NCBI RefSeq assembly: GCF_025641885.1
Contig: NZ_JAOTQN010000001.1
Span: forward strand, 186,001-250,000
Direction of reading: 5' to 3'
Source: Pyrobaculum sp. 3827-6
GTDB lineage: Archaea > Thermoproteota > Thermoprotei > Thermoproteales > Thermoproteaceae
Length of the DNA: 64,000 nt
Shown: in pieces, positions 1-64,000 of the stretch
How the letters are laid out: every line of letters begins with the position of its first letter
Position numbering within the stretch: the first letter of the stretch is position 1
Notes under the pieces: model-generated
The model's input: only the letters and a program-made list of their open reading frames with translations
What the model was told of the DNA's origin: nothing
Databases searched by the model: none
Position numbers and translations under genes: made by a program

Positions 1-966
1 ACGGTCGTGGTGGAGCAGTACAGAGACAACGTGGTTATTGTACACGCCGCTTTCGGCACGCTGGTCAACAGAGCACTTGGCAAACTTCTGGGCGAGTTGT
101 TGATAAAAGTTCTGGAGAGGCCCGTCGGCGTCCACCAAGATCCCTACGGGGTGATAATACAGTCCGCAGACAAGCTCCCGGCGGAGCTCGTCGTCTCGCA
201 GATTCGTAAACTATCCTCAATGGATGTGAGAGAGCTCGCTGAGTTGATAAAGTCGGCGCTGGTGAAATCCGGCTCGTTTAAACGCAGAATTCTCCACGTG
301 GCTAAGAGAATGGGGGCCGTGGACAAGGAGGCCGACGTCTACAACATCAGCATGTCGAAGCTGGTCGATGCGTTCAGCGGAACGCCAGTTTTCGACGAGG
401 CTTTGAGAGAGGCGCTTGAGAAAGACCTAGACCTTTCGCACACTGTGGAGATCCTCCAGAGGATAAGGACGGGCGAGATCTCGGTGGTCTACACAGCGGC
501 GCCGACGTACCTAGGCGACGTCCTCTACGAGAAGCTGTCCCATAGGCTGGAGATCATACCTCCCGAGAGGCTGAGGAGGCTGGTACTCGACAGCGCAAAG
601 GCCAGGCTACTTAACTACGCCATGTTAGCCGTGTGTCTAGAATGCGGGTGGTACGGCATGGTGCGCGTCGGCGAGGTCAACGAACTGGCGTGCCCAAGAT
701 GCGGCGGCAACAACGTAGGAGTCGTGCGCGTGGTACGTAGCGACAACCTAGAGAGGGAGGTCCGGCGCAACTACGAAGAGGTGAAGAAGACCGCCGAGAT
801 CCTGCGCAGACACGGCTGGGTTGGGCTGTACGCACTAGCCTCGCGCCTGCCCATCGAAACCGTGGAGAGCCTGCTGGCGGAGGCCGACGGAGCCGACATC
901 AACAGCTTAACCGAGAAGATACAGGAGATGGAAAAGGAGTATCTAAAACAGAGACTTCTTGAATAA
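1..966 (+). CDS. Lhr-type ATP-dependent helicase, C-terminal part (partial)
   Basis: This is the C-terminal portion of a large Lhr/Ski2-type helicase involved in DNA or RNA unwinding. The frame is open through base 1, so the helicase motor motifs lie outside the window and the true start is not visible. The motifs VHAAFGTLVNRALG and HQDPYGVI are typical of the Lhr core region that follows the two RecA domains. A four-cysteine zinc ribbon (CLECGW and CPRCGG) lies near the last third, followed by a helical tail. The gene ends 24 bases inside the convergent GlmU-like gene. The helicase family assignment is fairly secure, but the exact subfamily (Lhr1, Lhr2 or aLhr) cannot be settled from this fragment. 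Confidence 0.8.
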   Translation, partial: TVVVEQYRDNVVIVHAAFGTLVNRALGKLLGELLIKVLERPVGVHQDPYGVIIQSADKLPAELVVSQIRKLSSMDVRELAELIKSALVKSGSFKRRILHVAKRMGAVDKEADVYNISMSKLVDAFSGTPVFDEALREALEKDLDLSHTVEILQRIRTGEISVVYTAAPTYLGDVLYEKLSHRLEIIPPERLRRLVLDSAKARLLNYAMLAVCLECGWYGMVRVGEVNELACPRCGGNNVGVVRVVRSDNLEREVRRNYEEVKKTAEILRRHGWVGLYALASRLPIETVESLLAEADGADINSLTEKIQEMEKEYLKQRLLE

Positions 967-1947
967 GCGGCGTAGGTAGAAGGCGTAGAGGTCGCCTCTG
1001 CCGAACTGCGACAAGTCTCGCCTCACGTACTCCGCCGCCTTTTCTGCATCCATAGCCACCACCTCCCCGTCTTTGTATATCGAGAGCGGCGGCACATCTC
1101 TATCCACAACGCCGTAGAGATGGGAAAGCGGACCGATGAACCTCCCCCCGTATATCAAGGTGCCTATCGCCGTTTTGACAAACTCGCCGACCACCGGCCC
1201 CAGCTTCCTGTAGCCCTTTGACGTGTACGAGGGCCTTATCAGCCCCAGAGTGTTTTTTAGGTTAGACACGTTGGTCCCAGCTCCGAAGTTTACAAAGGGG
1301 GATACGTAGGAGTCGCCTAGATACCCGCCGTGTTGCTTACGGGTGTAGGCGTCTAAGACTGCGTTCTTGACCTCGTCCCTGGCCTTGGAGTCGTAGTACA
1401 GAGCGGCGCCTGGCCGGACGTAGGTAAACGGCAGCACCGCGGACGACGGCCCCACGACCACCGGCCCCTCGACATATGTGTACTCGTACACCCTCCCCCT
1501 GACGTAGGCGTCGCCGCGCACGTCGCCTCTCACGTCGCCCCTGACCAACTCCACTCCGAGGTCCCTCAGCCGCGCCAACGCGGCCTGCATAATCTCGACG
1601 TTGTTCTCTATGATATCTGCGAGTGATTCAAGAGGCGTAGCCGTCTGCTCCGCCCCGCCTAGATTAATTCGGGTGCCTCCACAAGCCAAATTCCTTGTCT
1701 TAAGTAGATGAGGCACGCATCCAACCTCCACCTTCGGCACGTCGTGAGGCGTGCCCTCTCTAATTTCAAATCTGCAACCCTCTAGTATAAGTGGGAGGTC
1801 TATCTTCTCCTCTACGTATATGACCACCTTCCCCGCCTCGCACAGCGACAGCGCCGCCAGCTCCACGAGCCTAAACCCACCCGCGATTACGTACGGCGCC
1901 GGCGCCGCGAGTTCAGGCGCGATGGAGCCGGTCAAGGCGATCTCCAT
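943..1947 (-). CDS. GlmU-family putative sugar nucleotidyltransferase/acyltransferase
   Basis: The C-terminal half resembles the left-handed beta-helix of GlmU-like proteins: GGYLGDSYVSPFVNFGAG followed by TNVSNLKN is the signature of the GlmU-family putative sugar nucleotidyltransferases. The N-terminal half is a weakly conserved, possibly degenerate nucleotidyltransferase domain. A three-fold VRGD repeat just before the helix looks like one turn of the solenoid. The start chosen is the ATG at 1947 rather than 1965, because the AT-rich element at 1967-1975 then sits about 25 bases upstream, as expected for a leaderless transcript. The 3' end overlaps the convergent helicase gene by 24 bases. 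The substrate is unknown; sugar activation for surface glycans is an inference. Confidence 0.7.
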   Translation of the reverse strand: MEIALTGSIAPELAAPAPYVIAGGFRLVELAALSLCEAGKVVIYVEEKIDLPLILEGCRFEIREGTPHDVPKVEVGCVPHLLKTRNLACGGTRINLGGAEQTATPLESLADIIENNVEIMQAALARLRDLGVELVRGDVRGDVRGDAYVRGRVYEYTYVEGPVVVGPSSAVLPFTYVRPGAALYYDSKARDEVKNAVLDAYTRKQHGGYLGDSYVSPFVNFGAGTNVSNLKNTLGLIRPSYTSKGYRKLGPVVGEFVKTAIGTLIYGGRFIGPLSHLYGVVDRDVPPLSIYKDGEVVAMDAEKAAEYVRRDLSQFGRGDLYAFYLRRLFKKSLF

Positions 1948-1987
1948 GAATAGACTTATTAACACGTATTTAAAAAGTGGCGGGGCG

Positions 1988-2713
1988 ATGATCGAAAAAG
2001 CCGTGAAAAAAATCCTGGGGGTGGAAGATGTGCCTAAGTGGCTGGAGAGAGAGGTGTTGAGAAAAGTGGAAGAGGGCCTAGACGTGGACAGCGCCGTGAG
2101 CTACCTAGCCCCGTTAATCGCGGAGGTGCACAGAACAAACCTAGCCAAGTTCCGGCCCGGCGGCGCCAGCATTAGGAAGGCCTCGGTGTTTCTAACAGCG
2201 GAGTTGATAGAGCGCCTAGGCTACAACCCCGAGTTCATAGAGCTGTTCGGCTCCACGCTCCCCGCCGCGGCGAGGGGCGGGGGGACGTATACGCCCGTTG
2301 TTCCTATTTTCGACAGGAAGAGGAAGTCGCTGTACCTCGCCTCCAAAAGCAGGAAATACATGCGTAGCGTTATACAAATTACAACCACGCCAGACGCGGA
2401 GGGCGTATTAGCCGAGGTGGTCAAGACGCAGAAGCCGCCCTACTACTACCTATACACATCGGCAAACGTCGGGAAGCTCATCGAAGACTCGGTGCCCATC
2501 ACGGCGACGGTAAACAAAAAATTCAGACACCTCTACTTCTACTGGAGGCTGTTTAGGGAGCGCGGCTTCCTTGTGCTCGTGGGGAGGGAGATCGGCGGCG
2601 TGTCTGTGGACATCCTCGCCGTGGGCCTCGGCAAATACGCCGTGGTGACCGGCGCAAGCCCCAAGAAGTTGAACAGGTTAAAGAAGGTAGTAGACTCGGT
2701 TTACCTCGTCTGA
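1988..2713 (+). CDS. Conserved hypothetical protein (241 aa)
   Basis: I do not recognise this protein. It is a soluble, basic protein of 241 residues with no signal peptide or membrane span. The longer open frame begins at 1751, inside the antisense gene, so the ATG at 1988 is the sensible start. The C-terminal third (FRHLYFYWRLFRERGFLVLV, then the strand VSVDILAVGL) has an alpha/beta pattern that loosely recalls small nuclease folds, but no catalytic set can be identified. It is divergent from the GlmU-like gene with only about 40 bases between starts, and it overlaps the end of the next minus-strand gene by 13 bases. Confidence 0.7.
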   Translation: MIEKAVKKILGVEDVPKWLEREVLRKVEEGLDVDSAVSYLAPLIAEVHRTNLAKFRPGGASIRKASVFLTAELIERLGYNPEFIELFGSTLPAAARGGGTYTPVVPIFDRKRKSLYLASKSRKYMRSVIQITTTPDAEGVLAEVVKTQKPPYYYLYTSANVGKLIEDSVPITATVNKKFRHLYFYWRLFRERGFLVLVGREIGGVSVDILAVGLGKYAVVTGASPKKLNRLKKVVDSVYLV

Positions 2714-2985
2714 GCCGCCGCCTTCCTCCTCTCCCTGATTCTGGCCACTTCCTTCTCGATGAGGGAGAGGTGGAAGCCGAGCTCCTCAATGGCGAATTTC
2801 TTAGCCACATCCCTGCCGTACTTGATAAGCTCCTCCGCCTCCTCCAGCCTCTTCTTCCTCACCTTCTCATACGCCGTATACACAACGCACTCAACCAGCT
2901 TCTCCCTGAACTCAAGAGCCTTCGCGGAGTTCCCCTCCTTCTCCGCCCAGTTTACCAGCCTCTCCCACTTGCCACATATAGGCAT
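2701..2985 (-). CDS. Small helical hypothetical protein
   Basis: This is a 94-residue, strongly charged, mostly helical protein of unknown function (residues such as EEAEELIKYGRDVAKKF suggest amphipathic helices or a short coiled coil). It lies directly downstream of the ribbon-helix-helix gene on the same strand, with about 30 bases between them, so the two are probably co-transcribed. An alternative GTG start at 3003 adds six residues. The ATG at 2985 fits better with a possible TATA element (TTTATTAA) near 3011-3018. Confidence 0.6.
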   Translation of the reverse strand: MPICGKWERLVNWAEKEGNSAKALEFREKLVECVVYTAYEKVRKKRLEEAEELIKYGRDVAKKFAIEELGFHLSLIEKEVARIRERRKAAAQTR

Positions 2986-3015
2986 AGCGCCAACTCTAAA
3001 CACGGTTAATAAAGT

Positions 3016-3519
3016 TTACTCAATTACAGACAGCTGAGCCTTGAGCCTCATAAGCTTCATATACTCCTCCTCCATACCGAGCTTCCTAGCAGTCTTCAAA
3101 GCCCTGGCAAGCTTCTTATTCAGCTTCATTGCGATTTCGGGATTCCTGGGGACGACCCCAGCCTTTACTTTTCTCAAGTAGTCCTCCACGTCTTTAATTA
3201 TAGACGCCACCTCGTCTACGGCCAGCTCGAATTCCACGTCGTCTACAGACGAGGCCTTCTGCACATTAACCGTGAGGACGATGGGCTCCACCACGACCCT
3301 CTCCCTAGGCCTCTCTATGTTGTACTTACCCAGGAGGTAGCCAGCTATGAGGTAGCGGACTAGTTCAGAAACTCCATCGAGGCCCTCCCTCTTCGCCAGC
3401 TCCTCCAGCACAGACTTCACCTTTCTGTGCACCCTTACAGATACAATCGCGCCCTCCTTGTCCGGCGCCCTGAACAAGTCGTTGTACGTCAAGTCAAATT
3501 CCCTGACCTGGCCGCTCAT
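3016..3519 (-). CDS. Ribbon-helix-helix (CopG/Arc-like) DNA-binding protein
   Basis: The segment from about residue 25 to 65 (IVSVRVHRKVKSVLEELAKR, then GVSELVRYLIAGYLL) has the strand-helix-helix pattern of a ribbon-helix-helix DNA-binding domain. A charged helical C-terminal half of about 100 residues follows and may mediate oligomerisation. The target is unknown. A TATA box (GTTATATA, 3538-3546, read on the minus strand) lies about 24 bases before the ATG, giving a leaderless transcript. The small helical gene downstream probably shares this transcript. No toxin partner of recognisable type is present, so a toxin-antitoxin role is not supported. Confidence 0.7.
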   Translation of the reverse strand: MSGQVREFDLTYNDLFRAPDKEGAIVSVRVHRKVKSVLEELAKREGLDGVSELVRYLIAGYLLGKYNIERPRERVVVEPIVLTVNVQKASSVDDVEFELAVDEVASIIKDVEDYLRKVKAGVVPRNPEIAMKLNKKLARALKTARKLGMEEEYMKLMRLKAQLSVIE

Positions 3520-3652
3520 ATCTCAAAGACTCCCAGAGTTATATACCCCAAACGCCTAAATTCAATATTTACACCAACTTGGATACACCCCCTCCACGGG
3601 GTAGCCATTGCCCTTATAAATCACGTTTTTTAAACCCCAGCAACACGCCGCC

Positions 3653-4720
3653 GTGTTGGAGCTGTTGGTAATAATACCCTTCGTACTCCTCGCCGCGGCG
3701 GGCCTCGCCAGGGAGTACAGCTTCTGGAGGGGGGGAGGCGGGGGGCATGTACAGACCTGTAGAAAAATCAGCGTGGTGATCCCCATGAGGGGAGTCCACG
3801 CAGCCACCGAAGACAACCTGAGGGCGTTGACCTCGCAGAAGGTGAGCACAGAGGTTGAGTACGTCTTCGTCGTAGACTCGGCGGCGGACCCCGCCTATGA
3901 AGTCGCCAGGAGATACGGGAGGGTTCTCCTCAGCGAGGGCGAGGGGAAGAGCGCCGCCCTGGCCACCGCGCTTAGGAACGTATCCGGCGACTGCGTAGTA
4001 TTTGCAGACGACGACATCAGGCCGGGGCCGCACTGGCTCACGGAGATGACGGCGCCCCTCTCCAGCTACACAGCCGTCACTACATACCGCTGGTACCTCG
4101 GCAGAGGCCTCTGCCACAAGGTGAGGCTGGCCATCAGCAACATGGGGTTCCCGGCGATGCTGGACAAGAGGTCTAGGTTCGTGTGGGGAGGCTCCACGGC
4201 CTTTAGGAGAGACTTCGCCGAGAAGACAAGGCTCGCCGACAGACTGCCTAGATACGTAAGCGACGACTACGCGGTGTACTCAGCCATAAAGGAGCAGGGA
4301 GGCGGGATCTGGTTCGCAAAAGGCGCCATAGCCCCCACGCCGGACCCGGATTGCAAACTGGGCGAGGCATTCTGGTGGGGAGTTAGACAGATCCTAATGG
4401 TGAAGTGGCACGCCCCCGCGGGGTGGTACGCCGGGCTTGTTATATACACGCTGGGCTTCCTGCTCTCCGTGGCGCTGCCGGCGGCCGGCCTCCTAACCGG
4501 CGACAGGTGGCTACTCGCCGGGCTAGCGCTCCACCCCATCAACCTATTTAAAGACGCCGTGAGGGCGCGGGGCGTGAGGAAACACGCAGGCGTCCCGATC
4601 AGCCCCGCCACGGTAGCCGCGACGTGGGCCGTGGGCAACTTCGTAATCCCACTCGCGGTGTGGACCTCTGCGTTTGTCAAGTGCGTCAACTGGAGGGGGA
4701 GGAGGATATGCCGGCAGTAG
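3653..4720 (+). CDS. Membrane-bound family 2/21 glycosyltransferase
   Basis: A processive-type GT-A glycosyltransferase resembling ceramide glucosyltransferases. An N-terminal membrane helix (residues 3-20) precedes the catalytic domain, which shows VVIPMRG, the acidic VVDS motif, FADDDI, GGSTAFRR, the SDDY aspartates and a (Q/R)xxRW-like motif (RQILMVKW). Three or so C-terminal membrane helices follow. It should transfer a sugar from a nucleotide donor to a lipid or dolichol acceptor at the cytoplasmic membrane face. The start is a GTG; TATA-like elements lie at 3612-3620 and 3626-3634. The C-terminus overlaps the next small membrane-protein gene by 13 bases, suggesting translational coupling. 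Confidence 0.8.
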   Translation: MLELLVIIPFVLLAAAGLAREYSFWRGGGGGHVQTCRKISVVIPMRGVHAATEDNLRALTSQKVSTEVEYVFVVDSAADPAYEVARRYGRVLLSEGEGKSAALATALRNVSGDCVVFADDDIRPGPHWLTEMTAPLSSYTAVTTYRWYLGRGLCHKVRLAISNMGFPAMLDKRSRFVWGGSTAFRRDFAEKTRLADRLPRYVSDDYAVYSAIKEQGGGIWFAKGAIAPTPDPDCKLGEAFWWGVRQILMVKWHAPAGWYAGLVIYTLGFLLSVALPAAGLLTGDRWLLAGLALHPINLFKDAVRARGVRKHAGVPISPATVAATWAVGNFVIPLAVWTSAFVKCVNWRGRRICRQ

Positions 4721-4938
4721 ACTACTCTGCTCTGTGGGCCGTCATAAAAACTGCCTTCTACGCAGTGGCCTCTATACTGGCCGCGCTGGGCCTCGGCGAG
4801 GCGGGCGGCCGCGTCATGGCTACGCTTCTATTCGCCGCGCTGTTTTTCCTAACTGGAGTTTTTAAAAAGACGCGGAGAGTAGTGGGGCCACTACTGGCGA
4901 TAGCCATCATAACTTCAATACTCCTAGCGCTGGTATAG
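4708..4938 (+). CDS. Small membrane protein (76 aa)
   Basis: A 76-residue protein with hydrophobic segments around residues 12-30, 34-50 and 58-75. The start is taken as the ATG at 4708 because it is preceded by a strong GGAGG ribosome-binding site inside the end of the glycosyltransferase gene; a longer frame upstream (from 4624) would be entirely within that gene. The 13-base overlap and internal ribosome-binding site point to coupled expression with the glycosyltransferase. It could be an accessory subunit, but function is unknown. Confidence 0.65.
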   Translation: MPAVDYSALWAVIKTAFYAVASILAALGLGEAGGRVMATLLFAALFFLTGVFKKTRRVVGPLLAIAIITSILLALV

Positions 4939-4980
4939 CCCCCACCTAAGACGTCACGGGCCCCTGCCTCACGGCTACGC

Positions 4981-5316
4981 CGCGACGAGACAAACCTGTC
5001 ACAGATCCACAGTCCCAGTCCATACGTCGACGCCGTCGCTGAGATTAAGACAACGGGCCCTACATCAGTTACCCACGCGGCCGTGGAGAAGGAGGCGAGA
5101 TTCTACAAAAAAGGAGACGAGTCAGCGTGCTAGGCAGTCATACACGCCGGCGCTGAGGGCGGATGCGAGGCAGACTACACGAGAACAGCTACAGTGCTGA
5201 AGACGCTGGGAGTTGACAAGTGGATCAGAAAAGAAAAACACATAAAACTCACCGGAGGCGCATTAGACGCCCTCATGCGCCTAGAGCCCCATATGCGCCG
5301 CCCTAGGCCAATGCCA
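4981..5316 (+). pseudogene. Decayed PaREP2-like gene fragment with in-frame stop
   Basis: Between the small membrane gene and tRNA-Lys one frame carries protein-like sequence: EIKTTGPTSVTHAAVEKEA, then a TAG at 5131-5133, then continuing in the same frame with CEADYTRTATVLKTLGVDKW and LTGGALDALMRLEP. The absence of a frame change and the coherent sequence on both sides of the stop argue for a recently broken gene end. The block LTxGALDALMxLxP recurs at 42354-42395. From memory it resembles the C-terminus of the PaREP2 proteins that are repeated across Pyrobaculum genomes; that family name is an inference. No start codon or N-terminal portion remains. Confidence 0.6.
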
Positions 5317-5348
5317 AAAAATTTAAAAACACGTAGTGTATATGTAAA

Positions 5349-5445
5349 GGGCCCGTAGCTCAGCCCGGTTAGAGCGGCGGGCTTTTAAAGGGCTACGGCC
5401 CGGGCAACCCGTAGGTCGTGGGTTCGAATCCCACCGGGCCCGCCA
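5349..5445 (+). tRNA. tRNA-Lys (UUU) with 19-nt anticodon-loop intron
   Basis: A full cloverleaf folds with acceptor stem GGGCCCG/CGGGCCC, discriminator G and an encoded CCA at 5443-5445. The anticodon stem GCGGG/CCCGU flanks loop CUUUUAA, giving anticodon UUU at 5384-5386. A 19-nt intron (5388-5406, bounded by AAGGGC and CGGGCA) interrupts the loop after position 37, the canonical site. The T-stem is GUGGG/CCCAC and has no intron, unlike the three other tRNAs nearby. An AT-rich promoter element (ATTTAAAAA) lies at about 5319-5329. The intron is nearly identical to that of tRNA-Ile at 8101-8119. Confidence 0.95.
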
Positions 5446-6144
5446 GTACTTCCGTGTCGTCTCAGAGGGGGGCGATCGCGCCTTCGCCCTCTGTAGATCT
5501 CTAGGCCTGGCTGTGGTGTGCCTTTGGCTCTGTGCCGGGTTGGCGAGTTGGCTGAGGTGGAGAAGATCTTTTCGGCGCTGTCGGAGGCTTTGTACAGAGC
5601 GATGACGAAGGCTATGCCTAGGACGGCTGAGGCTATTGGGATGGGGGACAGGACGGCGCCTAGCACGTGTAGCCAAGCCACGACGCCGAAAGTCCCCACT
5701 CCCGTGTCGGCCTCCAGTTGACTCCATATCTTAAACCAGAAGATCCCCAGGGCTACGCCGATGAGCCACGTCAACGCCGCGAGGCCGCCGGGTATCTCCA
5801 GCGTGGCGGCCGGCGCCCCCGCCCTTACCGTGGCCGCGAGGTGCAGTACGTAGACCGCCAAGCCCAGCCCGGCGGCCAGCGTGATAATTATGCCGGCAAG
5901 GAGGAGGGAGGAAGCGTAACTACACAGGTTGCTTTTGAAATTTTTCTGAGTTTTGTAAAAGCCCTCCACGTCAAATACAGAGGGTAGGCGGAAGCCGCGG
6001 CGACGGCGACAAGCCACGCGGCAGGCGCATCGGCTAGAGGAAGATGACGACAGCTGAGGGCGAGGCGAAGAGGAAGACTAGAAAGCCTATGACTAACGCC
6101 TTATTTATCAGTGAAAGAGCGTCTGCAACCTTCCCATAATCCAC
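5385..6144 (-). pseudogene. Frameshifted membrane protein gene
   Basis: A TATA box (TATTTATG, 6162-6169 on the minus strand) lies about 22 bases before a GTG at 6144 that opens MDYGKVADALSLINKALV and a membrane helix, which stops at 6034-6036. Membrane-like sequence then continues in another frame (AAWLVAVAAASAYPLYL) and finally in a third (FDVEGFYKTQKNFKSN onward) with three to four further hydrophobic helices to about 5520. After that the frame runs through low-quality sequence into the antisense strand of tRNA-Lys. At least two frameshifts and a lost C-terminus make this a broken gene. The four- to five-helix layout is reminiscent of DUF996-type proteins, but that is only a guess. Confidence 0.6.
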
Positions 6145-6226
6145 CTACATACCTACTCAGGCATAAATAAGACGTGCCCCAGCCGGCGCGGACGGCTATA
6201 TTTATAAGTAGACCCTCTGCATCAGT

Positions 6227-7831
6227 GTGTGGTGGCGGGTCTTCCTCGCCGCCGTCGCGTTGGCCGCGTTGATAGCCGCCGCTGAGGTTAAGTGGGCGGC
6301 CTTCTCCAACCCGAGCGGCGGCCCGGACCTTCCGTGGGGGCTGTGCCTAGCTGGCGGCTACGTCTACGTGGTGGGATACGAATATGGGGCCCTGGGCGGC
6401 GTGAGGTGGCGCGTCGAGAGGCGCGACGCGGCTGACGGGAGGCTTGTGGGCGTGTGGACGTGGGACCCCACGCCGCTGGACGGCTGGCCCGCCTCGTGTG
6501 TCGCCGCTGGGGGCCGGGTCTACGTGGTGGGGCACGCGGGCGGCAGGTGGGCGCTGGCGGTGCTAGACGCAGACCTCAGGCCCCTGGCGCAGTTGGTGGA
6601 GGAGGTGGAAGGCGCCGCGTACTCCGCGGCGGCGGACGGGCTGTACCTCTACGTCGCCGGCTACGAGAAGTTAAACGAGCGTGACTGGCAGTGGCGTGTC
6701 GAGAAGAGGCGCCTCGGCGACCTCTCCCTAGCGGCCGTCTACACGTCTAACCCCACCAGCTACGTCGACGTGGCGAAGGGCATCGGCGTCGACCCGGCCA
6801 CGGGCCGTCTGTGGGTCGTGGGGGGCGCCGGAGACGTCTGGTGGGTGGAGATACTAGACAGAGAGCTACGGCGGGTCAAGGCGCGGGCGCTGGGCGGCTG
6901 GCTCGGCCCCGCGGTGGGCGTGGCGTTCGACGGGGTGGGCGACGCCTATGTCTACGGCGTAGGCGGCGTCGTCAAGTTCGGCGCAGAGGGGGAGCCCCTC
7001 TCCGAGGCAAAGCTACGGGACCCCGCCGGGGCCGTGTACGCAGGTGGGCGGCTCTACGTCGTTGCTCTGGACGGCGGGTACAGGCTGGCTGTCTACGGCC
7101 CCAGCTACGGCTCCCTACTGGCTAGGGTCGACGAGATCGACCTGACGCCCCAGATGTCGGGACGTGTATACGTAGGCGAGCCCCCCTACAGAGTTATCCA
7201 CCAGCGCGCCGCCTACGAGAGGGGCGTCGTGTACGCCGCCGTGGAGGCCGGGGCTTTTTCAGACGTCGGCTGGCTCATACTCTCCATCTCGCTGACGGCC
7301 CCCGTCACAGTTTCCGTGGTGGACGGCGCGGGCGCCCCGCGGGACTGGCTGGTAGAGGTGCTGGACCCGGCGGGTGCGGTGGTGGCCACAGGCAGGGGGA
7401 GGGTGGAGGCCCAGCTGTTGCCGGGGGAGAACTACACAGCCAGGGTCCACGGCCCGTGGCTGTACAACGCCACCTTCACAGCCGCCGAGGGCTACGTGGC
7501 CATCCGAGTCCCCACAGCCGTGGTGGAGGTGGCCGTGGTCGACGGCCGGCCTGCGGGGCCGCTCGCAGTGGTGCTCCGCGGCCCTGTGGAGATTCGCCTA
7601 GATGCCCCAGGCAGGTCCGAGGTGCCCGCTGGGAGGTACACTGTCGAGGTATACGCCGGCGGGAGAGCCGTCAAGGAGGCGGTGGAGCTGAAGCCCGGAG
7701 AGACGCACGTTATTGTGATCACGGCGCCAGAGGAGCGGAGGACATTTGCATACCTGCTTGCCGCGGCGTTGCTGACTGCCATCTCCGTGCTGTATGTCGG
7801 AATGCGGAGAGCCACAAGACGCGGCGGTTAA
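6227..7831 (+). CDS. Secreted, membrane-anchored beta-propeller-like protein
   Basis: A 534-residue surface protein. Residues 1-19 form a signal peptide ending near AAAEVKW. The next 330 residues contain repeated blade-like strands of the type GGxVYVVGxxG (for example LAGGYVYVVGYE, AAGGRVYVVGHAG, DGLYLYVAGYE), as in beta-propellers. The last third looks like two carboxypeptidase-regulatory or Ig-like beta domains (PVTVSVVDGAGAP, VVEVAVVDGRPAG). A C-terminal membrane helix (YLLAAALLTAISVLYV) with a short basic tail anchors it. The GTG start at 6227 lies about 24 bases after the TATA box TATTTATA (6199-6206), so the mRNA is leaderless. The ligand or enzymatic role is not evident. Confidence 0.8.
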   Translation: MWWRVFLAAVALAALIAAAEVKWAAFSNPSGGPDLPWGLCLAGGYVYVVGYEYGALGGVRWRVERRDAADGRLVGVWTWDPTPLDGWPASCVAAGGRVYVVGHAGGRWALAVLDADLRPLAQLVEEVEGAAYSAAADGLYLYVAGYEKLNERDWQWRVEKRRLGDLSLAAVYTSNPTSYVDVAKGIGVDPATGRLWVVGGAGDVWWVEILDRELRRVKARALGGWLGPAVGVAFDGVGDAYVYGVGGVVKFGAEGEPLSEAKLRDPAGAVYAGGRLYVVALDGGYRLAVYGPSYGSLLARVDEIDLTPQMSGRVYVGEPPYRVIHQRAAYERGVVYAAVEAGAFSDVGWLILSISLTAPVTVSVVDGAGAPRDWLVEVLDPAGAVVATGRGRVEAQLLPGENYTARVHGPWLYNATFTAAEGYVAIRVPTAVVEVAVVDGRPAGPLAVVLRGPVEIRLDAPGRSEVPAGRYTVEVYAGGRAVKEAVELKPGETHVIVITAPEERRTFAYLLAAALLTAISVLYVGMRRATRRGG

Positions 7832-8032
7832 CCACAAGCCACCTGCTCATCTACTTTCAAATCCGCCGGGCGGACGGGATGAGGCGTACGGGATATATAC
7901 AAACCCCCACCGCTGGACGCCTCTAGGCGGTTGGGCGCCACGAGCCGCGAACCCCCTCGGCGAGGCCAGGCGTGTAGCCAATGGCTACGTAACAGCCTCA
8001 GAGCTGAGTGAGACAAATTACGGCAACGGAGG
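7832..8032. other. Intergenic stretch with hairpins before tRNA-Ile
   Basis: No convincing gene is seen. A plus-strand TATA-like element (GGATATATAC, about 7888-7897) is followed by three short perfect hairpins: GCCG/CGGC near 7944-7961, GTAGCC/GGCTAC at 7974-7988 and CTCA/TGAG at 7997-8008. This could be a small RNA, but no family signature (C/D or H/ACA motifs) is present. Confidence 0.3.
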
Positions 8033-8158
8033 TGGTGGGCCCGCCGGGATTTGAACCCTGTCCCAAGCCCCCACGCGGGGGCTTGACGGGACCTCCCGGA
8101 TGCCCGGGCAGATGCCCTTTATCAGCCGGGCGCTCTAACCGGGCTAAGCCACGGGCCC
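8033..8158 (-). tRNA. tRNA-Ile (GAU) with two introns
   Basis: On the minus strand the acceptor stem GGGCCCG/CGGGCCC, discriminator A and encoded CCA (8033-8035) bracket a cloverleaf with anticodon GAU (8121-8123). A first intron of 19 nt (8101-8119) follows position 37 and is 16/19 identical to the tRNA-Lys intron. A second intron of 29 nt (8058-8086) splits the 5' side of the T-stem between CCG and GG; it forms a stem CAAGCCCC/GGGGCUUG plus a bulge-helix-bulge with exon GUCC pairing intron GGAC. Removing both restores a standard T-arm CCGGG-UUCAAAU-CCCGG. A TATA-like element lies upstream at about 8184-8192. Confidence 0.93.
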
Positions 8159-8275
8159 TGTCTGCATATATAATACGCCTTTTTAAGCTTTTCTCTACCC
8201 CTGGCTTTTTAGACGTTGAACATAGCCCCTCTCCTCAGCCTCCACATATTTCTCCGCAACGCAGGTGCCTTATGA

Positions 8276-8834
8276 CTAGCCGCCTGACGCCGTACCTGCC
8301 GACTCTGCACACCTGGCGTCTACGAGCCTCACGGCGTATCCGCGGAAGTCTGAGCCTCTCGAGGCTACGATGTATGTCCTGCCGGCTAGTTGAACCGCGT
8401 CTCCCACCTCGGCGTTTAGAATGGCCGCGGCCTCACCGGCGATTTTCTCCAGCTCGGGATCGGAGCTCGCCCCCCGCCTGGACACGGCGCAGCACAGTAG
8501 CACGAGTATGTGAAAGGAGAGGTAGGCCGCGGCGAGTCCCAGGGCGATGGCGACTGCGTAGGCCAGCGATCCGAGCCACGTGCGTAAAAACACATACATA
8601 AGCACTGCGACGGCGATGCCGGCCGCTCCTGTGGCAAGCGGCGACTTGGAGAGCCTCTCCGCACATGACGGCCGCTCTTACGTCGCCGGGCCCCACCTCC
8701 CGCCTATTGAAGCCGAGGATCAGCCCATCATGCGCCTTCACCACGGCCGAGCAGAGCGCCCCCCTCCTATACACCACATACACATAGCACCAGGGGCCGA
8801 GCCTCTCCCTCAGCCAGACCGCCGCGGAGCCCAC
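8276..8834 (-). pseudogene. Membrane protein gene with a single frameshift
   Basis: A TATA box (ATTTATAAC, 8853-8861, minus strand) lies about 23 bases before the GTG at 8834 that starts MGSAAVWLRERLG. This frame is protein-like for some 56 codons up to GDVRAAVM. From about 8665 coding quality moves to the next frame (AERLSKSPLATGAAGIAV, then two membrane helices around AYAVAIALGLAAAYLSF) and continues to the stop at 8276. A single extra base near 8660-8667 would explain the change. The reconstructed protein is about 185 residues with a soluble N-terminus, two or three membrane helices and a cytoplasmic tail. It is either a pseudogene, a sequencing error or a frameshifting gene. The family is not recognised. 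Confidence 0.55.
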
Positions 8835-8880
8835 GTCTTGACGACGTCTACGTTATAAATGCTTTAAGGCACCATATACC

Positions 8881-9030
8881 CCGAGGCGGCCGTAGAGCAA
8901 CGGCCTTGTTGCTTGTCGCCGTTTGCCGACGGCCGCGGAGCAGATCCGGAGAAGCACGGCGCCGGGCCTCGGCGGGCAAAGACAAGGCAGGTCGAAGAAA
9001 CCGCACCTCGAATATGTCTACGGCTGGCGA
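8881..9030 (+). ncRNA. Candidate structured RNA between two tRNA genes
   Basis: There is no credible ORF in this stretch. A plus-strand TATA (GTTATAAATG, about 8849-8858) predicts a start near 8880, which is exactly where a perfect 7-bp stem begins: CCGAGGC (8881-8887) with GCCTCGG (8966-8972). Inside it lie two further perfect hairpins, GGCCGT/ACGGCC (8888-8905) and GCCGT/ACGGC (8918-8933), giving a multi-branch structure. A short AGGT/ACCT stem follows at 8988-9008. The same TATA region serves the divergent broken membrane gene. I tested it by eye for RNase P, SRP and C/D motifs and found no clear match. The 3' end is a guess. Confidence 0.4.
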
Positions 9031-9069
9031 AGCATTGGAGAGGCCATGCGTAAAACTATGGATGTGGGG

Positions 9070-9192
9070 TGGTGGGGCCGCCGGGATTTGAACCTTATCC
9101 CAAGCCCCCACGCGGGGGCTTGACGGGATCACGTGGGTTCTCGCCGCCTCCGGTCCCAAGCCACGCATCCTACCAGGCTAGACTACGGCCCC
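9070..9192 (-). tRNA. tRNA-Pro (UGG) with two introns
   Basis: Acceptor GGGGCCG/CGGCCCC, discriminator A and encoded CCA (9070-9072) frame a cloverleaf with anticodon stem CGUGG/CCACG and anticodon UGG (9156-9158). A 17-nt intron (9138-9154) follows position 37. A 29-nt intron (9095-9123) interrupts the T-stem between CCG and GG, at the same site and with almost the same sequence as in tRNA-Ile and tRNA-Val; its 3' part reads GGAU instead of GGAC, matching the exon AUCC of this tRNA. The promoter (TTTTAAAAA, 9211-9219) lies inside the upstream HAD gene, whose stop codon is inside the tRNA. Confidence 0.93.
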
Positions 9193-9812
9193 CGTGTCTC
9201 GTATGGCGGGTTTTTAAAAGTTTTAGCTGGCGGCTCTAGGAGCTGGTGTAGGGTGTGTATCACGTGTTGGGCTTTTCTGCAGGGGGTTTTGCGGGCGATG
9301 CAGACGGCGGCGGCGCCGGCGGCTTGGGCCATTTCCATGTCGTAGTCGGAATCGCCGACGACGATCATCTCGCGGGTGTCTACGCCGAAGCGTTGACTCA
9401 CTAGGTATAGGGGATCGGGGGCCGGCTTGCCTCTGGGGACCTCGTCGCCTCCTAGCACCAGATCTACGTGGGGGGCGAGCCCTGCGGTTTCCAGTACCCT
9501 CCTCGCCACGTGTCCGCTTGAGGACGTCACCACGGCGATTGGCCTGGGGAGCAGTCTGAGCACCTCGGCGTCGCCGTATGCCCTCACCAGGGGGAGGTAC
9601 TTCTCGAGAAACAGTTTGTTTTTTAACGTGGCGAGTTCCCCGGCGCGTTCAGGCAACAGCGCCTTGGCGATGTCGTGCGCCGGGAGTCCCATGAGGGGTC
9701 TCACCTCGTCCCGGCTCCTCTGGACGCCGAGGGCGCGGAGGGCCTCTAGCCACGCCGCTATGTGCGCCTCCACGGAGTCCACGAGCGTGCCGTCAAGGTC
9801 GAAGACGTACAC
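9183..9812 (-). CDS. HAD-superfamily phosphatase (phosphoglycolate phosphatase-like)
   Basis: A 209-residue HAD hydrolase with all four motifs: DLDGTLVDS (motif I, residues 5-13), VTSSSG (motif II), the lysine in RGKPAPDP (motif III) and VGDSDYDMEMAQAAG (motif IV). The helical cap after motif I is of the class C1 type found in phosphoglycolate phosphatases and beta-phosphoglucomutases. The GTG at 9812 is chosen because a TATA box (TATAAATA, 9833-9840) sits 24 bases upstream; longer upstream frames are not protein-like. The last codons overlap the tRNA-Pro gene by ten bases, and the tRNA promoter lies within this coding region. The substrate is unknown. Confidence 0.85.
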   Translation of the reverse strand: MYVFDLDGTLVDSVEAHIAAWLEALRALGVQRSRDEVRPLMGLPAHDIAKALLPERAGELATLKNKLFLEKYLPLVRAYGDAEVLRLLPRPIAVVTSSSGHVARRVLETAGLAPHVDLVLGGDEVPRGKPAPDPLYLVSQRFGVDTREMIVVGDSDYDMEMAQAAGAAAVCIARKTPCRKAQHVIHTLHQLLEPPAKTFKNPPYETRGP

Positions 9813-9897
9813 GCCGGCAGATACCACAGAGATATAAATAATGTCCCCGCCGGCGCCTCGGCCCGCCGTCGCCGTCAATGTCGGCGCTCCGCCACTG

Positions 9898-10059
9898 ATG
9901 TACTTTGGGTACATCAAGTTTATAGGGGGCAGTCTCCGCCTCTCCGTGGATGCGCGGCTGAATACTCTTGTCGACTTGGCTCTGCTCGCCGCCGCGGCGC
10001 TGTTGCTAATGCTCCTAGCCGCCCTAGCCGGCCTCCGCCCGCCGGCCACGTCGCCGTGA
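9898..10059 (+). CDS. Possible small membrane protein (53 aa)
   Basis: A short frame starting MYFGYIKFIGG contains one long hydrophobic segment (ALLAAAALLLMLLAALAGL) near its C-terminus. No TATA box is seen at the usual distance from its ATG, and no ribosome-binding site is obvious. It lies in the 324-base gap between the HAD gene and the DUF3782 gene, which otherwise holds nothing recognisable. It may be a real small membrane protein or a chance frame. Confidence 0.25.
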   Translation: MYFGYIKFIGGSLRLSVDARLNTLVDLALLAAAALLLMLLAALAGLRPPATSP

Positions 10060-10136
10060 AGCCCGCCCTCTCAGAGACGTCACAACCCCCCAGGGGCGGT
10101 ACAGGTATTTCCTTCGGTAGCTTGGCCGAATAGTCC

Positions 10137-10814
10137 CTATTCTATCACCGCCCCATACACCGCGTCTATCCCCAGCTGCGCCGCTCTCTCCAGAGCCTCT
10201 TTGTCTATATTCACCGCCACTATTATGAGGCGGTCTGCCTTTCTGCCGAGTATCCTCTCCACTGCCCCGGCCTTCTCCGCAAACCACTCCACATCCTCCA
10301 GCTCCGCATGCGACTTAACCTCCAAGAGATAAGTCTTCCCGTCGTGAATATAGACGTCTATCTCGATGCGGGCGCCCGGCTTCAGATAGCGGCCGTCTAC
10401 ATCCGTGTAGACGAACTTCTCCACACGGCCAGGCTCCACACCCCTACCCTCCAGCGCATCCCGGTAGATCTCGAGAACCGTACGCTCCAAGTCGCGGCCC
10501 CACCTACGGCCGAGGGAGCCCATAGCCACCTTAAGCTCAGCCACAGCCTTGGTCAACTCGTCAAGCCGCCTACCATGCTCAGCCAAAATCCTACCCTGCT
10601 CCTCCACCGCTTTGGCTAGCTTTTCCAGCTTCTCGCTGTGTTCAGCAACTGTCTTGGCTAGTTCTTCTATTCTTTTGTTTGTCTCTTGGAAGCCGGTCTT
10701 CATGTAGTCGGCGAGGGTTTTCACGGCCTCCGCCACCTCTCTAAGCTCTTCAGACCTAGCCCTCCTAACAGCCCTCTCCACAACCTCCTCAAGCCTACCC
10801 CAGTCGAGACTCAC
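10137..10814 (-). CDS. DUF3782-type PD-(D/E)XK nuclease-like protein with coiled coil
   Basis: The first 100 residues form a heptad-repeat coiled coil (for example EHSEKLEKLAKAVEEQGRI). The C-terminal domain carries a PD-(D/E)XK-like core: IEIDVYIHDG followed by YLLEVKSH, where the aspartate and the ExK pair would be catalytic. This arrangement matches the DUF3782 proteins common in Thermoproteales, which are predicted nucleases without a proven role. A TATA box (ATATTTAAAA, 10833-10842 read on the minus strand) lies about 23 bases before the GTG start. No neighbouring gene suggests a partner. Confidence 0.75.
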   Translation of the reverse strand: MSLDWGRLEEVVERAVRRARSEELREVAEAVKTLADYMKTGFQETNKRIEELAKTVAEHSEKLEKLAKAVEEQGRILAEHGRRLDELTKAVAELKVAMGSLGRRWGRDLERTVLEIYRDALEGRGVEPGRVEKFVYTDVDGRYLKPGARIEIDVYIHDGKTYLLEVKSHAELEDVEWFAEKAGAVERILGRKADRLIIVAVNIDKEALERAAQLGIDAVYGAVIE

Positions 10815-11410
10815 TGTATTGATGCGTCGCTGATATTTAAAAGCCTTTCTGGCATGTGCGGAGTCGGTTGGGTTGCCGTGGCTGTCTCAGTATCTAAGAG
10901 GAGTGGGCCGCTGTGTGGTATCGCGTCTCTTAATTTCGCCTAGTCGCAGACCGCGGCTTCTCGCACCCGCGCCGGTTTACGGGGCGCGGCGGGTGGAACT
11001 TCTCCAGTAGACGTGGTGGACGTCGCCTAGATCTACCGATGGGCGGCGTCCCGCATCTAGGCTGGGCCGGGAGCCGTCCTCGCGGAAGGTGCACCTCCTA
11101 GGCGAGGCGGCCGGCACCCACCTCGGCGGCGAGATTCGGCGGGGTGGAGTAGAAAACTCGGCGTCGGTACGGTGTGGAAACGCGCCTCTAGTGGAAGGCG
11201 GGGATGTGGCGGCTGGGGACGGCGGAGGGCTGGCTTTCATCGATGCGGCGGGTCTCACCTAGGTTAGCATGCCGAGGCCGGGGGGGCCGCTGTGCGGCGA
11301 TGGGGGTAACAAGTGCGTGGGTTTGGGGCCGCCTCGCATCTCGGTTTGGGCTTGTGCCCGAGCTGTTAAGGCAGGTCTCTGTAGGCTTGCCGCTACGGCT
11401 AGTATATCTG
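10815..11410. other. Long gene-poor stretch with one protein-like open frame
   Basis: About 600 bases separate the DUF3782 gene from tRNA-Val. One plus-strand frame (11011-11262, no early start codon) reads as plausible protein from about 11085 (KVHLLGEAAGTHLGGEI, then LVEGGDVAAGDG) and may be the remnant of a gene; I cannot assign a family. A hairpin with stem CCGCGCC/GGCGCGG lies at 10967-10989. No tRNA, C/D box RNA or insertion sequence was found here. Confidence 0.3.
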
Positions 11411-11540
11411 TGGTGGGCCCGCCGGGATTCGAACCTTGTCCCAAGCCCCCTGGCGGGGGCTTGACGGGACCACCCGCGTTCTCCGGCTGTTGCGGGTGTG
11501 CCTTGTAAGGCGGGCATCATAACCGCTAGACTACGGGCCC
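11411..11540 (-). tRNA. tRNA-Val (UAC) with two introns
   Basis: Acceptor GGGCCCG/CGGGCCC, discriminator A and encoded CCA (11411-11413) enclose a cloverleaf with anticodon stem CCCGC/GCGGG and anticodon UAC (11505-11507). A 25-nt intron (11479-11503) follows position 37. A 29-nt intron (11436-11464) splits the T-stem between CCG and GG; it differs from the tRNA-Ile copy mainly in the hairpin loop (GCCA for GCGU) and its last two bases. The bulge-helix-bulge forms from exon GUCC and intron GGAC, with bulges CGU and AAG. The promoter element CTTAAAAATAG lies just upstream at about 11561-11570. Confidence 0.93.
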
Positions 11541-11657
11541 GTCCCCCCTTACTCCACTATTTTTAAGTTTTTTGCAGGTTCCGCCGCTTAGCGCTCGGCC
11601 ACGTATGCTAGGCCGTCCCAGCCCCGCAGGTCTTCGCCGCTTTCCCCTGCAACCTGT

Positions 11658-12053
11658 CTACCTCGGTAGTAGGGTTTTCAGTGTCTCTATTGAGAGGATG
11701 TAGATGACGGCTGGCGGGAGCGCCGCGGCGGCGAGGGCGGCGTAGGTGTATCTCGCGGCGCCTTTTACGCACGTGGCGGCGTATATCCAAGATGCCATGG
11801 AGATCGTGGTCTGGAGGAGAGCGAGGTACAGCGCGAGGATGCCGAAAACGATGTGTGTGGAGGTGGCCGGGAGGGCCAGCGGTGTGGCGGTGGATGCGAG
11901 TACGTAGGTAGTGGAGTAGTTTATGACTAGGGTTAGGACTCCGAAGAGCTGGTGTGCCTTGACCAAGTCGCCTCTCCCGCCGCAGATCCTCCACGCAAAT
12001 AATACATTGTCTAGAGCAACGAGGGCAAATACGGTAAAGAAAATGTAAATCAC
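11658..12053 (-). CDS. Four-helix membrane protein of unknown function
   Basis: A 131-residue protein with four predicted membrane helices (around residues 2-20, 38-56, 66-90 and 100-122). The GTG at 12053 lies about 24 bases after the TATA element ATTTATATAG (12072-12081, minus strand), indicating leaderless transcription. No family motif is recognised and no neighbour on the same strand suggests a role. Confidence 0.65.
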   Translation of the reverse strand: MIYIFFTVFALVALDNVLFAWRICGGRGDLVKAHQLFGVLTLVINYSTTYVLASTATPLALPATSTHIVFGILALYLALLQTTISMASWIYAATCVKGAARYTYAALAAAALPPAVIYILSIETLKTLLPR

Positions 12054-12347
12054 AACCTAGACTACTCGTCTATATAAATCTGGCGAGCCTCCGTCTGGCT
12101 GTGCTCCATTTAGCTGGGACCCCACGTGTAGGCTACTTGAATCTAGACGCCGACAGGAGGCGTCTGCGGCTATGTGCGGCGGCCGCCGTCATGGGGCTCG
12201 CCGTTGGGGAATTTCGGTGAATGACCTGTGGGGGGGGGGGGGATCCGCTGTGTGTCTTGGTTTTGTTGTCTGTGGTTTACATGGGTTCCGCCTTGTTGTT
12301 TATTTGGCTTTACTGGGTGGGTTTTATAGGTATGTGTACTTGTTGGT
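12054..12347. other. Intergenic stretch with a 13-G run and a hairpin
   Basis: This gap before the ABC transporter operon contains a perfect hairpin AGACGCC/GGCGTCT (about 12146-12166), a run of 13 consecutive G (12230-12242) and a T-rich stretch leading to the operon TATA box (TTTTATAGG, about 12321-12329). No gene is supported. The G run is the longest homopolymer noticed in the window. Confidence 0.7.
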
Positions 12348-13256
12348 ATGGGTTTCGTGGTTGGGGCTGGTCTTAGGAAGAGGTTTGTGTCTAGGGAGAG
12401 GGTGGGGTTTCTGAGGTCGCGGGTGAGGGTTGTGGAGGCTTTGGCTGGGGTTGACGTGGAGATTGGGCGTGGGCGGCTGTTGTCGCTTGTGGGGCCTAAC
12501 GGGGCGGGGAAGACCACTCTCGTGCGTATATTCGCCACGCTCCTCTTGCCGGATGGGGGGAGGGCGTGGGTTGGGGGGTTTGACGTGGTGGCGGAGGCTG
12601 ACCGTGTGAGGAAGATTACGGGGCTTATGCTCTACCCCGACAGGGGGTTCTTCGGGAGGCTTTCGGGGGTGGAGAACCTTGTGTACTACGGGATGCTGTA
12701 CGGGATGGGGCGTAGGGACGCGAGGCGCAGGGCGCTGGAGCTTCTCGAGCTCGTGGGGCTGTACGAGGCTAGGGATAGACCTTTTGAGGAGTATAGCTCC
12801 GGCATGAGGGCGAGGCTGGGCTTGGCGAAGGCGCTTATGCACAATCCTGAGTTTCTTCTGCTGGACGAGCCGACTGTGGGGATTGACCCGGTTGGGGCGA
12901 GGAGGGTTAGGGAAATTATTAGGGAGTTGAAGAGGGAGGGGAGGACTATCCTCTTTACGTCTCACAACCTCTACGAGGTGGAGGAGCTTTCTGACGAGGT
13001 TGCCCTCATCGTGGGCGGCCGCGTCGTGGCTAGGGGCCCGCTGGGGGAGCTGAAGCGGAGGCTCGGCTTCGAGCCGGTGGCGGTGGTTAAGGCTGTGTGC
13101 GGAGGGGAGGAGCGGCTATTGTCGAGGGGCGGCGGGGGTGGGGCTCTCGCCGAGCTGATCCGCGAGGCGCACGACGGCGGATGCACGGTGCTTGAGGCCT
13201 ACGTCAGGGAGCCGCCTCTGGAGGAGGTGGTGGTGAGGGCTCTTGGGGGCGCATGA
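12348..13256 (+). CDS. ABC transporter ATP-binding protein (ABC-2 / drug-export type)
   Basis: A 302-residue ABC ATPase with Walker A GPNGAGKTT (around residue 49), signature YSSGMRARLGLAKAL, Walker B FLLLDEPTVGID and the H-loop TSHN. The C-terminal extension of about 70 residues is typical of DrrA/NatA-type exporters. It powers the two ABC-2 permeases encoded immediately downstream. The ATG at 12348 is about 23 bases after a TATA box (TTTTATAGG), so it is leaderless. The stop overlaps the first permease start by four bases (ATGA), indicating an operon. The exported substrate is unknown; antibiotics, lipids or glycans are all handled by this family. Confidence 0.9.
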   Translation: MGFVVGAGLRKRFVSRERVGFLRSRVRVVEALAGVDVEIGRGRLLSLVGPNGAGKTTLVRIFATLLLPDGGRAWVGGFDVVAEADRVRKITGLMLYPDRGFFGRLSGVENLVYYGMLYGMGRRDARRRALELLELVGLYEARDRPFEEYSSGMRARLGLAKALMHNPEFLLLDEPTVGIDPVGARRVREIIRELKREGRTILFTSHNLYEVEELSDEVALIVGGRVVARGPLGELKRRLGFEPVAVVKAVCGGEERLLSRGGGGGALAELIREAHDGGCTVLEAYVREPPLEEVVVRALGGA

Positions 13257-14017
13257 GAGCTGGTCTCTACCTCGCGGCTAGGTTTTTCCTGAGGTACCAG
13301 GCGCTGTCTCTTGGGTTTTCGCTACTGGCGCCTTTCCTAAGCGCCGTGCTGTACGCCGCCGGGTGGGCGGCGACTGGGGGGAGGGCCGATTTTGAGAAGT
13401 TTTTATACCAGGCGGTGGGCATGGTGTTGCTGGTGCTGGCGCAGATGGCGACGTCGTCTATCCTCTGGACGCTCTACGAGTTTATGAGGGGCGGCCAGCT
13501 GGAGTACCTCATGGCGTCCCCAGCGAGGCCTCTGGGGGTGCTGGCGGCTTTCTTCCTAGTGGAGCTGGTCTCTTCTGGGCTTAGCTTTGCGTTGTCGACG
13601 GCGGCGCTGGTGGCTGTGGCTAAGGGGCCGGCCTACGGCGTCGGGGTCCTCCTCGCCGTGGCCGCGGCGGCGGCGACCTCCCTCCCGCTGGTGGGGCTAG
13701 CCCTGGCTCTGTCCTATGTATTGCCCCGCGTCCGGAACCCGTCGCCCATATCAATGTTGTTGAATGTGGGGGTTGTCTTCTTCGGCGGGGTTCTCTACCC
13801 CGTGTCCGTCCTGCCGGAGGCCCTACGGCTCGCCTCGTCGCTTCTGCCCTTCGCCGCATGGGCCGAGTTCGCCAGGTCCATAGCCCTCGGCCTAGAGGCG
13901 CCGGTGCGCCATCTGGGGCCTCTGCTGGGGTATATGGCGTACGCGGCCGTGGGGGTAGCCATCTGGGGGCTCCTGGCGAGATCGCTGAGGATTTCGGGGA
14001 GGTACCATGTTTGGTGA
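13253..14017 (+). CDS. ABC-2 type permease, first subunit
   Basis: A 254-residue integral membrane protein with about six helices. The segment RVRNPSPISMLLNVGVVFFG followed by GVLYPVSVLPE is the characteristic ABC-2 permease motif (conserved proline/glycine loop before the last helices). It is encoded in an ATGA overlap with the ATPase and itself overlaps the second permease by 11 bases, so the three proteins probably assemble as a heteromeric exporter with two different permease subunits. Confidence 0.88.
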   Translation: MRAGLYLAARFFLRYQALSLGFSLLAPFLSAVLYAAGWAATGGRADFEKFLYQAVGMVLLVLAQMATSSILWTLYEFMRGGQLEYLMASPARPLGVLAAFFLVELVSSGLSFALSTAALVAVAKGPAYGVGVLLAVAAAAATSLPLVGLALALSYVLPRVRNPSPISMLLNVGVVFFGGVLYPVSVLPEALRLASSLLPFAAWAEFARSIALGLEAPVRHLGPLLGYMAYAAVGVAIWGLLARSLRISGRYHVW

Positions 14018-14774
14018 CCTCCTGAGAGAGGCTTGGCTCGCCGCCAGGCTACAGCCGCCTACGAGCTATGTGCTGGGCCTTTTTGTCAACTCGCTGTGGC
14101 TTACTGTGGTGTTGCTGGCCATCGCGTGGTACGGTGGGGATTTGAGAGAGGTGGCGAGGGTTGTCTTCTGGGGGAGTGTGGTGTTTACAATATTCTCGGA
14201 GGGGACTTGGAGCGCCGCGGCATTTAGCAACTACGTGAGGAGCGGGGTGATGGACTACGTGGTTGCCTCCCCGGCGCGTCTCCACCTCTACCTAACTGCG
14301 GCTTCCCTCGCCTCCTCTATGCTGGCTCTGCCGGCGTTGGGGATTCAAGTTGCTGTGTATTACCTACTATTCGGCGAGCCGCCTCCGATGGCCCAGCCGG
14401 CGTATTTCGCCGCCTCCCTCTTGATATTTCTGGCGTCGTCTTTCTTCATAACCGCGGCGGCCACGATGTTCTTCGCGAGGTTTAGAAACCCCAGCCTCGC
14501 GGCTAATGTTGTCCAGTGGGCCGTCCCCCTGTCGGGGGGCGTGATCCCGCCCACGGCCATGCCGCCGGAGGCGGCGCGGTGGTTCGCCTACTCGCCGCTA
14601 CACTACGTCGTCGCCCCCGTGACTTACTCAGCCACGGGGCGCTGGTTGCTGGACCCGGTCTTCACCATGGCGGCGGGGCTTCTCGTGGCCGCGGGGCTTG
14701 GTCTGCTGTCTCTATACGCGGCGGAGTCGGCGTACAGGATGTTTAGGAGGCTGGGTAAGTGGGGGGCGGAGTAG
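14007..14774 (+). CDS. ABC-2 type permease, second subunit
   Basis: A 255-residue membrane protein with about six helices, paralogous in layout to the previous gene: FRNPSLAANVVQWAVPLSGG and VIPPTAMPPEAARW correspond to the same conserved loop. It is the last gene of the three-gene exporter operon. Its stop lies two bases from the stop of the convergent 78-residue gene. Confidence 0.88.
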   Translation: MFGDLLREAWLAARLQPPTSYVLGLFVNSLWLTVVLLAIAWYGGDLREVARVVFWGSVVFTIFSEGTWSAAAFSNYVRSGVMDYVVASPARLHLYLTAASLASSMLALPALGIQVAVYYLLFGEPPPMAQPAYFAASLLIFLASSFFITAAATMFFARFRNPSLAANVVQWAVPLSGGVIPPTAMPPEAARWFAYSPLHYVVAPVTYSATGRWLLDPVFTMAAGLLVAAGLGLLSLYAAESAYRMFRRLGKWGAE

Positions 14775-14776
14775 CG

Positions 14777-15013
14777 CTACTGCTGGCCTCTGCCGCCGGC
14801 CCAGACGACGGTATCAGCCTCGGGGTCCCAAACCACGGTGTAGCCGTCCACCCGCATTCTCACCCTGCCCTTCCGCACGGCGATTATGTAACCCCTGACC
14901 CGCCCCGTCTCTACGTCTACGAGGAGGCGGTCCCCTACTACCTCCACCCTGAGCGCCTCGGCCAGCTTAGATTTTCTAAACTGCTCGGCGGCTTGGGAGA
15001 AGTCCGCCGCCAT
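14777..15013 (-). CDS. Small hypothetical protein coupled to rpoP
   Basis: A 78-residue protein: an N-terminal helix (AADFSQAAEQFRKSKLAEAL) followed by several beta-strands (VEVVGDRLLVDVETG, GYIIAVRKGRVRMRVDGYTV). I do not recognise the family. Its ATG shares one base with the rpoP stop (TAATG), so translation is probably coupled. This suggests, but does not prove, a role linked to transcription. A homology search among Thermoproteales rpoP neighbourhoods would show whether the pairing is conserved. Confidence 0.7.
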   Translation of the reverse strand: MAADFSQAAEQFRKSKLAEALRVEVVGDRLLVDVETGRVRGYIIAVRKGRVRMRVDGYTVVWDPEADTVVWAGGRGQQ

Positions 15014-15171
15014 TACACGGCGGGTATCCTCTTAACCGTCGGCGACCTCACCTTCATAATGATTTTGAAGTTGCAGTACGGGCATCTTATGCCGGGGAGG
15101 ATCTCCATCTCTGATCTGCTGAACACCCTGCCGCACCGCATACAGACGTAGAGCTTCCTCTCCTCAGACAC
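15013..15171 (-). CDS. rpoP: DNA-directed RNA polymerase subunit P (Rpo12)
   Basis: A 52-residue zinc-ribbon subunit of archaeal RNA polymerase, homologous to eukaryotic RPB12. The cysteines in [10 protein letters not shown] and IRCPYCNFK bind one zinc, and the basic tail [13 protein letters not shown] matches the family's C-terminus. The length agrees with the usual 45-52 residues. The GTG at 15171 is chosen because a TATA box (TTTTTATAAA, 15191-15200 on the minus strand) lies about 25 bases upstream; the longer upstream frame overlaps nadM in antisense quality and is not real. Confidence 0.92.
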
Positions 15172-15212
15172 GGCACGCACCTGTAGTGGCTTTATAAAAA
15201 TTTCCCTCGCCG

Positions 15213-15713
15213 CTACGCCCTCCTCAGCAGACTCGCCACTCGCTGGGGACCGCCGATCTCCGTGAGGTACTCCGCCACGGCTGGGGGCACCATCTCGGCC
15301 CACTTGGGGTTGCCCTCGGCCATCAGTTGGCGTATGGCGGTGGCTGAGTAGTCGCCGTAGTGTGGGTGGGGCCTCACCTCGACGCCCCAGTAGGCGAGGG
15401 CGGCGGCTACCCACGAGTTGTTTGAGTATACTACGTGGTGCTGGGGGCACCAGTGGCGCAGGTGGGAGCCCCAGTGGCTGGAGGGGCCGTTGGTGTCTGG
15501 CACTGTGCAGTACAGCAGGCGGCAGTTGGCGCCGAAGTGCCTCCGGAACATCTCGAGCCGCTCCCCCGGGGTGAAGGGGTTGTCGGGGGTGAGGGCCTTG
15601 TCGGCGGAGCCTATGGCAACCACCACCTCGTCGTAGTGCGTGAGGAGCCACTCCACCACCTTTACGTGTCCCCAGTGGAGAGGCTGGAAACGCCCCACGT
15701 AGAGGGCCCTCAT
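15213..15713 (-). CDS. nadM: Nicotinamide-nucleotide adenylyltransferase, archaeal type
   Basis: This enzyme joins NMN and ATP to form NAD+. The 166-residue length fits archaeal NadM. Residues 5-16 ([12 protein letters not shown]) form the nucleotidyltransferase (T/H)xGH-type ATP site, and [12 protein letters not shown] is the conserved ISGT/SATAIR-like C-terminal motif. The ATG at 15713 lies about 23 bases after an AT box (TTTAAAAAA, around 15730-15739, minus strand). The same AT-rich box appears to drive a C/D box sRNA candidate in the other direction. rpoP follows downstream after about 40 bases with its own promoter. Confidence 0.92.
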
Positions 15714-15729
15714 GGCTGGAAGGACGTAC

Positions 15730-15740
15730 CTTTTTTAAAC
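15730..15740. promoter_or_regulatory. Shared AT box for nadM and an sRNA candidate
   Basis: The element CTTTTTTAAAC at 15730-15740 is about 23 bases upstream of the nadM ATG on the minus strand and about 24-26 bases upstream of the C box of the sRNA candidate on the plus strand. Its near-symmetry would let TBP serve both directions. Confidence 0.5.
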
Positions 15741-15754
15741 TCTACCTCTGTTAA

Positions 15755-15810
15755 GTCGGTGATGTGGTAGCTCGCGGCTGACCGTGACGAGCGGCATACT
15801 GGCTGACAAA
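15755..15810 (+). ncRNA. C/D box sRNA candidate 1 (2'-O-methylation guide)
   Basis: Ordered boxes are present with even spacing: C box GTGATGT (15759-15765), a 12-nt guide (15766-15777), D' box CTGA (15778-15781), a short linker, C' box GTGACGA (15784-15790), a 12-nt guide (15791-15802) and D box CTGA (15803-15806). Known archaeal C/D sRNAs have this symmetric two-guide layout and direct ribose methylation opposite the fifth guide base before the D or D' box; here that is a C (15773) and an A (15798), predicting a G and a U in the targets. The C box deviates at its last base. A TATA lies at the right distance upstream. Targets were not identified. Confidence 0.65.
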
Positions 15811-16084
15811 AACACGCCACGCAGTCGCATATCAGTGCCTCGGCACACACCTCCGAAACACTTTATACCCTGTAATACAGTAAGTAGTGAAAGCTCACAT
15901 GAGGCTTAAAACGCAGGTGTAAACGACTGCGGTTCCCACGGCAATTTTCCATATTAATGGTTTCCTAAGGCTTATTGTAATTAAGGCGTTATATTATGAA
16001 GCGGCACAGAGCAGTAGGGAGGCACGGTGTAGCTCGTATTCTTCTTAAATAAAGTAAAAAAGTTTATATTTTTATTACTGTTTG
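15811..16084. other. AT-richer intergenic stretch
   Basis: After the sRNA candidate this stretch holds several TATA-like elements (CTTTATACC near 15872, GTTATATTATG near 15989, TTTATATT at 16063-16070), the last of which serves the transporter gene that follows. No ORF longer than a few codons and no clear RNA structure was found. The base composition is noticeably richer in A and T than the neighbouring genes. Confidence 0.5.
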
Positions 16085-17115
16085 ATGGTGTATCAAAAAA
16101 TTGCTCCAATATATTTCCTGAGTTTTGTCGGCTGGTTTTTCTCCGCCTTTGTTTTTATGTCTGCGTTGTTTGCGGCGGGGGCCGACAGCGCTAGGTTGCT
16201 GTTTTTCTCTGTGGCGTATTCTCTGGCGAGCTTTGCCGTTTTTATAACGGCGAGGTTTAGGCTTGTGAGGCTGTACTACCCCCTGTTGTTCCCCCTTCTG
16301 TTTATAGATATACCGGAGGCGCGGCTCTTCGCCGTTATGTATATTACGGGGCTTCTCGGCGCCCACATCTCCTCGGTTCTGCCGACGCTTGTCGAGAAGG
16401 AGGCTCTGGGGCGCGTAAACTCCAACAGATCGATAATAGGCGCCGCTGGGGACTTGGCGGGGATCGCCGCGGCGCTTTTCGTACCGGGGTTGTGGCTGTA
16501 CCCGGCCGCCGCCCTTTACCTGTTGGCTTTCCTCCTCCCGCGGCCTCAGAAGGCGGCTGGCTGGAGGTGGACCTTTTCGAGAGCCCGCTTGATATATGCC
16601 AACTCGTTCCTCTTGGGGGTGGCCTTCGGCTTAACGCCGGCGTTGATGGCTAAGTGGGCTTCTGGCGATGCCCTCCTCCTGGCTTTTATATACACGGCGC
16701 CTTCGTTCAGTAGCCTCGCCGGGGGCCTCTTCACCCGGGCTCTGCTCAAGCCCGGCCGGGAGCTGGCCTTGGCCGTCCTAAGCAACGTCGCGATGGCGTT
16801 CGCCACAGGTCTCCTCGGCTTTGTGAGGGACCCAGCCGCCGCGTGGGCTTTGGCTCTCGCCCGGTGGCTTTTCATGATGTCTTTCGGCGTCTCCCTCGCC
16901 ACGTTTATACAGACCAGATGGAGGGGTGATCTAATGGCTATATTCACCACCGACGGCTTTACGGCAGAAGTGGGGAGGTTGGCGGGGCTTTTCTGGTGTA
17001 TCCCGTGGTGTCTCTTTCGGTGGAGGGGGCTTTTGCCGCGGCCGCCGTTGTTATGATCGCCGCGGCTCTGGTCCTTACGCCCTATTTTAAGCTCGAAGTG
17101 GGTGAAGGCAACTAG
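16085..17115 (+). pseudogene. MFS-like transporter gene with a one-base deletion near the 3' end
   Basis: The first 302 codons encode a polytopic membrane protein with about ten helices in two halves, of the major facilitator type (unknown substrate). Near EVGRLAG the frame passes through GGCGGGGCTTTTC (16981-16993) and then yields an arginine/tryptophan-rich tail and a stop at 17054-17056. If one G is restored to the run at 16984-16987, the frame continues as GAFLVYPVVSLSVEGAFAAA, a proper final membrane helix, to a TAG at 17113-17115. This points to loss of one G by slippage, or a sequencing error. A TATA box (TTTATATT, 16063-16070) precedes the start by about 20 bases. The restored stop interlocks with the convergent ureohydrolase stop in CTAG. 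Confidence 0.7.
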
Positions 17116-17921
17116 GCGCGGCTCTGTAGCATAGACGCGACGTGGAGGAGTAGCCTCACTACCTTGGTTGCCGTTATGTCCGACACGTCGTTCGGTGGGG
17201 AGTACTCCATTATGTCGACGGCGGCGGGCCTCAGCGTGAGTATGAGGTCGGCGAGTAGGTACTCCAGCTTGCGGAAGCTCAAGCCCCCCGCCTCCGGCGT
17301 GCCTACGCCGGGGGCCTCCGAGGGGTCTAGCACGTCTATGTCTAGGGTTAGGTATACCCTTCCCGAGGCTGTAGATACGGCGTCTGCGATCGCCTCTCTG
17401 GTGAAGTCTCTCCCCTCTACTACGTAGAACCCGGCTTCCTCTGCGTATCTCCTCTCCTCGTCGTCGTAAGCCCTCACGCCTATGTATATGGCGTAGAAGC
17501 CGAGCTTCTCGTGGGCTCTCCGGGCGAAGGTGGCGTGGGAGAGCCTCTGCCCGGGGGGCCACTCGTCGCGGAGGTCGAAGTGGGCGTCTATGTGGATATA
17601 CACGTCGGGCTTGACGACGCTCAGCGCGGCGAGGGTGGCGGTGTGCTCACCGCCGAGCATAATGAAAGGCGGATCTACCTTCTGGAGGGTTGCCTCTATC
17701 CTCGCCAGATTCTCCTCGGGCCTGCCCTGGAGGAGATCCACGTCGCCGAGATCGCAGAGGGGCTTGGCCACGTTGCCGAACAGCGTGGTGTACTCTAGGT
17801 AGGGGAGTATCTGCCTAATTTTCTGGGGGGCGAATCTGGTGCCGGGTCTGAAGCTGAGCGTGTCCTCCATGGGGACTCCCACCAGCTTGACGTCTTCCTC
17901 GCGGCAGGCGTTCCTAAGCAC
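17112..17921 (-). CDS. Ureohydrolase (agmatinase/arginase family)
   Basis: A binuclear manganese hydrolase of the arginase/agmatinase/formiminoglutamase family, probably removing urea from agmatine in polyamine synthesis. The metal ligands are visible: GGEHT (residues 90-94), DAHFD (112-116) and DIDVLDP near residue 200. The substrate loop SHATFARR is also present. The GTG at 17921 is preferred over upstream starts because TATA element AGTATAAA (17941-17948) lies about 24 bases upstream and because longer versions run into the CDF gene. Its start overlaps the end of the CDF gene by eight bases, so it has its own promoter inside that gene. Agmatinase is more likely than arginase in an archaeon, but this is not proven. 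Confidence 0.85.
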   Translation of the reverse strand: MLRNACREEDVKLVGVPMEDTLSFRPGTRFAPQKIRQILPYLEYTTLFGNVAKPLCDLGDVDLLQGRPEENLARIEATLQKVDPPFIMLGGEHTATLAALSVVKPDVYIHIDAHFDLRDEWPPGQRLSHATFARRAHEKLGFYAIYIGVRAYDDEERRYAEEAGFYVVEGRDFTREAIADAVSTASGRVYLTLDIDVLDPSEAPGVGTPEAGGLSFRKLEYLLADLILTLRPAAVDIMEYSPPNDVSDITATKVVRLLLHVASMLQSRA

Positions 17922-18804
17922 GCCTTTCTCTTTCGACCCGTTTATACTCTTTGCGCCGCGGCACAATTTTTATGTCGACGTGGACTATGAGGGGGTGTAG
18001 TTTAGAGATGGCTCTAATCGCCCTGGTCCTTAGGGCGTGTAGCCTCCCCACGGTCATGTCGGGGCTGACCCCCACCAGCGAGTAGACGACGAGGAAGCTC
18101 CCGGCTCTTCTAATTTTTACGTCTAGGGGGGTGCCCAGCTCGGCGAGGGCTTCTCTTATCTTTTCTTGTAGGGAGGCGTCTCTGTAGAGGGCGCCCACGA
18201 TGCCATAGGCGGCGTCTTTAGCTAGTTTAGAGAATTCGTAGAGGACGTAGAGGTATATGGCGACGACCGCCGCTGTCTCTGCTACGATGAGGCCAGAGAG
18301 GTTGCTTAATACGACGGCCCCGGCCGCCGCTGTGGAGAGAGACGCGTCTACCTTGGCGTGGGCCGCGTCCGCCTTTAGAATCTCTAGGCGGAGGGTCTCG
18401 TAGTTGCGCCTCTCCCAGAGGTACATTGCGTAGGTTACCGCACCCCCGGCTAGCAGGAGCAGTGTCATCCACAGCGGTGTCGGCTCGCGGCTAAGCTCTA
18501 TCGAGGTGGCGAGGATGTATGTGTAGAAGCCCAGCACCGCCAGCACCGCGAGTAGAGTCAGAAGGCTCTCCACTCTGTATATCTCCCAGGGGAAGGCCCT
18601 CCCCCTCCGCGACGCGTAGTAGAGGCCGAAGCCTGAGATAAACGCAATGGCCGAGTCCATGAAGCCGTGGAGGGCGTCGCTGGTGACGAGCAAGCTTTGG
18701 TATATGACGCCGAGGAACAGCTCCACTGCTGTAAAGGCCAGGGTGACCGTCCCCATTATGAAGAGGTAGAGCGACGCCAGCCACAGCCTTATGTAGGGCT
18801 TCAC
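17914..18804 (-). CDS. Cation diffusion facilitator (CDF) family transporter
   Basis: A 296-residue protein with six membrane helices in its first 215 residues and a cytoplasmic alpha/beta domain after that, as in CDF zinc/iron/cobalt exporters. The metal-site segments appear as SDALHGFMDS in helix 2 and KADAAHAKVD in helix 5; each keeps the paired H/D residues typical of the transport site. The GTG at 18804 is preceded by GGAGG (18807-18812) and by an AT box (about 18822-18830) shared with the divergent glyS gene. The metal ion cannot be deduced. Confidence 0.85.
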   Translation of the reverse strand: MKPYIRLWLASLYLFIMGTVTLAFTAVELFLGVIYQSLLVTSDALHGFMDSAIAFISGFGLYYASRRGRAFPWEIYRVESLLTLLAVLAVLGFYTYILATSIELSREPTPLWMTLLLLAGGAVTYAMYLWERRNYETLRLEILKADAAHAKVDASLSTAAAGAVVLSNLSGLIVAETAAVVAIYLYVLYEFSKLAKDAAYGIVGALYRDASLQEKIREALAELGTPLDVKIRRAGSFLVVYSLVGVSPDMTVGRLHALRTRAIRAISKLHPLIVHVDIKIVPRRKEYKRVERERRA

Positions 18805-18819
18805 GCCTCCGATTTGTAA

Positions 18820-18834
18820 AGACTTAAAAAATTA
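18820..18834. promoter_or_regulatory. Shared promoter box of CDF and glyS genes
   Basis: The AT-rich element GACTTAAAAAATTAAG at about 18820-18835 lies roughly 22 bases from the CDF GTG on the minus strand and 24 bases from the glyS ATG on the plus strand. A single nearly symmetric TATA therefore appears to serve both directions. Confidence 0.55.
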
Positions 18835-18850
18835 AGTAGTGGTTGCGGTA

Positions 18851-20608
18851 ATGCGCCGTGCGGAGTTGTTGGAGGAGATTGTGAAGCGCCGCCTGCTGTA
18901 CTGGCCGTCGGCGGAGATATACGGAGGGGTGGGGGGGTTCTACGACTACGGCCCCCTGGGGGTCCAGCTGAGGCGTAATATAGTAGAGAAGTGGCGCCGG
19001 ATGTTCGTCCTGCCGTATCAAGACATCATTATCGAGGTGGAGACGCCGATCGTGATGCCGGAGCCCGTCTTCAAGGCATCGGGCCACCTCGACCACTTCA
19101 CCGACTACCTAGTGACGTGTACAAAATGCGGCAGGAAGTACAGGGCTGACCACCTCGTGGAGGAGGAGCTGGGGAGGAGGGGGCTGAAGATCTCCACCGA
19201 GGGCCTCTCCGCCGCCGAGTTGGAGCGGCTCATCGCCGAGCATAAAATCGTGTGTCCCAACTGCGGCGGGCCGCTGGGCCGGGTGGAGTCGTTTAACCTA
19301 CTGTTTAAGACCACCATTGGGCCATACAGCGACAGCGCCGGCTACCTCAGGCCGGAGACGGCGCAGGGGATGTTCGTGGCGTTTCCCCGCCTCGCCGAGT
19401 ATGTGGGACGGCGCCATCCCTTCGGCGTCGCTCAGATAGGGAGGGTTGCGCGTAACGAGATTTCGCCGAGAGGCGGCTTGATGAGGCTGAGGGAGTTTAC
19501 CCAGATGGAGATTGAGCTGTTTTTCGACCCCCAGAACCCCAGGTGCCCCTACTTCGCAGAGGTTGAGAACATGGAGGTGCCCATAGTGCCGGAGGAGCTG
19601 GTGGCCAAGGGCGTCACGGACCCCGTATTTGCAACGGCTCGGGAGGTTGTGGAGAAGGGCTACGCCAACGAGTGGATGGCGTTCTTCATGGCCCTCGCCG
19701 CCAGGTTCCTAAGGGAGCTGGGGGTGCCCCTGGATAGGCAGAAGTTCCTGGGCAAGTTGCCGCACGAGAGGGCCCACTACTCTGCGAAGTCTTATGACCA
19801 GATGGTGTTGACTGAGCGCTTCGGCTGGGTGGAGGTGTCCGGCCACGCCTACCGCACGGACTACGACCTTTCTGGGCACGGTAAGTACAGCGGCCGGGAG
19901 ATGTATCTGGAGAGGCGGCTCCCAGAGCCAAGGGAGGTGGAGGTGGTTAGGCTCTACCCCAACCCCACGGCGATTAGGGAAAAGTACGGGGACAAGATAG
20001 GGGAGGTGGTTAAGGCTCTTAAGGAAAACGAGGAGTTGGTGCTGGCGGCCTTTAGGAGGGGAGAGCCCCAGGTCGAAGTTGGGGGATATGTGGTGACGCG
20101 GGACATGGTGTATATAAAGACTGAGCGGCGCAAGACCGACCTGGAGAAGTTCATACCCCACGTCGTAGAGCCCTCCTTCGGCCTCGACAGGATTATGTAC
20201 GTAACGCTGGAGTCGGCAGTTGTGGAGGAGGGTGGTCGTGTCTACCTCCGATTGCCCCCCGACGTGGCGCCGGTTAATGTATGCATCCTGCCGATTGTGA
20301 AGAGAGGCGACTACGTGGAGATCGGCCGCTCGCTGTGGAGGAACTTGGCTGGTGAGGGCTACGTAGCCATTTACGAGGACGAGGGGACGATCGGCAGTAG
20401 GTACGCCGCGTGCGACGAGATCGGAGCCCCCCTAGCCGTCACAATAGACGAGAAGACGCCGGTGGACGGGACTGTGACTGTTAGGGATCGCGACTCCCGT
20501 AGACAGGTGCGCGTCAAGCTTAGAGACGTGGCGGCCTTCGTCTCTATGGTGAGGCGGGGGCTGTCTTTCGACGAGGTTGCCAGGGAGCTGAACGCCGCGC
20601 CTGTTTGA
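18851..20608 (+). CDS. glyS: Glycyl-tRNA synthetase
   Basis: A class II synthetase of the dimeric eukaryote/archaeal type that charges tRNA-Gly. Visible features: motif 1 region GPLGVQLRRNIVEKWR, a zinc-binding insertion (CTKCGRKY and CPNCGG), motif 2 RNEISPRGGLMRLREFTQME, motif 3 EPSFGLDRIM, and a C-terminal anticodon-binding domain (PVNVCILPIVK, then EDEGTIGSRY). About 585 residues is normal for the family. The ATG at 18851 is chosen over a GTG at 18839 because the AT box is then 24 bases upstream. Confidence 0.96.
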   Translation: MRRAELLEEIVKRRLLYWPSAEIYGGVGGFYDYGPLGVQLRRNIVEKWRRMFVLPYQDIIIEVETPIVMPEPVFKASGHLDHFTDYLVTCTKCGRKYRADHLVEEELGRRGLKISTEGLSAAELERLIAEHKIVCPNCGGPLGRVESFNLLFKTTIGPYSDSAGYLRPETAQGMFVAFPRLAEYVGRRHPFGVAQIGRVARNEISPRGGLMRLREFTQMEIELFFDPQNPRCPYFAEVENMEVPIVPEELVAKGVTDPVFATAREVVEKGYANEWMAFFMALAARFLRELGVPLDRQKFLGKLPHERAHYSAKSYDQMVLTERFGWVEVSGHAYRTDYDLSGHGKYSGREMYLERRLPEPREVEVVRLYPNPTAIREKYGDKIGEVVKALKENEELVLAAFRRGEPQVEVGGYVVTRDMVYIKTERRKTDLEKFIPHVVEPSFGLDRIMYVTLESAVVEEGGRVYLRLPPDVAPVNVCILPIVKRGDYVEIGRSLWRNLAGEGYVAIYEDEGTIGSRYAACDEIGAPLAVTIDEKTPVDGTVTVRDRDSRRQVRVKLRDVAAFVSMVRRGLSFDEVARELNAAPV

Positions 20609-20675
20609 CGCAGGTAGGGCGCCCTCGGCGCGGGCTTGGGGGAAACGTTTTATAATCTGTGGGTATTGAGTAGCT

Positions 20676-21026
20676 ATGGCTGAGAGGAGGGAGGTGGAGA
20701 GGGGGAAGAGGTTATTGATCCCTCCATACCTGTCGCCGCAACAGGAGAGGAGGGAGCAGAAGAAGTCTGAGCGCAGGGCGAAGATAAGGCACGCGGAGGG
20801 CGTTGAGGATGGCGTCGCTAAGCTGGCTCCCGACGTTTACGAGGAGTTGGACAAGCCAGCCGAGGTGGAGATAGTGGCGCCTGGGGGGTCCTCCCACGAG
20901 AAGAAGAAGGTCTTTAGGGCCGTTCTGGGGGAGAAGATCCCGAGTGGGGAGATCCACGTCTCGGCTGAGGACTTGAGGGCCCTGGGTATTGCAGAGGGCA
21001 CTGTGGTGACTGTTAGAAAGAAATGA
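20676..21026 (+). CDS. Conserved hypothetical protein in operon with splicing endonuclease
   Basis: A 116-residue protein with a very basic, helical N-terminal half ([20 protein letters not shown]) and a small beta domain at the C-terminus ([20 protein letters not shown]) that looks like a swapped-hairpin or double-psi barrel fragment. A TATA box (GTTTTATAATC, about 20646-20656) precedes the ATG by about 25 bases. Its stop overlaps the endA start by four bases (ATGA), so both proteins come from one transcript. The basic N-terminus and the coupling suggest RNA binding or assistance to the endonuclease, but this is inference. Confidence 0.75.
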
Positions 21027-21574
21027 TTGGGATACTGCGGGGGCTTGCCGTAGTGGTTGAAGACGTCGAGTCGGCCAGGAGTCTTTACAGAGAGGGGTTC
21101 TACGGCCGGTTTCTAGGCTACGACAAGGTTAAGAGAGATGAGGTAGACCGCGTAAACGCCCCCCTCGTGCTCGCGCTTTACGAGGCGCTGTACCTCGCCG
21201 AGAGGGGGAGGCTGAGAGTCATGGCCGAGGGGGGAGAGGAGGTGCCGCCGGAGAAGCTGGCGGAGCTGGGGAGATCTAGGCTGAAGAACTTCGACGAGAT
21301 TTACAAGATATATAGATACTTCCGCGACTTGGGCTACGTGGTGAAGAGCGGATTGAAATTCGGCGCGTTGTTCTCTGTGTACGAGAAGGGGCCTGGGATT
21401 GACCACGCGCCTATGGTGGTTGTCTTTCTAGAGCCGGACAAGGGGATATCCGCCACGGACATCACGCGGGGGGGCAGGCTTGGGCATAGTGTCAAGAAGA
21501 CGTTTACCCTAGCCACAGTGTTGAAACAGACGGGCGAGGTTACGCTCTTGGGGTTTACCTGGGCGAAGCTTTAG
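21023..21574 (+). CDS. endA: tRNA-splicing endonuclease, catalytic subunit
   Basis: The enzyme cuts bulge-helix-bulge structures at tRNA intron boundaries. The catalytic triad region is intact: tyrosine in [11 protein letters not shown], histidine in GIDHAPMVV and lysine in [11 protein letters not shown]. At 183 residues it is the size of the catalytic subunit of crenarchaeal heteromeric enzymes, which need a second structural subunit encoded elsewhere. Such heteromeric enzymes accept relaxed bulge-helix-bulge motifs at non-canonical positions. That fits the T-arm introns in the tRNAs at 8.0-11.5 kb. It is translationally coupled to the upstream gene. Confidence 0.93.
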
Positions 21575-21578
21575 AAAA

Positions 21579-21965
21579 CTAGTCGATTTTAAGCTCGGCG
21601 ACTCCGTACTCCCCCGCCTTGCTCACCACGATTTGCAATACCCCGTCTCGGTAAACCGCCTTTGCGCTGTCTACCCTCAGCCGGTACGGCACCTCTATCC
21701 TCCTCGAGATGGGGAAGTTAGATATCCTCTCCCGCCTAATCGGCTTCCCCCCGCCGTCAGGCTGGGTCGCTGAGGCTAATACCTCCACGGCCTTGTCGTA
21801 AACCCTGACCTTTATGCTGTCTTTCCTCACCCCGGGCATGTCGATGTAGAAGACGAGGTTTTCGCCGACGTCGTAGATATCGACATCCGGCTGCCTCTCT
21901 ACCTTGCCGGCGTTGGAGTCATACAGCTCCTTTAGCCCCTCTTCGATTTTCTTAATGGGTTCCAT
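21579..21965 (-). CDS. Small heat-shock protein, Hsp20/alpha-crystallin family
   Basis: A 128-residue chaperone. The alpha-crystallin domain runs from about residue 27 (PDVDIYDVGENLVFYIDMPG) to the end, with the strand pattern SIKVRVYDKAVEVLA and the A-x-x-x-n-G-v-L-like element KAVYRDGVLQIVV. The C-terminal IxI-like tail is short (AELKID). A promoter-like element (GTTTTTTAG, about 21985-21994) lies upstream on the minus strand. It should bind unfolding proteins in large oligomers. Confidence 0.88.
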   Translation of the reverse strand: MEPIKKIEEGLKELYDSNAGKVERQPDVDIYDVGENLVFYIDMPGVRKDSIKVRVYDKAVEVLASATQPDGGGKPIRRERISNFPISRRIEVPYRLRVDSAKAVYRDGVLQIVVSKAGEYGVAELKID

Positions 21966-22063
21966 GTGAGTCTAACCTCTCTTCTAAAAAACTGGCATTG
22001 GTATTACCAGAAGATTAGCGCCGGAAAGCGGGTGACCGCCGTCTAAAAGGTGGCCTTTAAAAA

Positions 22064-22285
22064 CTATTTTTGGCCAACTACCCCTATTATCTCTCCGTAG
22101 GCGTTTATGGGGAACGACCGGCCGCACTTGGGGCAGTTAATTGAGAAGCCTATGTTGTACCAGCTCTCGCCTATCTCTACCTCGAATTTGTGTTTACAGT
22201 ATGGGCATGTTACCCGCACCTTCAGCGTCTTTTCCAGCTCCCCACCTGAGTATTCCCAATCTTCTGGGAATTCTTGGGCTACCAT
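22064..22285 (-). CDS. Small zinc-ribbon protein
   Basis: A 73-residue protein with two CxxC knuckles, CPYCKHKFEVEIG and CPKCGRSFPIN, forming one zinc ribbon. The ATG at 22285 lies about 22 bases after the AT box (TTATATTAATA) shared with the divergent nitroreductase gene. Function is unknown; similar small ribbons are found among archaeal transcription and ribosome-associated proteins. Confidence 0.75.
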   Translation of the reverse strand: MVAQEFPEDWEYSGGELEKTLKVRVTCPYCKHKFEVEIGESWYNIGFSINCPKCGRSFPINAYGEIIGVVGQK

Positions 22286-22297
22286 AGGCGCCTCAGT

Positions 22298-22312
22298 TAG
22301 TATTAATATAAA
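22298..22312. promoter_or_regulatory. Shared AT box of zinc-ribbon and nitroreductase genes
   Basis: The sequence TATTAATATAAATG at about 22299-22312 lies roughly 22 bases from the zinc-ribbon ATG and 25 bases from the nitroreductase GTG. It is a likely bidirectional TATA region for two leaderless genes. Confidence 0.5.
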
Positions 22313-22330
22313 TGCTTTTACTCTGCCTCG

Positions 22331-23047
22331 GTGGATTTCTTCGAAGCCATCTACAGGAGGAGGTCGGTGAGGAGGTTTAAGCGGGAGAAGATCCCCGAGG
22401 AGGCCGTCAGGCGGATTATGGAGGCTGGTCGGGCCGCGCCGACAGACGCGACTCTACACCTCTGGAGCGCCGTCTGGGTAAGAGACGAGGTAAAGAAGGC
22501 GGAGATTGCAAATTTGATTAGCCAGCCCCATGTCGAGGAGGGGTCCGACTTCTTTGTATTTCTAGCAGATCTCTACAGGCTAGAGGAGTTGCTGAGGTAC
22601 AGGAGGCGCCAGCTCGCGTCTAATAGACTCGCCCTTTTTGTATTCGCGGCGGTGGACGCCGCGCTGGCCGCCGAGAACATGGCCCTCGCCGCCACGGCGA
22701 TGGGCTACGGTAGTTGTTTTATAGGCGCTGTGCAGAACGCGGTGGAGGAGCTGGCCGAGCTACTGCGCCTCCCCCGCCTCGCCTATCCCCTCTTTGGCCT
22801 AGTCGTTGGCGTGCCCGACGAGGAGCCGCCGCCGCGCCCGAGGCTCCCCCTGGAGATGCTGTTTCACAGAGAGGAGTATAGGCCGTATTCAGAGGAGTCG
22901 CTGGCCGCGGCATACGAGGTGATGGCTAGGGTGACGAGATCTGGCGACTGGCTGAGGTTGCTGGAGCGCTACGCCGGGGAGGGTGGTTACTTCGATAGGC
23001 GTAGCGAGTTGATGACGGCGGTGTTGAGGAAGATGGGGGTTATGTAA
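22331..23047 (+). CDS. Nitroreductase-family flavoprotein
   Basis: A 238-residue FMN enzyme of the nitroreductase fold. The N-terminal IYRRRSVRRFKREKIPEE motif and AGRAAPTDATLHLW bind FMN phosphate, and GYGSCFIGAVQN with a following hydrophobic strand GLVVGVPDE is the usual second FMN contact. It probably reduces an oxidised organic substrate with NAD(P)H; the substrate is unknown. Its stop lies about 30 bases before the arcadin-1 start, and the arcadin-1 TATA box overlaps its last codons. Confidence 0.85.
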   Translation: MDFFEAIYRRRSVRRFKREKIPEEAVRRIMEAGRAAPTDATLHLWSAVWVRDEVKKAEIANLISQPHVEEGSDFFVFLADLYRLEELLRYRRRQLASNRLALFVFAAVDAALAAENMALAATAMGYGSCFIGAVQNAVEELAELLRLPRLAYPLFGLVVGVPDEEPPPRPRLPLEMLFHREEYRPYSEESLAAAYEVMARVTRSGDWLRLLERYAGEGGYFDRRSELMTAVLRKMGVM

Positions 23048-23077
23048 ATATTTATATCTGGCCCATGTCTCGGGTCC

Positions 23078-24741
<1,664 letters not shown>

Positions 24742-24755
24742 CAACATAGACAATC

Positions 24756-25352
24756 GTGGAATTCCTCAGAATATTGGTAATCCGCCACTTTACTGAGGTG
24801 CTCGGCATGAGGTACACCGGTGAGCAGGGCGAGGTGCTGTGGTTCGAGGATGGGTTGAATAAAGTGGCTGTGGGGCTCTACCTCTCTGAGCTTTATGAAG
24901 AGGGGGAGCTCTACAAGCGGGTGGCCGCCCTAGCGGGGGTGGAGGCCTCTAAAGTCTACCTCGCCGTCCTGCCGGAGGGGGCCGTGTTTGTAGATCCCCG
25001 TTTTTTCAAAAGCCAGGGAGTGGGGCTGGTGGTCGTGGACCCCTCCAGGGGCGTCGACGGGGTTGAGGTGAGGATATACGCAAAAGCCCGCCAGTTCCAA
25101 GCCGCCGGCGTCGACGCCGGGAAGCTGGCGGAGGCTGTTAAGGCATCGGTGGCGGAGTACTTAAGGGAACAACTCAAGGCTCTCGAGGCTTCTATTATGG
25201 AGAAGGTCAGGAAGTATTTGGATCAGAGGCTTGAGGAGTTTAGACGCGCCGCGCCGCCTGCACAGGAGCCCCCAAGGGCCGTGCAGGAGGCCGGCGGGCC
25301 CCCGGTGCTGGATAATGAGTGGGTGAGAATATTGAGAAGCCGGGGTAGATAG
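24756..25352 (+). CDS. Arcadin-2
   Basis: A 198-residue protein following crenactin. A folded N-terminal half (about residues 1-115) is joined to a helical/coiled region (SVAEYLREQLKALEASIMEK) and a proline-rich linker leading to a conserved C-terminal peptide, PVLDNEWVRILRSRGR. In the characterised homologue the C-terminal peptide of arcadin-2 binds crenactin and limits filament assembly, and the retention of this peptide here supports the same role. An AT box (AAATATATAG, about 24732-24741) lies 20 bases before the GTG start. Confidence 0.8.
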   Translation: MEFLRILVIRHFTEVLGMRYTGEQGEVLWFEDGLNKVAVGLYLSELYEEGELYKRVAALAGVEASKVYLAVLPEGAVFVDPRFFKSQGVGLVVVDPSRGVDGVEVRIYAKARQFQAAGVDAGKLAEAVKASVAEYLREQLKALEASIMEKVRKYLDQRLEEFRRAAPPAQEPPRAVQEAGGPPVLDNEWVRILRSRGR

Positions 25353-25386
25353 GAGAGAATTTAAATTACCTCGCTCCAGTGGTGGT

Positions 25387-25557
25387 GTGGATATCTTGAT
25401 AGAGGAGGTTAGGAGGGTGTTTGGCAACTCTGACGAGGGTAGGTTTGCGGAGAGGCTTATACAGTCATATAGGGAGGGGGGCGCCCGCGCCGTGAGGGCT
25501 GTTGTTTTGGAGTACCTCAAGAGGCTGGGGGTAGATGTGGAGGATAGAGAAGATTGA
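25387..25557 (+). CDS. Arcadin-3-like small protein (56 aa)
   Basis: A tiny gene in the gap between arcadin-2 and the Rad50-like gene. It starts with GTG at 25387 (MDILIEEVRRVFGNSDEG), is helical throughout (FAERLIQSYREGGARAVRAV) and ends at TGA 25555-25557, overlapping the next gene by 23 bases. A clear TATA box (AATTTAAATTA, 25356-25366) lies 26 bases upstream. Its position, between arcadin-2 and arcadin-4, fits arcadin-3; its function is unknown. It is easily missed by gene finders because of its size and overlap. Confidence 0.65.
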   Translation: MDILIEEVRRVFGNSDEGRFAERLIQSYREGGARAVRAVVLEYLKRLGVDVEDRED

Positions 25558-27931
25558 GCTGGAGAACTTCCGGTCATACAGGGGGAGGCATGTAATTGCT
25601 TTTGGAGATGTAAACATCTTGTGGGGTAGGATAGGCGCGGGGAAGACCTCTGTGCTGTACGCCATCGAATACGCGTTGTTTGGGAGGCAGCTAGAGGTTA
25701 AGGAGCGGGTAGCTAGGCTGGTAGATTTGATCAACACAGAGGCTCATGAAATGTCTGTGGCCTTGACGATGCGTGGCGGGGATAGGGTGTTGCGGGTGGA
25801 GAGGAGGCTGGGGAGGAGAGGCGCCGAGAGGCTCCTCCTCTACGTCGACGGGGTGGAGCTCAGGGGGAGGGAGGCGGAGGAGAGGTTGGCGGAGCTCGTG
25901 GGAGCCGACGAGGATGTCTACGAGAGGCTGGTCTACATGTCTCACAGATCTCTAGAGGGGTTTATCTACGGCACATCGCAGAAGAGATCCATCGCCATAG
26001 ACCGGCTATTTGGTATAGACGTGGTAGACGGCGTCGTTAGGGCTATCTCCGGCGTGGATAAGGTGCTTATGGAAAAGGCCGAGGAGTTGAGGAGGAGGCT
26101 GAAGGCGTATGAGAAGTATAGAGAGGTGATTAGGCGCTACGGGGGGATTGCCAATGTGAAGTCGAGGCTGGAGGGCCTGGCCGGCGAGGTTGAGGCGTTG
26201 AAGAGTAGGGAGGAGGCGCTGTCAAAGGCGGCGGAGGAGCTGGCGAGGAGGAGGGCGGAGCACCTCACAAAGCTTAGGGAGAACGAGGCTCTCCTCCTGG
26301 AGTACTACAAGACGAAATCTGAGCTGGAGGTTCTGGAGGAGGCGGCCGCCGGCGGCGAGGTGGACATCACCGCCGTAGATAGGCTTAGAGGCGCGTTGAG
26401 AGAAGCGGTGGAGGAGTTTGAACACATGCTAGGCGGGGATTTGGCGGAGAGGCTTGAGAAGGCCGGCGATCTCGAGGCGCTATCTGCGGCCATGGCCGAG
26501 GCCTACGACGCCCTTGTGAAGTTGCAGAGGGAGCTGGAGGGCCAGATACAGGAGGCGAGGCGGCTATACGAGCAGTACCTCGCCAGAGCTAAGAAGCTGG
26601 AGGGGGAGGAGGCCGAGGCTGGTGCTAAGCTGAAGAGGCTAGAGCGGTCGTATCAACGCTTTAAGGAGTTGCAGAAGGCTTTCCAGTCGCTTGAGGAGGC
26701 GAGGTCGGCCTTGGCGGAGCACAGAAGGAGGCTTGAGGAGGTGGAGAGGGCCGTGGCCTTCTCCTCGGCGCTTAGGACCGTGGCGATGTACGCCGCCGAG
26801 GCGGACCTCAAGAAGTGCCCCGTCTGCGGAGGGCCGCTGAAGAGAGACGACGCCCTGCGGGTAGCTGAGGAGGTGGAGGCAAGGCACGGCTCCTTGATAA
26901 AAGAGGCGGAGGCGCTTAGAGAGAAGATGCGGGAGTTGGAGAGAGCGGTGGAGGAGATGGAGGCTCTGAGCGGCGACGTGGCTGAGTACATGGCTACGAA
27001 AACCAAGCTGGAGGAGCTGAGGCTGGAGAGAGAAGAGGTGGTTAAGAGGGCTCTGCAAGCTGAGAAATCTGTTAAGCAATTGGAAAAGAAGTTGGATAGG
27101 TTGCGGGAGTTGCTGACGCGGGTGGATAGGCGCACCATCTCCGAGGCCTTGTCTAAATACGGGAGGGCGCTGAGGGCTAGGGAGCTACGCCGACGGCTGA
27201 GAGAGCTTGAGGACGCTCTGAGGAGGGGCGGCGTCTCTGGGGAGGTCCTCGACCTCGACATGAGGTGGAGGGAGGTGGCGGAGGAGCTGGAGAGGGTCTC
27301 CGCCAAGCTGTCTGAGGCGTATAGAGAGAGAGGTATGTTGGAGGAGGTGGTTAGGGAGGTGGGGGAGGACGCCGACGTGCTTAAGAAGAGGCTGGACGAC
27401 GTGCTCTACGCCTACGGAAGGTTGCAAGACTTCAAGGCGAGGCTTGAGTTGGTGAAGGTAAACGCCAGGGCGAGACTTCTAGAAGTGGCGAAGACGCGGT
27501 TTAACGAGGTCTTCACCTCCCTGTACAAATATGGAGATATTGTGAGAGTAGATGCCGATTTAGAACAGCGAAAGGGCTACTACGACTTCGTCGCCGTGAC
27601 CCCCTCCGGCGATAGGTACGGCATTTCAAAGCTGAGCGACGGCCAGAGGCTCTCCATAGCCCTGGCCCTAGCCCTAGCCCTTAGGGATATCTCCAAGATT
27701 AACCTCGGCTTCATCATATTCGACGAGCCGATACCGTACGTCGATGTAAATATTAGAAAGGCTTTTGTAGACCTCGTGGAGGAGCTGGCTAAAAAGTTCC
27801 AAATAGTCATAGCGACGCAGTCGAGAGAATTCGCGGAGATCGTAAAGGCCGCGGTGCCGAGGTGCAACTTGTTCGCCATAGAGAAGGGAGAGAGCTCCGT
27901 GGCGAGGCTTGTTTCCGAGTTGCCTCAGTGA
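25535..27931 (+). CDS. Arcadin-4, Rad50/SMC-like ATPase
   Basis: A 798-residue ABC-type ATPase with the SMC/Rad50 plan: N-terminal Walker A (WGRIGAGKTS, about residues 30-39), two long coiled coils, a central zinc-hook-like CPVCGG (about residue 428), and a C-terminal signature KLSDGQRLSIALAL with Walker B GFIIFDEPIPYVD. In the crenactin cluster this is arcadin-4, a relative of Rad50 without a neighbouring mre11. The genuine Rad50-Mre11-HerA-NurA set is not in this window, so a dedicated cytoskeletal or chromosome-tethering role is plausible. It overlaps the arcadin-3 gene and should be translationally coupled to it. Confidence 0.88.
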   Translation: MWRIEKIELENFRSYRGRHVIAFGDVNILWGRIGAGKTSVLYAIEYALFGRQLEVKERVARLVDLINTEAHEMSVALTMRGGDRVLRVERRLGRRGAERLLLYVDGVELRGREAEERLAELVGADEDVYERLVYMSHRSLEGFIYGTSQKRSIAIDRLFGIDVVDGVVRAISGVDKVLMEKAEELRRRLKAYEKYREVIRRYGGIANVKSRLEGLAGEVEALKSREEALSKAAEELARRRAEHLTKLRENEALLLEYYKTKSELEVLEEAAAGGEVDITAVDRLRGALREAVEEFEHMLGGDLAERLEKAGDLEALSAAMAEAYDALVKLQRELEGQIQEARRLYEQYLARAKKLEGEEAEAGAKLKRLERSYQRFKELQKAFQSLEEARSALAEHRRRLEEVERAVAFSSALRTVAMYAAEADLKKCPVCGGPLKRDDALRVAEEVEARHGSLIKEAEALREKMRELERAVEEMEALSGDVAEYMATKTKLEELRLEREEVVKRALQAEKSVKQLEKKLDRLRELLTRVDRRTISEALSKYGRALRARELRRRLRELEDALRRGGVSGEVLDLDMRWREVAEELERVSAKLSEAYRERGMLEEVVREVGEDADVLKKRLDDVLYAYGRLQDFKARLELVKVNARARLLEVAKTRFNEVFTSLYKYGDIVRVDADLEQRKGYYDFVAVTPSGDRYGISKLSDGQRLSIALALALALRDISKINLGFIIFDEPIPYVDVNIRKAFVDLVEELAKKFQIVIATQSREFAEIVKAAVPRCNLFAIEKGESSVARLVSELPQ

Positions 27932-27935
27932 GTCA

Positions 27936-27996
27936 CAGCTCAGTGCTCCAGACCCTCCTCACGGCTCGGTGGCCCCACTTGGAATTCATCACATGT
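27936..27996 (-). ncRNA. C/D box sRNA candidate 2
   Basis: Read on the minus strand: perfect C box GTGATGA (27986-27992), a 16-nt guide, D'-like CCGA (27966-27969), linker GCC, C' box GTGAGGA (27956-27962), a 12-nt guide (27944-27955) and D box CTGA (27940-27943). The flanks can pair (CACA before the C box, TGTG after the D box) to form a terminal stem. A TATA element (AAAATATAG), made of the last codons of the TrmB gene, lies about 25 bases upstream of the C box. The RNA would fill the 77-base space between two convergent genes. The D' box is non-consensus; targets were not identified. Confidence 0.62.
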
Positions 27997-28008
27997 GAGT
28001 GGTGCCAC

Positions 28009-28722
28009 CTATATTTTAGCTCTTTGCCACACGTTGTGGAAGTATGTCTTGGCTATCTCTATTATGAAGCGTTCGTTGGAGTATACGCCGGAGATCTCCC
28101 CGCCGTATTTTACATATATGAGGACGGAGTTGCCGATGGCACCCCCGCCGAACATCTCCGGCAGAGCCCTTATCTCGACTCTCGGCGGTAGCTGGAACCT
28201 GTCCTTCAGCTTTTCCGTGGTCAGCACCATTATCTTGATGCGTTTCGACTCCTCAGCTATGGTGGCGAGTAGGCGGTAGGTAACCAGCTCCGGGAAGGGG
28301 ACCGCTAGGTAGGCCTCCCCGTCTGATGCTGACAGTATCTCGCTTATCAAATCAATAATTCTCTCCGCCCCGCGGATGAGGGTGAGGAAGGTCGGCGCCG
28401 CCGTCGCATGTTTGCTCTCGTATATTAGCTGGAGACTGTCGAAGAGAGGCTTCAACGACTTGAGGATTTCCGAGGCGCGGTTTACGAGGCTTTTGTAAAC
28501 CTCCGCAGGCGGCGTTGCTCTGTACTTCAGCGGCCTGCGTCCCCCTACTGGCGCAATAAGGCCCATTTTATGCAACTTTTCTAGGTGTGTGTAGATCTTT
28601 GTGTAGGGGATGCCCAGCCTCTCGGCTAGCTCACGCGCCGAAAGCTCGCCGCTTTCCACCAAAACTGTGTATATATCCACCTCCCTCTTACTGAGACCCA
28701 CGAGATCCAGTAGGTTCTCCAC
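28009..28722 (-). CDS. TrmB-family transcriptional regulator
   Basis: A 237-residue regulator. Residues 1-70 form a winged helix-turn-helix (LSKREVDIYTVLVESGELSA, then LGIPYTKIYTHLEKLHKMGL) of the TrmB type. The rest is a sensor domain of the TrmB phospholipase-D-like fold. Other TrmB proteins sense sugars, but the ligand here is unknown. It is divergent from the Tes-like radical SAM gene with about 70 bases between starts, which makes that gene its most likely target. A TATA box (GTTAAAAATC, 28741-28750, minus strand) lies about 24 bases before the GTG start. Confidence 0.82.
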   Translation of the reverse strand: MENLLDLVGLSKREVDIYTVLVESGELSARELAERLGIPYTKIYTHLEKLHKMGLIAPVGGRRPLKYRATPPAEVYKSLVNRASEILKSLKPLFDSLQLIYESKHATAAPTFLTLIRGAERIIDLISEILSASDGEAYLAVPFPELVTYRLLATIAEESKRIKIMVLTTEKLKDRFQLPPRVEIRALPEMFGGGAIGNSVLIYVKYGGEISGVYSNERFIIEIAKTYFHNVWQRAKI

Positions 28723-28793
28723 GGCGCCTTCACGTCTCTGATTTTTAACGTTTTTCTCGGAATTTTGTTAAAAAACTTAAATATTAGTGCGCA

Positions 28794-30536
28794 ATGGGCC
28801 GCATGAGCAAGCAGGTTCTGGAGGTGGCTGAGGCGCCGAGGAGGCTGGTGGATCTCTCCAGGTATAACCTAGCCGAGAGGTACAAATCCACTCTTCTCAA
28901 CGAGAAGTGGCAGACGGCTTTGAAGAGGCAGTTTGGGCTTCACGAAAATACGAGAGTTGTGAAGGCTACGCTCTCGCTGTGTCCTGTCTGCAACGCGAGG
29001 ATTCCAGCTGTGGTTTATGAGGAAAACGGGGCTATATGGCTGAAGAAGAGGTGTCCCGAGCACGGGGTATTTGAGGATCTCTACTGGGGCGACGCCGAGA
29101 TGTACTACTACTTCCTCCAGTGGGACAGGCCTGAGTACATCGCCAAGGGGCTGGCCAACCCGTACACAGACTTGGAGTTTTACAAGGACATGGGGGCGTG
29201 TCCAGAGGGGTGCGGCCTGTGCCCCGTGCATAAATCAAATACGGTGCTCGCAATTATTGACGTAACTAATAGGTGCAACATGGCCTGCCCGGTGTGTTTC
29301 GCAAATGCGGGGGCCGCCGGCTACGTCTACGAGCCGACGCTGGAGCAGATAGAGTACATGTTGAGGACACTTAGGGCGCAGAAGCCGTGGCCGCCAAATG
29401 CCGTACAGATATCTGGCGGAGAGCCGACGCTGAGAGACGACCTGCCTGAAATAGTGAGGATGGCTAAGAGGCTTGGCTTCACCCACATTGAGATAAACAC
29501 CAACGGAATTAGGCTGGCGAACGACATAGAGTACTACAAGGCGTTGCTAGATGCAGGCATCTCGTCGCTATACCTCCAGTTTGATACTATTAACGAGCAG
29601 AATGAGGGAGTTTGGAGACACAGGCTGTACCACCCCAAGGCCTATAGGCTAATTAGGGAGAGAGTTGTTGAAAACGCGAGGAAGCTGGGCCACCGCTCCA
29701 TTGTCCTCGTAGTGACGCTGGCCCGGAACTACAACGACAAGGATCTAGGCTCCATCATTGACTTCGCCATCCAGCACAGAGACGTGGTTAGGTGGGTTAA
29801 TATCCAGCCTGTTAGCTTCTCAGGACGCGCGAGGCTTTACTCAAAAGAGGAGCTGAGGAAGTACCGCATTACAATCCCAGACACAATTATCGAAATTGAG
29901 AAGCAGACCGGGGGGGTGATCAGCAGGTGGGATTGGAGGCCCACTAACTGGCCGGTGGCGGTGGCGAAGATGGTGGAGGCTCTGACGGACTCGCCGAAGC
30001 CGCTCTTCTCCATGAACCCAATGTGCGGCGCAGCCACCTTTATCTACTACGACGAGGATGAGAAGAGGATATACCCCATTACGAAGCTGGTGGACGTAGA
30101 CGCCTTTGAGAGGGGTGCGTGGGATGTGTACTACACAGCTGTGAAGGGAGGTGTGTATAAGCAGGTGGCTAAGGTTAAGGCGCTGAAGCTGTTGAAGGCT
30201 GTTAAACACAAGAGGGTGAAGGACCTTATATACGACTTCCTTGTTAAGAAGGACTACGACTCGCTGGGCCGCTTCTTTTTCAACGTGGTTGGCATTGGCA
30301 TAATGCACTTCATGGACACCATGAACTACGACGTGGAGAGAGTCCAGCGTTGCGATATCCACTACGCAACGCCAGATGGCCGCGTGTTCCCCTTCTGCAC
30401 ATACAACGTGGTAGGCCACCGTGAGAAGGTAGAGAGCTCATTCAGGATAGATCCCAGGACATGGGTAAAGGTCACCGGCCTGTCGCTCACTGGGTGGAGC
30501 AAGCAGAAGTTTGCTGAATTTAACAAGCAAGCTTAG
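28794..30536 (+). CDS. Radical SAM enzyme, probable tetraether lipid synthase (Tes)
   Basis: A 580-residue radical SAM protein. The SAM-binding cluster CNMACPVC (CxxxCxxC, cysteines 161, 165, 168) is followed by SGGEPTLRDD. Extra cysteines (CPVC and CPEHG near residue 65-85, CPEGCGLC near 140-147, and others near the C-terminus) are the pattern of the Tes/GDGT-MAS family, which joins the phytanyl chains of two archaeol lipids to give membrane-spanning tetraether lipids. This order is known to make such lipids. The start could also be the ATG at 28803, which is 23 bases after TATA CTTAAATAT (28776-28784). The divergent TrmB gene may regulate it. Other radical SAM functions are less likely given the cysteine pattern. 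Confidence 0.8.
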   Translation: MGRMSKQVLEVAEAPRRLVDLSRYNLAERYKSTLLNEKWQTALKRQFGLHENTRVVKATLSLCPVCNARIPAVVYEENGAIWLKKRCPEHGVFEDLYWGDAEMYYYFLQWDRPEYIAKGLANPYTDLEFYKDMGACPEGCGLCPVHKSNTVLAIIDVTNRCNMACPVCFANAGAAGYVYEPTLEQIEYMLRTLRAQKPWPPNAVQISGGEPTLRDDLPEIVRMAKRLGFTHIEINTNGIRLANDIEYYKALLDAGISSLYLQFDTINEQNEGVWRHRLYHPKAYRLIRERVVENARKLGHRSIVLVVTLARNYNDKDLGSIIDFAIQHRDVVRWVNIQPVSFSGRARLYSKEELRKYRITIPDTIIEIEKQTGGVISRWDWRPTNWPVAVAKMVEALTDSPKPLFSMNPMCGAATFIYYDEDEKRIYPITKLVDVDAFERGAWDVYYTAVKGGVYKQVAKVKALKLLKAVKHKRVKDLIYDFLVKKDYDSLGRFFFNVVGIGIMHFMDTMNYDVERVQRCDIHYATPDGRVFPFCTYNVVGHREKVESSFRIDPRTWVKVTGLSLTGWSKQKFAEFNKQA

Positions 30537-32389
30537 GGCCCTCCCCCGTTTTTCCTGCGGAATTTTCTAAACATTATAACGCTAGCCACTGTTATCAGCG
30601 CCATTGCATATGGCGTAAAGGCGCCTTCTAAACCCACCCCTCTCGCAGACAGACTCTTGGACCTAGGGCTGAGGACAATACTCACGTTTTTCACGGCTAT
30701 GGGTAGCTCCACGAAGTAGCGTAGTTCAATTCTACTGCTGTTAACCGCGGCGTAGTATATCTCCAGCGCCCTCTTCTGCATCTCCAGCTGTCTGATCTGT
30801 GCCTCGATAGTCTGGGTGTAGTTATCTACCACTGACTTAACCGCGCCTAGGCGGGGAAGCGCCCTTACCTGATCCGCCCTCACCTTCTCTAGCGAAGTGG
30901 CGGCCTCCCTCAGCCTCCTACCGACGGCCCGTAGCGTCTTGCTGGCGTTATACAGCGGGTTTGCAAGACGTGTCACCTCGTCGCCAGTCTTGTTGAGATT
31001 CGCCGAAATCTGGTAGAGGTTTCTCGAGGCGTTAAGCAAAACCCTGGGCATATCTCTCCTCAGTACTGTGGCGTTGCCTCTTGTAGACGCCGCTGTGCTG
31101 TTTAGAAGGGGGGCCAGCTCGCCAAGGCTTTTACTCGTTGTCTCCAGCGTCTGCGTGGCCGAGTCGACGGCGCTTATGGCGGCCTCCACTGCGGAAATCA
31201 ACGAGTCAATCGTGTCGCGTAGTGAGCGTAGCTGGCTGGCGGCTGCGTCTAGGAGCGAAACGGCGCCGTCAATCGCCTCTCTGGCTAGGGTAGCGGTTGC
31301 GTTTATGCCCGCCACCTTGCCCCTAGCCTCCTCTACGCTTCTCAGCGCATTATCTACCGAGTAGCGGGCTTTGTACAAGCTGTCTCTAGCTACGGCGAGC
31401 TGTCTCCGTATGTCGCCGAGACTCCTCGCCGCATCCCCAGCGGCGCGGCTGTATGACGTAAGAGCCGCCGACTGGGTCTCTAGGAGATTGGCGGCTGTTA
31501 TCAAAGCGGTGTATTGGTAATCTACGAGAAGGAGGCTCTGGTTAATCGTCAAGGCAACACCTCTCGCGGCGTCGCCAAGTGCCAGTAACTGCCGGCGGAG
31601 CGCCTCAATAGCATATGTAGAGGCGTTCAGCGCCGTGGCGCCTTCATCCATGGCAATGCCTGTGGCGTTTAGTATCTGGACGAGCTGGGTTAGGTTCTGG
31701 ACGCCTTGGTAAACAACGTCGGTAAAGGTTGACACGGCGTTTGACAAGTTGCTTAGCTGAGCTGCGGCGAGCCTGTAGCCCCTAACCTGGCTCTCCAAGG
31801 CGTTAACTGTCCTGTTTATATCAAGAGCGGCGGTGGCCAACACCGTGGGCATCCGCACGGCCCCGAAGCTGCCAAACTCCCTGACCTTAAATGTCAACGT
31901 GAACTCAGTGTAGTTCTTTACTAAAAGAGTCCAGTAGTAGACAGTAGCGCCGGATACCTGGGATATTGTAGAGGGAGGCTCTTCGTAGAGCACAGCCACC
32001 TTGTCGTCGACGGCGACCGAGACAACGACAGGCGTGGATATGGGGAGAATCTGCCACATTTTTAAAGTCAGTTTCACAGCGACGCCCTCCTTGGCGTAAA
32101 GCACACCGCTACTTAACGACCCGTTGACGTACTCTAGCTCTGTCTCTAATCTGAGGAAAGGTGGAAACACGTTACGAACACCAACCTCTCTCACAACGGC
32201 GGAGTAGGGCGGCAACAAAACTCCTGACTTATTGACGGCAACAGGCGAGTTGTTTATCAACACCTCCTGCAACTTTGCGGAGGACTCAACAGTCCCGTCT
32301 GGCTTTACTGTGTATGTCACCACCACCGTGGGGCCGGCGGACGCCGACAGCGCCGCTAGCAGAACGAGGAGGGGGGCCCAGCTCTTCAT
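30533..32389 (-). CDS. Secreted coiled-coil protein with C-terminal membrane anchor
   Basis: A 618-residue surface protein. Residues 1-18 are a signal peptide ending at SASAG. A beta-rich domain of about 170 residues follows, then some 380 residues of helical, heptad-like sequence rich in Ala, Leu, Ser and Asn with many N-x-S/T sites, and finally a membrane helix and a basic tail (FRKFRRKNGGGP). It is the third gene of a permease-ATPase-coiled-coil operon and overlaps the ATPase gene by four bases. By position it could be the extracellular partner of the ABC complex, similar in layout to periplasmic adaptors. No homologue of known function is recognised. Confidence 0.78.
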   Translation of the reverse strand: MKSWAPLLVLLAALSASAGPTVVVTYTVKPDGTVESSAKLQEVLINNSPVAVNKSGVLLPPYSAVVREVGVRNVFPPFLRLETELEYVNGSLSSGVLYAKEGVAVKLTLKMWQILPISTPVVVSVAVDDKVAVLYEEPPSTISQVSGATVYYWTLLVKNYTEFTLTFKVREFGSFGAVRMPTVLATAALDINRTVNALESQVRGYRLAAAQLSNLSNAVSTFTDVVYQGVQNLTQLVQILNATGIAMDEGATALNASTYAIEALRRQLLALGDAARGVALTINQSLLLVDYQYTALITAANLLETQSAALTSYSRAAGDAARSLGDIRRQLAVARDSLYKARYSVDNALRSVEEARGKVAGINATATLAREAIDGAVSLLDAAASQLRSLRDTIDSLISAVEAAISAVDSATQTLETTSKSLGELAPLLNSTAASTRGNATVLRRDMPRVLLNASRNLYQISANLNKTGDEVTRLANPLYNASKTLRAVGRRLREAATSLEKVRADQVRALPRLGAVKSVVDNYTQTIEAQIRQLEMQKRALEIYYAAVNSSRIELRYFVELPIAVKNVSIVLSPRSKSLSARGVGLEGAFTPYAMALITVASVIMFRKFRRKNGGGP

Positions 32390-33150
32390 AGACCTATGAG
32401 CTCGTCTATGAGTCTTAGCTTTTCGTATATCTCCGCCGCGCGTCCCATGTCGAGTTTAAACTCCCTCCTAGGGGGCTCCGCGGCTTCATAAGCCTTGCCG
32501 CCTCGCATGTAGACGATCCTCGTCGCCACGCGGGCGACGTCTGGGTCATGCGTTGCAATGAACACAGTGGCTTTGAAGATCTTGTTTACCGCTGTGATTA
32601 GGGCAAGGACCCCAGCTGCGTTTTCGAGGTCGATGTTTGAAGTGGGCTCATCTAGCACAATCAGCGGCGGGTTCGCGGCGAGGGCCCTGGCGATTGCGGC
32701 TCTCTGTTGCATGCCCCCAGACATCTGGTGTGGGTAGAGCCCGGCGGCTTTTTCCAAGCCGACGAATTCCAGAAGAGCCCTGGCTCTTAGAAGCGCAAGC
32801 TCCTTCTTAATTCCCAGCGCTATCAGCGGCAGAGCTACGTTCTGCTCGGCTGTTAGGTACGGGATGAGGTTGTAGGACTGGAAGAGGTAGCCTATATTCC
32901 TCAGTCTAAACCTCTCCAGCTTGCCCTCCGGCAGTCTAGTCACATCTACGCCCATTATGTAGACCTCGCCGCTGGTAGGCCTGTCAAGCGCGGCCACTAT
33001 GTTAAGGAGCGTCGTCTTGCCAGAGCCCGAGGGCCCCATCAGCACTACGCTCTCCCCAGCCGAGATAGAAAGCGACACGTTGTCGAGGGCCACCGTCCTC
33101 GCCACGCCGTTGCCATATATCTTCGTGACGTTGCGGAGCTCTACCGCCAT
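32386..33150 (-). CDS. ABC transporter ATPase, LolD/MacB type
   Basis: A 254-residue ATPase with Walker A GPSGSGKTT (about residues 39-47), Q-loop in GYLFQSYNL, signature MSGGMQQRAAIARAL, Walker B LIVLDEPTSNID and H-loop THD. The MSGGMQQR signature with the SNID Walker B is characteristic of the MacB/LolD/FtsE group that works with FtsX-like permeases; the permease gene upstream overlaps it by ten bases. The about 35-residue C-terminal extension is not typical. It energises transport or mechanotransmission by the permease rather than bulk transmembrane passage, if it behaves like MacB. Confidence 0.9.
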   Translation of the reverse strand: MAVELRNVTKIYGNGVARTVALDNVSLSISAGESVVLMGPSGSGKTTLLNIVAALDRPTSGEVYIMGVDVTRLPEGKLERFRLRNIGYLFQSYNLIPYLTAEQNVALPLIALGIKKELALLRARALLEFVGLEKAAGLYPHQMSGGMQQRAAIARALAANPPLIVLDEPTSNIDLENAAGVLALITAVNKIFKATVFIATHDPDVARVATRIVYMRGGKAYEAAEPPRREFKLDMGRAAEIYEKLRLIDELIGL

Positions 33151-34280
33151 AGTTGCATAATCTCCAGAGGCCTCAGCTTAGCCACTCTGTATATCGGCGA
33201 CACGGCCCCCACCAACGCCACTGACGCCGAGGTGCCCAAGCCCAGGAGGAGGTAATACGGCTTGAAGACTATCTCGACGTTGAAGTTTATGCCCATGTTT
33301 AGAAGCACCTGCCTCACCGCGTTCGCCCCGAAGTAGCCAGCCGCCACGCCCCCTACGCCGGCGGCGACGGCGATGGCCAGCACCTCAACCATCACCGATA
33401 TTGTTATGTCGCGTGAGGAGAGGCCAATAGCCTTCAGCAGGCCGAATTCCCTAAGCCTCTCACGAACCGTTATAGACATCACAGCAAAAGTGGTCACCGC
33501 CGCGGCGGCCAACCCGGCGCCCCCAATCGCCGAGAACACAACATTCAGCGCGTTGAAGACCTGAGTCACCGTCTCCAGGAGGCTTTCCTGCGTGTACACT
33601 TGGGCGTCTCTAAAAGTCCCCTTAAGCGCCGCCTCCAACGGCTTTACCTGCGTCTTGTCCTTGACTGTAACCAAGACGGCATTAACGAAGGGCCCTGCGC
33701 CGATGTTCTCCTGCAACCAGCTGAGAGATACGACCACCAGGTTCAGCCTAAAAGCCCCCACAAAGCCCCTCAGGAAGCTACGCATCACCCCCACCACCTT
33801 CACCTGGAGCGTCCTCTCGCCGCCGAGCGCCCCGGAGTATATCTTAATGGTTATGGTGTCCCCCGGCCTTACCCCCAGCGACTCCTCCACCACCGCCTCC
33901 CCTCCTGCCTCGGGCAGGCGGCCTTCTTTGAGATCTATGGCGAAGTAGTCCACATGTCTCAGAGGGATTCCCACTATCGACACCACCTTACCCCCGTATA
34001 CCCCGGAGGTGAGGATTATCCCATTTGCAGACTCCACGTAGGGGACTCTCTTTATGGCCTCCAGCACGCCCTGCGGTATGTTTATCGATTCTGAATACAT
34101 CAATATATCCGCGGGGTAGACTTTGTAGAGCATGTTCTCGACGTAGCTCCTAGTGGCGTCGCTCACCGCGTACAAGGCAACGAGTAGGGCGACTCCTACG
34201 CCGATTGCCACGCCGGTGAGCAAGTAGCGTAGAAGCCGGGCGCGGAAGTCGCCAACGGCGATCATTAGGATGTGCTCCAC
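33141..34280 (-). CDS. MacB/FtsX-like ABC permease
   Basis: A 379-residue protein with the MacB/LolC layout: one N-terminal membrane helix (about residues 15-40), a large extracytoplasmic domain (about 45-245) and three C-terminal helices (about 255-370). The FtsX-type motif REFGLLKAIGLSSRDI follows the second helix, and PIYRVAKLRPLEIM is the usual end. The GTG at 34280 lies 24 bases after TATA CTTTATATACC (minus strand, 34299-34309). It is the first gene of the operon. Substrates of archaeal members are mostly unknown. Confidence 0.87.
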   Translation of the reverse strand: MEHILMIAVGDFRARLLRYLLTGVAIGVGVALLVALYAVSDATRSYVENMLYKVYPADILMYSESINIPQGVLEAIKRVPYVESANGIILTSGVYGGKVVSIVGIPLRHVDYFAIDLKEGRLPEAGGEAVVEESLGVRPGDTITIKIYSGALGGERTLQVKVVGVMRSFLRGFVGAFRLNLVVVSLSWLQENIGAGPFVNAVLVTVKDKTQVKPLEAALKGTFRDAQVYTQESLLETVTQVFNALNVVFSAIGGAGLAAAAVTTFAVMSITVRERLREFGLLKAIGLSSRDITISVMVEVLAIAVAAGVGGVAAGYFGANAVRQVLLNMGINFNVEIVFKPYYLLLGLGTSASVALVGAVSPIYRVAKLRPLEIMQLWR

Positions 34281-34298
34281 GCGTGACCCGCCGCTCTG

Positions 34299-34345
34299 GT
34301 ATATAAAGTCTTCACGACAAGCCGCTTGACTAAACTATTTATACC
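34299..34345. promoter_or_regulatory. Divergent promoters of the two export operons
   Basis: Two separate TATA boxes lie back to back: TATATAAAG around 34299-34309 (seen on the plus strand; read in reverse for the MacB-like operon, 24 bases from its GTG) and CTATTTATACC at 34335-34345 (for the MMPL gene, about 24 bases from its GTG). The two transcripts start about 80 bases apart and share this control region. Confidence 0.65.
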
Positions 34346-34362
34346 AAGGCGGGCGGCCCCAC

Positions 34363-36960
34363 GTGAGGAGGCTCGTGGCGGCCGCCGCCGTCGCGTTGGC
34401 ACTTTACATATATCTCGCATTTATGTCGGCACAAGTATTCAATGTACTTGTGTACGACGAGTCGCAACTCATGCCACGGGACATAGAGCCCAAATTAGTG
34501 GAGTCGATAGTTAAAAACACATCGAGCTACGGAGGGGCTAGGCTAATACCAGTGGTGATATCCGGCCCCGGCCTTGAGGACAAGGCGAGGAGCTTGGCGG
34601 CACTTTTCCCAAACACAACGTCAGCGTGGAGCATCCTCGACGAGGCTCTACGCCTATATAATGAGAAGGTGGCTGAGGTGGTTAACAACGCCACGTCTAG
34701 GTTCCGGGAGGGGGCTCTGGAGATCTCCAACGCCACCGCGAAGATATGTGGAGATTTGGCAAGGTTAGTAGAGGGGTATAGAGAGGCTAGGGAGAAGGCC
34801 AGGCTTTTAATACTGGGCACCTACGGCGCGGCGGCGCTGGGCAAGGCTGTGGATAACAAGACGCAGCAATTCCTAGAGCACTTCCGGCGCTACGTAGAGA
34901 AATACGACGTTGACGCCGCCATTAGGCTGGCGGCAGACGAGGTATATGGAAACGTGTCGCGGTATTTGGCAAACGTGACGTGGAGAAACTGGGCTAGCCA
35001 AGCCGCCCTGGACTCAGTGACAGAAGCCCTCCTATCTATCCGCCTCAACAGAAGCGCCGTTGAGCTCGCCCGCGTTGTCGACGCAGTGGGCGTGAGGCAG
35101 TACGTCTACCTCCAGCTACTCAACACGACTCCTCCAGTTGTGCGCTCGTACCTGCCGTATCTCGTCTGCGGCGGGGATGTGGATAGGGCTGTGGATATGT
35201 TTAGAGAAGACCTCATACGCAACATAACCAAAACGTTGCCGCCCCCCACCATCAGCTCGCTACCCCCGGCGGCGGCTCTTATCTACCGCGATAGATACGC
35301 ACTAGCCCTCATTAAGACCTCGGGAGACTCGCCGGAGGTGCCTCCCCAGCTGGGCGTGCCAGTCTCTACATCCTTGTTGCTGAAGAGCTTTACCCGCGTG
35401 GTGACCGAGGACGTGTCTAAGATAGATAGATCCACCGCGGCGGCTCTCTTCACGGTGTTGCTCATGGTAATGGGTACGTTGCTGACGCCCGTAATCATCG
35501 TGGCTACGGTGGGCTTGACATACCTAGCAACGCTCGGCTTCATATACCAAATACATGAGATACAGAAGACGTACTACCTAACTGTCTACATGGCCGCGCC
35601 CGTGATCTTCGCCATCGGAGTGGACTACATGCTACTTATGGCGAGTAGATACGCGGAGGAGCGCGCCGAGGGAAGAGACAAGTCAGAGGCCCTGGCCGTT
35701 GTTAGGAGATACGCGAATAGAGCCATCGCGGCCAGCGCCGCCGTGGTGGCCACCTCGCTGGGCTCCTTCGCAATATCCCGCCTCCCCTTTATGCAGTCCA
35801 TAGGCATCGGCTACCTCATAACCACCGCCTTCGTGGTGCTTACGGTATTCCTCGTGTTCCCCGCCATACTCGCCGCACTTGGCGACTTCATATTCTGGCC
35901 TAAGAAGACGGTGGCACTCCACAAGGGGCGATCCAGGCTAATGGAGAGGGCCGTGGCCGCAGCGCTGAGGAGACCCCTTCTAGTTGCGGCGATCTCCGCG
36001 TTGGCCACGCTGGCTTCCTTTGCATATCTGGTAACTACCCTCAAGGTGACGACCAATCCCGTGGTGGCGATGCCGGAGACTCAGTACAAGCAAGCTCTCG
36101 AAATCGCCGTGAGATACTTCCCCAACGCCACAGCCCTCTCCACCACCTACCTAGCGATGAAGAGCCCCCCGTCGCCTGGGCTACTAGACGCCGTGGCCCA
36201 CCTACCACATTTCGTAAACTACACAGTAGAACAGAGCGGCGGCTGGTACGTGGTATCAATTAAACTCTCGGTGGAAGACACATCCGACGAGCTCCTCAAA
36301 ATCTACCATGAACTCGACAAGCTACGCCAGGTATACGGCCCCTTCCTAATAGGCGGCGCCGCCGCGTGGAAAAATGTAATATTCAGCGAGATATATGTAA
36401 AGTTCTGGAATTTACAGATATATGTAATCATAGGCGCAGTCTTCGTCATACTCTCTCTCCTATTGAGGAGCTTTTTAATACCGCTGAGGCTCATAGCCAC
36501 AGTGCTCATGTCCATATCCTGGAGCCTAGCCGCCGAGGTATTCCTATTCCAGGAGGCGCTCGGCGAGCCCACCTACTGGCTCGTTCCTGTCGTCCTGTTC
36601 TCCTTCCTCATGGCCGTGGGCACCGACTACGACATCTTTATCATAACTCGTATTAGAGAGGAGCTTGAAGGCGGGCTCGACGAGAGGGAGGCGGTGAGGC
36701 GCGCCATAGTCACCACAGGCCCTGTAATCACCGGAGCCGCCATGATCTTGGCAGTGGCCTTCTCCACCCTAGCACTCTCCCAGATTTTAGTACTTAGGGA
36801 GGTAGGCTTCACCATAGCCCTCGCCGCGCTCATAGACGCCTTCTTAATTAGACCCCTCGTAGTCCCCGCGCTGATTGTGCTAGCCGGAAAATACAACTGG
36901 TGGTGGATCACCGGCTACAACATCAAGCCGCCCGCCCAAACCAAGACCGCACCCTTGTGA
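34363..36960 (+). CDS. MMPL/RND-family exporter
   Basis: An 865-residue RND transporter of the MMPL type. After an N-terminal helix (residues 5-25) an external domain with helical sections runs to about residue 365. A first cluster of about five helices carries IGVDYMLLMASRYAEER; a second external domain and a second helix cluster carry VGTDYDIFIITRIREEL. The paired GxDY motifs supply the proton-relay Asp-Tyr pairs of this family. Family members export lipids or hydrophobic compounds. It is divergent from the MacB-like operon, suggesting joint use. A T-rich run downstream (about 37020-37030) may end transcription. Confidence 0.88.
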   Translation: MRRLVAAAAVALALYIYLAFMSAQVFNVLVYDESQLMPRDIEPKLVESIVKNTSSYGGARLIPVVISGPGLEDKARSLAALFPNTTSAWSILDEALRLYNEKVAEVVNNATSRFREGALEISNATAKICGDLARLVEGYREAREKARLLILGTYGAAALGKAVDNKTQQFLEHFRRYVEKYDVDAAIRLAADEVYGNVSRYLANVTWRNWASQAALDSVTEALLSIRLNRSAVELARVVDAVGVRQYVYLQLLNTTPPVVRSYLPYLVCGGDVDRAVDMFREDLIRNITKTLPPPTISSLPPAAALIYRDRYALALIKTSGDSPEVPPQLGVPVSTSLLLKSFTRVVTEDVSKIDRSTAAALFTVLLMVMGTLLTPVIIVATVGLTYLATLGFIYQIHEIQKTYYLTVYMAAPVIFAIGVDYMLLMASRYAEERAEGRDKSEALAVVRRYANRAIAASAAVVATSLGSFAISRLPFMQSIGIGYLITTAFVVLTVFLVFPAILAALGDFIFWPKKTVALHKGRSRLMERAVAAALRRPLLVAAISALATLASFAYLVTTLKVTTNPVVAMPETQYKQALEIAVRYFPNATALSTTYLAMKSPPSPGLLDAVAHLPHFVNYTVEQSGGWYVVSIKLSVEDTSDELLKIYHELDKLRQVYGPFLIGGAAAWKNVIFSEIYVKFWNLQIYVIIGAVFVILSLLLRSFLIPLRLIATVLMSISWSLAAEVFLFQEALGEPTYWLVPVVLFSFLMAVGTDYDIFIITRIREELEGGLDEREAVRRAIVTTGPVITGAAMILAVAFSTLALSQILVLREVGFTIALAALIDAFLIRPLVVPALIVLAGKYNWWWITGYNIKPPAQTKTAPL

Positions 36961-37017
36961 CACACGTCGTTTAAATAACTTAACAGATCCAGCATAGGTC
37001 CTAACACCACGAGCCCT

Positions 37018-37033
37018 TGTATATTTTTTTCTG
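37018..37033 (+). terminator. T-rich terminator after the MMPL gene
   Basis: The stretch GTATATTTTTTTCTG has a run of seven T about 65 bases after the MMPL stop. Archaeal RNA polymerases commonly terminate at such T runs without a hairpin, so this is a plausible end of the transcript. Confidence 0.4.
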
Positions 37034-37102
37034 TTAGGTTTTTGTCGAATTGCTACGCGTTTTATGGCTAGTGGGAGGTGTTTTTAAGCTCGGTGGTTTA
37101 TC

Positions 37103-37288
37103 GTGCACGTGGTAGGCGTATATGAAATTTTGAAGAGGCTGGGCGAGGCCGATCTGGCCGATCTGGTGGAGGCCGCGTATAGAGAGGGCATTCCTCCGCC
37201 TGTGGCCACGAGGGCGTTGATGAGGTTGATAGAGCGCGGCGAGGTGGAGGTGATATGCGGCATGACTCTTCGATACAAGCCGAGATGA
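37103..37288 (+). CDS. Small winged-helix-like protein (61 aa)
   Basis: A short protein with two or three helices and a final beta-hairpin (VATRALMRLIERGEVEVICG), the outline of a small winged helix domain. A TATA-like element (GTTTTTAAG, about 37080-37088) lies some 20 bases before the GTG. The stop overlaps the start of the degenerate HAD gene by four bases (ATGA), so the two are co-expressed. Function is unknown; a DNA- or RNA-binding regulator is possible. Confidence 0.6.
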   Translation: MHVVGVYEILKRLGEADLADLVEAAYREGIPPPVATRALMRLIERGEVEVICGMTLRYKPR

Positions 37289-37893
37289 ATTTCATAACTA
37301 GCTTCTGGGGCTTGGTTGTAGAGCGGATTAACTTCTGGGATGTCTGGCGTGAAATTGTAGATGCCCATGTGGTGGATGAGGTGGCTTGGGTTGTCGAGAA
37401 GATACAGAGCGCCGGGTACGAAGTCCCTCTTGGAGCCGTGGCCCGTGCCTTATCCCACAGGTCTGGTCTTGACCACAGATTTCTGGCGGCGAGGTTTATG
37501 GATCTCGTGAATAGGCGTATGAAACCCGCGCCTTGTGTAGATGAGTTCTTCTCCGCCCTCGCCAGCAGGGGGAGAGTCGCCGTCTTGTCCAACACCCCCT
37601 GCCGGTGTTTCATAGATAGCTTCTTGAGGGAGAGGAATCTACATGTAGACTTAGTTCTAACCTCGGACGTGTTGCTTAGGAGAAAGCCGTCGAGATCTGT
37701 GTTTAAATTCGCCTTGTCAAAGTTAGGAGCTGAGCCGCACAACGCGGTCTACATTGGCGACAGCGTAGAGGACCTGGGGGCTCTGGGCGTCGGCATTTTG
37801 ACGGTTATAGTCGGCGCAGAAGGCGGCCATTTGAACTTCCCAGACCTCTGTAGCGCGGCGAGGTGGCTGTCGACAGGTCTGGAAAGATTATAA
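37285..37893 (+). CDS. HAD-like protein lacking the catalytic aspartate
   Basis: A 202-residue protein of the HAD fold. Motif II (VLSNTP), motif III (RRKPSRSVF) and motif IV (YIGDSVEDLGALGVG) are present. The N-terminal strand that should carry the nucleophile DxDGT reads FITSFWGLVVE, with no aspartate pair. It is therefore unlikely to be a normal phosphatase; it may be a binding protein or use another residue. The ATG at 37285 is preferred to 37255 because it couples to the upstream gene by ATGA and removes ten unlike residues. Confidence 0.7.
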   Translation: MNFITSFWGLVVERINFWDVWREIVDAHVVDEVAWVVEKIQSAGYEVPLGAVARALSHRSGLDHRFLAARFMDLVNRRMKPAPCVDEFFSALASRGRVAVLSNTPCRCFIDSFLRERNLHVDLVLTSDVLLRRKPSRSVFKFALSKLGAEPHNAVYIGDSVEDLGALGVGILTVIVGAEGGHLNFPDLCSAARWLSTGLERL

Positions 37894-37913
37894 ATACACA
37901 ACTAGATGAGGCG

Positions 37914-38135
37914 GTGATTACGTGTCCACGTTGCGGCTTGCCGGAGTGGGAGGCTCTGCCGCCGCCACATACGTACCGCCACAAGGGTCCTGAAAATACG
38001 ATAATGATCGCTAGGTGTAGAAACTGTGGGATTGTGTTCTACATATTCCGCACCTCGCTGGAGACCTTCACACTGGAGATGGAAAAGGCGGAGCGGAAGC
38101 ACGGCGCCATACCCCACATCGACTTGAAGAAGTAG
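37914..38135 (+). CDS. Small zinc-ribbon protein
   Basis: A 73-residue protein with cysteine pairs CPRCGLPEW and CRNCGIVFY forming one zinc ribbon, followed by a charged helix. The GTG at 37914 is chosen because TATA GATTATAAATAC (about 37886-37897) is then about 22 bases upstream; earlier starts would place the TATA inside the gene. It lies one base before the thiouridylase-like gene and probably shares its transcript. Confidence 0.7.
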   Translation: MITCPRCGLPEWEALPPPHTYRHKGPENTIMIARCRNCGIVFYIFRTSLETFTLEMEKAERKHGAIPHIDLKK

Positions 38136-38136
38136 C

Positions 38137-39123
38137 GTGAGCCTCTGCCAGCGTTGCGGCAAGAGGCCTGCCCAGTACCTCCGCGTGGTTAGCGGCGAGA
38201 GGCTATGCCTCCGTTGCCTATTCACCTCGCTGGAGAAAAAAGTCCTTGAGACGATTAGGAGAGAGAAGATGATTATACCCGGGGACTACGTCGCGGTGGC
38301 GGTCTCCGGGGGCAAGGACAGCCTCGTCCTTCTCCACATCTTAGGCAGACTGAGGGAGAGGGGGTTGCTGAAAGAGGTGAAGATGGAGGCTTTTACAATA
38401 AACGAGGGGCACCCCTACAGCTGTTTCTACCGCATGTCGAGGAAGGACTACGTGAAAGAGGTGGCGTCTAAATTCGGCGTTGAGTACAACGTTTACCACT
38501 TTAAGGATATCTTTGGCGTAACCGCCATGGAGCTCTCCGAGAGGCTCGCGAAGGCGGGGCACGAGGTCCACATGTGCACTATCGACGGCGTGTTAAGGCG
38601 CCGCGCCATGAACATCATTGGGAAGAGGAGGGGCTGGACTAAGATAGCCACAGCCCACAACCTAGACGACGAGGCCCAGACGGCGCTTATGAATGTTTTG
38701 ATGGGCAACCTCTCGCGGTTTCGGTGGTACGGCCACTATGAAGACGCCGAGGAGAAGGACTTGATACCCCGGATAAAGCCGCTGAAGTACGTGAGAGAGG
38801 AGGAGGTGGCTCTCTACGCCTACTACCACGGCGTGCCCCTCATGGAGCTGGAATGCCCCTATGTCGTGGCGAACCCACGCTACCAGCTCAAATTCACACT
38901 GGCGGAAATGGAGAGGGAGATGCCGACGGTGAAGTACAGCCTAGTTTCCTTTGGCGAAAAGCTAGCTAAGTTTCTACAAGCCCAACCCCCCCAGCCCATG
39001 AGGAGGTGCAGGTACTGCAACTCGGTGACGTCCAGAGAGGTATGCCGTGTATGTGAGTTATTTGAAAAAGCAGGTCTCTTGGATACATACCTCGGTAGGG
39101 CAGGAGGGGGGCAGACGGCCTAA
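38137..39123 (+). CDS. TtuA/Ncs6-family tRNA 2-thiolation enzyme
   Basis: A 328-residue PP-loop enzyme that activates a tRNA uridine with ATP and inserts sulfur. Two zinc fingers are visible at the ends: CQRCGK with CLRC, and CRYCNS with CRVC. The PP-loop is VSGGKDSLVLL (about residues 56-66). Family members ligate a [4Fe-4S] cluster with a CxxC pair and a third cysteine; here the pair reads C147-T-I-D150 and the third cysteine is C240 (LECPY). The Asp in place of the second Cys is unusual. Its stop overlaps the convergent ACT gene by four bases. Confidence 0.87.
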   Translation: MSLCQRCGKRPAQYLRVVSGERLCLRCLFTSLEKKVLETIRREKMIIPGDYVAVAVSGGKDSLVLLHILGRLRERGLLKEVKMEAFTINEGHPYSCFYRMSRKDYVKEVASKFGVEYNVYHFKDIFGVTAMELSERLAKAGHEVHMCTIDGVLRRRAMNIIGKRRGWTKIATAHNLDDEAQTALMNVLMGNLSRFRWYGHYEDAEEKDLIPRIKPLKYVREEEVALYAYYHGVPLMELECPYVVANPRYQLKFTLAEMEREMPTVKYSLVSFGEKLAKFLQAQPPQPMRRCRYCNSVTSREVCRVCELFEKAGLLDTYLGRAGGGQTA

Positions 39124-39776
39124 GCCTCCAGCGTCAGGCAGATCCCCTCGTCACTCAGCTTAGCCTGCGCCCCCAGCTCTTTGACAAACACCTCGACGTA
39201 CCTCCTTGCCATTGGCTGCGCTAGGCTACAAAGCCTAGCCGAGAGCCTCCCCTCCCTCACCTCGGTATTCTCCACCGTGTAGAGACCTCTGAGTTGCGCA
39301 ATGTATATAGCCTCGTCTAGGACGAGTGGGTCGATAGACGCCACCAGTTCCTTAATAGTCTTCGCGTCTCTCCTCGCCAGCTCCTCCGCCAGCTTGGCGG
39401 GTTCCTGCAACAGCGGTATCAAGTCCCGTTCTATAGATATGCTAGACTTCCCGTTTATCACATGGATTATCCACCTGGGGACGAAAATCGACGTCGTGGA
39501 CACCCTATACCTCACTTTTTTCACAAAGGCAAACATCTGGAGGCTCTTGACAATGTCCTTGATCTGATCATCAGAGACAAGGGTAAGGTCAACTATGAAG
39601 TGCAGATTCTGGCGGCCTGCGTCTATGGCTATGTTGATAATATTCACATCGTGTTCTGCGAAAATATTGGAGAGCGTGGCTAATATACCCGGCTGGTCAA
39701 AATTTAGCTCGACGAGGAATTCCCCAAGCCTAGATCCAGTGCCGTCTGCAATTAGGTAAATCTCACGGTTAAGCAT
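39120..39776 (-). CDS. ACT-domain protein of unknown function
   Basis: A 218-residue protein. Residues 18-75 are an ACT domain (EFLVELNFDQPGILATLSNI, then HDVNIINIAID), a small-molecule-binding module usually sensing amino acids. The remaining two thirds are alpha/beta with no recognised catalytic motif. It could be an amino-acid-responsive regulator. A TATA box (ATTTAAATAAT, 39795-39805, minus strand) lies about 24 bases before the ATG, giving a leaderless mRNA. Confidence 0.75.
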   Translation of the reverse strand: MLNREIYLIADGTGSRLGEFLVELNFDQPGILATLSNIFAEHDVNIINIAIDAGRQNLHFIVDLTLVSDDQIKDIVKSLQMFAFVKKVRYRVSTTSIFVPRWIIHVINGKSSISIERDLIPLLQEPAKLAEELARRDAKTIKELVASIDPLVLDEAIYIAQLRGLYTVENTEVREGRLSARLCSLAQPMARRYVEVFVKELGAQAKLSDEGICLTLEA

Positions 39777-39853
39777 TGAGGCACAACACCCAGATTATTT
39801 AAATCTTTATCCTCACATAAAAATCCAAAGAATCACAACCCCGGCGGCCGTAC

Positions 39854-42292
39854 ATGTCTCAAATACATAAAAACCTCGTCATGTCACCCTCCGTGGCGCA
39901 TAGACTTCCGCCTCGCTGGGACTTGAAGTGGGAGGTTGAGCTCCTAAAGACGTGGGAGGCTGAGGGGAGGTTCAGGACGAGGATCAGCGGGACGCGCCCG
40001 GTATTCGTAATAGACACCCCGCCGCCGTATCTGTCTAGCAACAGACCACACATAGGCCAGACGGCGTCGTACGCCCACTTCGACATGATTGCGAGGTTTT
40101 TGAAAATGCGGGGGGTCGACGTGGTCTTTCCCTTCTACCTCGACAGAAACGGCCTCCCAATAGAGGTACAGGTGGAGAAGAAGTACGGCATAGTGGCCCA
40201 CGAGGTGCCCAGGGAGAAGTTTGTCAAGATGTGTAAAGAGGAGTTGGACAGCTACGAGGGGGAGTTCGTCTCCTCCCTCAGGCGCTGGGGCATATCCTTC
40301 GACTACTGGCCCCAGGGCACAGACAGCCCCGAGTACAGACAGATGACGCAGAGGACCTTTATAGAGATCTGGAGGAGGGGGCTTGTATACGAGGCTGAGC
40401 GGCCCACGCCGTGGTGTCCCCGTTGCCGCACGGCCCTGGCAGAGCCGGAGATAGAGTACAGGGAGGAGGAGACCTACCTCAACTACATTAAATTCAAAGT
40501 GCGGGAAACCGGCGAGGACATTATCATAGCCACCACGAGGCCCGAGCTGTTGCCCGCCACGGTGGCCGTCATTTTCCACCCAGGCGACGACAGGTACAAA
40601 AGGCTCGAGGGTATGCACGCCGTTGTGCCGCCCGAGGGGCAGGTGGTGCCCATCCTCCCCCACAAAGCCGCCAATCCAAACTTTGGCACTGGGCTGGTGA
40701 TGATCTCCACATTCGGCGACACGAGAGACTTGATGATTGTCAACGAGCTCAAGCTCCCCATTAAGATAGTCGTGGACGAAGGCGGGCGGATCAGCGCTGG
40801 GAGATACGCCGGGCTTTCTATAAGAGAGGCCCGCGCCAAGATAATCGAAGATTTGAAGAGGGAGGGCCTCCTAGTGAAGCAGGAGAAGCTGGTGCACAAC
40901 GTGCCCGTGTGCTGGAGGTGTAAAACCCCCCTGGAGATAATCGTCACCAGAGAGCTCTTCATAAAACAGATAGAGTTCAAGGAGAAGTTAATCGAACTCG
41001 CCAATAAGATGGAGTTCAAGCCGCCGGAGTACCGCCAAGTCCTCATAGACTGGATAAAGTCGCTGGAGCTGGACTGGCCGGTGTCGAGAAGGCGCTACTA
41101 CGCCACGGAGATCCCGCTGTGGTGGTGCGTAAAGCCCAGCGGCGAGAGGACGCCGGTCTTGCCGAAGGGAGACCGCTACTACGTGCCTTGGAGAGACGAG
41201 CCGCCCCCCGAGGTAAAGGAGGCGTGCAGAGACGGGAAGCTGGAAGGTGACACAAGAGTGTTCGACACCTGGTTCGACTCGTCGATTTCTTGGATGTACG
41301 CCTCCGGCGTCACCAAGGAGCACAACGTATTCCCAAAGGTCTACCCCCACTCTATTATGAGGCCCCAGGGATACGACATCATAAGGACGTGGCTCTACTA
41401 CTCACTCCTAAGAGCCTACCTACTGTACGGCGACGTGCCCTTCCGCTACGTTAGGATAAACGGCATGGGTCTCGACGAGAAGGGGGAGGCGATGCACAAG
41501 TCAAAAGGCAACGTCATCGACCTGCTGGCCCCCGTGGAGAAGTACGGCGCAGATCCCGTGCGCTTCTGGGCCGCCGCCGCCGGGAGGCTAGGCGCTGACT
41601 ACAGATACAACGAAAACATAATAAGAGAGGGCAAGGAGTTCCAGACAAAGGTCTGGAACATTTCCCGCTTCGTCCTCTCGTTCCCAGAGCCCCAGCACAA
41701 GCCTCAGCTAATGCCGGTGGACGCGGCCATACTGGCTAGGCTGTACGAGGTGGCTAAGAGAGTCATATCGGCCTACGGCGACTTCGACGTATATGAGCCG
41801 GCGCATGCCCTTTACAACTTCATTTGGCACGACTTCGCGGACCACTACATCGAGCTGGTTAAATCCAGGGCCTACAACAGAGAGGGGGTGTACACAGAAG
41901 AGGAGCAGAAAGCCGCCATCTGGACCCTCTACACAGTGTGGAGATACAGCCTCAAGCTACTTGCACCAATCATGCCCTTCGTGACGGACAAAATCTGGCG
42001 CGAGGCCCACGGCAGGTCAATACATGACGAGACGATAGAAGACCCCCCTGAGGAGTGGAGAGGTGGTGACGCCGCTCTGTTCGACCTCGTCAAGAAGATC
42101 AACAGCGCCGTGTGGCGCTACAAGAATAGAAACGGTATGAGCCTCGCCGACCCGCTAAACGCCGTGCTGTACGTACCCGAGGCGGCCATAGCGGCGGCCA
42201 AAGACCTCAAATACATGCACAAAGTCACAGACGTGAGGCCGGGCCGCGGCACCCAGCAGATAGACGAAGAGGGAATAGTGTGGCTAGGCTAG
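39854..42292 (+). CDS. valS: Valyl-tRNA synthetase
   Basis: A class Ia synthetase of 812 residues, shorter than bacterial ValRS because it lacks the C-terminal coiled coil. Visible: the HIGH-equivalent RPHIGQTASYAHFD, the CP1 editing domain with DRNGLPIEVQVEK, TTRPELLPATVAV and FGTGLVMISTFGDTRD, zinc knuckles (CPRCRT, CWRCKT) and the KMSKS-equivalent MHKSKGN. The motif set matches archaeal ValRS rather than LeuRS or IleRS. An internal ATG at 39881 is an alternative start. It charges tRNA-Val, whose gene with two introns is at 11.4 kb. Confidence 0.93.
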   Translation: MSQIHKNLVMSPSVAHRLPPRWDLKWEVELLKTWEAEGRFRTRISGTRPVFVIDTPPPYLSSNRPHIGQTASYAHFDMIARFLKMRGVDVVFPFYLDRNGLPIEVQVEKKYGIVAHEVPREKFVKMCKEELDSYEGEFVSSLRRWGISFDYWPQGTDSPEYRQMTQRTFIEIWRRGLVYEAERPTPWCPRCRTALAEPEIEYREEETYLNYIKFKVRETGEDIIIATTRPELLPATVAVIFHPGDDRYKRLEGMHAVVPPEGQVVPILPHKAANPNFGTGLVMISTFGDTRDLMIVNELKLPIKIVVDEGGRISAGRYAGLSIREARAKIIEDLKREGLLVKQEKLVHNVPVCWRCKTPLEIIVTRELFIKQIEFKEKLIELANKMEFKPPEYRQVLIDWIKSLELDWPVSRRRYYATEIPLWWCVKPSGERTPVLPKGDRYYVPWRDEPPPEVKEACRDGKLEGDTRVFDTWFDSSISWMYASGVTKEHNVFPKVYPHSIMRPQGYDIIRTWLYYSLLRAYLLYGDVPFRYVRINGMGLDEKGEAMHKSKGNVIDLLAPVEKYGADPVRFWAAAAGRLGADYRYNENIIREGKEFQTKVWNISRFVLSFPEPQHKPQLMPVDAAILARLYEVAKRVISAYGDFDVYEPAHALYNFIWHDFADHYIELVKSRAYNREGVYTEEEQKAAIWTLYTVWRYSLKLLAPIMPFVTDKIWREAHGRSIHDETIEDPPEEWRGGDAALFDLVKKINSAVWRYKNRNGMSLADPLNAVLYVPEAAIAAAKDLKYMHKVTDVRPGRGTQQIDEEGIVWLG

Positions 42293-42326
42293 CTAATCCG
42301 TAGTCAAACTTCCTGCGTGAGTGCAA

Positions 42327-42434
42327 CTAGAAATTCGGCATATTGACAGAATACTAACAAGAGGCGCCCTCGACGCGCTGATGTGCCTCAAGCCGATCTT
42401 TAGGGCAGTGGGGCTATGTAGCAGACCTATGTAA
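42327..42434 (+). pseudogene. Second PaREP2-like C-terminal fragment
   Basis: Between valS and the helicase gene one frame reads LEIRHIDRILTRGALDALMC and ends with LKPIFRAVGLC and a TAA at 42432-42434. The block LTRGALDALMCLKP corresponds to LTGGALDALMRLEP at 5246-5289. Only about 35 residues remain and no start is present. It is a relic of the same repeated gene family. Confidence 0.5.
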
Positions 42435-44672
42435 CTAGACGAGCCCCCTCACGCCCTTTGGTACCTCTCTGACTGAGGGGGCGCCCCCTCCCCCGAGCAC
42501 TGCCTCGAGTATCCTTATCGCGTTTTTCCTTGACAACATTTTGTTGTTGTTGCCGCAGTACGGGCTGTAGACACATTTGGGGCATCCGTCTACGCAGTCG
42601 CATCCCCTCACTATCTTATACGCCACCTCGGCTACCTTCCTGAAGTTTTCTATGAGGAGTTTGGTGGTGCCGTTGCCGCCTATGTGGGAGTCGTAGATCA
42701 CCACGACGCCGTCTGGATAGCTGATGCCGCCCAGATCCGTCTTGGCGGCTCCAAGCGCTATCTCCGCCGCGGATATCAAGACGTGTTCGGTGGCGTGGTA
42801 GCCCTTAGCCCGGGCCTCCCAGTCCAGGGCGTCGTCGGCGCTGAATCGGATGTGCGGCATGTAGAACACGGCGCCTCTAGTCTCGAACTCATAGGTGAGG
42901 GGGTCGATGCTGTATTCGCCCAGGGTCTCCTCTGTGGTGAAGCGCTTGAGGGCGTAGCCGTAGACCGTCATCTTTATCCTAAGCCGTCCGTACTGGTACG
43001 GAACCCCCTCCACTACGCCTTCGCGTAAGACCTCCACGACCTCGGGCTCCATGTCCTCCAGCGCCTGGGTCATTAAGTCCTCGGCGTCTGCCGGCTCGAC
43101 GACGGCCACGCGCCTCCCCAGGTCAAGCGACTTCGATACATACGTCCTCCCGCCGTGCATGTAGATAGCCTCTGGGTGTAGCTCGTACAGCGCCAGGGGT
43201 AGCTCCCTCTCCCCCAGCACCCTCCCGTCCCCCGTCTTAATCTTGACGACGTGGGGGGACCCCCGGAGGCTGAGCATGGAGAGGCGCTCTCTGCCGCGGG
43301 GCGTAACTCTGTAGAAGTGGCCCACCCGCGTCAGTGCGCCGTCCGCCTCCAGCCTCTCCGCCAGGCGGCGCTCGAAAGAGGTGAGGTCTCTCTGCCTCAT
43401 GGGGGAGTCCGCCGCGGCGGCTAGCACGTGTAAAGTCGCCACGTCTTCGTTCTCCTTCTCAAAGCCCAGCGGCTCTGGGGATCTGGAGAAGAATTCGTGG
43501 GGGTAGTTCCGGTAGTACTGGGAGATGGGGTCGTTGCCAAGTATCTGAACAACGTAGCCTGTCTGGCCGCGGCGGCCGACTCTGCCTATGCGCTGTAGGT
43601 ACCTGCTGTACGAGGGCGGGATTGAGGCCAGCACGGCGGCGTCGACGTCGCCTATGTCTATCCCGAGCTCGAGGGTGGGGGTGGATATTACGACGTCTAC
43701 CTCGCCTCTTTTAAAGGCCTCCTCCACCGCCTTCCGCTCCTCGGGATCGAGGCCCGCGCGGTGTACAGCTACTCTGTCTCCCCGGCCGCTTATTTTCAGC
43801 GCGCGGTATATAATCTCGCTGTAGCGGTGGCTGTCGGTGAACACCAGGCACTTCATGCCCTGCTCTATACACAACGCGGCCAGCCGCGCCGCCTCAGCCC
43901 ACTTAGATCTAAAACGGGGCCTCGCCAGCACCTGCACAAGCCTCCCGCGCCTCCCCAAAGGCCCCCACACCACGTTCACCTTGTCGCTGTCGAAAAGCGC
44001 CTGGGCGAACTCGGCGGGGTTCCCCACAGTGGCGCTTGTCGCTATAAACACCGGCCTCACGAACCTCCTCACCCTCCGGAGGAGGTAGTACATATGGGAG
44101 CCGAACACCCCCGTGTATACATGGAAGTCGTCGAGAACGACGTAGCGGACTCTCCTCAGCATCTCTCTAAACCTCGCCACGTGCATCAAGGCCTGGCTCA
44201 CCATGTCGGGGTTGCTGATGACGACGTGGGGAGGCATCTCGTAGAGAAGGCGCCTCTCCCTCGGGGGCGTGTCTCCGTCGTACACCATAACCCTCACCCC
44301 CAGCCTATCTCCATACCTCCTCAGCCTCGCCAGCTGATCCCTGGCCAGGGCTTTGGTGGGGTAAAGCACAAGGGCGACGGGTCCGCCCAACGCCTCCATG
44401 GAGGCTTCAAGAATTGGGATTAGGAAGGCCTCTGTCTTCCCCATGCCAGTGCCGGCCACCACGACTGTGTCCCTCCCCGACCTAATGCTCTGCACCGCGT
44501 CGTATTGATACCTGTATAGGCTGGAGATGCCGAGAGAAGAAAACACGTCTGCCACCTCCCTCCTCGCCACGTCCCCGACGTGGCAACACACCTCGGGGGT
44601 CTCTGCGTCGTCTGTTTTTATGTACACCACCTCCCTGCCGGGGTCCTCGAGCAACGCCTCTAGAAAACCCAC
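42435..44672 (-). CDS. MrfA/Hrq1-like DEAD/DEAH helicase with zinc-binding C-terminus
   Basis: A 745-residue superfamily 2 helicase. Motif I is AGTGMGKTE (about residues 74-82), motif II is the unusual DDFH, motif III SATVGN and motif VI QRIGRVGRRGQ. The C-terminal MZB (DUF1998) domain ends in four clustered cysteines (CDCVDGCPKC and YCGNN). This is the layout of MrfA and Hrq1, 3'-5' DNA helicases linked to repair of crosslinks and bulky damage. The start lies four bases from the stop of the upstream MFS gene, so it is probably the last gene of a three-gene operon. Confidence 0.88.
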   Translation of the reverse strand: MGFLEALLEDPGREVVYIKTDDAETPEVCCHVGDVARREVADVFSSLGISSLYRYQYDAVQSIRSGRDTVVVAGTGMGKTEAFLIPILEASMEALGGPVALVLYPTKALARDQLARLRRYGDRLGVRVMVYDGDTPPRERRLLYEMPPHVVISNPDMVSQALMHVARFREMLRRVRYVVLDDFHVYTGVFGSHMYYLLRRVRRFVRPVFIATSATVGNPAEFAQALFDSDKVNVVWGPLGRRGRLVQVLARPRFRSKWAEAARLAALCIEQGMKCLVFTDSHRYSEIIYRALKISGRGDRVAVHRAGLDPEERKAVEEAFKRGEVDVVISTPTLELGIDIGDVDAAVLASIPPSYSRYLQRIGRVGRRGQTGYVVQILGNDPISQYYRNYPHEFFSRSPEPLGFEKENEDVATLHVLAAAADSPMRQRDLTSFERRLAERLEADGALTRVGHFYRVTPRGRERLSMLSLRGSPHVVKIKTGDGRVLGERELPLALYELHPEAIYMHGGRTYVSKSLDLGRRVAVVEPADAEDLMTQALEDMEPEVVEVLREGVVEGVPYQYGRLRIKMTVYGYALKRFTTEETLGEYSIDPLTYEFETRGAVFYMPHIRFSADDALDWEARAKGYHATEHVLISAAEIALGAAKTDLGGISYPDGVVVIYDSHIGGNGTTKLLIENFRKVAEVAYKIVRGCDCVDGCPKCVYSPYCGNNNKMLSRKNAIRILEAVLGGGGAPSVREVPKGVRGLV

Positions 44673-44676
44673 GCCT

Positions 44677-45756
44677 CTACCTGCGGATGGCGTATAAAAA
44701 CAGGACGGCGACGTCCAGGGCCATGGCTAGTGGGACTACGTGCAGTGCCGAGTAGCCCAGGGACTCCACCAGAGCGCCGCCGGCGATGGGGCCTATTATC
44801 GACCCCAGGTCCCAGCCCATGGTGTATATCGAGCTTGACAGCCCCGCCCTCTTGCTACCGGAGAGGGCGAGTATCTGGTACGTCACCACCACCGCGCCTT
44901 GCCCAAGGCCGTATACGGCTCCGGAGAGGGCAAAAGCCAGGGGATCCTCCGCGTAGGTGGCCAGCCACATCCCCACCAGGGTCACCGCCGTGGCCACAGC
45001 CGCGGTCACTGGATTCACCAGCCCCGCCTTCATTAAGAAAGCCCGGGGGAGAAGACTCAGAAGCGCCGCAACAGAGGTGAAGAGCCCCCAGTAGGTGAGA
45101 GGCATGCCGTGGTCTCTAAGCTTAACTGGTATAAAGGTGGAAATGCTCATATAAGTCGCCGCGTAGAGGGTTAGGAGAGCCATGAAGAGAAATACACGGC
45201 CCTCCACTCTGAGGCCCGGCTCCCGGGAGCCCCCGCCCGCGGCTCCGCCGCTCGCCCCCCGGATCAAGACCCAGTTAGCCGCATGTATCGCTAATGCTAC
45301 TGTGAAGGACAGCCTGGCGCCCCCCACGTCGTATATTGCGGAGCCCGCCAAGGGACCTAGAACGTTGCCGACGCCGACAGCCAGCGAACGGGCCGCGATG
45401 GCCCTCGCCCCCTCCACCACCGACAGCGCTATAGACATGGGGAGGAACGTGGCGATGGCCAGCCCGTGGAACACCCTCCCCACTTGCACCCACCCCGGGC
45501 TTCCCAATAGGTACATGAGCTGCGCCGCGATCGCCAGGGTGACTCCGATGCTCATGAGCCTTGTGTAGCCTACCCTTTCGCCTAGAAACCCGCTGAGGGG
45601 GCGGACCACTATCGACACGAAGAACGCCGTCGACACAACTGCGCCTATTACCGACTCGCTCCTCACCCCTAGGTCGCGGAGATACGGCGGGATTGCTACA
45701 ATAGCCACTCCATTAGCAGTAAAAAAGAGAAGCGTAGCGAGGTTTATAGATCTCAA
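44677..45756 (-). CDS. MFS transporter
   Basis: A 359-residue protein with about twelve short membrane helices in two halves. The loop 2-3 motif [13 protein letters not shown] and the helix 5 motif [17 protein letters not shown] are those of drug:proton antiporter-type facilitators. The gene overlaps the upstream adenosine-specific kinase by four bases and is followed closely by the helicase gene. The substrate is unknown; the operon order hints at a nucleoside-like compound, but this is weak. Confidence 0.83.
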
Positions 45757-46247
45757 AGCTTGTACTTCGTAACCTCTCTAAGGAATTTCTTCCTCTCCTC
45801 CCTGTCGCCCTCGGCCTCTACGCCGAGCGGCGAGTGGCCGTCCACGACGCCTACAACGCCCCGCCTCTCGGGCTCCACCTCGGCGACAATAATCTTTAGG
45901 GGGTTCGCCGTGGCCGCGTAAATCCTGACAACCTCCTGCACGTTTTTGATGGCGTTAAGAACGTTAATCGGCCAGGCGTTTCGTATGTATATAACAAATA
46001 CATGTCCAGCCGCTATTCTCCTACATACATCAATAGCAAGTTTTCTCAACTCCTCGTCGTTGCCCTCGTGTCTAATCAGCCGCTTCCCAGACGCCTCGCA
46101 AAACGCAATGCCGAACTTAACCCCGGGGACAGATGTGACGAGAGCCTCGTATAGATCCTCGACGGTCTTAATGAAGTGCGCATGCCCCACAATCACGTTG
46201 GTGCCCTGGGGTATGGGGACTTCAACTACCTCAAACCTAATCGACAT
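45753..46247 (-). CDS. Adenosine-specific kinase family protein
   Basis: A 164-residue protein of the family typified by the structurally solved P. aerophilum protein annotated as adenosine-specific kinase. Characteristic segments are [54 protein letters not shown] and [15 protein letters not shown]. The catalytic assignment in the family is weakly supported. A TATA-like element (GATAAAAAC, about 46269-46277, minus strand) lies about 25 bases before the ATG. It heads the operon with the MFS and helicase genes. Confidence 0.87.
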
Positions 46248-46414
46248 ACCTCTACCTAAACCACGCGTTTTTATCTATAAACCCCATAGCGCCACGCCGA
46301 CGCCAGCCCCACTGCGCTGTTGCAAGAAAGAGAGCCAGGTAGGCACAACACACCTAGATAAACCACCTCGCCACTACCGCGGCTCCTCTGCCTCACTAAG
46401 TATAGCTATGTAGT

Positions 46415-46426
46415 CTATTTAAATAG
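46415..46426. promoter_or_regulatory. Perfect palindrome upstream of the Fur-like gene
   Basis: CTATTTAAATAG is a perfect 12-base inverted repeat ending about ten bases before the TATA box (TTTTTATACC, about 46435-46444) of the Fur-like gene. Dimeric winged-helix regulators bind such repeats, so autoregulation is plausible. It could equally be an upstream AT-rich promoter element. Confidence 0.4.
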
Positions 46427-46464
46427 GGAATTAGATTTTTATACCAAAACGAAGGATATAGCTG

Positions 46465-46860
46465 ATGGAGTCAACACAGGTGGTGCAGGTCTTGAGGGAC
46501 AGGGGGTACAGGGTGACTCCTCAGAGAGTTGAAGTTATAAATATTGTACTTGAAAAGCTGGCGAAGAGAGAACACCCCACGTTCAACGACATCCTGAATG
46601 AGGTTAAGCAGAAGATGCCCTCCATAAGTGCGAGCACCGTGTACTCCATACTTAGGCTCCTCGAAGACTCGGGACTCGTGACGTCTTTTGAACACAACGG
46701 CAGGACGTACTACGACAGCGTGTCGCCACATATAAACGTGGTATGTGTAAATTCCGACAAGGTTATTGACGTAGTGGATGACAACGTTATTAATCTACTG
46801 AGGGAGAGGGGGGTCCAGCCCTTGGCGATTACAGTCAAGGCCCTCTGCGCCGGACAGTAA
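46465..46860 (+). CDS. Fur/PerR-family transcriptional regulator
   Basis: A 131-residue winged-helix regulator. The N-terminal domain (GYRVTPQRVEVINIVLEKL, then ISASTVYSILRLLEDSGLVT) is diagnostic of the Fur family. In the dimerisation domain the usual HHHxxCxxC metal site reads PHINVVCVNSDKV, keeping one histidine and one cysteine and losing the second cysteine, so the structural zinc site is probably absent or different. It may sense metals or peroxide. A TATA box 25 bases before the ATG gives a leaderless mRNA. Confidence 0.85.
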   Translation: MESTQVVQVLRDRGYRVTPQRVEVINIVLEKLAKREHPTFNDILNEVKQKMPSISASTVYSILRLLEDSGLVTSFEHNGRTYYDSVSPHINVVCVNSDKVIDVVDDNVINLLRERGVQPLAITVKALCAGQ

Positions 46861-46916
46861 ATCAGCTGTGGATTCAACTATCACGGCTCATCGGCGCGGT
46901 ATACTTCATCACCACC
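46860..46916 (-). ncRNA. C/D box sRNA candidate 3
   Basis: On the minus strand: perfect C box GTGATGA (46906-46912), a 14-nt guide, D'-like ATGA (46888-46891), linker GCC, C'-like GTGATAG (46878-46884), a 12-nt guide (46866-46877) and D box CTGA (46862-46865). An AT box (GATTTAAAG, around 46935-46943) lies about 26 bases upstream of the C box. It sits between the Fur-like gene and the FAD dehydrogenase gene and starts where no ORF is present. The internal boxes are weaker than in the other two candidates. Confidence 0.5.
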
Positions 46917-46975
46917 TCTAACCCCCGCTACACGCTTTAAATCAATTGATATATAGATCTACTTACACAGCCCCG

Positions 46976-48226
46976 ATGTACGACTTCCTCGTGGTGGGCT
47001 CGGGGATCGTCGGCATGGCAACCGCCTACCACCTACAGCGCCTCTCCCCCAGCTCCAAAATCCTCGTGGTGGATCAATACGCCGGCGTGGGGATGGGTGA
47101 CACGGCGAAGTCCGCCGCGGCCTTTAGAACAGCCTTCACGTCATGGATCAACCGCGTGCTTGCGAAAACCAGCGTAGACTTCTACCGAAGGGTCCAGGAG
47201 GGCGGCGTGGATCTAGGCATGAGGTTTGTGGGTTACTTATTCATGGTCCCCGAAAACAGCGTAGAGTTGATGCAGAAAGTAGCCGGCGAGCTGAGAGAAA
47301 TGGGCGTAGCCGTCGAGATCTACAAGAAGCTCAGCGCGCCGGTGAGGTTCAGGGTGTCGGACGACGAAGAGGCGAGAGAGATGGAGCTACCAGACATCGC
47401 CTTTGGGCTGTTGGTAAAGGAGGCGGGGATTATGGACCCCGAGAAGTTGGTGAGGTTCTACTACGAGGAGTATACGAGGGGCGGGGGCGAGGTTCTGTTC
47501 AACACCAAGGTGGAGGCGGTGCTCTTCTCGCCTAGGAAGCCCCTAGGCATACCCGGGGAGCCCTTCACGTGGCAGGAGGTGAGGGCCTCCGGCGTCGAGA
47601 CCTCCGCCGGCGTAATTGAGGCGAGGAACGTGATAATAGCCACCGGGGCGTGGACAGAGAGGTTGATGGACGCCATGGGGTTCGGCCTCCCTCTGAAGCC
47701 GAGGAAGAGACAAGTCTTCGTAGTTAAGGCAGACGGCGAGATGGGTAAGTTGCTCCACATGGGGCTGGCGGATAGAGACTACGGCCCCATGATCATCCTG
47801 CCGAAGGGGATCTACCTCAGGCCGGAGCCGGGCGAGGGCACCTTCTGGATCGGCGTGGCTGACAGGAGGCCCTTCCGGTTTGAGGAGGTGCCTGAGGCCG
47901 AGGAGCCTCTGTGGCGCTTCGGCATATACCCAGTGTTGACGAAGTACATCCCCGCGGCGGAGGGGAAATCGCCTCAAAACGCGTGGGCTGGCCACTACGA
48001 CGAGAACGTCGTCGACTATCAGCCGGTGGTGGATAGACTCGCCGAGGGGCTCTACGTCGCCGCCGGGACAAGCGGCTCGGGGATAATGAAGGCAGACGCC
48101 ATAGGCAGAATCACGGCGCACCTGGCGCTTGGACATGAGCGGGCTGAGCTCTACGGAGGCACGGTGGTAGACAGCAACATCCTAAGACACAATAGATGTT
48201 TCGAAGAGGAGCGCCTGGTGATATAG
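46976..48226 (+). CDS. FAD-dependent amino-acid dehydrogenase (DAO family)
   Basis: A 416-residue flavoprotein. The Rossmann motif VVGSGIVGMATAYHL (residues 6-20) binds FAD, ATGAWTERL is the second DAO-family motif and YVAAGTSGSGIMKADAIG near the C-terminus closes the site. Family members oxidise proline, glycine, sarcosine or D-amino acids; dye-linked proline dehydrogenases of this fold are known from Pyrobaculum, but the substrate here is not determined. The ATG at 46976 is chosen because TATA GATATATAG (46949-46957) lies about 24 bases upstream; the longer frame would include the TATA. Confidence 0.85.
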   Translation: MYDFLVVGSGIVGMATAYHLQRLSPSSKILVVDQYAGVGMGDTAKSAAAFRTAFTSWINRVLAKTSVDFYRRVQEGGVDLGMRFVGYLFMVPENSVELMQKVAGELREMGVAVEIYKKLSAPVRFRVSDDEEAREMELPDIAFGLLVKEAGIMDPEKLVRFYYEEYTRGGGEVLFNTKVEAVLFSPRKPLGIPGEPFTWQEVRASGVETSAGVIEARNVIIATGAWTERLMDAMGFGLPLKPRKRQVFVVKADGEMGKLLHMGLADRDYGPMIILPKGIYLRPEPGEGTFWIGVADRRPFRFEEVPEAEEPLWRFGIYPVLTKYIPAAEGKSPQNAWAGHYDENVVDYQPVVDRLAEGLYVAAGTSGSGIMKADAIGRITAHLALGHERAELYGGTVVDSNILRHNRCFEEERLVI

Positions 48227-48236
48227 GTCATTGGAG

Positions 48237-48416
48237 ATGTCGGGCGGCGGGATAGAAAAGGAGCTCTTGGAGTGGCTTAAATTGGCCCGTAGGAGCGGGA
48301 GGAGGGGCTGGGTTCTTGTTAGAGACGGGGAGATTATAGGCGTGTTTAAAGATCGTAAAGACGCCGTGGCGGCCGCAAAGGAGCCCGGTGTATATCTTTT
48401 GGCATTTGTTGATTAG
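48237..48416 (+). CDS. Small conserved protein (59 aa)
   Basis: A short protein starting MSGGGIEKELLEWLKLARRS with a beta-hairpin core (GWVLVRDGEIIGVFKDRKD) and a final strand (VYLLAFV), similar in outline to small DUF5678-type proteins. It begins ten bases after the FAD dehydrogenase stop and is probably on the same transcript. Function is unknown. Confidence 0.55.
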   Translation: MSGGGIEKELLEWLKLARRSGRRGWVLVRDGEIIGVFKDRKDAVAAAKEPGVYLLAFVD

Positions 48417-48472
48417 ATTTGTCGCGGTAGGCTAATACTCAACATTTTAGATCGACTAAACTGGTAGGTGGT

Positions 48473-49621
48473 ATGAAGTTACATGAGTATGAGGCTAAGG
48501 AATTGTTTTCAAAATACGGAGTTAGAATCCCGCCGGGCAGGGTGGCGACAACGCCGGAGGAAGTCCGCAGAATCGCCAGCGAGCTGGGGCCGCCTGTAGT
48601 TCTCAAGGCGCAGGTAGTGGTGGCAGGGAGGGGCAAGGCCGGCGGCATAAAGACGGCGAACACGCCGGAGGAGGCGTACGAGCTTTCACAAAAGATGTTT
48701 GGTATGAATATCAAGGGGCTTACAGTGAAGAAGATCTACGTCACAAAATACGTCGAGGTGAGTAGGGAGATGTATCTATCGCTGATTATCGACAGGGCAA
48801 CGCGTAGATATCTATTCCTCGCGTCGCCAATTGGCGGCGTAGATATCGAAGAGATCGCCAAGACCGCCCCGGAAAAGATTAGGCGGGTTTACGTAGATCC
48901 CTTTGTGGGTCTGAGGGACCACCACGTAAGGGCTGTAGTGTCTTGGCTGGGCTTCCAGCAGGGCACCCCCCAGTGGCAACAAGCGGCGTCTATCGTAAAC
49001 GCCATGTATAGAATAATGGTGGACTACGACGCCGAGTTGGTAGAGAGCAACCCGCTGGCACTTACAAAAGACGGGGACGTCATACCCCTCGACGCCAGGG
49101 TGATAGTCGACGACAACTCGCTGTATAGACACCCAGATTTGGAGAAGGCCTTGGAGGAGGATCCACGCGACGTGACGGAGTTCGAGGCGTATGCGAAGAA
49201 AATCGGCTTCCACTACGTCGAACTCGACGGGGACATCGGTATAATTGGGAACGGCGCCGGGCTCACGATGTCCACCATGGACCTTGTGTACCACTTCGGC
49301 GGGAGGCCGGCGAACTTCCTAGACATCGGCGGCGGGGCTAGTAGAGAGGTGGTGAGAGAGGCCGTGAAGGTGCTCCTCAACCACCCCAGAGTCAAGGTGA
49401 TTTTTATAAATATCTTCGGCGGCATAACTAGGGCGGATGAGGTGGCCTGGGGGGTGAGGGACGCCCTCGCCCAGGCCGGCGGGGCTGGCAAGAAGATTGT
49501 CGTGAGGATGAAAGGCACAAACGAGGAGCTGGGCAAGGCCATACTTGCAGAGGTTGGAACTCCGCTCTTTGAAAACGCGGAGGAGGCCGCCAAAAAAGCC
49601 GTCGAGCTGGCGGGGGCATGA
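48473..49621 (+). CDS. sucC: Succinyl-CoA synthetase (ADP-forming), beta subunit
   Basis: The beta subunit of succinate-CoA ligase. It has the ATP-grasp domain (residues 1-235, opening [17 protein letters not shown], with [13 protein letters not shown] as nucleotide loop) and the CoA-ligase domain with [12 protein letters not shown] and [15 protein letters not shown]. In this lineage the enzyme acts in the citric acid cycle or the dicarboxylate/4-hydroxybutyrate carbon-fixation cycle. A ribosome-binding-like TAGGTGGT precedes the ATG. The stop overlaps sucD by four bases. Confidence 0.95.
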
Positions 49622-50499
49622 CGGTGCTTGTGGGTCCCAACACTAGAGTAGTTGTCCAGGGCGCCACCGGGCGCGAGGGCTCTTTCCACCTCCAGCGGAT
49701 GCTAGAATACGGCACTAAGGTGGTGGCCGGCGTCACGCCGGGCAAGGGAGGAGCCACAGTCCACGGCGTGCCTGTCTACGACACTGTGGAGGAGGCCGTG
49801 CGTAAACACGGAGCAAACGCCTCAGCCATCTTCGTACCTGCAAAATTCGCAGCCGACGCCTTGATGGAGGCTGTCGACGCTGGCGTCGAGCTCGCGGTGG
49901 TGATAACAGAGCACATACCTGTACACGACACGTTGCGAGCTGTGAACTACGCCAGGTCGAGGGGGGTGACCGTAATTGGGCCCAACTGCCCCGGGATAGT
50001 GGCACCCCCCGTGCGGACGAAGATAGGCATAATGCCAAACAGCATATACCAAACCCCCGGCAAAATAGCGGTGGTGAGCAGGTCGGGCACGTTGACCTAT
50101 GAGATATCGTACCAGCTGGTGAGGGCGGGCTTCGGCATCAACATAGCGATAGGCGTCGGCGGCGACCCAATAGTAGGGCTCGACTTGATGGAGGCCACCC
50201 TCAAGGTGGCGGCCAACCCAGAGGTGGAGGGGGTTGTAGTCATCGGCGAGGTGGGCGGCGACGCGGAGGAGAGGCTGGCGAAGCTGTACGCAGAAGGCGC
50301 GATAAACAAGCCCATGGTGGCGTACGTCGCTGGCCGCACCGCCCCGCCAGGCAAGCGCATGGGCCACGCCGGGGCCATCGTAATGCTGGGCTCCGGAGAC
50401 GCCAAGAGCAAGATTGAGGCGTTTAGATCGGCCGGCGTGCCAGTCGCCGAGACACCATTTGAAGTACCCCAGCTACTGGCAAAGCTACTAAAGAAGTAG
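49618..50499 (+). CDS. sucD: Succinyl-CoA synthetase, alpha subunit
   Basis: The alpha subunit, 293 residues, with the CoA-binding Rossmann domain ([38 protein letters not shown]) and the phosphohistidine segment [20 protein letters not shown], where the His is transiently phosphorylated. The [10 protein letters not shown] motif is also conserved. It overlaps sucC by four bases and the downstream zinc-finger gene by one base. Confidence 0.95.
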
Positions 50500-50744
50500 T
50501 GCGGTGCCAAATCTGCGGATACGAAGAAGCAGAGCGCAGATGTCCAAGATGCGGCCGCTGGGCGTGCCGCCACGACTGGGCCGGCGAGCACTGCGCCGCG
50601 TGCGAGGCGACACTCTGCAGAATCTGCCGCCAAAACTTTTCAATATCTACATGCATAGTCTGCGGCAGGACGATCTGCGAGAAGTGTAGCGTCCGCAAGG
50701 GGCTCGGCAGGATATGTATTAACTGCCTAGGGACTTCAAACTAG
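50499..50744 (+). CDS. Cysteine-rich zinc-finger protein coupled to sucCD
   Basis: An 81-residue protein with sixteen or so cysteines and histidines in CxxC pairs (CQICGYEEAERRCPRCGRW, HCAACEATLCRIC, CIVCGRTICEKC). The arrangement resembles HIT-type, B-box or LIM-like double zinc fingers. Its GTG shares one base with the sucD stop (TAGTG), so translation is coupled. A link to metabolism is not evident; transcription, RNA or protein binding is more usual for such modules. Confidence 0.75.
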   Translation: MRCQICGYEEAERRCPRCGRWACRHDWAGEHCAACEATLCRICRQNFSISTCIVCGRTICEKCSVRKGLGRICINCLGTSN

Positions 50745-50798
50745 CGGCGCTATATATATAAATTAAGTTTATATAGGGACTTTAATGAATATGGCGGT

Positions 50799-51998
50799 AT
50801 GAATATCGAACAGCTCGTCTCCTCCCGCACACAGTTTATGACAGCGAGCGAGATTAGGGAGCTCTTGAGGTGGGCCACGGCAGACGTCATATCTTTTGGG
50901 GGCGGGATGCCGGACCCCTCCACCTTCCCCATTGAGGATATTGCCAAAATCGTCGCCTACGTCCTAGAGGCGTATCCGCACAAGGCGTTGCAGTACGGCT
51001 CCACCGAGGGAGTCCTCGAGCTACGCCAGGAGATTGCCAAGTTCAGCGAGTCTTTCAGGGGGATCAAGGCCAGGCCCGAGAACATAATTGTGACTGTCGG
51101 TAGCCAGGAGGCGCTGGAGCTACTCGGCCGCGTCTTCATAGACCCAGGCGATGTCGTTATAACGGAGAACCCCACGTACCTCGCGGCGCTCCAGGCGTGG
51201 AGGGTCTACCAGCCGAGGCTGGTGGGCGTGCCGATGGACGAACACGGTATGGTGGTGGAGATACTCGAGGAGAGAGTAAAACAACTCAAGGCAGAGGGAG
51301 CCCGTATAAAGTTCATCTACACCATACCCACGGCGCAGAACCCCTCCGGGCTCACCATGTCGCAAGACCGGAGGAAGTACCTACTGGAGGTCGCGGAGAG
51401 GTTCGACCTAATGATCGTAGAGGACGACCCATACTCATACTTCCTCTTCGAGTCCATCGAGGTCTCGCCAATAAAGGCGCTGGACAAGAGCGACAGAGTC
51501 ATCTACCTATCCACCGCCTCTAAGATCTTCGCACCTGGCTTCCGCCTAGGCTGGGTTATAGCAAGAGAGGATGTTATCAAGTGGTTCAACCTTGCCAAGC
51601 AGTCCCTAAATCTCAACACTTCTAACTTTGTGCAGTACATCTTCGCCGAGGGCCTGCGGCGCAACGTCGTGCTCAAGAATCTCCCCCACGTGAGGGACCT
51701 ATACAAAAGGAAGAGAGACGCCATGCTGGCGGCTCTGGAGACCTACATGCCTCCGGGGGTGGCCTGGACCAAGCCCAGCGGCGGCATGTTTATCTGGGTC
51801 ACCGCCCCGCCCCACGTCGACACAAAAGAGCTTTTGAAAACCGCCGTGACGCAGTACAAGGTAGCCTTCGTGCCCGGCCACGGCTTCTTTGTCGACCAGT
51901 CTGTGAGGAACGCGATGAGGCTAAACTTCACCTACCCATCGTTTGAGCAAATTAACGAGGGGATCCGGCGCCTCGCCATGGCTATCAAAGGCGCATGA
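50799..51998 (+). CDS. PLP-dependent class I aminotransferase
   Basis: A 399-residue fold-type I aminotransferase of the multi-substrate 2-aminoadipate/aromatic group (LysN/MocR-like). Key segments: SFGGGMPDPSTFP, YGSTEGVLELRQEIA, TVGSQEAL, PTAQNPSGLTMS, the EDDPYSYFLF aspartate region and STASKIFAPGFRLGW, where the lysine forms the Schiff base with PLP. It probably moves amino groups between 2-oxoglutarate and hydrophobic or aminoadipate-type amino acids. It overlaps the threonine dehydratase gene by four bases. Confidence 0.9.
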   Translation: MNIEQLVSSRTQFMTASEIRELLRWATADVISFGGGMPDPSTFPIEDIAKIVAYVLEAYPHKALQYGSTEGVLELRQEIAKFSESFRGIKARPENIIVTVGSQEALELLGRVFIDPGDVVITENPTYLAALQAWRVYQPRLVGVPMDEHGMVVEILEERVKQLKAEGARIKFIYTIPTAQNPSGLTMSQDRRKYLLEVAERFDLMIVEDDPYSYFLFESIEVSPIKALDKSDRVIYLSTASKIFAPGFRLGWVIAREDVIKWFNLAKQSLNLNTSNFVQYIFAEGLRRNVVLKNLPHVRDLYKRKRDAMLAALETYMPPGVAWTKPSGGMFIWVTAPPHVDTKELLKTAVTQYKVAFVPGHGFFVDQSVRNAMRLNFTYPSFEQINEGIRRLAMAIKGA

Positions 51999-53206
51999 TC
52001 CCGCTGGAAGAGGCTACCACGGTCATAAAAGAGAAGCAGCGGGAGGGGAAGATACACAGGACGCCGACTCTGAGATCCGAGTCTCTGTCTAGAGTCACGG
52101 GGGGCGAGGTTTTCCTAAAGCTGGAGGCTCTGCAGAAGACCGGCTCCTTCAAGATAAGAGGGGCCTACTTCGCCATGCATAAATACATACAGGAGGGGTA
52201 CCGCGAGTTTATAACGGCTTCCTCGGGCAACCACGCCCAGGGGGTGGCCTACGCCGCCCAGCTACACGGCGTTAGGGCCACTGTGGTTATGCCTGAGACT
52301 ACTCCGTGGCTGAAGGTGAAGAAGACGCAAGATTATGGTGCCACTGTGATTCTGCATGGGGAGAGTTACTACGAAGCTGAGATAAAGGCGATGGAGCTCG
52401 TGGGCGGCGGCGCCAAGTTTCTACACGCCTACAACGACTGGTACGTAATCTCGGGCCAGTCCACACTCGGCGTCGAGATTCTTGAGGATTTGGAGAGTGT
52501 GGATGTTGTGGTTGTGCCGGTGGGTGGGGGTGGGCTTATATCTGGCGTCGCGTACGCTGTTAAGAAGAGGAGACCTGGCGTGAGGGTGGTGGGGGTGCAG
52601 GCCAGCGGGGCGCCTGCGGTTTATCTTTCGCTGAAGGAGGGCGGGCTGGTTACTATTGACAGGGTGGACACAATTGCCGACGGCATCGCGGTGAAGAGGC
52701 CGGGGGACATTACGCTGAAGCTTATCCAGGAGTATGTAGACGACATTGTCTTGGTTGATGACAACGAGATTGTCGACGCCATCTACCTACTGCTGGAGAG
52801 GACGAGTGTGGTGGCCGAGGGCGCGGGGGCGGTGGCTGTGGCCGCCTTGATGTCGGGGAAGGTCGATGTGCGTGGGAAGAGGGCTGTGGCGGTGGTGTCC
52901 GGCGGCAATATAGACGCGCCGATTCTCATGCGGGTGTTGATGAAGGCCTTGGCGAGGCAGAGGCGTGTTGTTAGGCTCGTTGGGGAGGTGCCCGACAGAC
53001 CTGGCACGCTGGCCAAGGCGTCGTCGCTACTGGCTTCTCACAACGTCAATATTCTGGAGGTCTACCACGAGCGTTACGATCCTGAGCAGAGGCCGAACTA
53101 CGTGAGGCTTATATTCGTCGTGGAGATACCAGGCACTCTCGACATGTCGAAACTGCTGGATGAACTGGAGAGGAGCGGCTTCTACTTCAAGCTGGCTCCT
53201 CACTAA
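51995..53206 (+). CDS. ilvA: Threonine dehydratase with ACT domain
   Basis: A 403-residue fold-type II PLP enzyme that deaminates threonine (or serine) to a 2-oxo acid, the first step toward isoleucine or part of threonine breakdown. The PLP lysine is in KTGSFKIRGA, the phosphate loop is VPVGGGGLISG and ASSGNHAQGVA contacts the substrate. The C-terminal 75 residues are an ACT domain (VPDRPGTLAKASSLLASHNV), indicating allosteric control. It is coupled to the aminotransferase by an ATGA overlap. Biosynthetic versus catabolic use cannot be decided. Confidence 0.92.
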   Translation: MIPLEEATTVIKEKQREGKIHRTPTLRSESLSRVTGGEVFLKLEALQKTGSFKIRGAYFAMHKYIQEGYREFITASSGNHAQGVAYAAQLHGVRATVVMPETTPWLKVKKTQDYGATVILHGESYYEAEIKAMELVGGGAKFLHAYNDWYVISGQSTLGVEILEDLESVDVVVVPVGGGGLISGVAYAVKKRRPGVRVVGVQASGAPAVYLSLKEGGLVTIDRVDTIADGIAVKRPGDITLKLIQEYVDDIVLVDDNEIVDAIYLLLERTSVVAEGAGAVAVAALMSGKVDVRGKRAVAVVSGGNIDAPILMRVLMKALARQRRVVRLVGEVPDRPGTLAKASSLLASHNVNILEVYHERYDPEQRPNYVRLIFVVEIPGTLDMSKLLDELERSGFYFKLAPH

Positions 53207-53236
53207 AGATTAAAAGTAGGGCTTTTCGCAAATTCG

Positions 53237-53953
53237 ATGAAGACCAAGTTGCTCTACCAAGAGGACTCCTACGTCAAGGAGTTCGACGCAACTGTGCTCG
53301 ACGTCTCTGGGAACGAGGTGGTGCTGGACAAAACCGCGTTTCACGACGGGACTGGGGGCGTCGAGGCTGACAGCGGCTTTCTTGTGTTTGGAGGGGAGAG
53401 GTACGGCGCCAAGGCGGCTCACAAGGGTGGAGAGGTGGTACACGTCTTGGATAGGCTGCCTGTTTTTAAGCCGGGCGACGTGGTGAGGGGCGTGGTTGAC
53501 TGGGAGAAGCGGTATAGGAAAATGAGGCTCCACACGGCGGCGCATATACTATCTGCCGTTCTCTACAACAGGTACAACGCCTTGATTACAGGGGGCGAAA
53601 TTACACATGAATACGCCCGCGACGACTTCAATATAGAGGGGGACATGGCCGCCGTGAGGAAGATATTCGAGGAGGCGGTTGCGGAGGCGAACCAGATAGC
53701 GCAGCGGGGTATCGAGGTTAGGGTGTACTGGCTACCGCGTGAGGAGGCGTTGAAGATCCCGGGGGTGGTGAAGCTGGCGGAGAAGATGCCGCCCGACCTC
53801 CCCACCCTCAGAATTGTGGAGATCCCCGGCGTAGATATACAGGCGGACGGGGGGCCCCACGTCAGGAACACGAAGGAGATAGGGACCGTCAGGATTATCA
53901 AGGTTGAGAACAGGGGGAGGGGGAAGAAGAGGCTTTACTACACTGTGGAGTAG
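53237..53953 (+). CDS. alaX: Alanyl-tRNA editing protein AlaX
   Basis: A 238-residue trans-editing enzyme that removes serine wrongly attached to tRNA-Ala. The zinc ligands are in LHTAAHIL (HxxxH). The second motif, usually CxxxH, reads QADGGPHVRNT, so the cysteine ligand is replaced by aspartate or alanine-region residues, as in some AlaX. The N-terminal beta domain (AFHDGTGGVEADSG) matches AlaX-M. Its last base is shared with the antiporter start (TAGTG). Confidence 0.9.
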   Translation: MKTKLLYQEDSYVKEFDATVLDVSGNEVVLDKTAFHDGTGGVEADSGFLVFGGERYGAKAAHKGGEVVHVLDRLPVFKPGDVVRGVVDWEKRYRKMRLHTAAHILSAVLYNRYNALITGGEITHEYARDDFNIEGDMAAVRKIFEEAVAEANQIAQRGIEVRVYWLPREEALKIPGVVKLAEKMPPDLPTLRIVEIPGVDIQADGGPHVRNTKEIGTVRIIKVENRGRGKKRLYYTVE

Positions 53954-55485
53954 TGGAGTCTCCGCTGGGCGCCGCCTCGGTTTCGATACTCCTCGGCGTT
54001 TTATTCGCCTATGTCCTCGACAGGTTAGAGTTCCCGCCGTTTCTGGGTTTTTTCATAGCCGGGGTCTTGACGAGGTACCTCCTAGGCGTCCACCTGCCCG
54101 AGATATACCTCCAAGTCCTCATATCGCTGGTCGCGTTTGAGGTGGGGCGCCAGCTGGGGGTGAGCGGCCTGTCGCCAGCGGCCTTCTTCGCGGTTATTCT
54201 AGAAACCGCGTTTATTACCGGCCTCTCAGTTCTAATATTCAGACTCGCCGGGTTTAAGACAATAGAGGCCCTGGCCGTGGCTTTGATGTTGCTGAGCTCG
54301 TCTAGCCTCCTCGTGCTGAAGCTCACCCAAAGCCTCCCCACGGAGGCTAGAAACATCGCCATGTCTCTCACAACGCTGGAGGACACAGTTCTCTTTTTTG
54401 CACTGAGCCTCCTCACCGGCGGGACAACCGTGGAGAGCTTGCCCGTCAACCTCGTCGTAATAACTATCCTCGGCGGCGTGTCTCTCGCGTTGTTCTCCTA
54501 CATAGACAGGTTTATAATTGGACGCGACTACGCCCTGCCCTTTGCCTTAGCCACGGCGTTTGGTTTTGTCTACGTCGTCCAGTACCTCCGCATAGCCTCT
54601 CCCTATCTCGGGGCCTTTCTCGCCGGGTACGTCTTCTCGAGGACGGATACGCGTGGCGTACATACAAAAGAGGCGGCCGCCCTCTCTGGCCTAATAATCT
54701 ACGCATATATGCTAGCCGTGGGCGTCTCCCTCCCGACGCCTAGGCTGAATCTGTTGTTTTTCGCTCTCAGCATAGCCGTGGCGCTTCTCGCAGTGCTCAT
54801 CAGATCTGTATCCGTCTTCTTCGCATCTCTTTTCGTCACGGGTAGTCCAAGGCTATCCGCCGGCGTCTCGCTGTCAACCGCCCACCTCTCGGAGCTGTCC
54901 CTCACAATTCCGGTGCTGGCGTACAGCTTCGGCGTCGTAAAAAACTCAGAGCTTGTGTTCGCCCTCTCGATCGCTCCGATATTTACGCTATTCATAGCGC
55001 CTCTTGTGTGGCGGCAACGTAGCCTCATTGAAAGCTACGTCGGGAGCCGTGTGAAGGAGCTTAAATCCACCGTGGCCTACGAAAAGCTCTACAAGGTTAT
55101 CACGCGCGCCTTCACGACCGCGGCCAAGCTGGCGATTCTAATGGTGGTCGTCGCGCTTGCCTTTAGTTACATGGGCGTGCTGTCTCTCGTAGTCTTGATA
55201 CCTTCCGCCTACTTCCTCTCAAAATACTTTAGAGAGATCTACAACGACTTGTTGATAGCGCTGAGGGAATACGAGGGGGCGCGCTACGGAAGCGTGACTG
55301 TGCTCATCTCCACGTCGGCCCTGGCGCTGTACGTAGCAATCGCCCTCCTGTCCCCCATACTGGAGGCCCACGTCTACATCATAGGGCTGATAATCGCGGT
55401 GCTCACCTACACCCTCTACGTAGTCTACCGGGAGCTACAGAGCGACCGCGACAGGCGGTTGAGCTCCTCGACCACTACGCGGTAG
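53953..55485 (+). CDS. Cation/proton antiporter (CPA2/KefB-type)
   Basis: A 510-residue membrane protein with twelve to thirteen helices. The antiporter core shows LEFPPFLGFFIAGVLTRYLL (helix 2 region), LMLLSSSSLLVLKL, the TLEDTVLFF segment (conserved acidic residue in the unwound helix) and YLGAFLAGYVFSR. An additional C-terminal membrane part follows in place of a TrkA regulatory domain. It likely exchanges Na+ or K+ for protons. Its start overlaps the AlaX stop by one base, and its end overlaps the convergent 115-residue gene by 61 bases. Confidence 0.87.
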   Translation: MESPLGAASVSILLGVLFAYVLDRLEFPPFLGFFIAGVLTRYLLGVHLPEIYLQVLISLVAFEVGRQLGVSGLSPAAFFAVILETAFITGLSVLIFRLAGFKTIEALAVALMLLSSSSLLVLKLTQSLPTEARNIAMSLTTLEDTVLFFALSLLTGGTTVESLPVNLVVITILGGVSLALFSYIDRFIIGRDYALPFALATAFGFVYVVQYLRIASPYLGAFLAGYVFSRTDTRGVHTKEAAALSGLIIYAYMLAVGVSLPTPRLNLLFFALSIAVALLAVLIRSVSVFFASLFVTGSPRLSAGVSLSTAHLSELSLTIPVLAYSFGVVKNSELVFALSIAPIFTLFIAPLVWRQRSLIESYVGSRVKELKSTVAYEKLYKVITRAFTTAAKLAILMVVVALAFSYMGVLSLVVLIPSAYFLSKYFREIYNDLLIALREYEGARYGSVTVLISTSALALYVAIALLSPILEAHVYIIGLIIAVLTYTLYVVYRELQSDRDRRLSSSTTTR

Positions 55486-55772
55486 AATTCATCTACGGGA
55501 GGCGGAATATCGGCGCACCTCTCCCAAGCCTCTCGGAACGCCTTAGCCAGCCCGTAGTCTAGCCCGGTGACACTCTCCGGATCCACCTCCACCTCGGGCA
55601 GGATTAGAGACATCAGCGCTATGTGGTGTGCGTGCAGTCTGGCGGCTCTCTCAAGCTCCTCTTTTGAATATTCAGCGTCGGCTAGGGAGAAGGCCTTTTG
55701 TCTATGCACCTCGGCCAGCGCGCTCCGGGCCAGCGACGGGTCGCGTCTCTTCAACACCTCTAAAACATCCAC
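55425..55772 (-). CDS. Helical hypothetical protein (115 aa)
   Basis: A 115-residue, mostly helical, acidic protein of unknown function (EEAERAARLHAHHIAL-type segments; conserved-looking YGLAKAFREAWERC). The GTG at 55772 is chosen because TATA AAGTATTTAAC (about 55795-55805, minus strand) lies about 26 bases upstream; the longer frame from 55823 overlaps the divergent gene. It overlaps the convergent antiporter gene by 61 bases. Confidence 0.6.
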   Translation of the reverse strand: MDVLEVLKRRDPSLARSALAEVHRQKAFSLADAEYSKEELERAARLHAHHIALMSLILPEVEVDPESVTGLDYGLAKAFREAWERCADIPPPVDEFYRVVVEELNRLSRSLCSSR

Positions 55773-55855
55773 GTCGGAGGCTCCAGGCGGTGTTAAATAC
55801 TTTAGTGATATGAATGGTACCAAACCGATTTTTAATTACGCAGTGTGGTATAGAC

Positions 55856-56827
55856 GTGGTTTTGATCCGCGTAGACGGCCGCGAGGAGGTGGTGGCGACT
55901 GTCGACGACCTGGAGAGACTCTGCAAGAGGCTGAGGGAGGAGTTGCAGAGGTCCGAGTGTCAATACAACTCGTGGTACATCAGGGTGCCCCCCGACAGAC
56001 TCCTCGCCTTGCTGAAGAGGGTATACGTAAAGTATGCACAGGGGGTGCTCGGCGTCGGCGACGTCATATCGGAGTTTCTAGACGAGTATAAGCTGTCTAG
56101 GAGCCTGGCGAGGGTGATAACCCCCACCCTCAGCTCCCTCGGCTTGACAGCCTCTGGAAAGTTCACCGCGGCGGCCGTGGAGGTCGGCAAACTGCTCCAC
56201 GAGGGGAGGCTTGACGAGGCTAGGGAGAGGCTACGTTCAATATTTGCGAGAAACTGCGTGTTGAGGGAGATCATGGAGAAGGCGGCCGACTGCGCAGAGA
56301 TAGAGAAAGCCGTGGTTTCTGTGCTGACGGCGTATGGAAAGAGCCTCAGATTCGACGAGGTTAAGTACACCGTGGAGCTCTTGAAAATTGCCCACCCACG
56401 TTGCGAAGACTGCAACCTGTCATGTGTCACGCCTAGGAAAATCGCCAACTGCGTCGAGAGGATAGTCCAGCTAGCCGCTCCCCACACGAGGGAGCTTTTT
56501 GAAAAGCTGGACATATCACTCCTGCCGGAGCACCTAGAGTACCTCAGAGCCGACCCGTCCACCTTTCTAATTAGCGTGAGGGGCACCGACAAACACATAG
56601 GCAAGATAATTATCGGAGAAGCTATCGAAAGCGTCCAGCTCCCCCAGTTGAAAAACTCCCTGGCCAAACTCGACGAGAAGATCGTCGAGGGCGTGTACGA
56701 GGTCTATGTAAAGATCATCCCCATACTCGAAGGAGACGACAAGTGCAAAACAATGAAGCTACTACTCGAAGTAGTACGAGGCGACTTAGAAAAGGCATCA
56801 AAAATCGTCAAGCTGACTTCCAGCTGA
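55856..56827 (+). CDS. Conserved hypothetical protein (323 aa)
   Basis: A 323-residue soluble protein I do not recognise. The N-terminal 50 residues are beta-alpha; the middle is helical, and a CEDCNLSC segment about residue 185 with a nearby NCVERI could bind a metal or Fe-S cluster. The GTG at 55856 is taken as start because TATA ATTTTTAATTA (55828-55838) lies about 24 bases upstream; an ATG at 55814 would lie before the TATA. It is divergent from the 115-residue gene. Confidence 0.65.
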   Translation: MVLIRVDGREEVVATVDDLERLCKRLREELQRSECQYNSWYIRVPPDRLLALLKRVYVKYAQGVLGVGDVISEFLDEYKLSRSLARVITPTLSSLGLTASGKFTAAAVEVGKLLHEGRLDEARERLRSIFARNCVLREIMEKAADCAEIEKAVVSVLTAYGKSLRFDEVKYTVELLKIAHPRCEDCNLSCVTPRKIANCVERIVQLAAPHTRELFEKLDISLLPEHLEYLRADPSTFLISVRGTDKHIGKIIIGEAIESVQLPQLKNSLAKLDEKIVEGVYEVYVKIIPILEGDDKCKTMKLLLEVVRGDLEKASKIVKLTSS

Positions 56828-57073
56828 AGAGCCAGATCCATACCCCTCAGCTGAATTAGCCCCCCACTTCTACCACCCCCATCGTGCCACGGCAGGGGTC
56901 TAACACGGGGACGGGCTGGCGCAATCACAGCCACGATCACTATATACACATGAGCGGCCGCTCCTCCGCGGCGTTCTACAGTAGGAGGCTTCGGGCCGCC
57001 CCGCCTCTATACGGAGAGGTGTGGGACAGCGCTACGCGGCGGGCCGACGCTGAGCTAGGGCCCCTCTAGGGAA
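56828..57073. other. Intergenic stretch, possible gene remnant
   Basis: This gap contains a TATA-like CACTATATAC (about 56937-56946) immediately followed by an ATG (56950) opening a 39-codon frame (SGRSSAAFYSRRLRAAPPLY) to 57069. The distance between TATA and ATG is too short for a leaderless gene and the protein is not recognisable. No RNA motif was found. Confidence 0.3.
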
Positions 57074-57910
57074 CTACTTTACCGATGGTCTACTGTCTAT
57101 GCGGTGTGTGGTTTCGAATGTCCTGACTGCAAATAGCTTTCCTTTTGTGAAGGCCCTCACCTCTACGTAGGGCGCCAGGCCGGAGGTGGCGATTTTCTGG
57201 CCTAGGACGGTGTCTATCTGGAATATACCAGTCTCGTTTGTCATGTGTACGTTGATGGCTAGGGGCCTGGTTTCGTTTGCTACGAGTTCTACCCGCTCTA
57301 TAGCCAGGGCGCTCAGCGCGTGTATGTCGTTTTTCCCAGCTCTGTAGGGGTACCTAGCCCTCCCGCTGCTCATATCTGTCCCGTCTGCGATTTTGGCGCA
57401 GGCGGCCTCGAACGTGAGGCAGTTGTACGCCTCGTCGTGGCAGAACACGGCGTGCATCACCTCCTGTTTGAGCATGTACATCTTTTCTGTGTTGCCGTAC
57501 ACCTTCGACAGTATCTTCTCGGCTATCCTGTCTGTCAGCAAGGCGGAGTATATGGGATGGTGTGTCCTGTGTACCGAGTTGCCAATGTCGTGTAGATAGG
57601 CGCCCATCAGAGTCACCACCATGGAGTCCTCCCAGTCGCCCACGCCGTCGGCGACGACGCTGGGCTTGAACCCCTTGTCGGCGAGAATTTTGTATATAGC
57701 CAGGGCGCTGCCAGCCACAATTCTCGAGTGGACTGGGCCATGGTCGTTGTACCGTAGCCTCTGTACGGCGAAGACGTTGGCCATTTTTAGATACGCCTGG
57801 ACCTCCACATCAGACGTAAGGAGCTCCCACACCTTTCTAACCCTATCGCTGTCTGGGATAATTCTATCGATCAGCTTCACGCCAACTTCATATACAAGCT
57901 CCTTCTCCAC
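57074..57910 (-). CDS. HD-domain phosphohydrolase
   Basis: A 278-residue metal-dependent hydrolase. The HD signature residues are seen in YNDHGPVHSRIV (H), GAYLHDIGNSVHR (HD) and KIADGTDM (D), as in HD phosphohydrolases that act on nucleotides or phosphate esters. The last 80 residues form a beta domain (AINVHMTNETGIFQID) of unknown role. A TATA box (TTTAAAATT, about 57932-57940, minus strand) lies 26 bases before the GTG. It is divergent from cutA. Confidence 0.82.
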   Translation of the reverse strand: MEKELVYEVGVKLIDRIIPDSDRVRKVWELLTSDVEVQAYLKMANVFAVQRLRYNDHGPVHSRIVAGSALAIYKILADKGFKPSVVADGVGDWEDSMVVTLMGAYLHDIGNSVHRTHHPIYSALLTDRIAEKILSKVYGNTEKMYMLKQEVMHAVFCHDEAYNCLTFEAACAKIADGTDMSSGRARYPYRAGKNDIHALSALAIERVELVANETRPLAINVHMTNETGIFQIDTVLGQKIATSGLAPYVEVRAFTKGKLFAVRTFETTHRIDSRPSVK

Positions 57911-57931
57911 TCTAATGGGGAGATTGACCCA

Positions 57932-57950
57932 ATTTTAAATTTTTAATACA
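57932..57950. promoter_or_regulatory. Divergent promoter region of HD hydrolase and cutA
   Basis: The 19-base AT-rich block AATTTTAAATTTTTAATAC contains two overlapping TATA boxes: TTTAAAATT read leftward, 26 bases from the HD hydrolase GTG, and ATTTTTAATAC read rightward, about 25 bases from the cutA ATG. Confidence 0.55.
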
Positions 57951-57968
57951 ATCCAAAATCCATCCCCT

Positions 57969-58280
57969 ATGTATACAACTGTATTTATCACAGCTCCAGA
58001 TAGGGAGAGCGGTAAGAAAATAGCTAGGCATATTTTGGAGAGGAGGCTTGCGGCTTGTGTCAACATGTCGCCGGTGAGTTCAATGTATTGGTGGGATGGA
58101 AAGATTGAGGAGGCCGACGAGGTTCTCCTAATAGTCAAGACCAGCGCAGATAAGTTGGACGAGCTTATAAAAGAGGTGAAGTCTGTACACCCCTACCAGG
58201 TGCCCGAGATAATAGCGTTGCCCATATCGGGGGGCTACAGAGAGTATTTAAAATGGGTCGAGCGGGAGACCCATGCCTAG
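57969..58280 (+). CDS. cutA: Divalent-cation tolerance protein CutA
   Basis: A 103-residue trimeric protein of the CutA1 family. Diagnostic segments: FITAPDRESGKKIARHILER, RLAACVNMSPVSSMYWWDGK and VHPYQVPEIIALPI. It is linked to copper or general metal tolerance in bacteria, though its molecular role is unclear. Its end overlaps the apgM start by eight bases, so the two are co-transcribed. Confidence 0.93.
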   Translation: MYTTVFITAPDRESGKKIARHILERRLAACVNMSPVSSMYWWDGKIEEADEVLLIVKTSADKLDELIKEVKSVHPYQVPEIIALPISGGYREYLKWVERETHA

Positions 58281-59508
58281 CGTCTTGTGGATTCTATTCG
58301 ACGGCGGGGGGGACAGGCCGAACGGCGGAAAGACGCCGTTTTACGTAGCCTTCAAGCCCACGATAGACTACCTAACATCCCTCGGGTCGTGCGGCGTGCT
58401 TGATCCCATATCCCCCGGCGTCAGGCCTGGCTCCGACACGGCGCATCTAGCCCTATTTGGATACGACCCGTATAGGTACTACACGGGGCGCGGCGCCTTT
58501 GAGGCCCTCGGGGCAGACGTGGCGCTGAAGCCCGGCGACGTGGCATTCCGGACAAACCTAGCCACGGTCGACGACTCGGACGTGGTGCTGGATAGACGTG
58601 CGGGCCGCTACATAGCGCCCGAGGAGGCCAGGGCCGTGGAGGAGCTGATGAACAAGATAGGCGAGGAGGTGGGGCGGAGGTACGGCGTCGAGGTGTTGTA
58701 CAAATCCACGGTGGAGCACAGGGGGGTTCTGGTGCTGAGAGGGGCGGTGAGTCACAAGGTAAGCGATACGGATCCGCACAAGGTCGGGGCCAAGATTATG
58801 CAGTCGGTACCTCTTGACAACAGTAAAGAGGCGGCCCTCACGGCGGAGGTGGTTAACGAAATTACGAGACGCTTCAAAGAGGCGTCTAGGGAGATGGAGG
58901 TGAACAAGGCCAGGAGGTTGCAGGGGCGTCTGCCGATAAACACAATTCTCCTCAGGGGCGGCGGCTATATGCCGCATATAGAGCCCATCAAGGAGAGATA
59001 CAACATCAGGGCGGCCGCCATCGCAGGGGTTGCGTTAATCAGAGGCGTGGCGCGGGCGGTGGGCATGGATGTATACACAGCGCCCGGCCTCGGCGGGACG
59101 AAGGACGATGTCTTTGACAATGCGGTTAAGCTCGCCGTGGATCTCATGTCTACGTACGACCTGGTATTTCTACACGTCAAGGGGACAGACAGCACCAGCC
59201 ACGACGGGGACTTCGGCGGGAAGGTGTCTGTCATCGAGAGGCTGGACAAGGCCCTGGCGCCGCATCTAGACAACCTATTGAAGAACTACGTCGTGGTCAC
59301 CTCAGATCACGCCACTCCAGTCAGCGTGAGGGAGCACACAGGCGAGCCCGTGCCGATACTTCTCTACGGACCCGACGTCGTCGCCGACGACGTGGGGAAA
59401 TTCTCAGAGCTCACGTGTTGGAGAGGCGCCTTGGGGAGGCTGAGGGGCATAGACGTCATGCCGATTCTGGGCAGCTACCTAACTCTAACTGAGAAGTTCG
59501 GCGAGTGA
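58273..59508 (+). CDS. apgM: Cofactor-independent phosphoglycerate mutase, archaeal type
   Basis: A 411-residue alkaline-phosphatase-superfamily enzyme interconverting 3- and 2-phosphoglycerate in glycolysis and gluconeogenesis. Metal and phosphate ligands are visible in [33 protein letters not shown] (catalytic serine in SDTA), [15 protein letters not shown] and [10 protein letters not shown]. The length fits archaeal ApgM. It overlaps both neighbours (8 bases with cutA, 4 with the 98-residue gene). Confidence 0.93.
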
Positions 59509-59801
59509 CCGACCTAGGCATCATCCCCATCTCCAGGCTGAGGAGGGCGATCGAGGAGGTGGGCGGCCAGATATGGTTCTTCATAGACTTCGATCCTTTC
59601 CGAACTGTCTACACCCTGGCCCTCTGCGGGGGCTCTCCCTGTGTCGTCATCTCGGGGCAGGACATGTCGCCTATACAACTCACGCTTGAGGAGTATCTGA
59701 GAATTGAGAGAGACGAGAGGAAAATCGCAAGCCTCCACTACACCATTCAATATCTTCTACACAAAACTTACGGCGACTCTCCGCGAGAGTCTATTGAGTA
59801 G
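59505..59801 (+). CDS. Small hypothetical protein (98 aa)
   Basis: A 98-residue alpha/beta protein (IWFFIDFDPFRTVYTLALCG) of unknown function. It starts with GTG in a four-base overlap with apgM, and its last 45 bases overlap the convergent mptE gene. A conserved operon with cutA and apgM would support a real gene, which could be checked in other Thermoproteales. Confidence 0.65.
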   Translation: MTDLGIIPISRLRRAIEEVGGQIWFFIDFDPFRTVYTLALCGGSPCVVISGQDMSPIQLTLEEYLRIERDERKIASLHYTIQYLLHKTYGDSPRESIE

Positions 59802-60377
59802 ATGACTCGCCAGAGCCAGCTTCTTCCTCTTCACCAAGTCGCCTCTCTTGACGGGGGCCTCGGGGTTGAAGCCCGATATCGCGATCTCCCGTGCGCCCAT
59901 GTAGTAGGCCAAATAGACGGCCCTGTCCCCGTCGGTGAATCCCGAGACGTTGGCGGTGCAGCCCACCGGCCACGTTTGCACTGTGTAGATATAGGGGCCG
60001 CTGGGGATTAGCCAGTAGTTATCTCCATGTACGTGAACCACCGCAACTCTACCCAGCCCCACGCCCCGGGGGTTGAAGTCGAAGTCGCTGACGACCACGT
60101 CCGGCCTGACGCCGCGCCTTGCCAGCTTCTCCGCTGTGTAGCCCTCGACGGCAACGGTAACGCTGCCGCTTATCAGCTGCTCAAACGGCGGCATGTAGAT
60201 AGCTGGGCAACACCAGTCGAAGTCCCTAAGCGCCTCTATAGACTCGCCGGGGAAGCCAGCCGCCGCGCGCGTCGCCTCTAGATCTCTGTCGAAGGAGAGC
60301 TCCGGCAGTAGCCTCTTGGCTAGGGTGTAGACGTAGGTCCACTCAAGGGGGTCGAATATTACGGATCTACACGGCAC
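59757..60377 (-). CDS. mptE: 6-hydroxymethyl-7,8-dihydropterin pyrophosphokinase
   Basis: A 206-residue archaeal pterin pyrophosphokinase (DUF115 family), which transfers pyrophosphate from ATP to 6-hydroxymethyl-dihydropterin in folate or methanopterin synthesis. Family motifs are VVVSDFDFNP (acidic metal site), VVHVHGDNYWLIP and GFTDGDRAVYLAYYMGA. The gene begins with GTG and its start overlaps the end of the upstream MFS gene by 11 bases. Confidence 0.88.
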   Translation of the reverse strand: MPCRSVIFDPLEWTYVYTLAKRLLPELSFDRDLEATRAAAGFPGESIEALRDFDWCCPAIYMPPFEQLISGSVTVAVEGYTAEKLARRGVRPDVVVSDFDFNPRGVGLGRVAVVHVHGDNYWLIPSGPYIYTVQTWPVGCTANVSGFTDGDRAVYLAYYMGAREIAISGFNPEAPVKRGDLVKRKKLALASHLLNRLSRRVAVSFV

Positions 60378-61518
60378 GGCCCTTGGTCTCGGGGAGGAGC
60401 CAGATGAGCGCCGAGGCCGTTGCCCATACGGCGGCGATGATTATGAGGGCCGAGGAGGAGTAGAGCGGGTAGAGCATTGGCCCAAGTATCATGCCCACCC
60501 TCGCCGCGGAGCCGGACATGCCCGTGGCGGCTCCTCTCACAGCTGTGGGGAACAGCTCAGGCGTGTATGCGTATATCACCCCCCACACGCCTAGGTTGAA
60601 GAAGTTAAGTGCGAGGGCCCACACGACGAGCTCCCCCGACGCCCTGCTGTAGGTAAACAACACCGCCGAGACAGCTGACAGGAGGAAGTACAGAGAGCCC
60701 ACAGGTCTGCGGCCTAGCTTCTCCACTAGATACGCCGCGGAGAAGTAGCCGGGTAGCTGCGCCAGGGTGGTTATAAACATGAATTCGTATGTGCCCACGT
60801 AGGTGAAGCCCCTCTCCTTCACCAACATGGTGGGTAGCCAGAGAAAAGCCCCGTAGTATCCGAAGGCCAGCATTAGCCAGATGGACGAAACAATAGAGAG
60901 CCTATGCAGATCGACCCGAGGCGCCGCGGCGGCCTCCGGTGGCCGCGCCCCTCTGGACTCTATCCATCTCTGCGACTCGGGCAGGGCGAGGCGTATCACC
61001 AGTGCGTAGAAGGCGGTTAGGCTGAGGAGGACAAGCGACGCCCTCCATCCAATAGACGTGAAGAGGTAGAGAGATGTGGCGGCGGCTAGCACCGCCCCTA
61101 GGGACCAGAAGCTTTCTAGAAGCACCACGTTTCTCCCCCTCCTCTCCGGCGGGGAGTTTTCCGAGACGTACGTCGCGACCACTGGCAACTCGCCGCCGAG
61201 CCCCAGCCCCGCGAAGAACCTCACTACGGCGAATTCCAGCCACGACCTGGCCAGAGCCGCGGCGCCGGTGCCAAGGCTGTAGAGAAGGAGAGTCGCAATG
61301 AAGATTTTCCTCCTGCCGAATTTGTCAGCCAGGCGGCCGAACAGCGCGGCGCCTATCAACATGCCTAGGTTGTTGGCGAGTATGACCAACGTCTTTCCCT
61401 GGGTGTCCAGCGCCAGCTCCCCGGCGGCGACTAAGAGGTAGGACAGGATCAAGACATCCATAGCGTCAAACATCCAGCCCAAGCTGCTGAAGATAATCAG
61501 CCTCGTCTCCCCCCTCAC
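60367..61518 (-). CDS. MFS transporter, sugar/aromatic-acid:proton symporter type
   Basis: A 383-residue facilitator with twelve helices. The loop 2-3 motif GRLADKFGRRKIFI, the helix 4 motif RFFAGLGLGGELPVV and the later motif VEKLGRRPVGSLYFL place it in the sugar or aromatic-acid symporter branch. The substrate is unknown. TATA ATTTTAAAAGG (about 61540-61549, minus strand) lies about 26 bases before the GTG. mptE follows on the same strand with an overlap. Confidence 0.85.
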   Translation of the reverse strand: MRGETRLIIFSSLGWMFDAMDVLILSYLLVAAGELALDTQGKTLVILANNLGMLIGAALFGRLADKFGRRKIFIATLLLYSLGTGAAALARSWLEFAVVRFFAGLGLGGELPVVATYVSENSPPERRGRNVVLLESFWSLGAVLAAATSLYLFTSIGWRASLVLLSLTAFYALVIRLALPESQRWIESRGARPPEAAAAPRVDLHRLSIVSSIWLMLAFGYYGAFLWLPTMLVKERGFTYVGTYEFMFITTLAQLPGYFSAAYLVEKLGRRPVGSLYFLLSAVSAVLFTYSRASGELVVWALALNFFNLGVWGVIYAYTPELFPTAVRGAATGMSGSAARVGMILGPMLYPLYSSSALIIIAAVWATASALIWLLPETKGRAV

Positions 61519-61575
61519 GTCGCGATCAACAACACCACCTTTTAAAATAACTGCTGTACACTGTAGCGCCCCCAG

Positions 61576-62334
61576 TCAACCCTTGAGTACCACCTCCACG
61601 CCGCTACTCCTAAAAAACTCTATAATCTCAGCCCTCGCCGGGTTCTTCACATTCTTCCTAAATAGAAAGACTTTTTCTACAGGAGCGACGTGCTTCCTAA
61701 AGGCGGTCTGCACAACCTCCAGCTTTATCTCCACGTATTTTGGCACCACGTGGCCAATATCCACGTCTCCCCTCAGCACCGCATCCGCCACCGTGACGTA
61801 GTGGAGATCCCCCACCACCATCGCCGGGGGGCGCCTCTCCAGCTCCCTACCCGTCACCTCCTCAACCACATGGACAAGCGTCTCAACGGCCTTTCTATCT
61901 CTCCACTCCCTCTCGGTGCTACCAACCTCTATAAAAGTAGCTGACACGGCGCTGGTGTTTGGGGGGTGGTGTGTCGCCTCAAACGCGCAGCTGAAGGGCT
62001 CGTAGGCGCTTCTACACAGAGATCTATAGAGTGAAGAGGCGAGGTGCGGGTGCGCCACCGAGACGTCGGGCCAGCCCCCTGGGGTGTGCACAGTAAACAG
62101 AGGCCTTGGATTAGCCATCTCGTGGCGTGAAATAAATATGGCGTGTCTGCCGAGGGATGCCAAGACCTCCTCATTACTAAACTCGGTGGGATCGCCCCTG
62201 TGAACCACGACGGGGACATCTCTAAACTTTCTAATTTCTAAACCACTCCGCGTCTCAACCAGAGGCATCTCCGGCGCAACTTCTAAAAACATGCGGGAGA
62301 CCGGGTCGCCGAGCGAGACGACCAAGACGTACAC
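61576..62334 (-). CDS. dtdA: D-aminoacyl-tRNA deacylase, archaeal type (DTD2)
   Basis: A 252-residue zinc enzyme that frees tRNAs charged with D-amino acids. Family motifs are FISRHEMANPRPLFTVHTPG, EATHHPPNTSAVSATFIEVG followed by STEREW, and GDLHYVTVADAVL. It is followed upstream on the same strand by the zinc-alcohol-dehydrogenase gene about 12 bases away, so they may share a transcript. It complements AlaX at 53.2 kb in tRNA quality control. Confidence 0.93.
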   Translation of the reverse strand: MYVLVVSLGDPVSRMFLEVAPEMPLVETRSGLEIRKFRDVPVVVHRGDPTEFSNEEVLASLGRHAIFISRHEMANPRPLFTVHTPGGWPDVSVAHPHLASSLYRSLCRSAYEPFSCAFEATHHPPNTSAVSATFIEVGSTEREWRDRKAVETLVHVVEEVTGRELERRPPAMVVGDLHYVTVADAVLRGDVDIGHVVPKYVEIKLEVVQTAFRKHVAPVEKVFLFRKNVKNPARAEIIEFFRSSGVEVVLKG

Positions 62335-62346
62335 ATGGGGGAGATC

Positions 62347-63315
62347 TCAGGGTATTAAAACTGCTCTCCCCACCACCACCCCCCTCTCCATATCTTCATG
62401 GACCCTAGCCGCGTCTTGCAGTCTGTACTCGGCGTAGAGCGGCTTTATAAGCCCCCGTTTTAACAAGTCAAGCGCCTCGTATATATCCCAAGGCCTGAAC
62501 GCCATGCTACCCAAGACCTTTAACTGCCTTAGTATCACCAGGGCGGGGCTTAGCGACGCCCTCTCCCCAGTCACGTTGCCTATAACCACCACGCTCCCCG
62601 CCCTCCTAGCCAGCTTTAGAGAACGCTCCAGGGTGGGGCTACCCACCGTGTCGATAACTACATCAAAATCCTTGTCCCCCTCCGCCGCCACCTCTAGACC
62701 CAACTGCCTCAACACAGCCGCCTTCTCGGGCGACCTCGTGGAAATGTAGACCTCCCCTCCCCTCACCTTGGCTAGCTGTGCGATGTAGACGCCGGTGCCC
62801 CCGGCGCCAACCACGAGCACCCTCCTCCCCTCCACGTCGACATGCCTAAGCGTGTAGACAGCCGTGGCGAGGGGACACGTGGCCACCACCGCAACCCTCG
62901 GGTCAACGCCGTGGAACGGATGCGCGAACTTCGCTGGCAGTACCACATACTCGGCGTATGTGCCGTTGCGCGACTCGCCCAGCAACTCGGCGTTTCTACA
63001 CAGATTTTCAAACCCCCGTCTGCAGTAGTCACACGTCCCGTCGTAAATCGCCGAGAGGAAGACCCTGCTACCCACCACGTCTCTCTCAACGCCGGGGCCT
63101 ACCTCCACAACTTTGCCAACCCCCTCGTGTCCCGGTATCACCGGAGGCTTTACATGCGGGAAGGCGCCCTTCCTCACGACGAGATCCCTTCCACAGACGC
63201 CAGCCGCCTCTATTTTAACAAGAACGTCGCCCGGCCCCGGGGCCGGGTCTGGCAAATCCGTATAGCGCAACGCCTCCCGCGGCTCTCCAAATTTGACTAA
63301 CTGGACAGCCCTCAC
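62347..63315 (-). CDS. Zinc-containing medium-chain alcohol dehydrogenase/enoyl reductase
   Basis: A 322-residue MDR-superfamily oxidoreductase. Catalytic-zinc ligands are suggested by AAGVCGRDL and IPGHEGVGKV; the structural-zinc loop reads DGTCDYCRRGFENLC with three cysteines. The nucleotide-binding fold is VLVVGAGGTGVYIAQ. Archaeal acryloyl-CoA reductases of this superfamily have a similar loop. The four-base overlap with the acyl-CoA synthetase gene upstream supports an acyl-CoA substrate, but an alcohol dehydrogenase is equally possible. Confidence 0.8.
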   Translation of the reverse strand: MRAVQLVKFGEPREALRYTDLPDPAPGPGDVLVKIEAAGVCGRDLVVRKGAFPHVKPPVIPGHEGVGKVVEVGPGVERDVVGSRVFLSAIYDGTCDYCRRGFENLCRNAELLGESRNGTYAEYVVLPAKFAHPFHGVDPRVAVVATCPLATAVYTLRHVDVEGRRVLVVGAGGTGVYIAQLAKVRGGEVYISTRSPEKAAVLRQLGLEVAAEGDKDFDVVIDTVGSPTLERSLKLARRAGSVVVIGNVTGERASLSPALVILRQLKVLGSMAFRPWDIYEALDLLKRGLIKPLYAEYRLQDAARVHEDMERGVVVGRAVLIP

Positions 63316-64000
63316 CTCAACACCCCTTTATACTGTTCTTTTAGTACTTTTTTATCTATCTTGCCTGTGCCTGTGAGTGGGAGTTGTGTTGTGAAGATTA
63401 TCTTGTCTGGGAGCCACCATTTAGGTATCTTCCCCGCCTCTACAAATTTCTCTAGGTGTTTAATTATGTCTTGTTCGGTGGCGGAGGCCCCCGGCTTTAG
63501 AACTACCACAGCCACCGGACGCTCGCCCCACTTCTCATGAGGCACGCCCACGACAGCCACCTGCGCCACAGCTGGATGTGTCATTATCAAATCCTCAAGC
63601 TGAAGTGAAGAAATCCACTCCCCACCCGACTTAATTACGTCCTTCGCCCTATCTACAATTCTCACACGGCCGTCCGGTAGCCAGACAGCCACGTCGCCCG
63701 TGTGGAACCACCCACCACGCCAAGCCTCCCGCGTCTTCTCCACATCGCCGAGATACTCTGGAGTAACCCAAGGAGCCCTAACCACAATCTCACCCACAGA
63801 TCTCCCATCACGAGGAACAGGCCTCAAACCCTCGTCAACCACCAACAAATCAACAAGAGGAATAGGCAGACCCGTAGCTGTCAACAAGTCGTAGTACCTA
63901 TCCACCTCTTTTGGAATTTCCTCGGTGGGTCTGAAGAAGCCCAGCGTAAGTATAGGCGCTGTTTCAGTCATGCCGTAGCCAACCCTCGGTATGAAGCCGG
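63312..64000 (-). CDS. Acyl-CoA synthetase (AMP-forming), C-terminal part (partial)
   Basis: The C-terminal portion of an adenylate-forming ligase; the frame is open through the right edge and the N-terminal two thirds are outside. Visible: motif A5 YGMTET, the A7 region GGWFHTGDVAVW, A8 RVRIVDRAKDVIKSGGEWIS and the A10 lysine in GTGKIDKK. It activates a carboxylic acid to its CoA thioester. It sits directly upstream of the MDR reductase with a four-base overlap, so acid activation may feed the reductase. Confidence 0.92.
   Translation of the reverse strand, partial: GFIPRVGYGMTETAPILTLGFFRPTEEIPKEVDRYYDLLTATGLPIPLVDLLVVDEGLRPVPRDGRSVGEIVVRAPWVTPEYLGDVEKTREAWRGGWFHTGDVAVWLPDGRVRIVDRAKDVIKSGGEWISSLQLEDLIMTHPAVAQVAVVGVPHEKWGERPVAVVVLKPGASATEQDIIKHLEKFVEAGKIPKWWLPDKIIFTTQLPLTGTGKIDKKVLKEQYKGVLR

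Follow-up and report, generated by a model that had tools for sequence, protein, structure and literature searches.

The T-arm introns found in tRNA genes of Pyrobaculum sp. 3827-6 and its relatives probably travel in tRNA 3'-end cassettes, extending from the T-stem to the CCA end, that are delivered by mobile elements. What points to this in the sequence is a set of displaced tRNA 3' ends, empty sites, linkage of the intron to the T-arm and CCA, and the adjacency of a particular ORF. We analyzed a stretch of 64,000 nucleotides (the window) and compared the stretches around tRNA genes in its genome (G000) with those in a sister genome (G003) and other relatives.

Three tRNA genes in the window, for Ile, Pro and Val, each contain a 29-nt intron in the T-stem, at a CCG^GG splice site after tRNA position 51 (Table 1). 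The presence of this shared intron, the sequences of the exon and intron segments proposed to pair, and the lack of such an intron in the neighboring tRNA-Lys gene are all as an earlier note on this DNA had described. That note also called the intron hairpin invariant, which holds for the arm (CAAGCCCC/GGGGCUUG, the same letters in all three introns) and not for the four-base loop, which is GCGT in Ile and Pro and GCCA in Val. The hairpin pattern occurs at nine sites genome-wide compared to none in a reversed control, and the proposed exon-intron pairing scheme outperforms shuffled sequences and slid registers.

Table 1. Positions in the window of the tRNA genes, their T-arm introns and related features.
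Feature	Positions	Strand	Remarks
tRNA-Lys(TTT) gene	5349..5445	+	GUGGG T-stem, no T-arm intron; comparison gene
tRNA-Ile(GAT) gene	8033..8158	-	encoded CCA; canonical intron and T-arm intron
tRNA-Ile T-arm intron	8058..8086	-	29 nt, after tRNA position 51
tRNA-Ile intron segment GGAC	8060..8063	-	partner of exon GUCC (tRNA 46-49)
tRNA-Ile exon segment GUCC	8089..8092	-	tRNA 46-49
tRNA-Pro(TGG) gene	9070..9192	-	encoded CCA; T-arm intron
tRNA-Pro T-arm intron	9095..9123	-	29 nt, after tRNA position 51
tRNA-Pro intron segment GGAU	9097..9100	-	partner of exon AUCC
tRNA-Pro exon segment AUCC	9126..9129	-	tRNA 46-49
tRNA-Val(TAC) gene	11411..11540	-	encoded CCA; canonical intron and T-arm intron
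tRNA-Val T-arm intron	11436..11464	-	29 nt, after tRNA position 51
tRNA-Val intron segment GGAC	11438..11441	-	partner of exon GUCC
tRNA-Val exon segment GUCC	11467..11470	-	tRNA 46-49
tRNA-splicing endonuclease, catalytic subunit (PF01974)	21023..21574	+	enzyme expected to excise the T-arm introns

Archaeal bulge-helix-bulge (BHB) tRNA introns have a 4-bp central helix between 3-nt bulges at the splice sites. Judged from their sequences, the T-arm introns appear to belong to this class. The 4-bp helix is kept in all 36 functional carriers from five genomes, the bulges read as CG^U and RG^G, and the gene for the splicing endonuclease is encoded in the window; because the outer helix is weak, the motif is of the relaxed type. 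Twelve intact tRNA genes in the window's genome have an intron between positions 51 and 52 (Ile, Pro TGG, Pro GGG, Val TAC, Cys, Gly TCC, Arg GCG, two Met-CAT, Ala TGC, Gln CTG and His), as do several degenerate tRNA copies. With so many intact carriers in the genome, the three in the window do not form the special local cluster that had been proposed. We dropped the matches to our R1 model in G001 and G008, together with a single match from each of G004 and G005, because they were intronless Ser tRNAs.

The sequences support the view that one intron family spread between tRNA genes. Near-identical introns are present in different tRNA species of one genome, as in transposed introns. The introns in Ile and Val are common to G000, G003, G004 and G005, and presence among relatives is otherwise patchy, with many relatives lacking T-arm introns. 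Hairpin similarity was 0.895 when different tRNAs were compared within a lineage, 0.841 when one tRNA was compared across lineages, and 0.813 when both differed. Introns are thus closer to others of the same lineage than to those of the same tRNA elsewhere, the opposite of the grouping by tRNA identity that would have counted against spread. In this respect the earlier account stands; what it lacked was a vehicle, the mobile elements having been overlooked.

Covariation between the intron end and its exon, which the note had taken as the signature of spread, did not hold up. Almost all of the variation in the family falls on the pair at position 46 and wobble pairs predominate (G.U in 23, G-C in 7 and A-U in 6 of the 36 functional carriers), and matching of intron C/U to exon G/A at this position was not significant (Fisher p=0.32; p=0.18 for strict Watson-Crick pairs), so we do not regard the covariation as evidence of spread. 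Matching exceeded that of shuffled ends (0/20000) only once the divergent Gln and His introns were included. Introns gained recently have the permissive GGAU end, able to pair with A46 as well as G46; the sole A x C mismatch belongs to a tRNA copy that is degenerate (L052), and we saw no two-sided change of exon and intron among orthologous tRNAs.

Carriers of the intron share other features of the tRNA 3' end. A CCGGG T-stem is present in 12 of 12 carriers and 18 of 33 non-carriers in the window's genome (p=0.004), and an encoded CCA in 12 of 12 and 14 of 33, respectively (p=0.0004). The first association is in keeping with the suggestion that carriers share a CCGGG target site, but this appears to be only part of the story, since at tRNA-Arg(CCT) in the sister genome the CCGGG stem arrived with the intron and replaced GUGGG. 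That gene now reads CCG^intron^GG...CCCGG plus CCA, and its old end, CCGTAGGTCGTGGGTTCGAATCCCACCGGGCCCGCTACTTTT, lies approximately 1.7 kb downstream, identical to the gene end and flank of the intronless gene in G000. Likewise, tRNA-Thr(TGT) in the sister genome has an intron and the sequence TTCAAAT; its former end, which lacks an intron and reads TTCGAAT, is found 2.5 kb downstream. The intron changes jointly with the T-stem, base 57 of the T-loop, the CCA and the 3' flank. The junctions of both genes have short shared overlaps, which in Arg(CCT) fall at positions 40-48, outside the anticodon loop. These arrangements indicate that an element inserted inside each gene, provided it with a 3' end containing the intron and displaced the intronless one.

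The reverse, removal of an intron, took place at tRNA-Gln(TTG). In the window's genome this gene is intronless and is followed by an 8.1-kb element, with a displaced half that retains the intron; the intron-bearing gene in the sister genome is the empty site. With its integrases (PF00589), rebuilt tRNA and displaced 3' half, the insert has the features of a tyrosine-recombinase element, and relatives of its 406-aa integrase adjoin displaced 3' halves of Ser, Glu and Gln tRNAs. We interpret this as an integrase element whose intronless 3' half took the intron away. We also asked whether the intron might protect tRNA genes from integrase elements; Gln(TTG) was hit despite its intron, and the other integrase targets have no T-arm intron.

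Changes in intron status coincided with a broken 3' flank. Between G000 and G003, the 3' flank was broken at each of the six tRNAs whose intron status differs, compared to 9 of 36 others (p=0.001), in a comparison made after some junctions were known and based on six events in one genome pair. When only CCGGG tRNAs served as the comparison, the values were 6/6 and 5/24 (p=0.0008). Breakage of the 5' flank was not associated with intron status in this pair (p=0.41). The change at Gly(TCC) is an inversion, and that at Tyr has decayed junctions. At the far end of the Asn insert in the sister genome, a Met-like tRNA that has an intron of its own is joined to the Asn acceptor end, and the Asn intron could therefore belong to either the element or the host.

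The elements in Arg(CCT) and Thr(TGT) each encode a protein of ~440 aa, convergent with the tRNA, that has two LAGLIDADG-like motifs. In all five close cases, a member of this ORF family lies 40-60 nt from the T-loop of an intron-bearing tRNA, and the ORF or a remnant of it is found beside 5 of 28 intron-bearing and 0 of 60 intronless genes (p=0.0025). The element ORF is 90% identical across two genera, against 57% for a comparison protein. LAGLIDADG homing endonucleases are marked by two LAGLIDADG-type helices that carry acidic residues. GWRASDE and LGDG motifs are invariant in the 21 sequences of the ORF family, and a decayed relative in another family has GLLLTDG and LGDG. An AF2 model had a pLDDT of about 87, and the eight best PDB matches to its core were LAGLIDADG nucleases, a maturase or an intein bearing a homing endonuclease, with a best Foldseek E of 0.0024 and low TM scores. 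Searches of the family against Pfam, NCBIfam and PHROGs gave nothing significant (one member matched LAGLIDADG_WhiA at E=0.03 and one PaRep2b at 0.003). On these values the assignment as a nuclease is not secure. Relatives of the ORF also occur beside iMet genes that have no T-arm intron, and in G012 they are mostly distant from tRNAs. PaRep2b was itself considered as a vehicle and rejected, being on the 5' side of tRNAs and giving no match to the ORF family.

We propose that the introns spread because they are located in a 3'-end cassette (position 49 to CCA76) that ends small mobile elements, and that they are harmless to the tRNA because the splicing endonuclease is predicted to remove them from precursors. 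An element would insert within a tRNA gene, between the anticodon and the T-stem, and its cassette would complete the broken gene; the recipient would acquire the intron together with a CCGGG T-stem and an encoded CCA, while its former 3' end would be moved beyond the element. The putative LAGLIDADG-like protein may assist insertion by cutting the target. If the element were later lost, the tRNA would be left with its intron, as may have happened at Ile, Pro and Val in the window, and an integrating element with an intronless 3' half would strip an intron, as at Gln(TTG). More tentatively, the elements might be a distinct small class that combines an intron-bearing tRNA 3' half with a LAGLIDADG-like endonuclease that cuts tRNA genes, in which case the T-arm introns of Thermoproteales would be their footprints; the spliceable intron would break the cutting site in the rebuilt gene and so protect both element and host.

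No element adjoins most of the carriers, the three in the window among them, and neither protein comparison nor a T-arm search of the window found convincing remnants beside Ile, Pro or Val. Gene conversion, in which homologous recombination through the conserved T-arm copies T-arm and intron between tRNA genes with no mobile element, could account for these carriers. It would also fit the grouping of introns by lineage, the joint shift of T-arm bases and intron in Arg(CCT) and Thr(TGT), and the tRNA-Ile hairpin, which differs between G000 and G003 despite intact flanks. However, conversion should leave flanks intact, and the broken 3' flanks and displaced old ends are not what it predicts; we give it somewhat less than an even chance. 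It is also conceivable, although we doubt it, that ordinary tyrosine-recombinase integrative elements make all of the swaps, with the LAGLIDADG-like ORF as a passenger. The Gln(TTG) element, the displaced halves next to relatives of its integrase, and the short overlaps at the Arg and Thr junctions, which resemble site-specific integration, favor this idea, whereas the 1.6-kb Arg insert, which holds a 436-aa ORF, is too small to encode an integrase as well, and its overlap is not in the anticodon loop.

Inheritance from an ancestor with introns in the same tRNAs, followed by differential loss, is improbable as a general explanation. The Ile and Val introns common to four genomes make it possible for those two genes, but hairpins cluster by lineage, many relatives have no introns, and the displaced intronless ends identify recent gains, which already contradict it for Arg(CCT) and Thr(TGT). 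Least probable of all is the route implied by the earlier note, reverse splicing of free intron RNA followed by reverse transcription and recombination, with the ends later adjusted to the new exon. Almost identical introns across many isotypes and the pairing of 36 of 36 functional helices would be consistent with it. It predicts insertion of the intron only and is already disfavored by the linked changes in T-stem, base 57, CCA and 3' flank; in addition, intron ends have no significant match to position 46.

Delivery of 3'-end cassettes by mobile elements has partial parallels in known systems. Transposition of tRNA introns in Thermoproteales was described by Fujishima et al. 2010, as related in PMC4090602 and PMC4033280, and the review PMC4090602 considers its mechanism unknown. 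As far as those accounts go, that case resembles ours in having near-identical introns in different isoacceptors, the same archaeal order and BHB-type junctions. It differs in what is moved, which here is the 3' end of the tRNA together with the intron; here, too, former ends survive in displaced positions and there is a candidate vehicle. Gain of an intron through integration of an intron-bearing attP was reported by Sugahara et al. 2012 (PMC3293823; cited in PMC8371274). There too a mobile element enters a tRNA gene and the rebuilt gene's intron differs, but the case is a single Caldiarchaeum locus with an intron at 24/25 and a displaced 5' tRNA fragment. Here, T-arm introns and 3' ends are swapped, with both gain and loss and a genome-wide comparison to a sister genome, and in the gain elements the LAGLIDADG-like ORF takes the place of a recognizable integrase. 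The Gln(TTG) element resembles SSV/pNOB8-type integrative elements (PMC8371274) in having the tRNA rebuilt at one end, the 3' half displaced at the other and an integrase adjacent, except that its swap removed an intron that is preserved in the displaced half. Free-standing LAGLIDADG homing endonuclease elements share the two LAGLIDADG-like motifs, a place inside a conserved gene family and patchy spread across genera. Here, however, the ORF is found downstream of the tRNA on the opposite strand, outside the 29-nt BHB intron, which is not the group I-type arrangement with the endonuclease gene inside the intron. For gain as for loss, there are gene pairs in which the genome retains the old as well as the new 3' end of one tRNA, and there is a candidate protein. 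The spread of tRNA introns, so far unexplained, thereby gets a concrete route that is open to cloning and assay, and one model would link CCGGG T-stems, encoded CCA ends and T-arm introns, which had seemed to be separate features.

The 29-nt intron after tRNA position 51 (CCG^GG; the T-arm or 51/52 intron), which the earlier note had read in tRNA-Ile, tRNA-Pro and tRNA-Val of this 2.3-Mb archaeal genome, was present in all three genes, each of which is overlooked by ARAGORN by itself (0/3). In these carriers, the 5' exon ends in GUCC or AUCC followed by CG^U, and the intron ends in GGAC or GGAU followed by RG^G. The predicted fold is a relaxed bulge-helix-bulge, with a 4-bp central helix (tRNA positions 46-49) and two 3-nt bulges. 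The central helix was formed in 36 of 36 functional carriers, so the pairing is under selection; it was broken in several degenerate tRNA copies, including L052 (A x C), L085 and L096. The match between intron end and exon had also been taken to support spread of one intron. The local pattern fits a pairing constraint but is uninformative about movement: the partner of position 46 was U in 6/6 A46 genes and 23/30 G46 genes (p=0.32), and GGAU is a permissive end because U pairs with both A46 and G46.

Carriers of the T-arm intron and the splicing endonuclease gene in the window
Feature	Positions	Strand	Remark
tRNA-Ile(GAT)	8033-8158	-	T-arm intron carrier
tRNA-Pro(TGG)	9070-9192	-	T-arm intron carrier
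tRNA-Val(TAC)	11411-11540	-	T-arm intron carrier
Catalytic splicing endonuclease	21023-21574		same window as the three carriers

When introns were spliced out in silico and genes called again, the window's genome (G000; window at C1:186001-250000) had 45 intact tRNAs, 12 with the 51/52 intron. A CCGGG T-stem was found in 12/12 carriers versus 18/33 non-carriers (p=0.004). A covariance model matched the closest relative (G003), G004, G005, and G016 of another genus, and a diverged form was found in G017, G018 and a second family of the same order; elsewhere among 398 genomes sampled from the phylum, the model gave no intron match. Hairpin similarity was 0.895 for different tRNAs of one lineage, 0.841 for the same tRNA in different lineages, and 0.813 when both differed. 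Hairpins with CAACCCCC are common to Ile and Val of G004 and G005, and those of G000 and G003 are mostly CAAGCCCC. An isolated T-arm fragment in G005 (C1:1505122; L111:8124-8179) has a G000-type intron, G005's own T-arm introns being of another type; it is probably a displaced 3' end left by an old insertion. Thr TGT, Thr CGT, Val GAC and two Met-CAT genes (L041, L042, L047, L049, L013) have a second family of introns in common, located at position 29/30 (CAGGGGC...GCCCCGC). At the canonical position, tRNA-Arg(TCG) is interrupted by an intron in G003 (C1:228677, L139) and not in G000 (C5:7888, L015).

We compared G000 with G003, which are about 91-98% identical over the long aligned stretches examined. 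Intron status differed in 6/42 orthologous tRNA pairs: Asn, Arg(CCT), Thr(TGT), Tyr and Gln(TTG) have the intron in G003 only, and Gly(TCC) in G000 only. In a test comprising six events in one genome pair, set up after some junctions had been seen, the 3' flank was broken (first 300 nt without homology) in 6/6 status-changing versus 9/36 unchanged pairs (p=0.001), or 6/6 versus 5/24 among CCGGG-stem tRNAs (p=0.0008). Breaks in the 5' flank showed no association (3/6 versus 13/36). tRNA-Gly(TCC) is one breakpoint of a large inversion (G003 C1:1341871 versus G000 C1:981913; L146, L169), at which its intron and CCA differ.

Old and new 3' ends are both preserved at Arg(CCT), Thr(TGT) and Gln(TTG). 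For Arg(CCT), the two genomes agree up to and including CCGTAGGTC (positions 40-48); G003 then has CCG^intron^GG...CCCGG with CCA and a 1.6-kb insert, past which CCGTAGGTC-GTGGGTTCGAATCCCAC-CGGGCCCGC and host flank are identical to the intronless G000 end. Thr(TGT) has AGCGGGAGGTCCCG in common; G003 carries a new end with the intron and TTCAAAT, and a displaced intronless old end with TTCGAAT. Among the Arg tRNAs listed for the family's genomes, nearly all of those lacking the intron have a GTGGG or GCGGG stem (one has CCGGG, in G004), and those bearing it have CCGGG in 3/3. Loss is seen at Gln(TTG), uninterrupted and intron-bearing in G003: in G000, an intronless gene is followed by an element of 8.1 kb carrying two integrase-like genes, then the displaced intron-bearing 3' half and host flank. 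Relatives of this element's 406-aa integrase adjoin 3' halves of Ser(GCT), Ser(CGA), Glu(CTC) and Gln(TTG). CCA is encoded in 12/12 intron-bearing versus 14/33 intronless genes of G000 (p=0.0004), in 14/14 intron-bearing genes of G003 (among RF00005 hits), and only in the intron-bearing copy in 5/6 status-changing pairs. The unit moved is thus the tRNA 3' end from T-stem to CCA.

The introns of the window's Ile, Pro and Val genes may have arrived by the same element route. No element was found in the flanks of these three genes, and gene conversion is a serious rival as the source of their introns.

The Arg and Thr inserts encode proteins of 436 and 440 aa, 49% identical and convergent with the tRNA. 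The T-loops of Arg(GCG) (G000, G003) and Thr(TGT) (G016), all intron-bearing genes, have close relatives of these proteins 40-60 nt away; a C-terminal remnant adjoins G003 Asn, and another family of the order has a decayed relative next to an intron-bearing tRNA-Asn. The Thr elements of G003 and G016 share 88% DNA identity over 2.1 kb and 90% protein identity, versus 57% for one comparison protein, which points to horizontal transfer. The GWRASDE and LGDG motifs are invariant. AlphaFold models (pLDDT 87-88) best matched LAGLIDADG nucleases, with scores that were not strong; we call the protein LAGLIDADG-like, a candidate nuclease. G012, of a neighbouring genus, has 17 matches to the family, most not adjoining tRNAs. 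A second small frame of the Thr element (L178:1692-2198) and a remnant in the 3' flank of G003 tRNA-Asn (L109) have weak GIY-YIG nuclease likeness (PF01541, E=0.17).

PaRep2b genes or remnants (window 5080-5315; L113:8838-10094, PF07775; L107:5228-7342) may be elements targeting tRNA 5' parts. They end immediately upstream of genes or fragments of tRNAs, namely the window's tRNA-Lys, Thr GGT, a degenerate Thr copy and a degenerate tRNA that has a T-arm intron; the start of the L107 copy lies beside the 5' end of a tRNA-Ala. In G000, tRNA-Thr(GGT) occurs both as an intact gene and as a copy whose acceptor 5' strand is destroyed (C1:912718 and C1:915107; L102, L113); the two are separated by 2.4 kb containing a PaRep2b gene.

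Intron transposition in Thermoproteales was already known (Fujishima 2010, as described in PMC4090602 and PMC4033280), and intron gain by an intron-bearing attP was proposed in Caldiarchaeum (PMC3293823, PMC8371274). Within a partial coverage of the literature, we found nothing linking T-arm introns to such an element. As far as can be told, what is new here is the preservation of both old and new 3' ends, in the directions of gain and loss, the linkage of CCA and T-stem with the intron, the test of the 3' flanks, and the candidate protein of the element.
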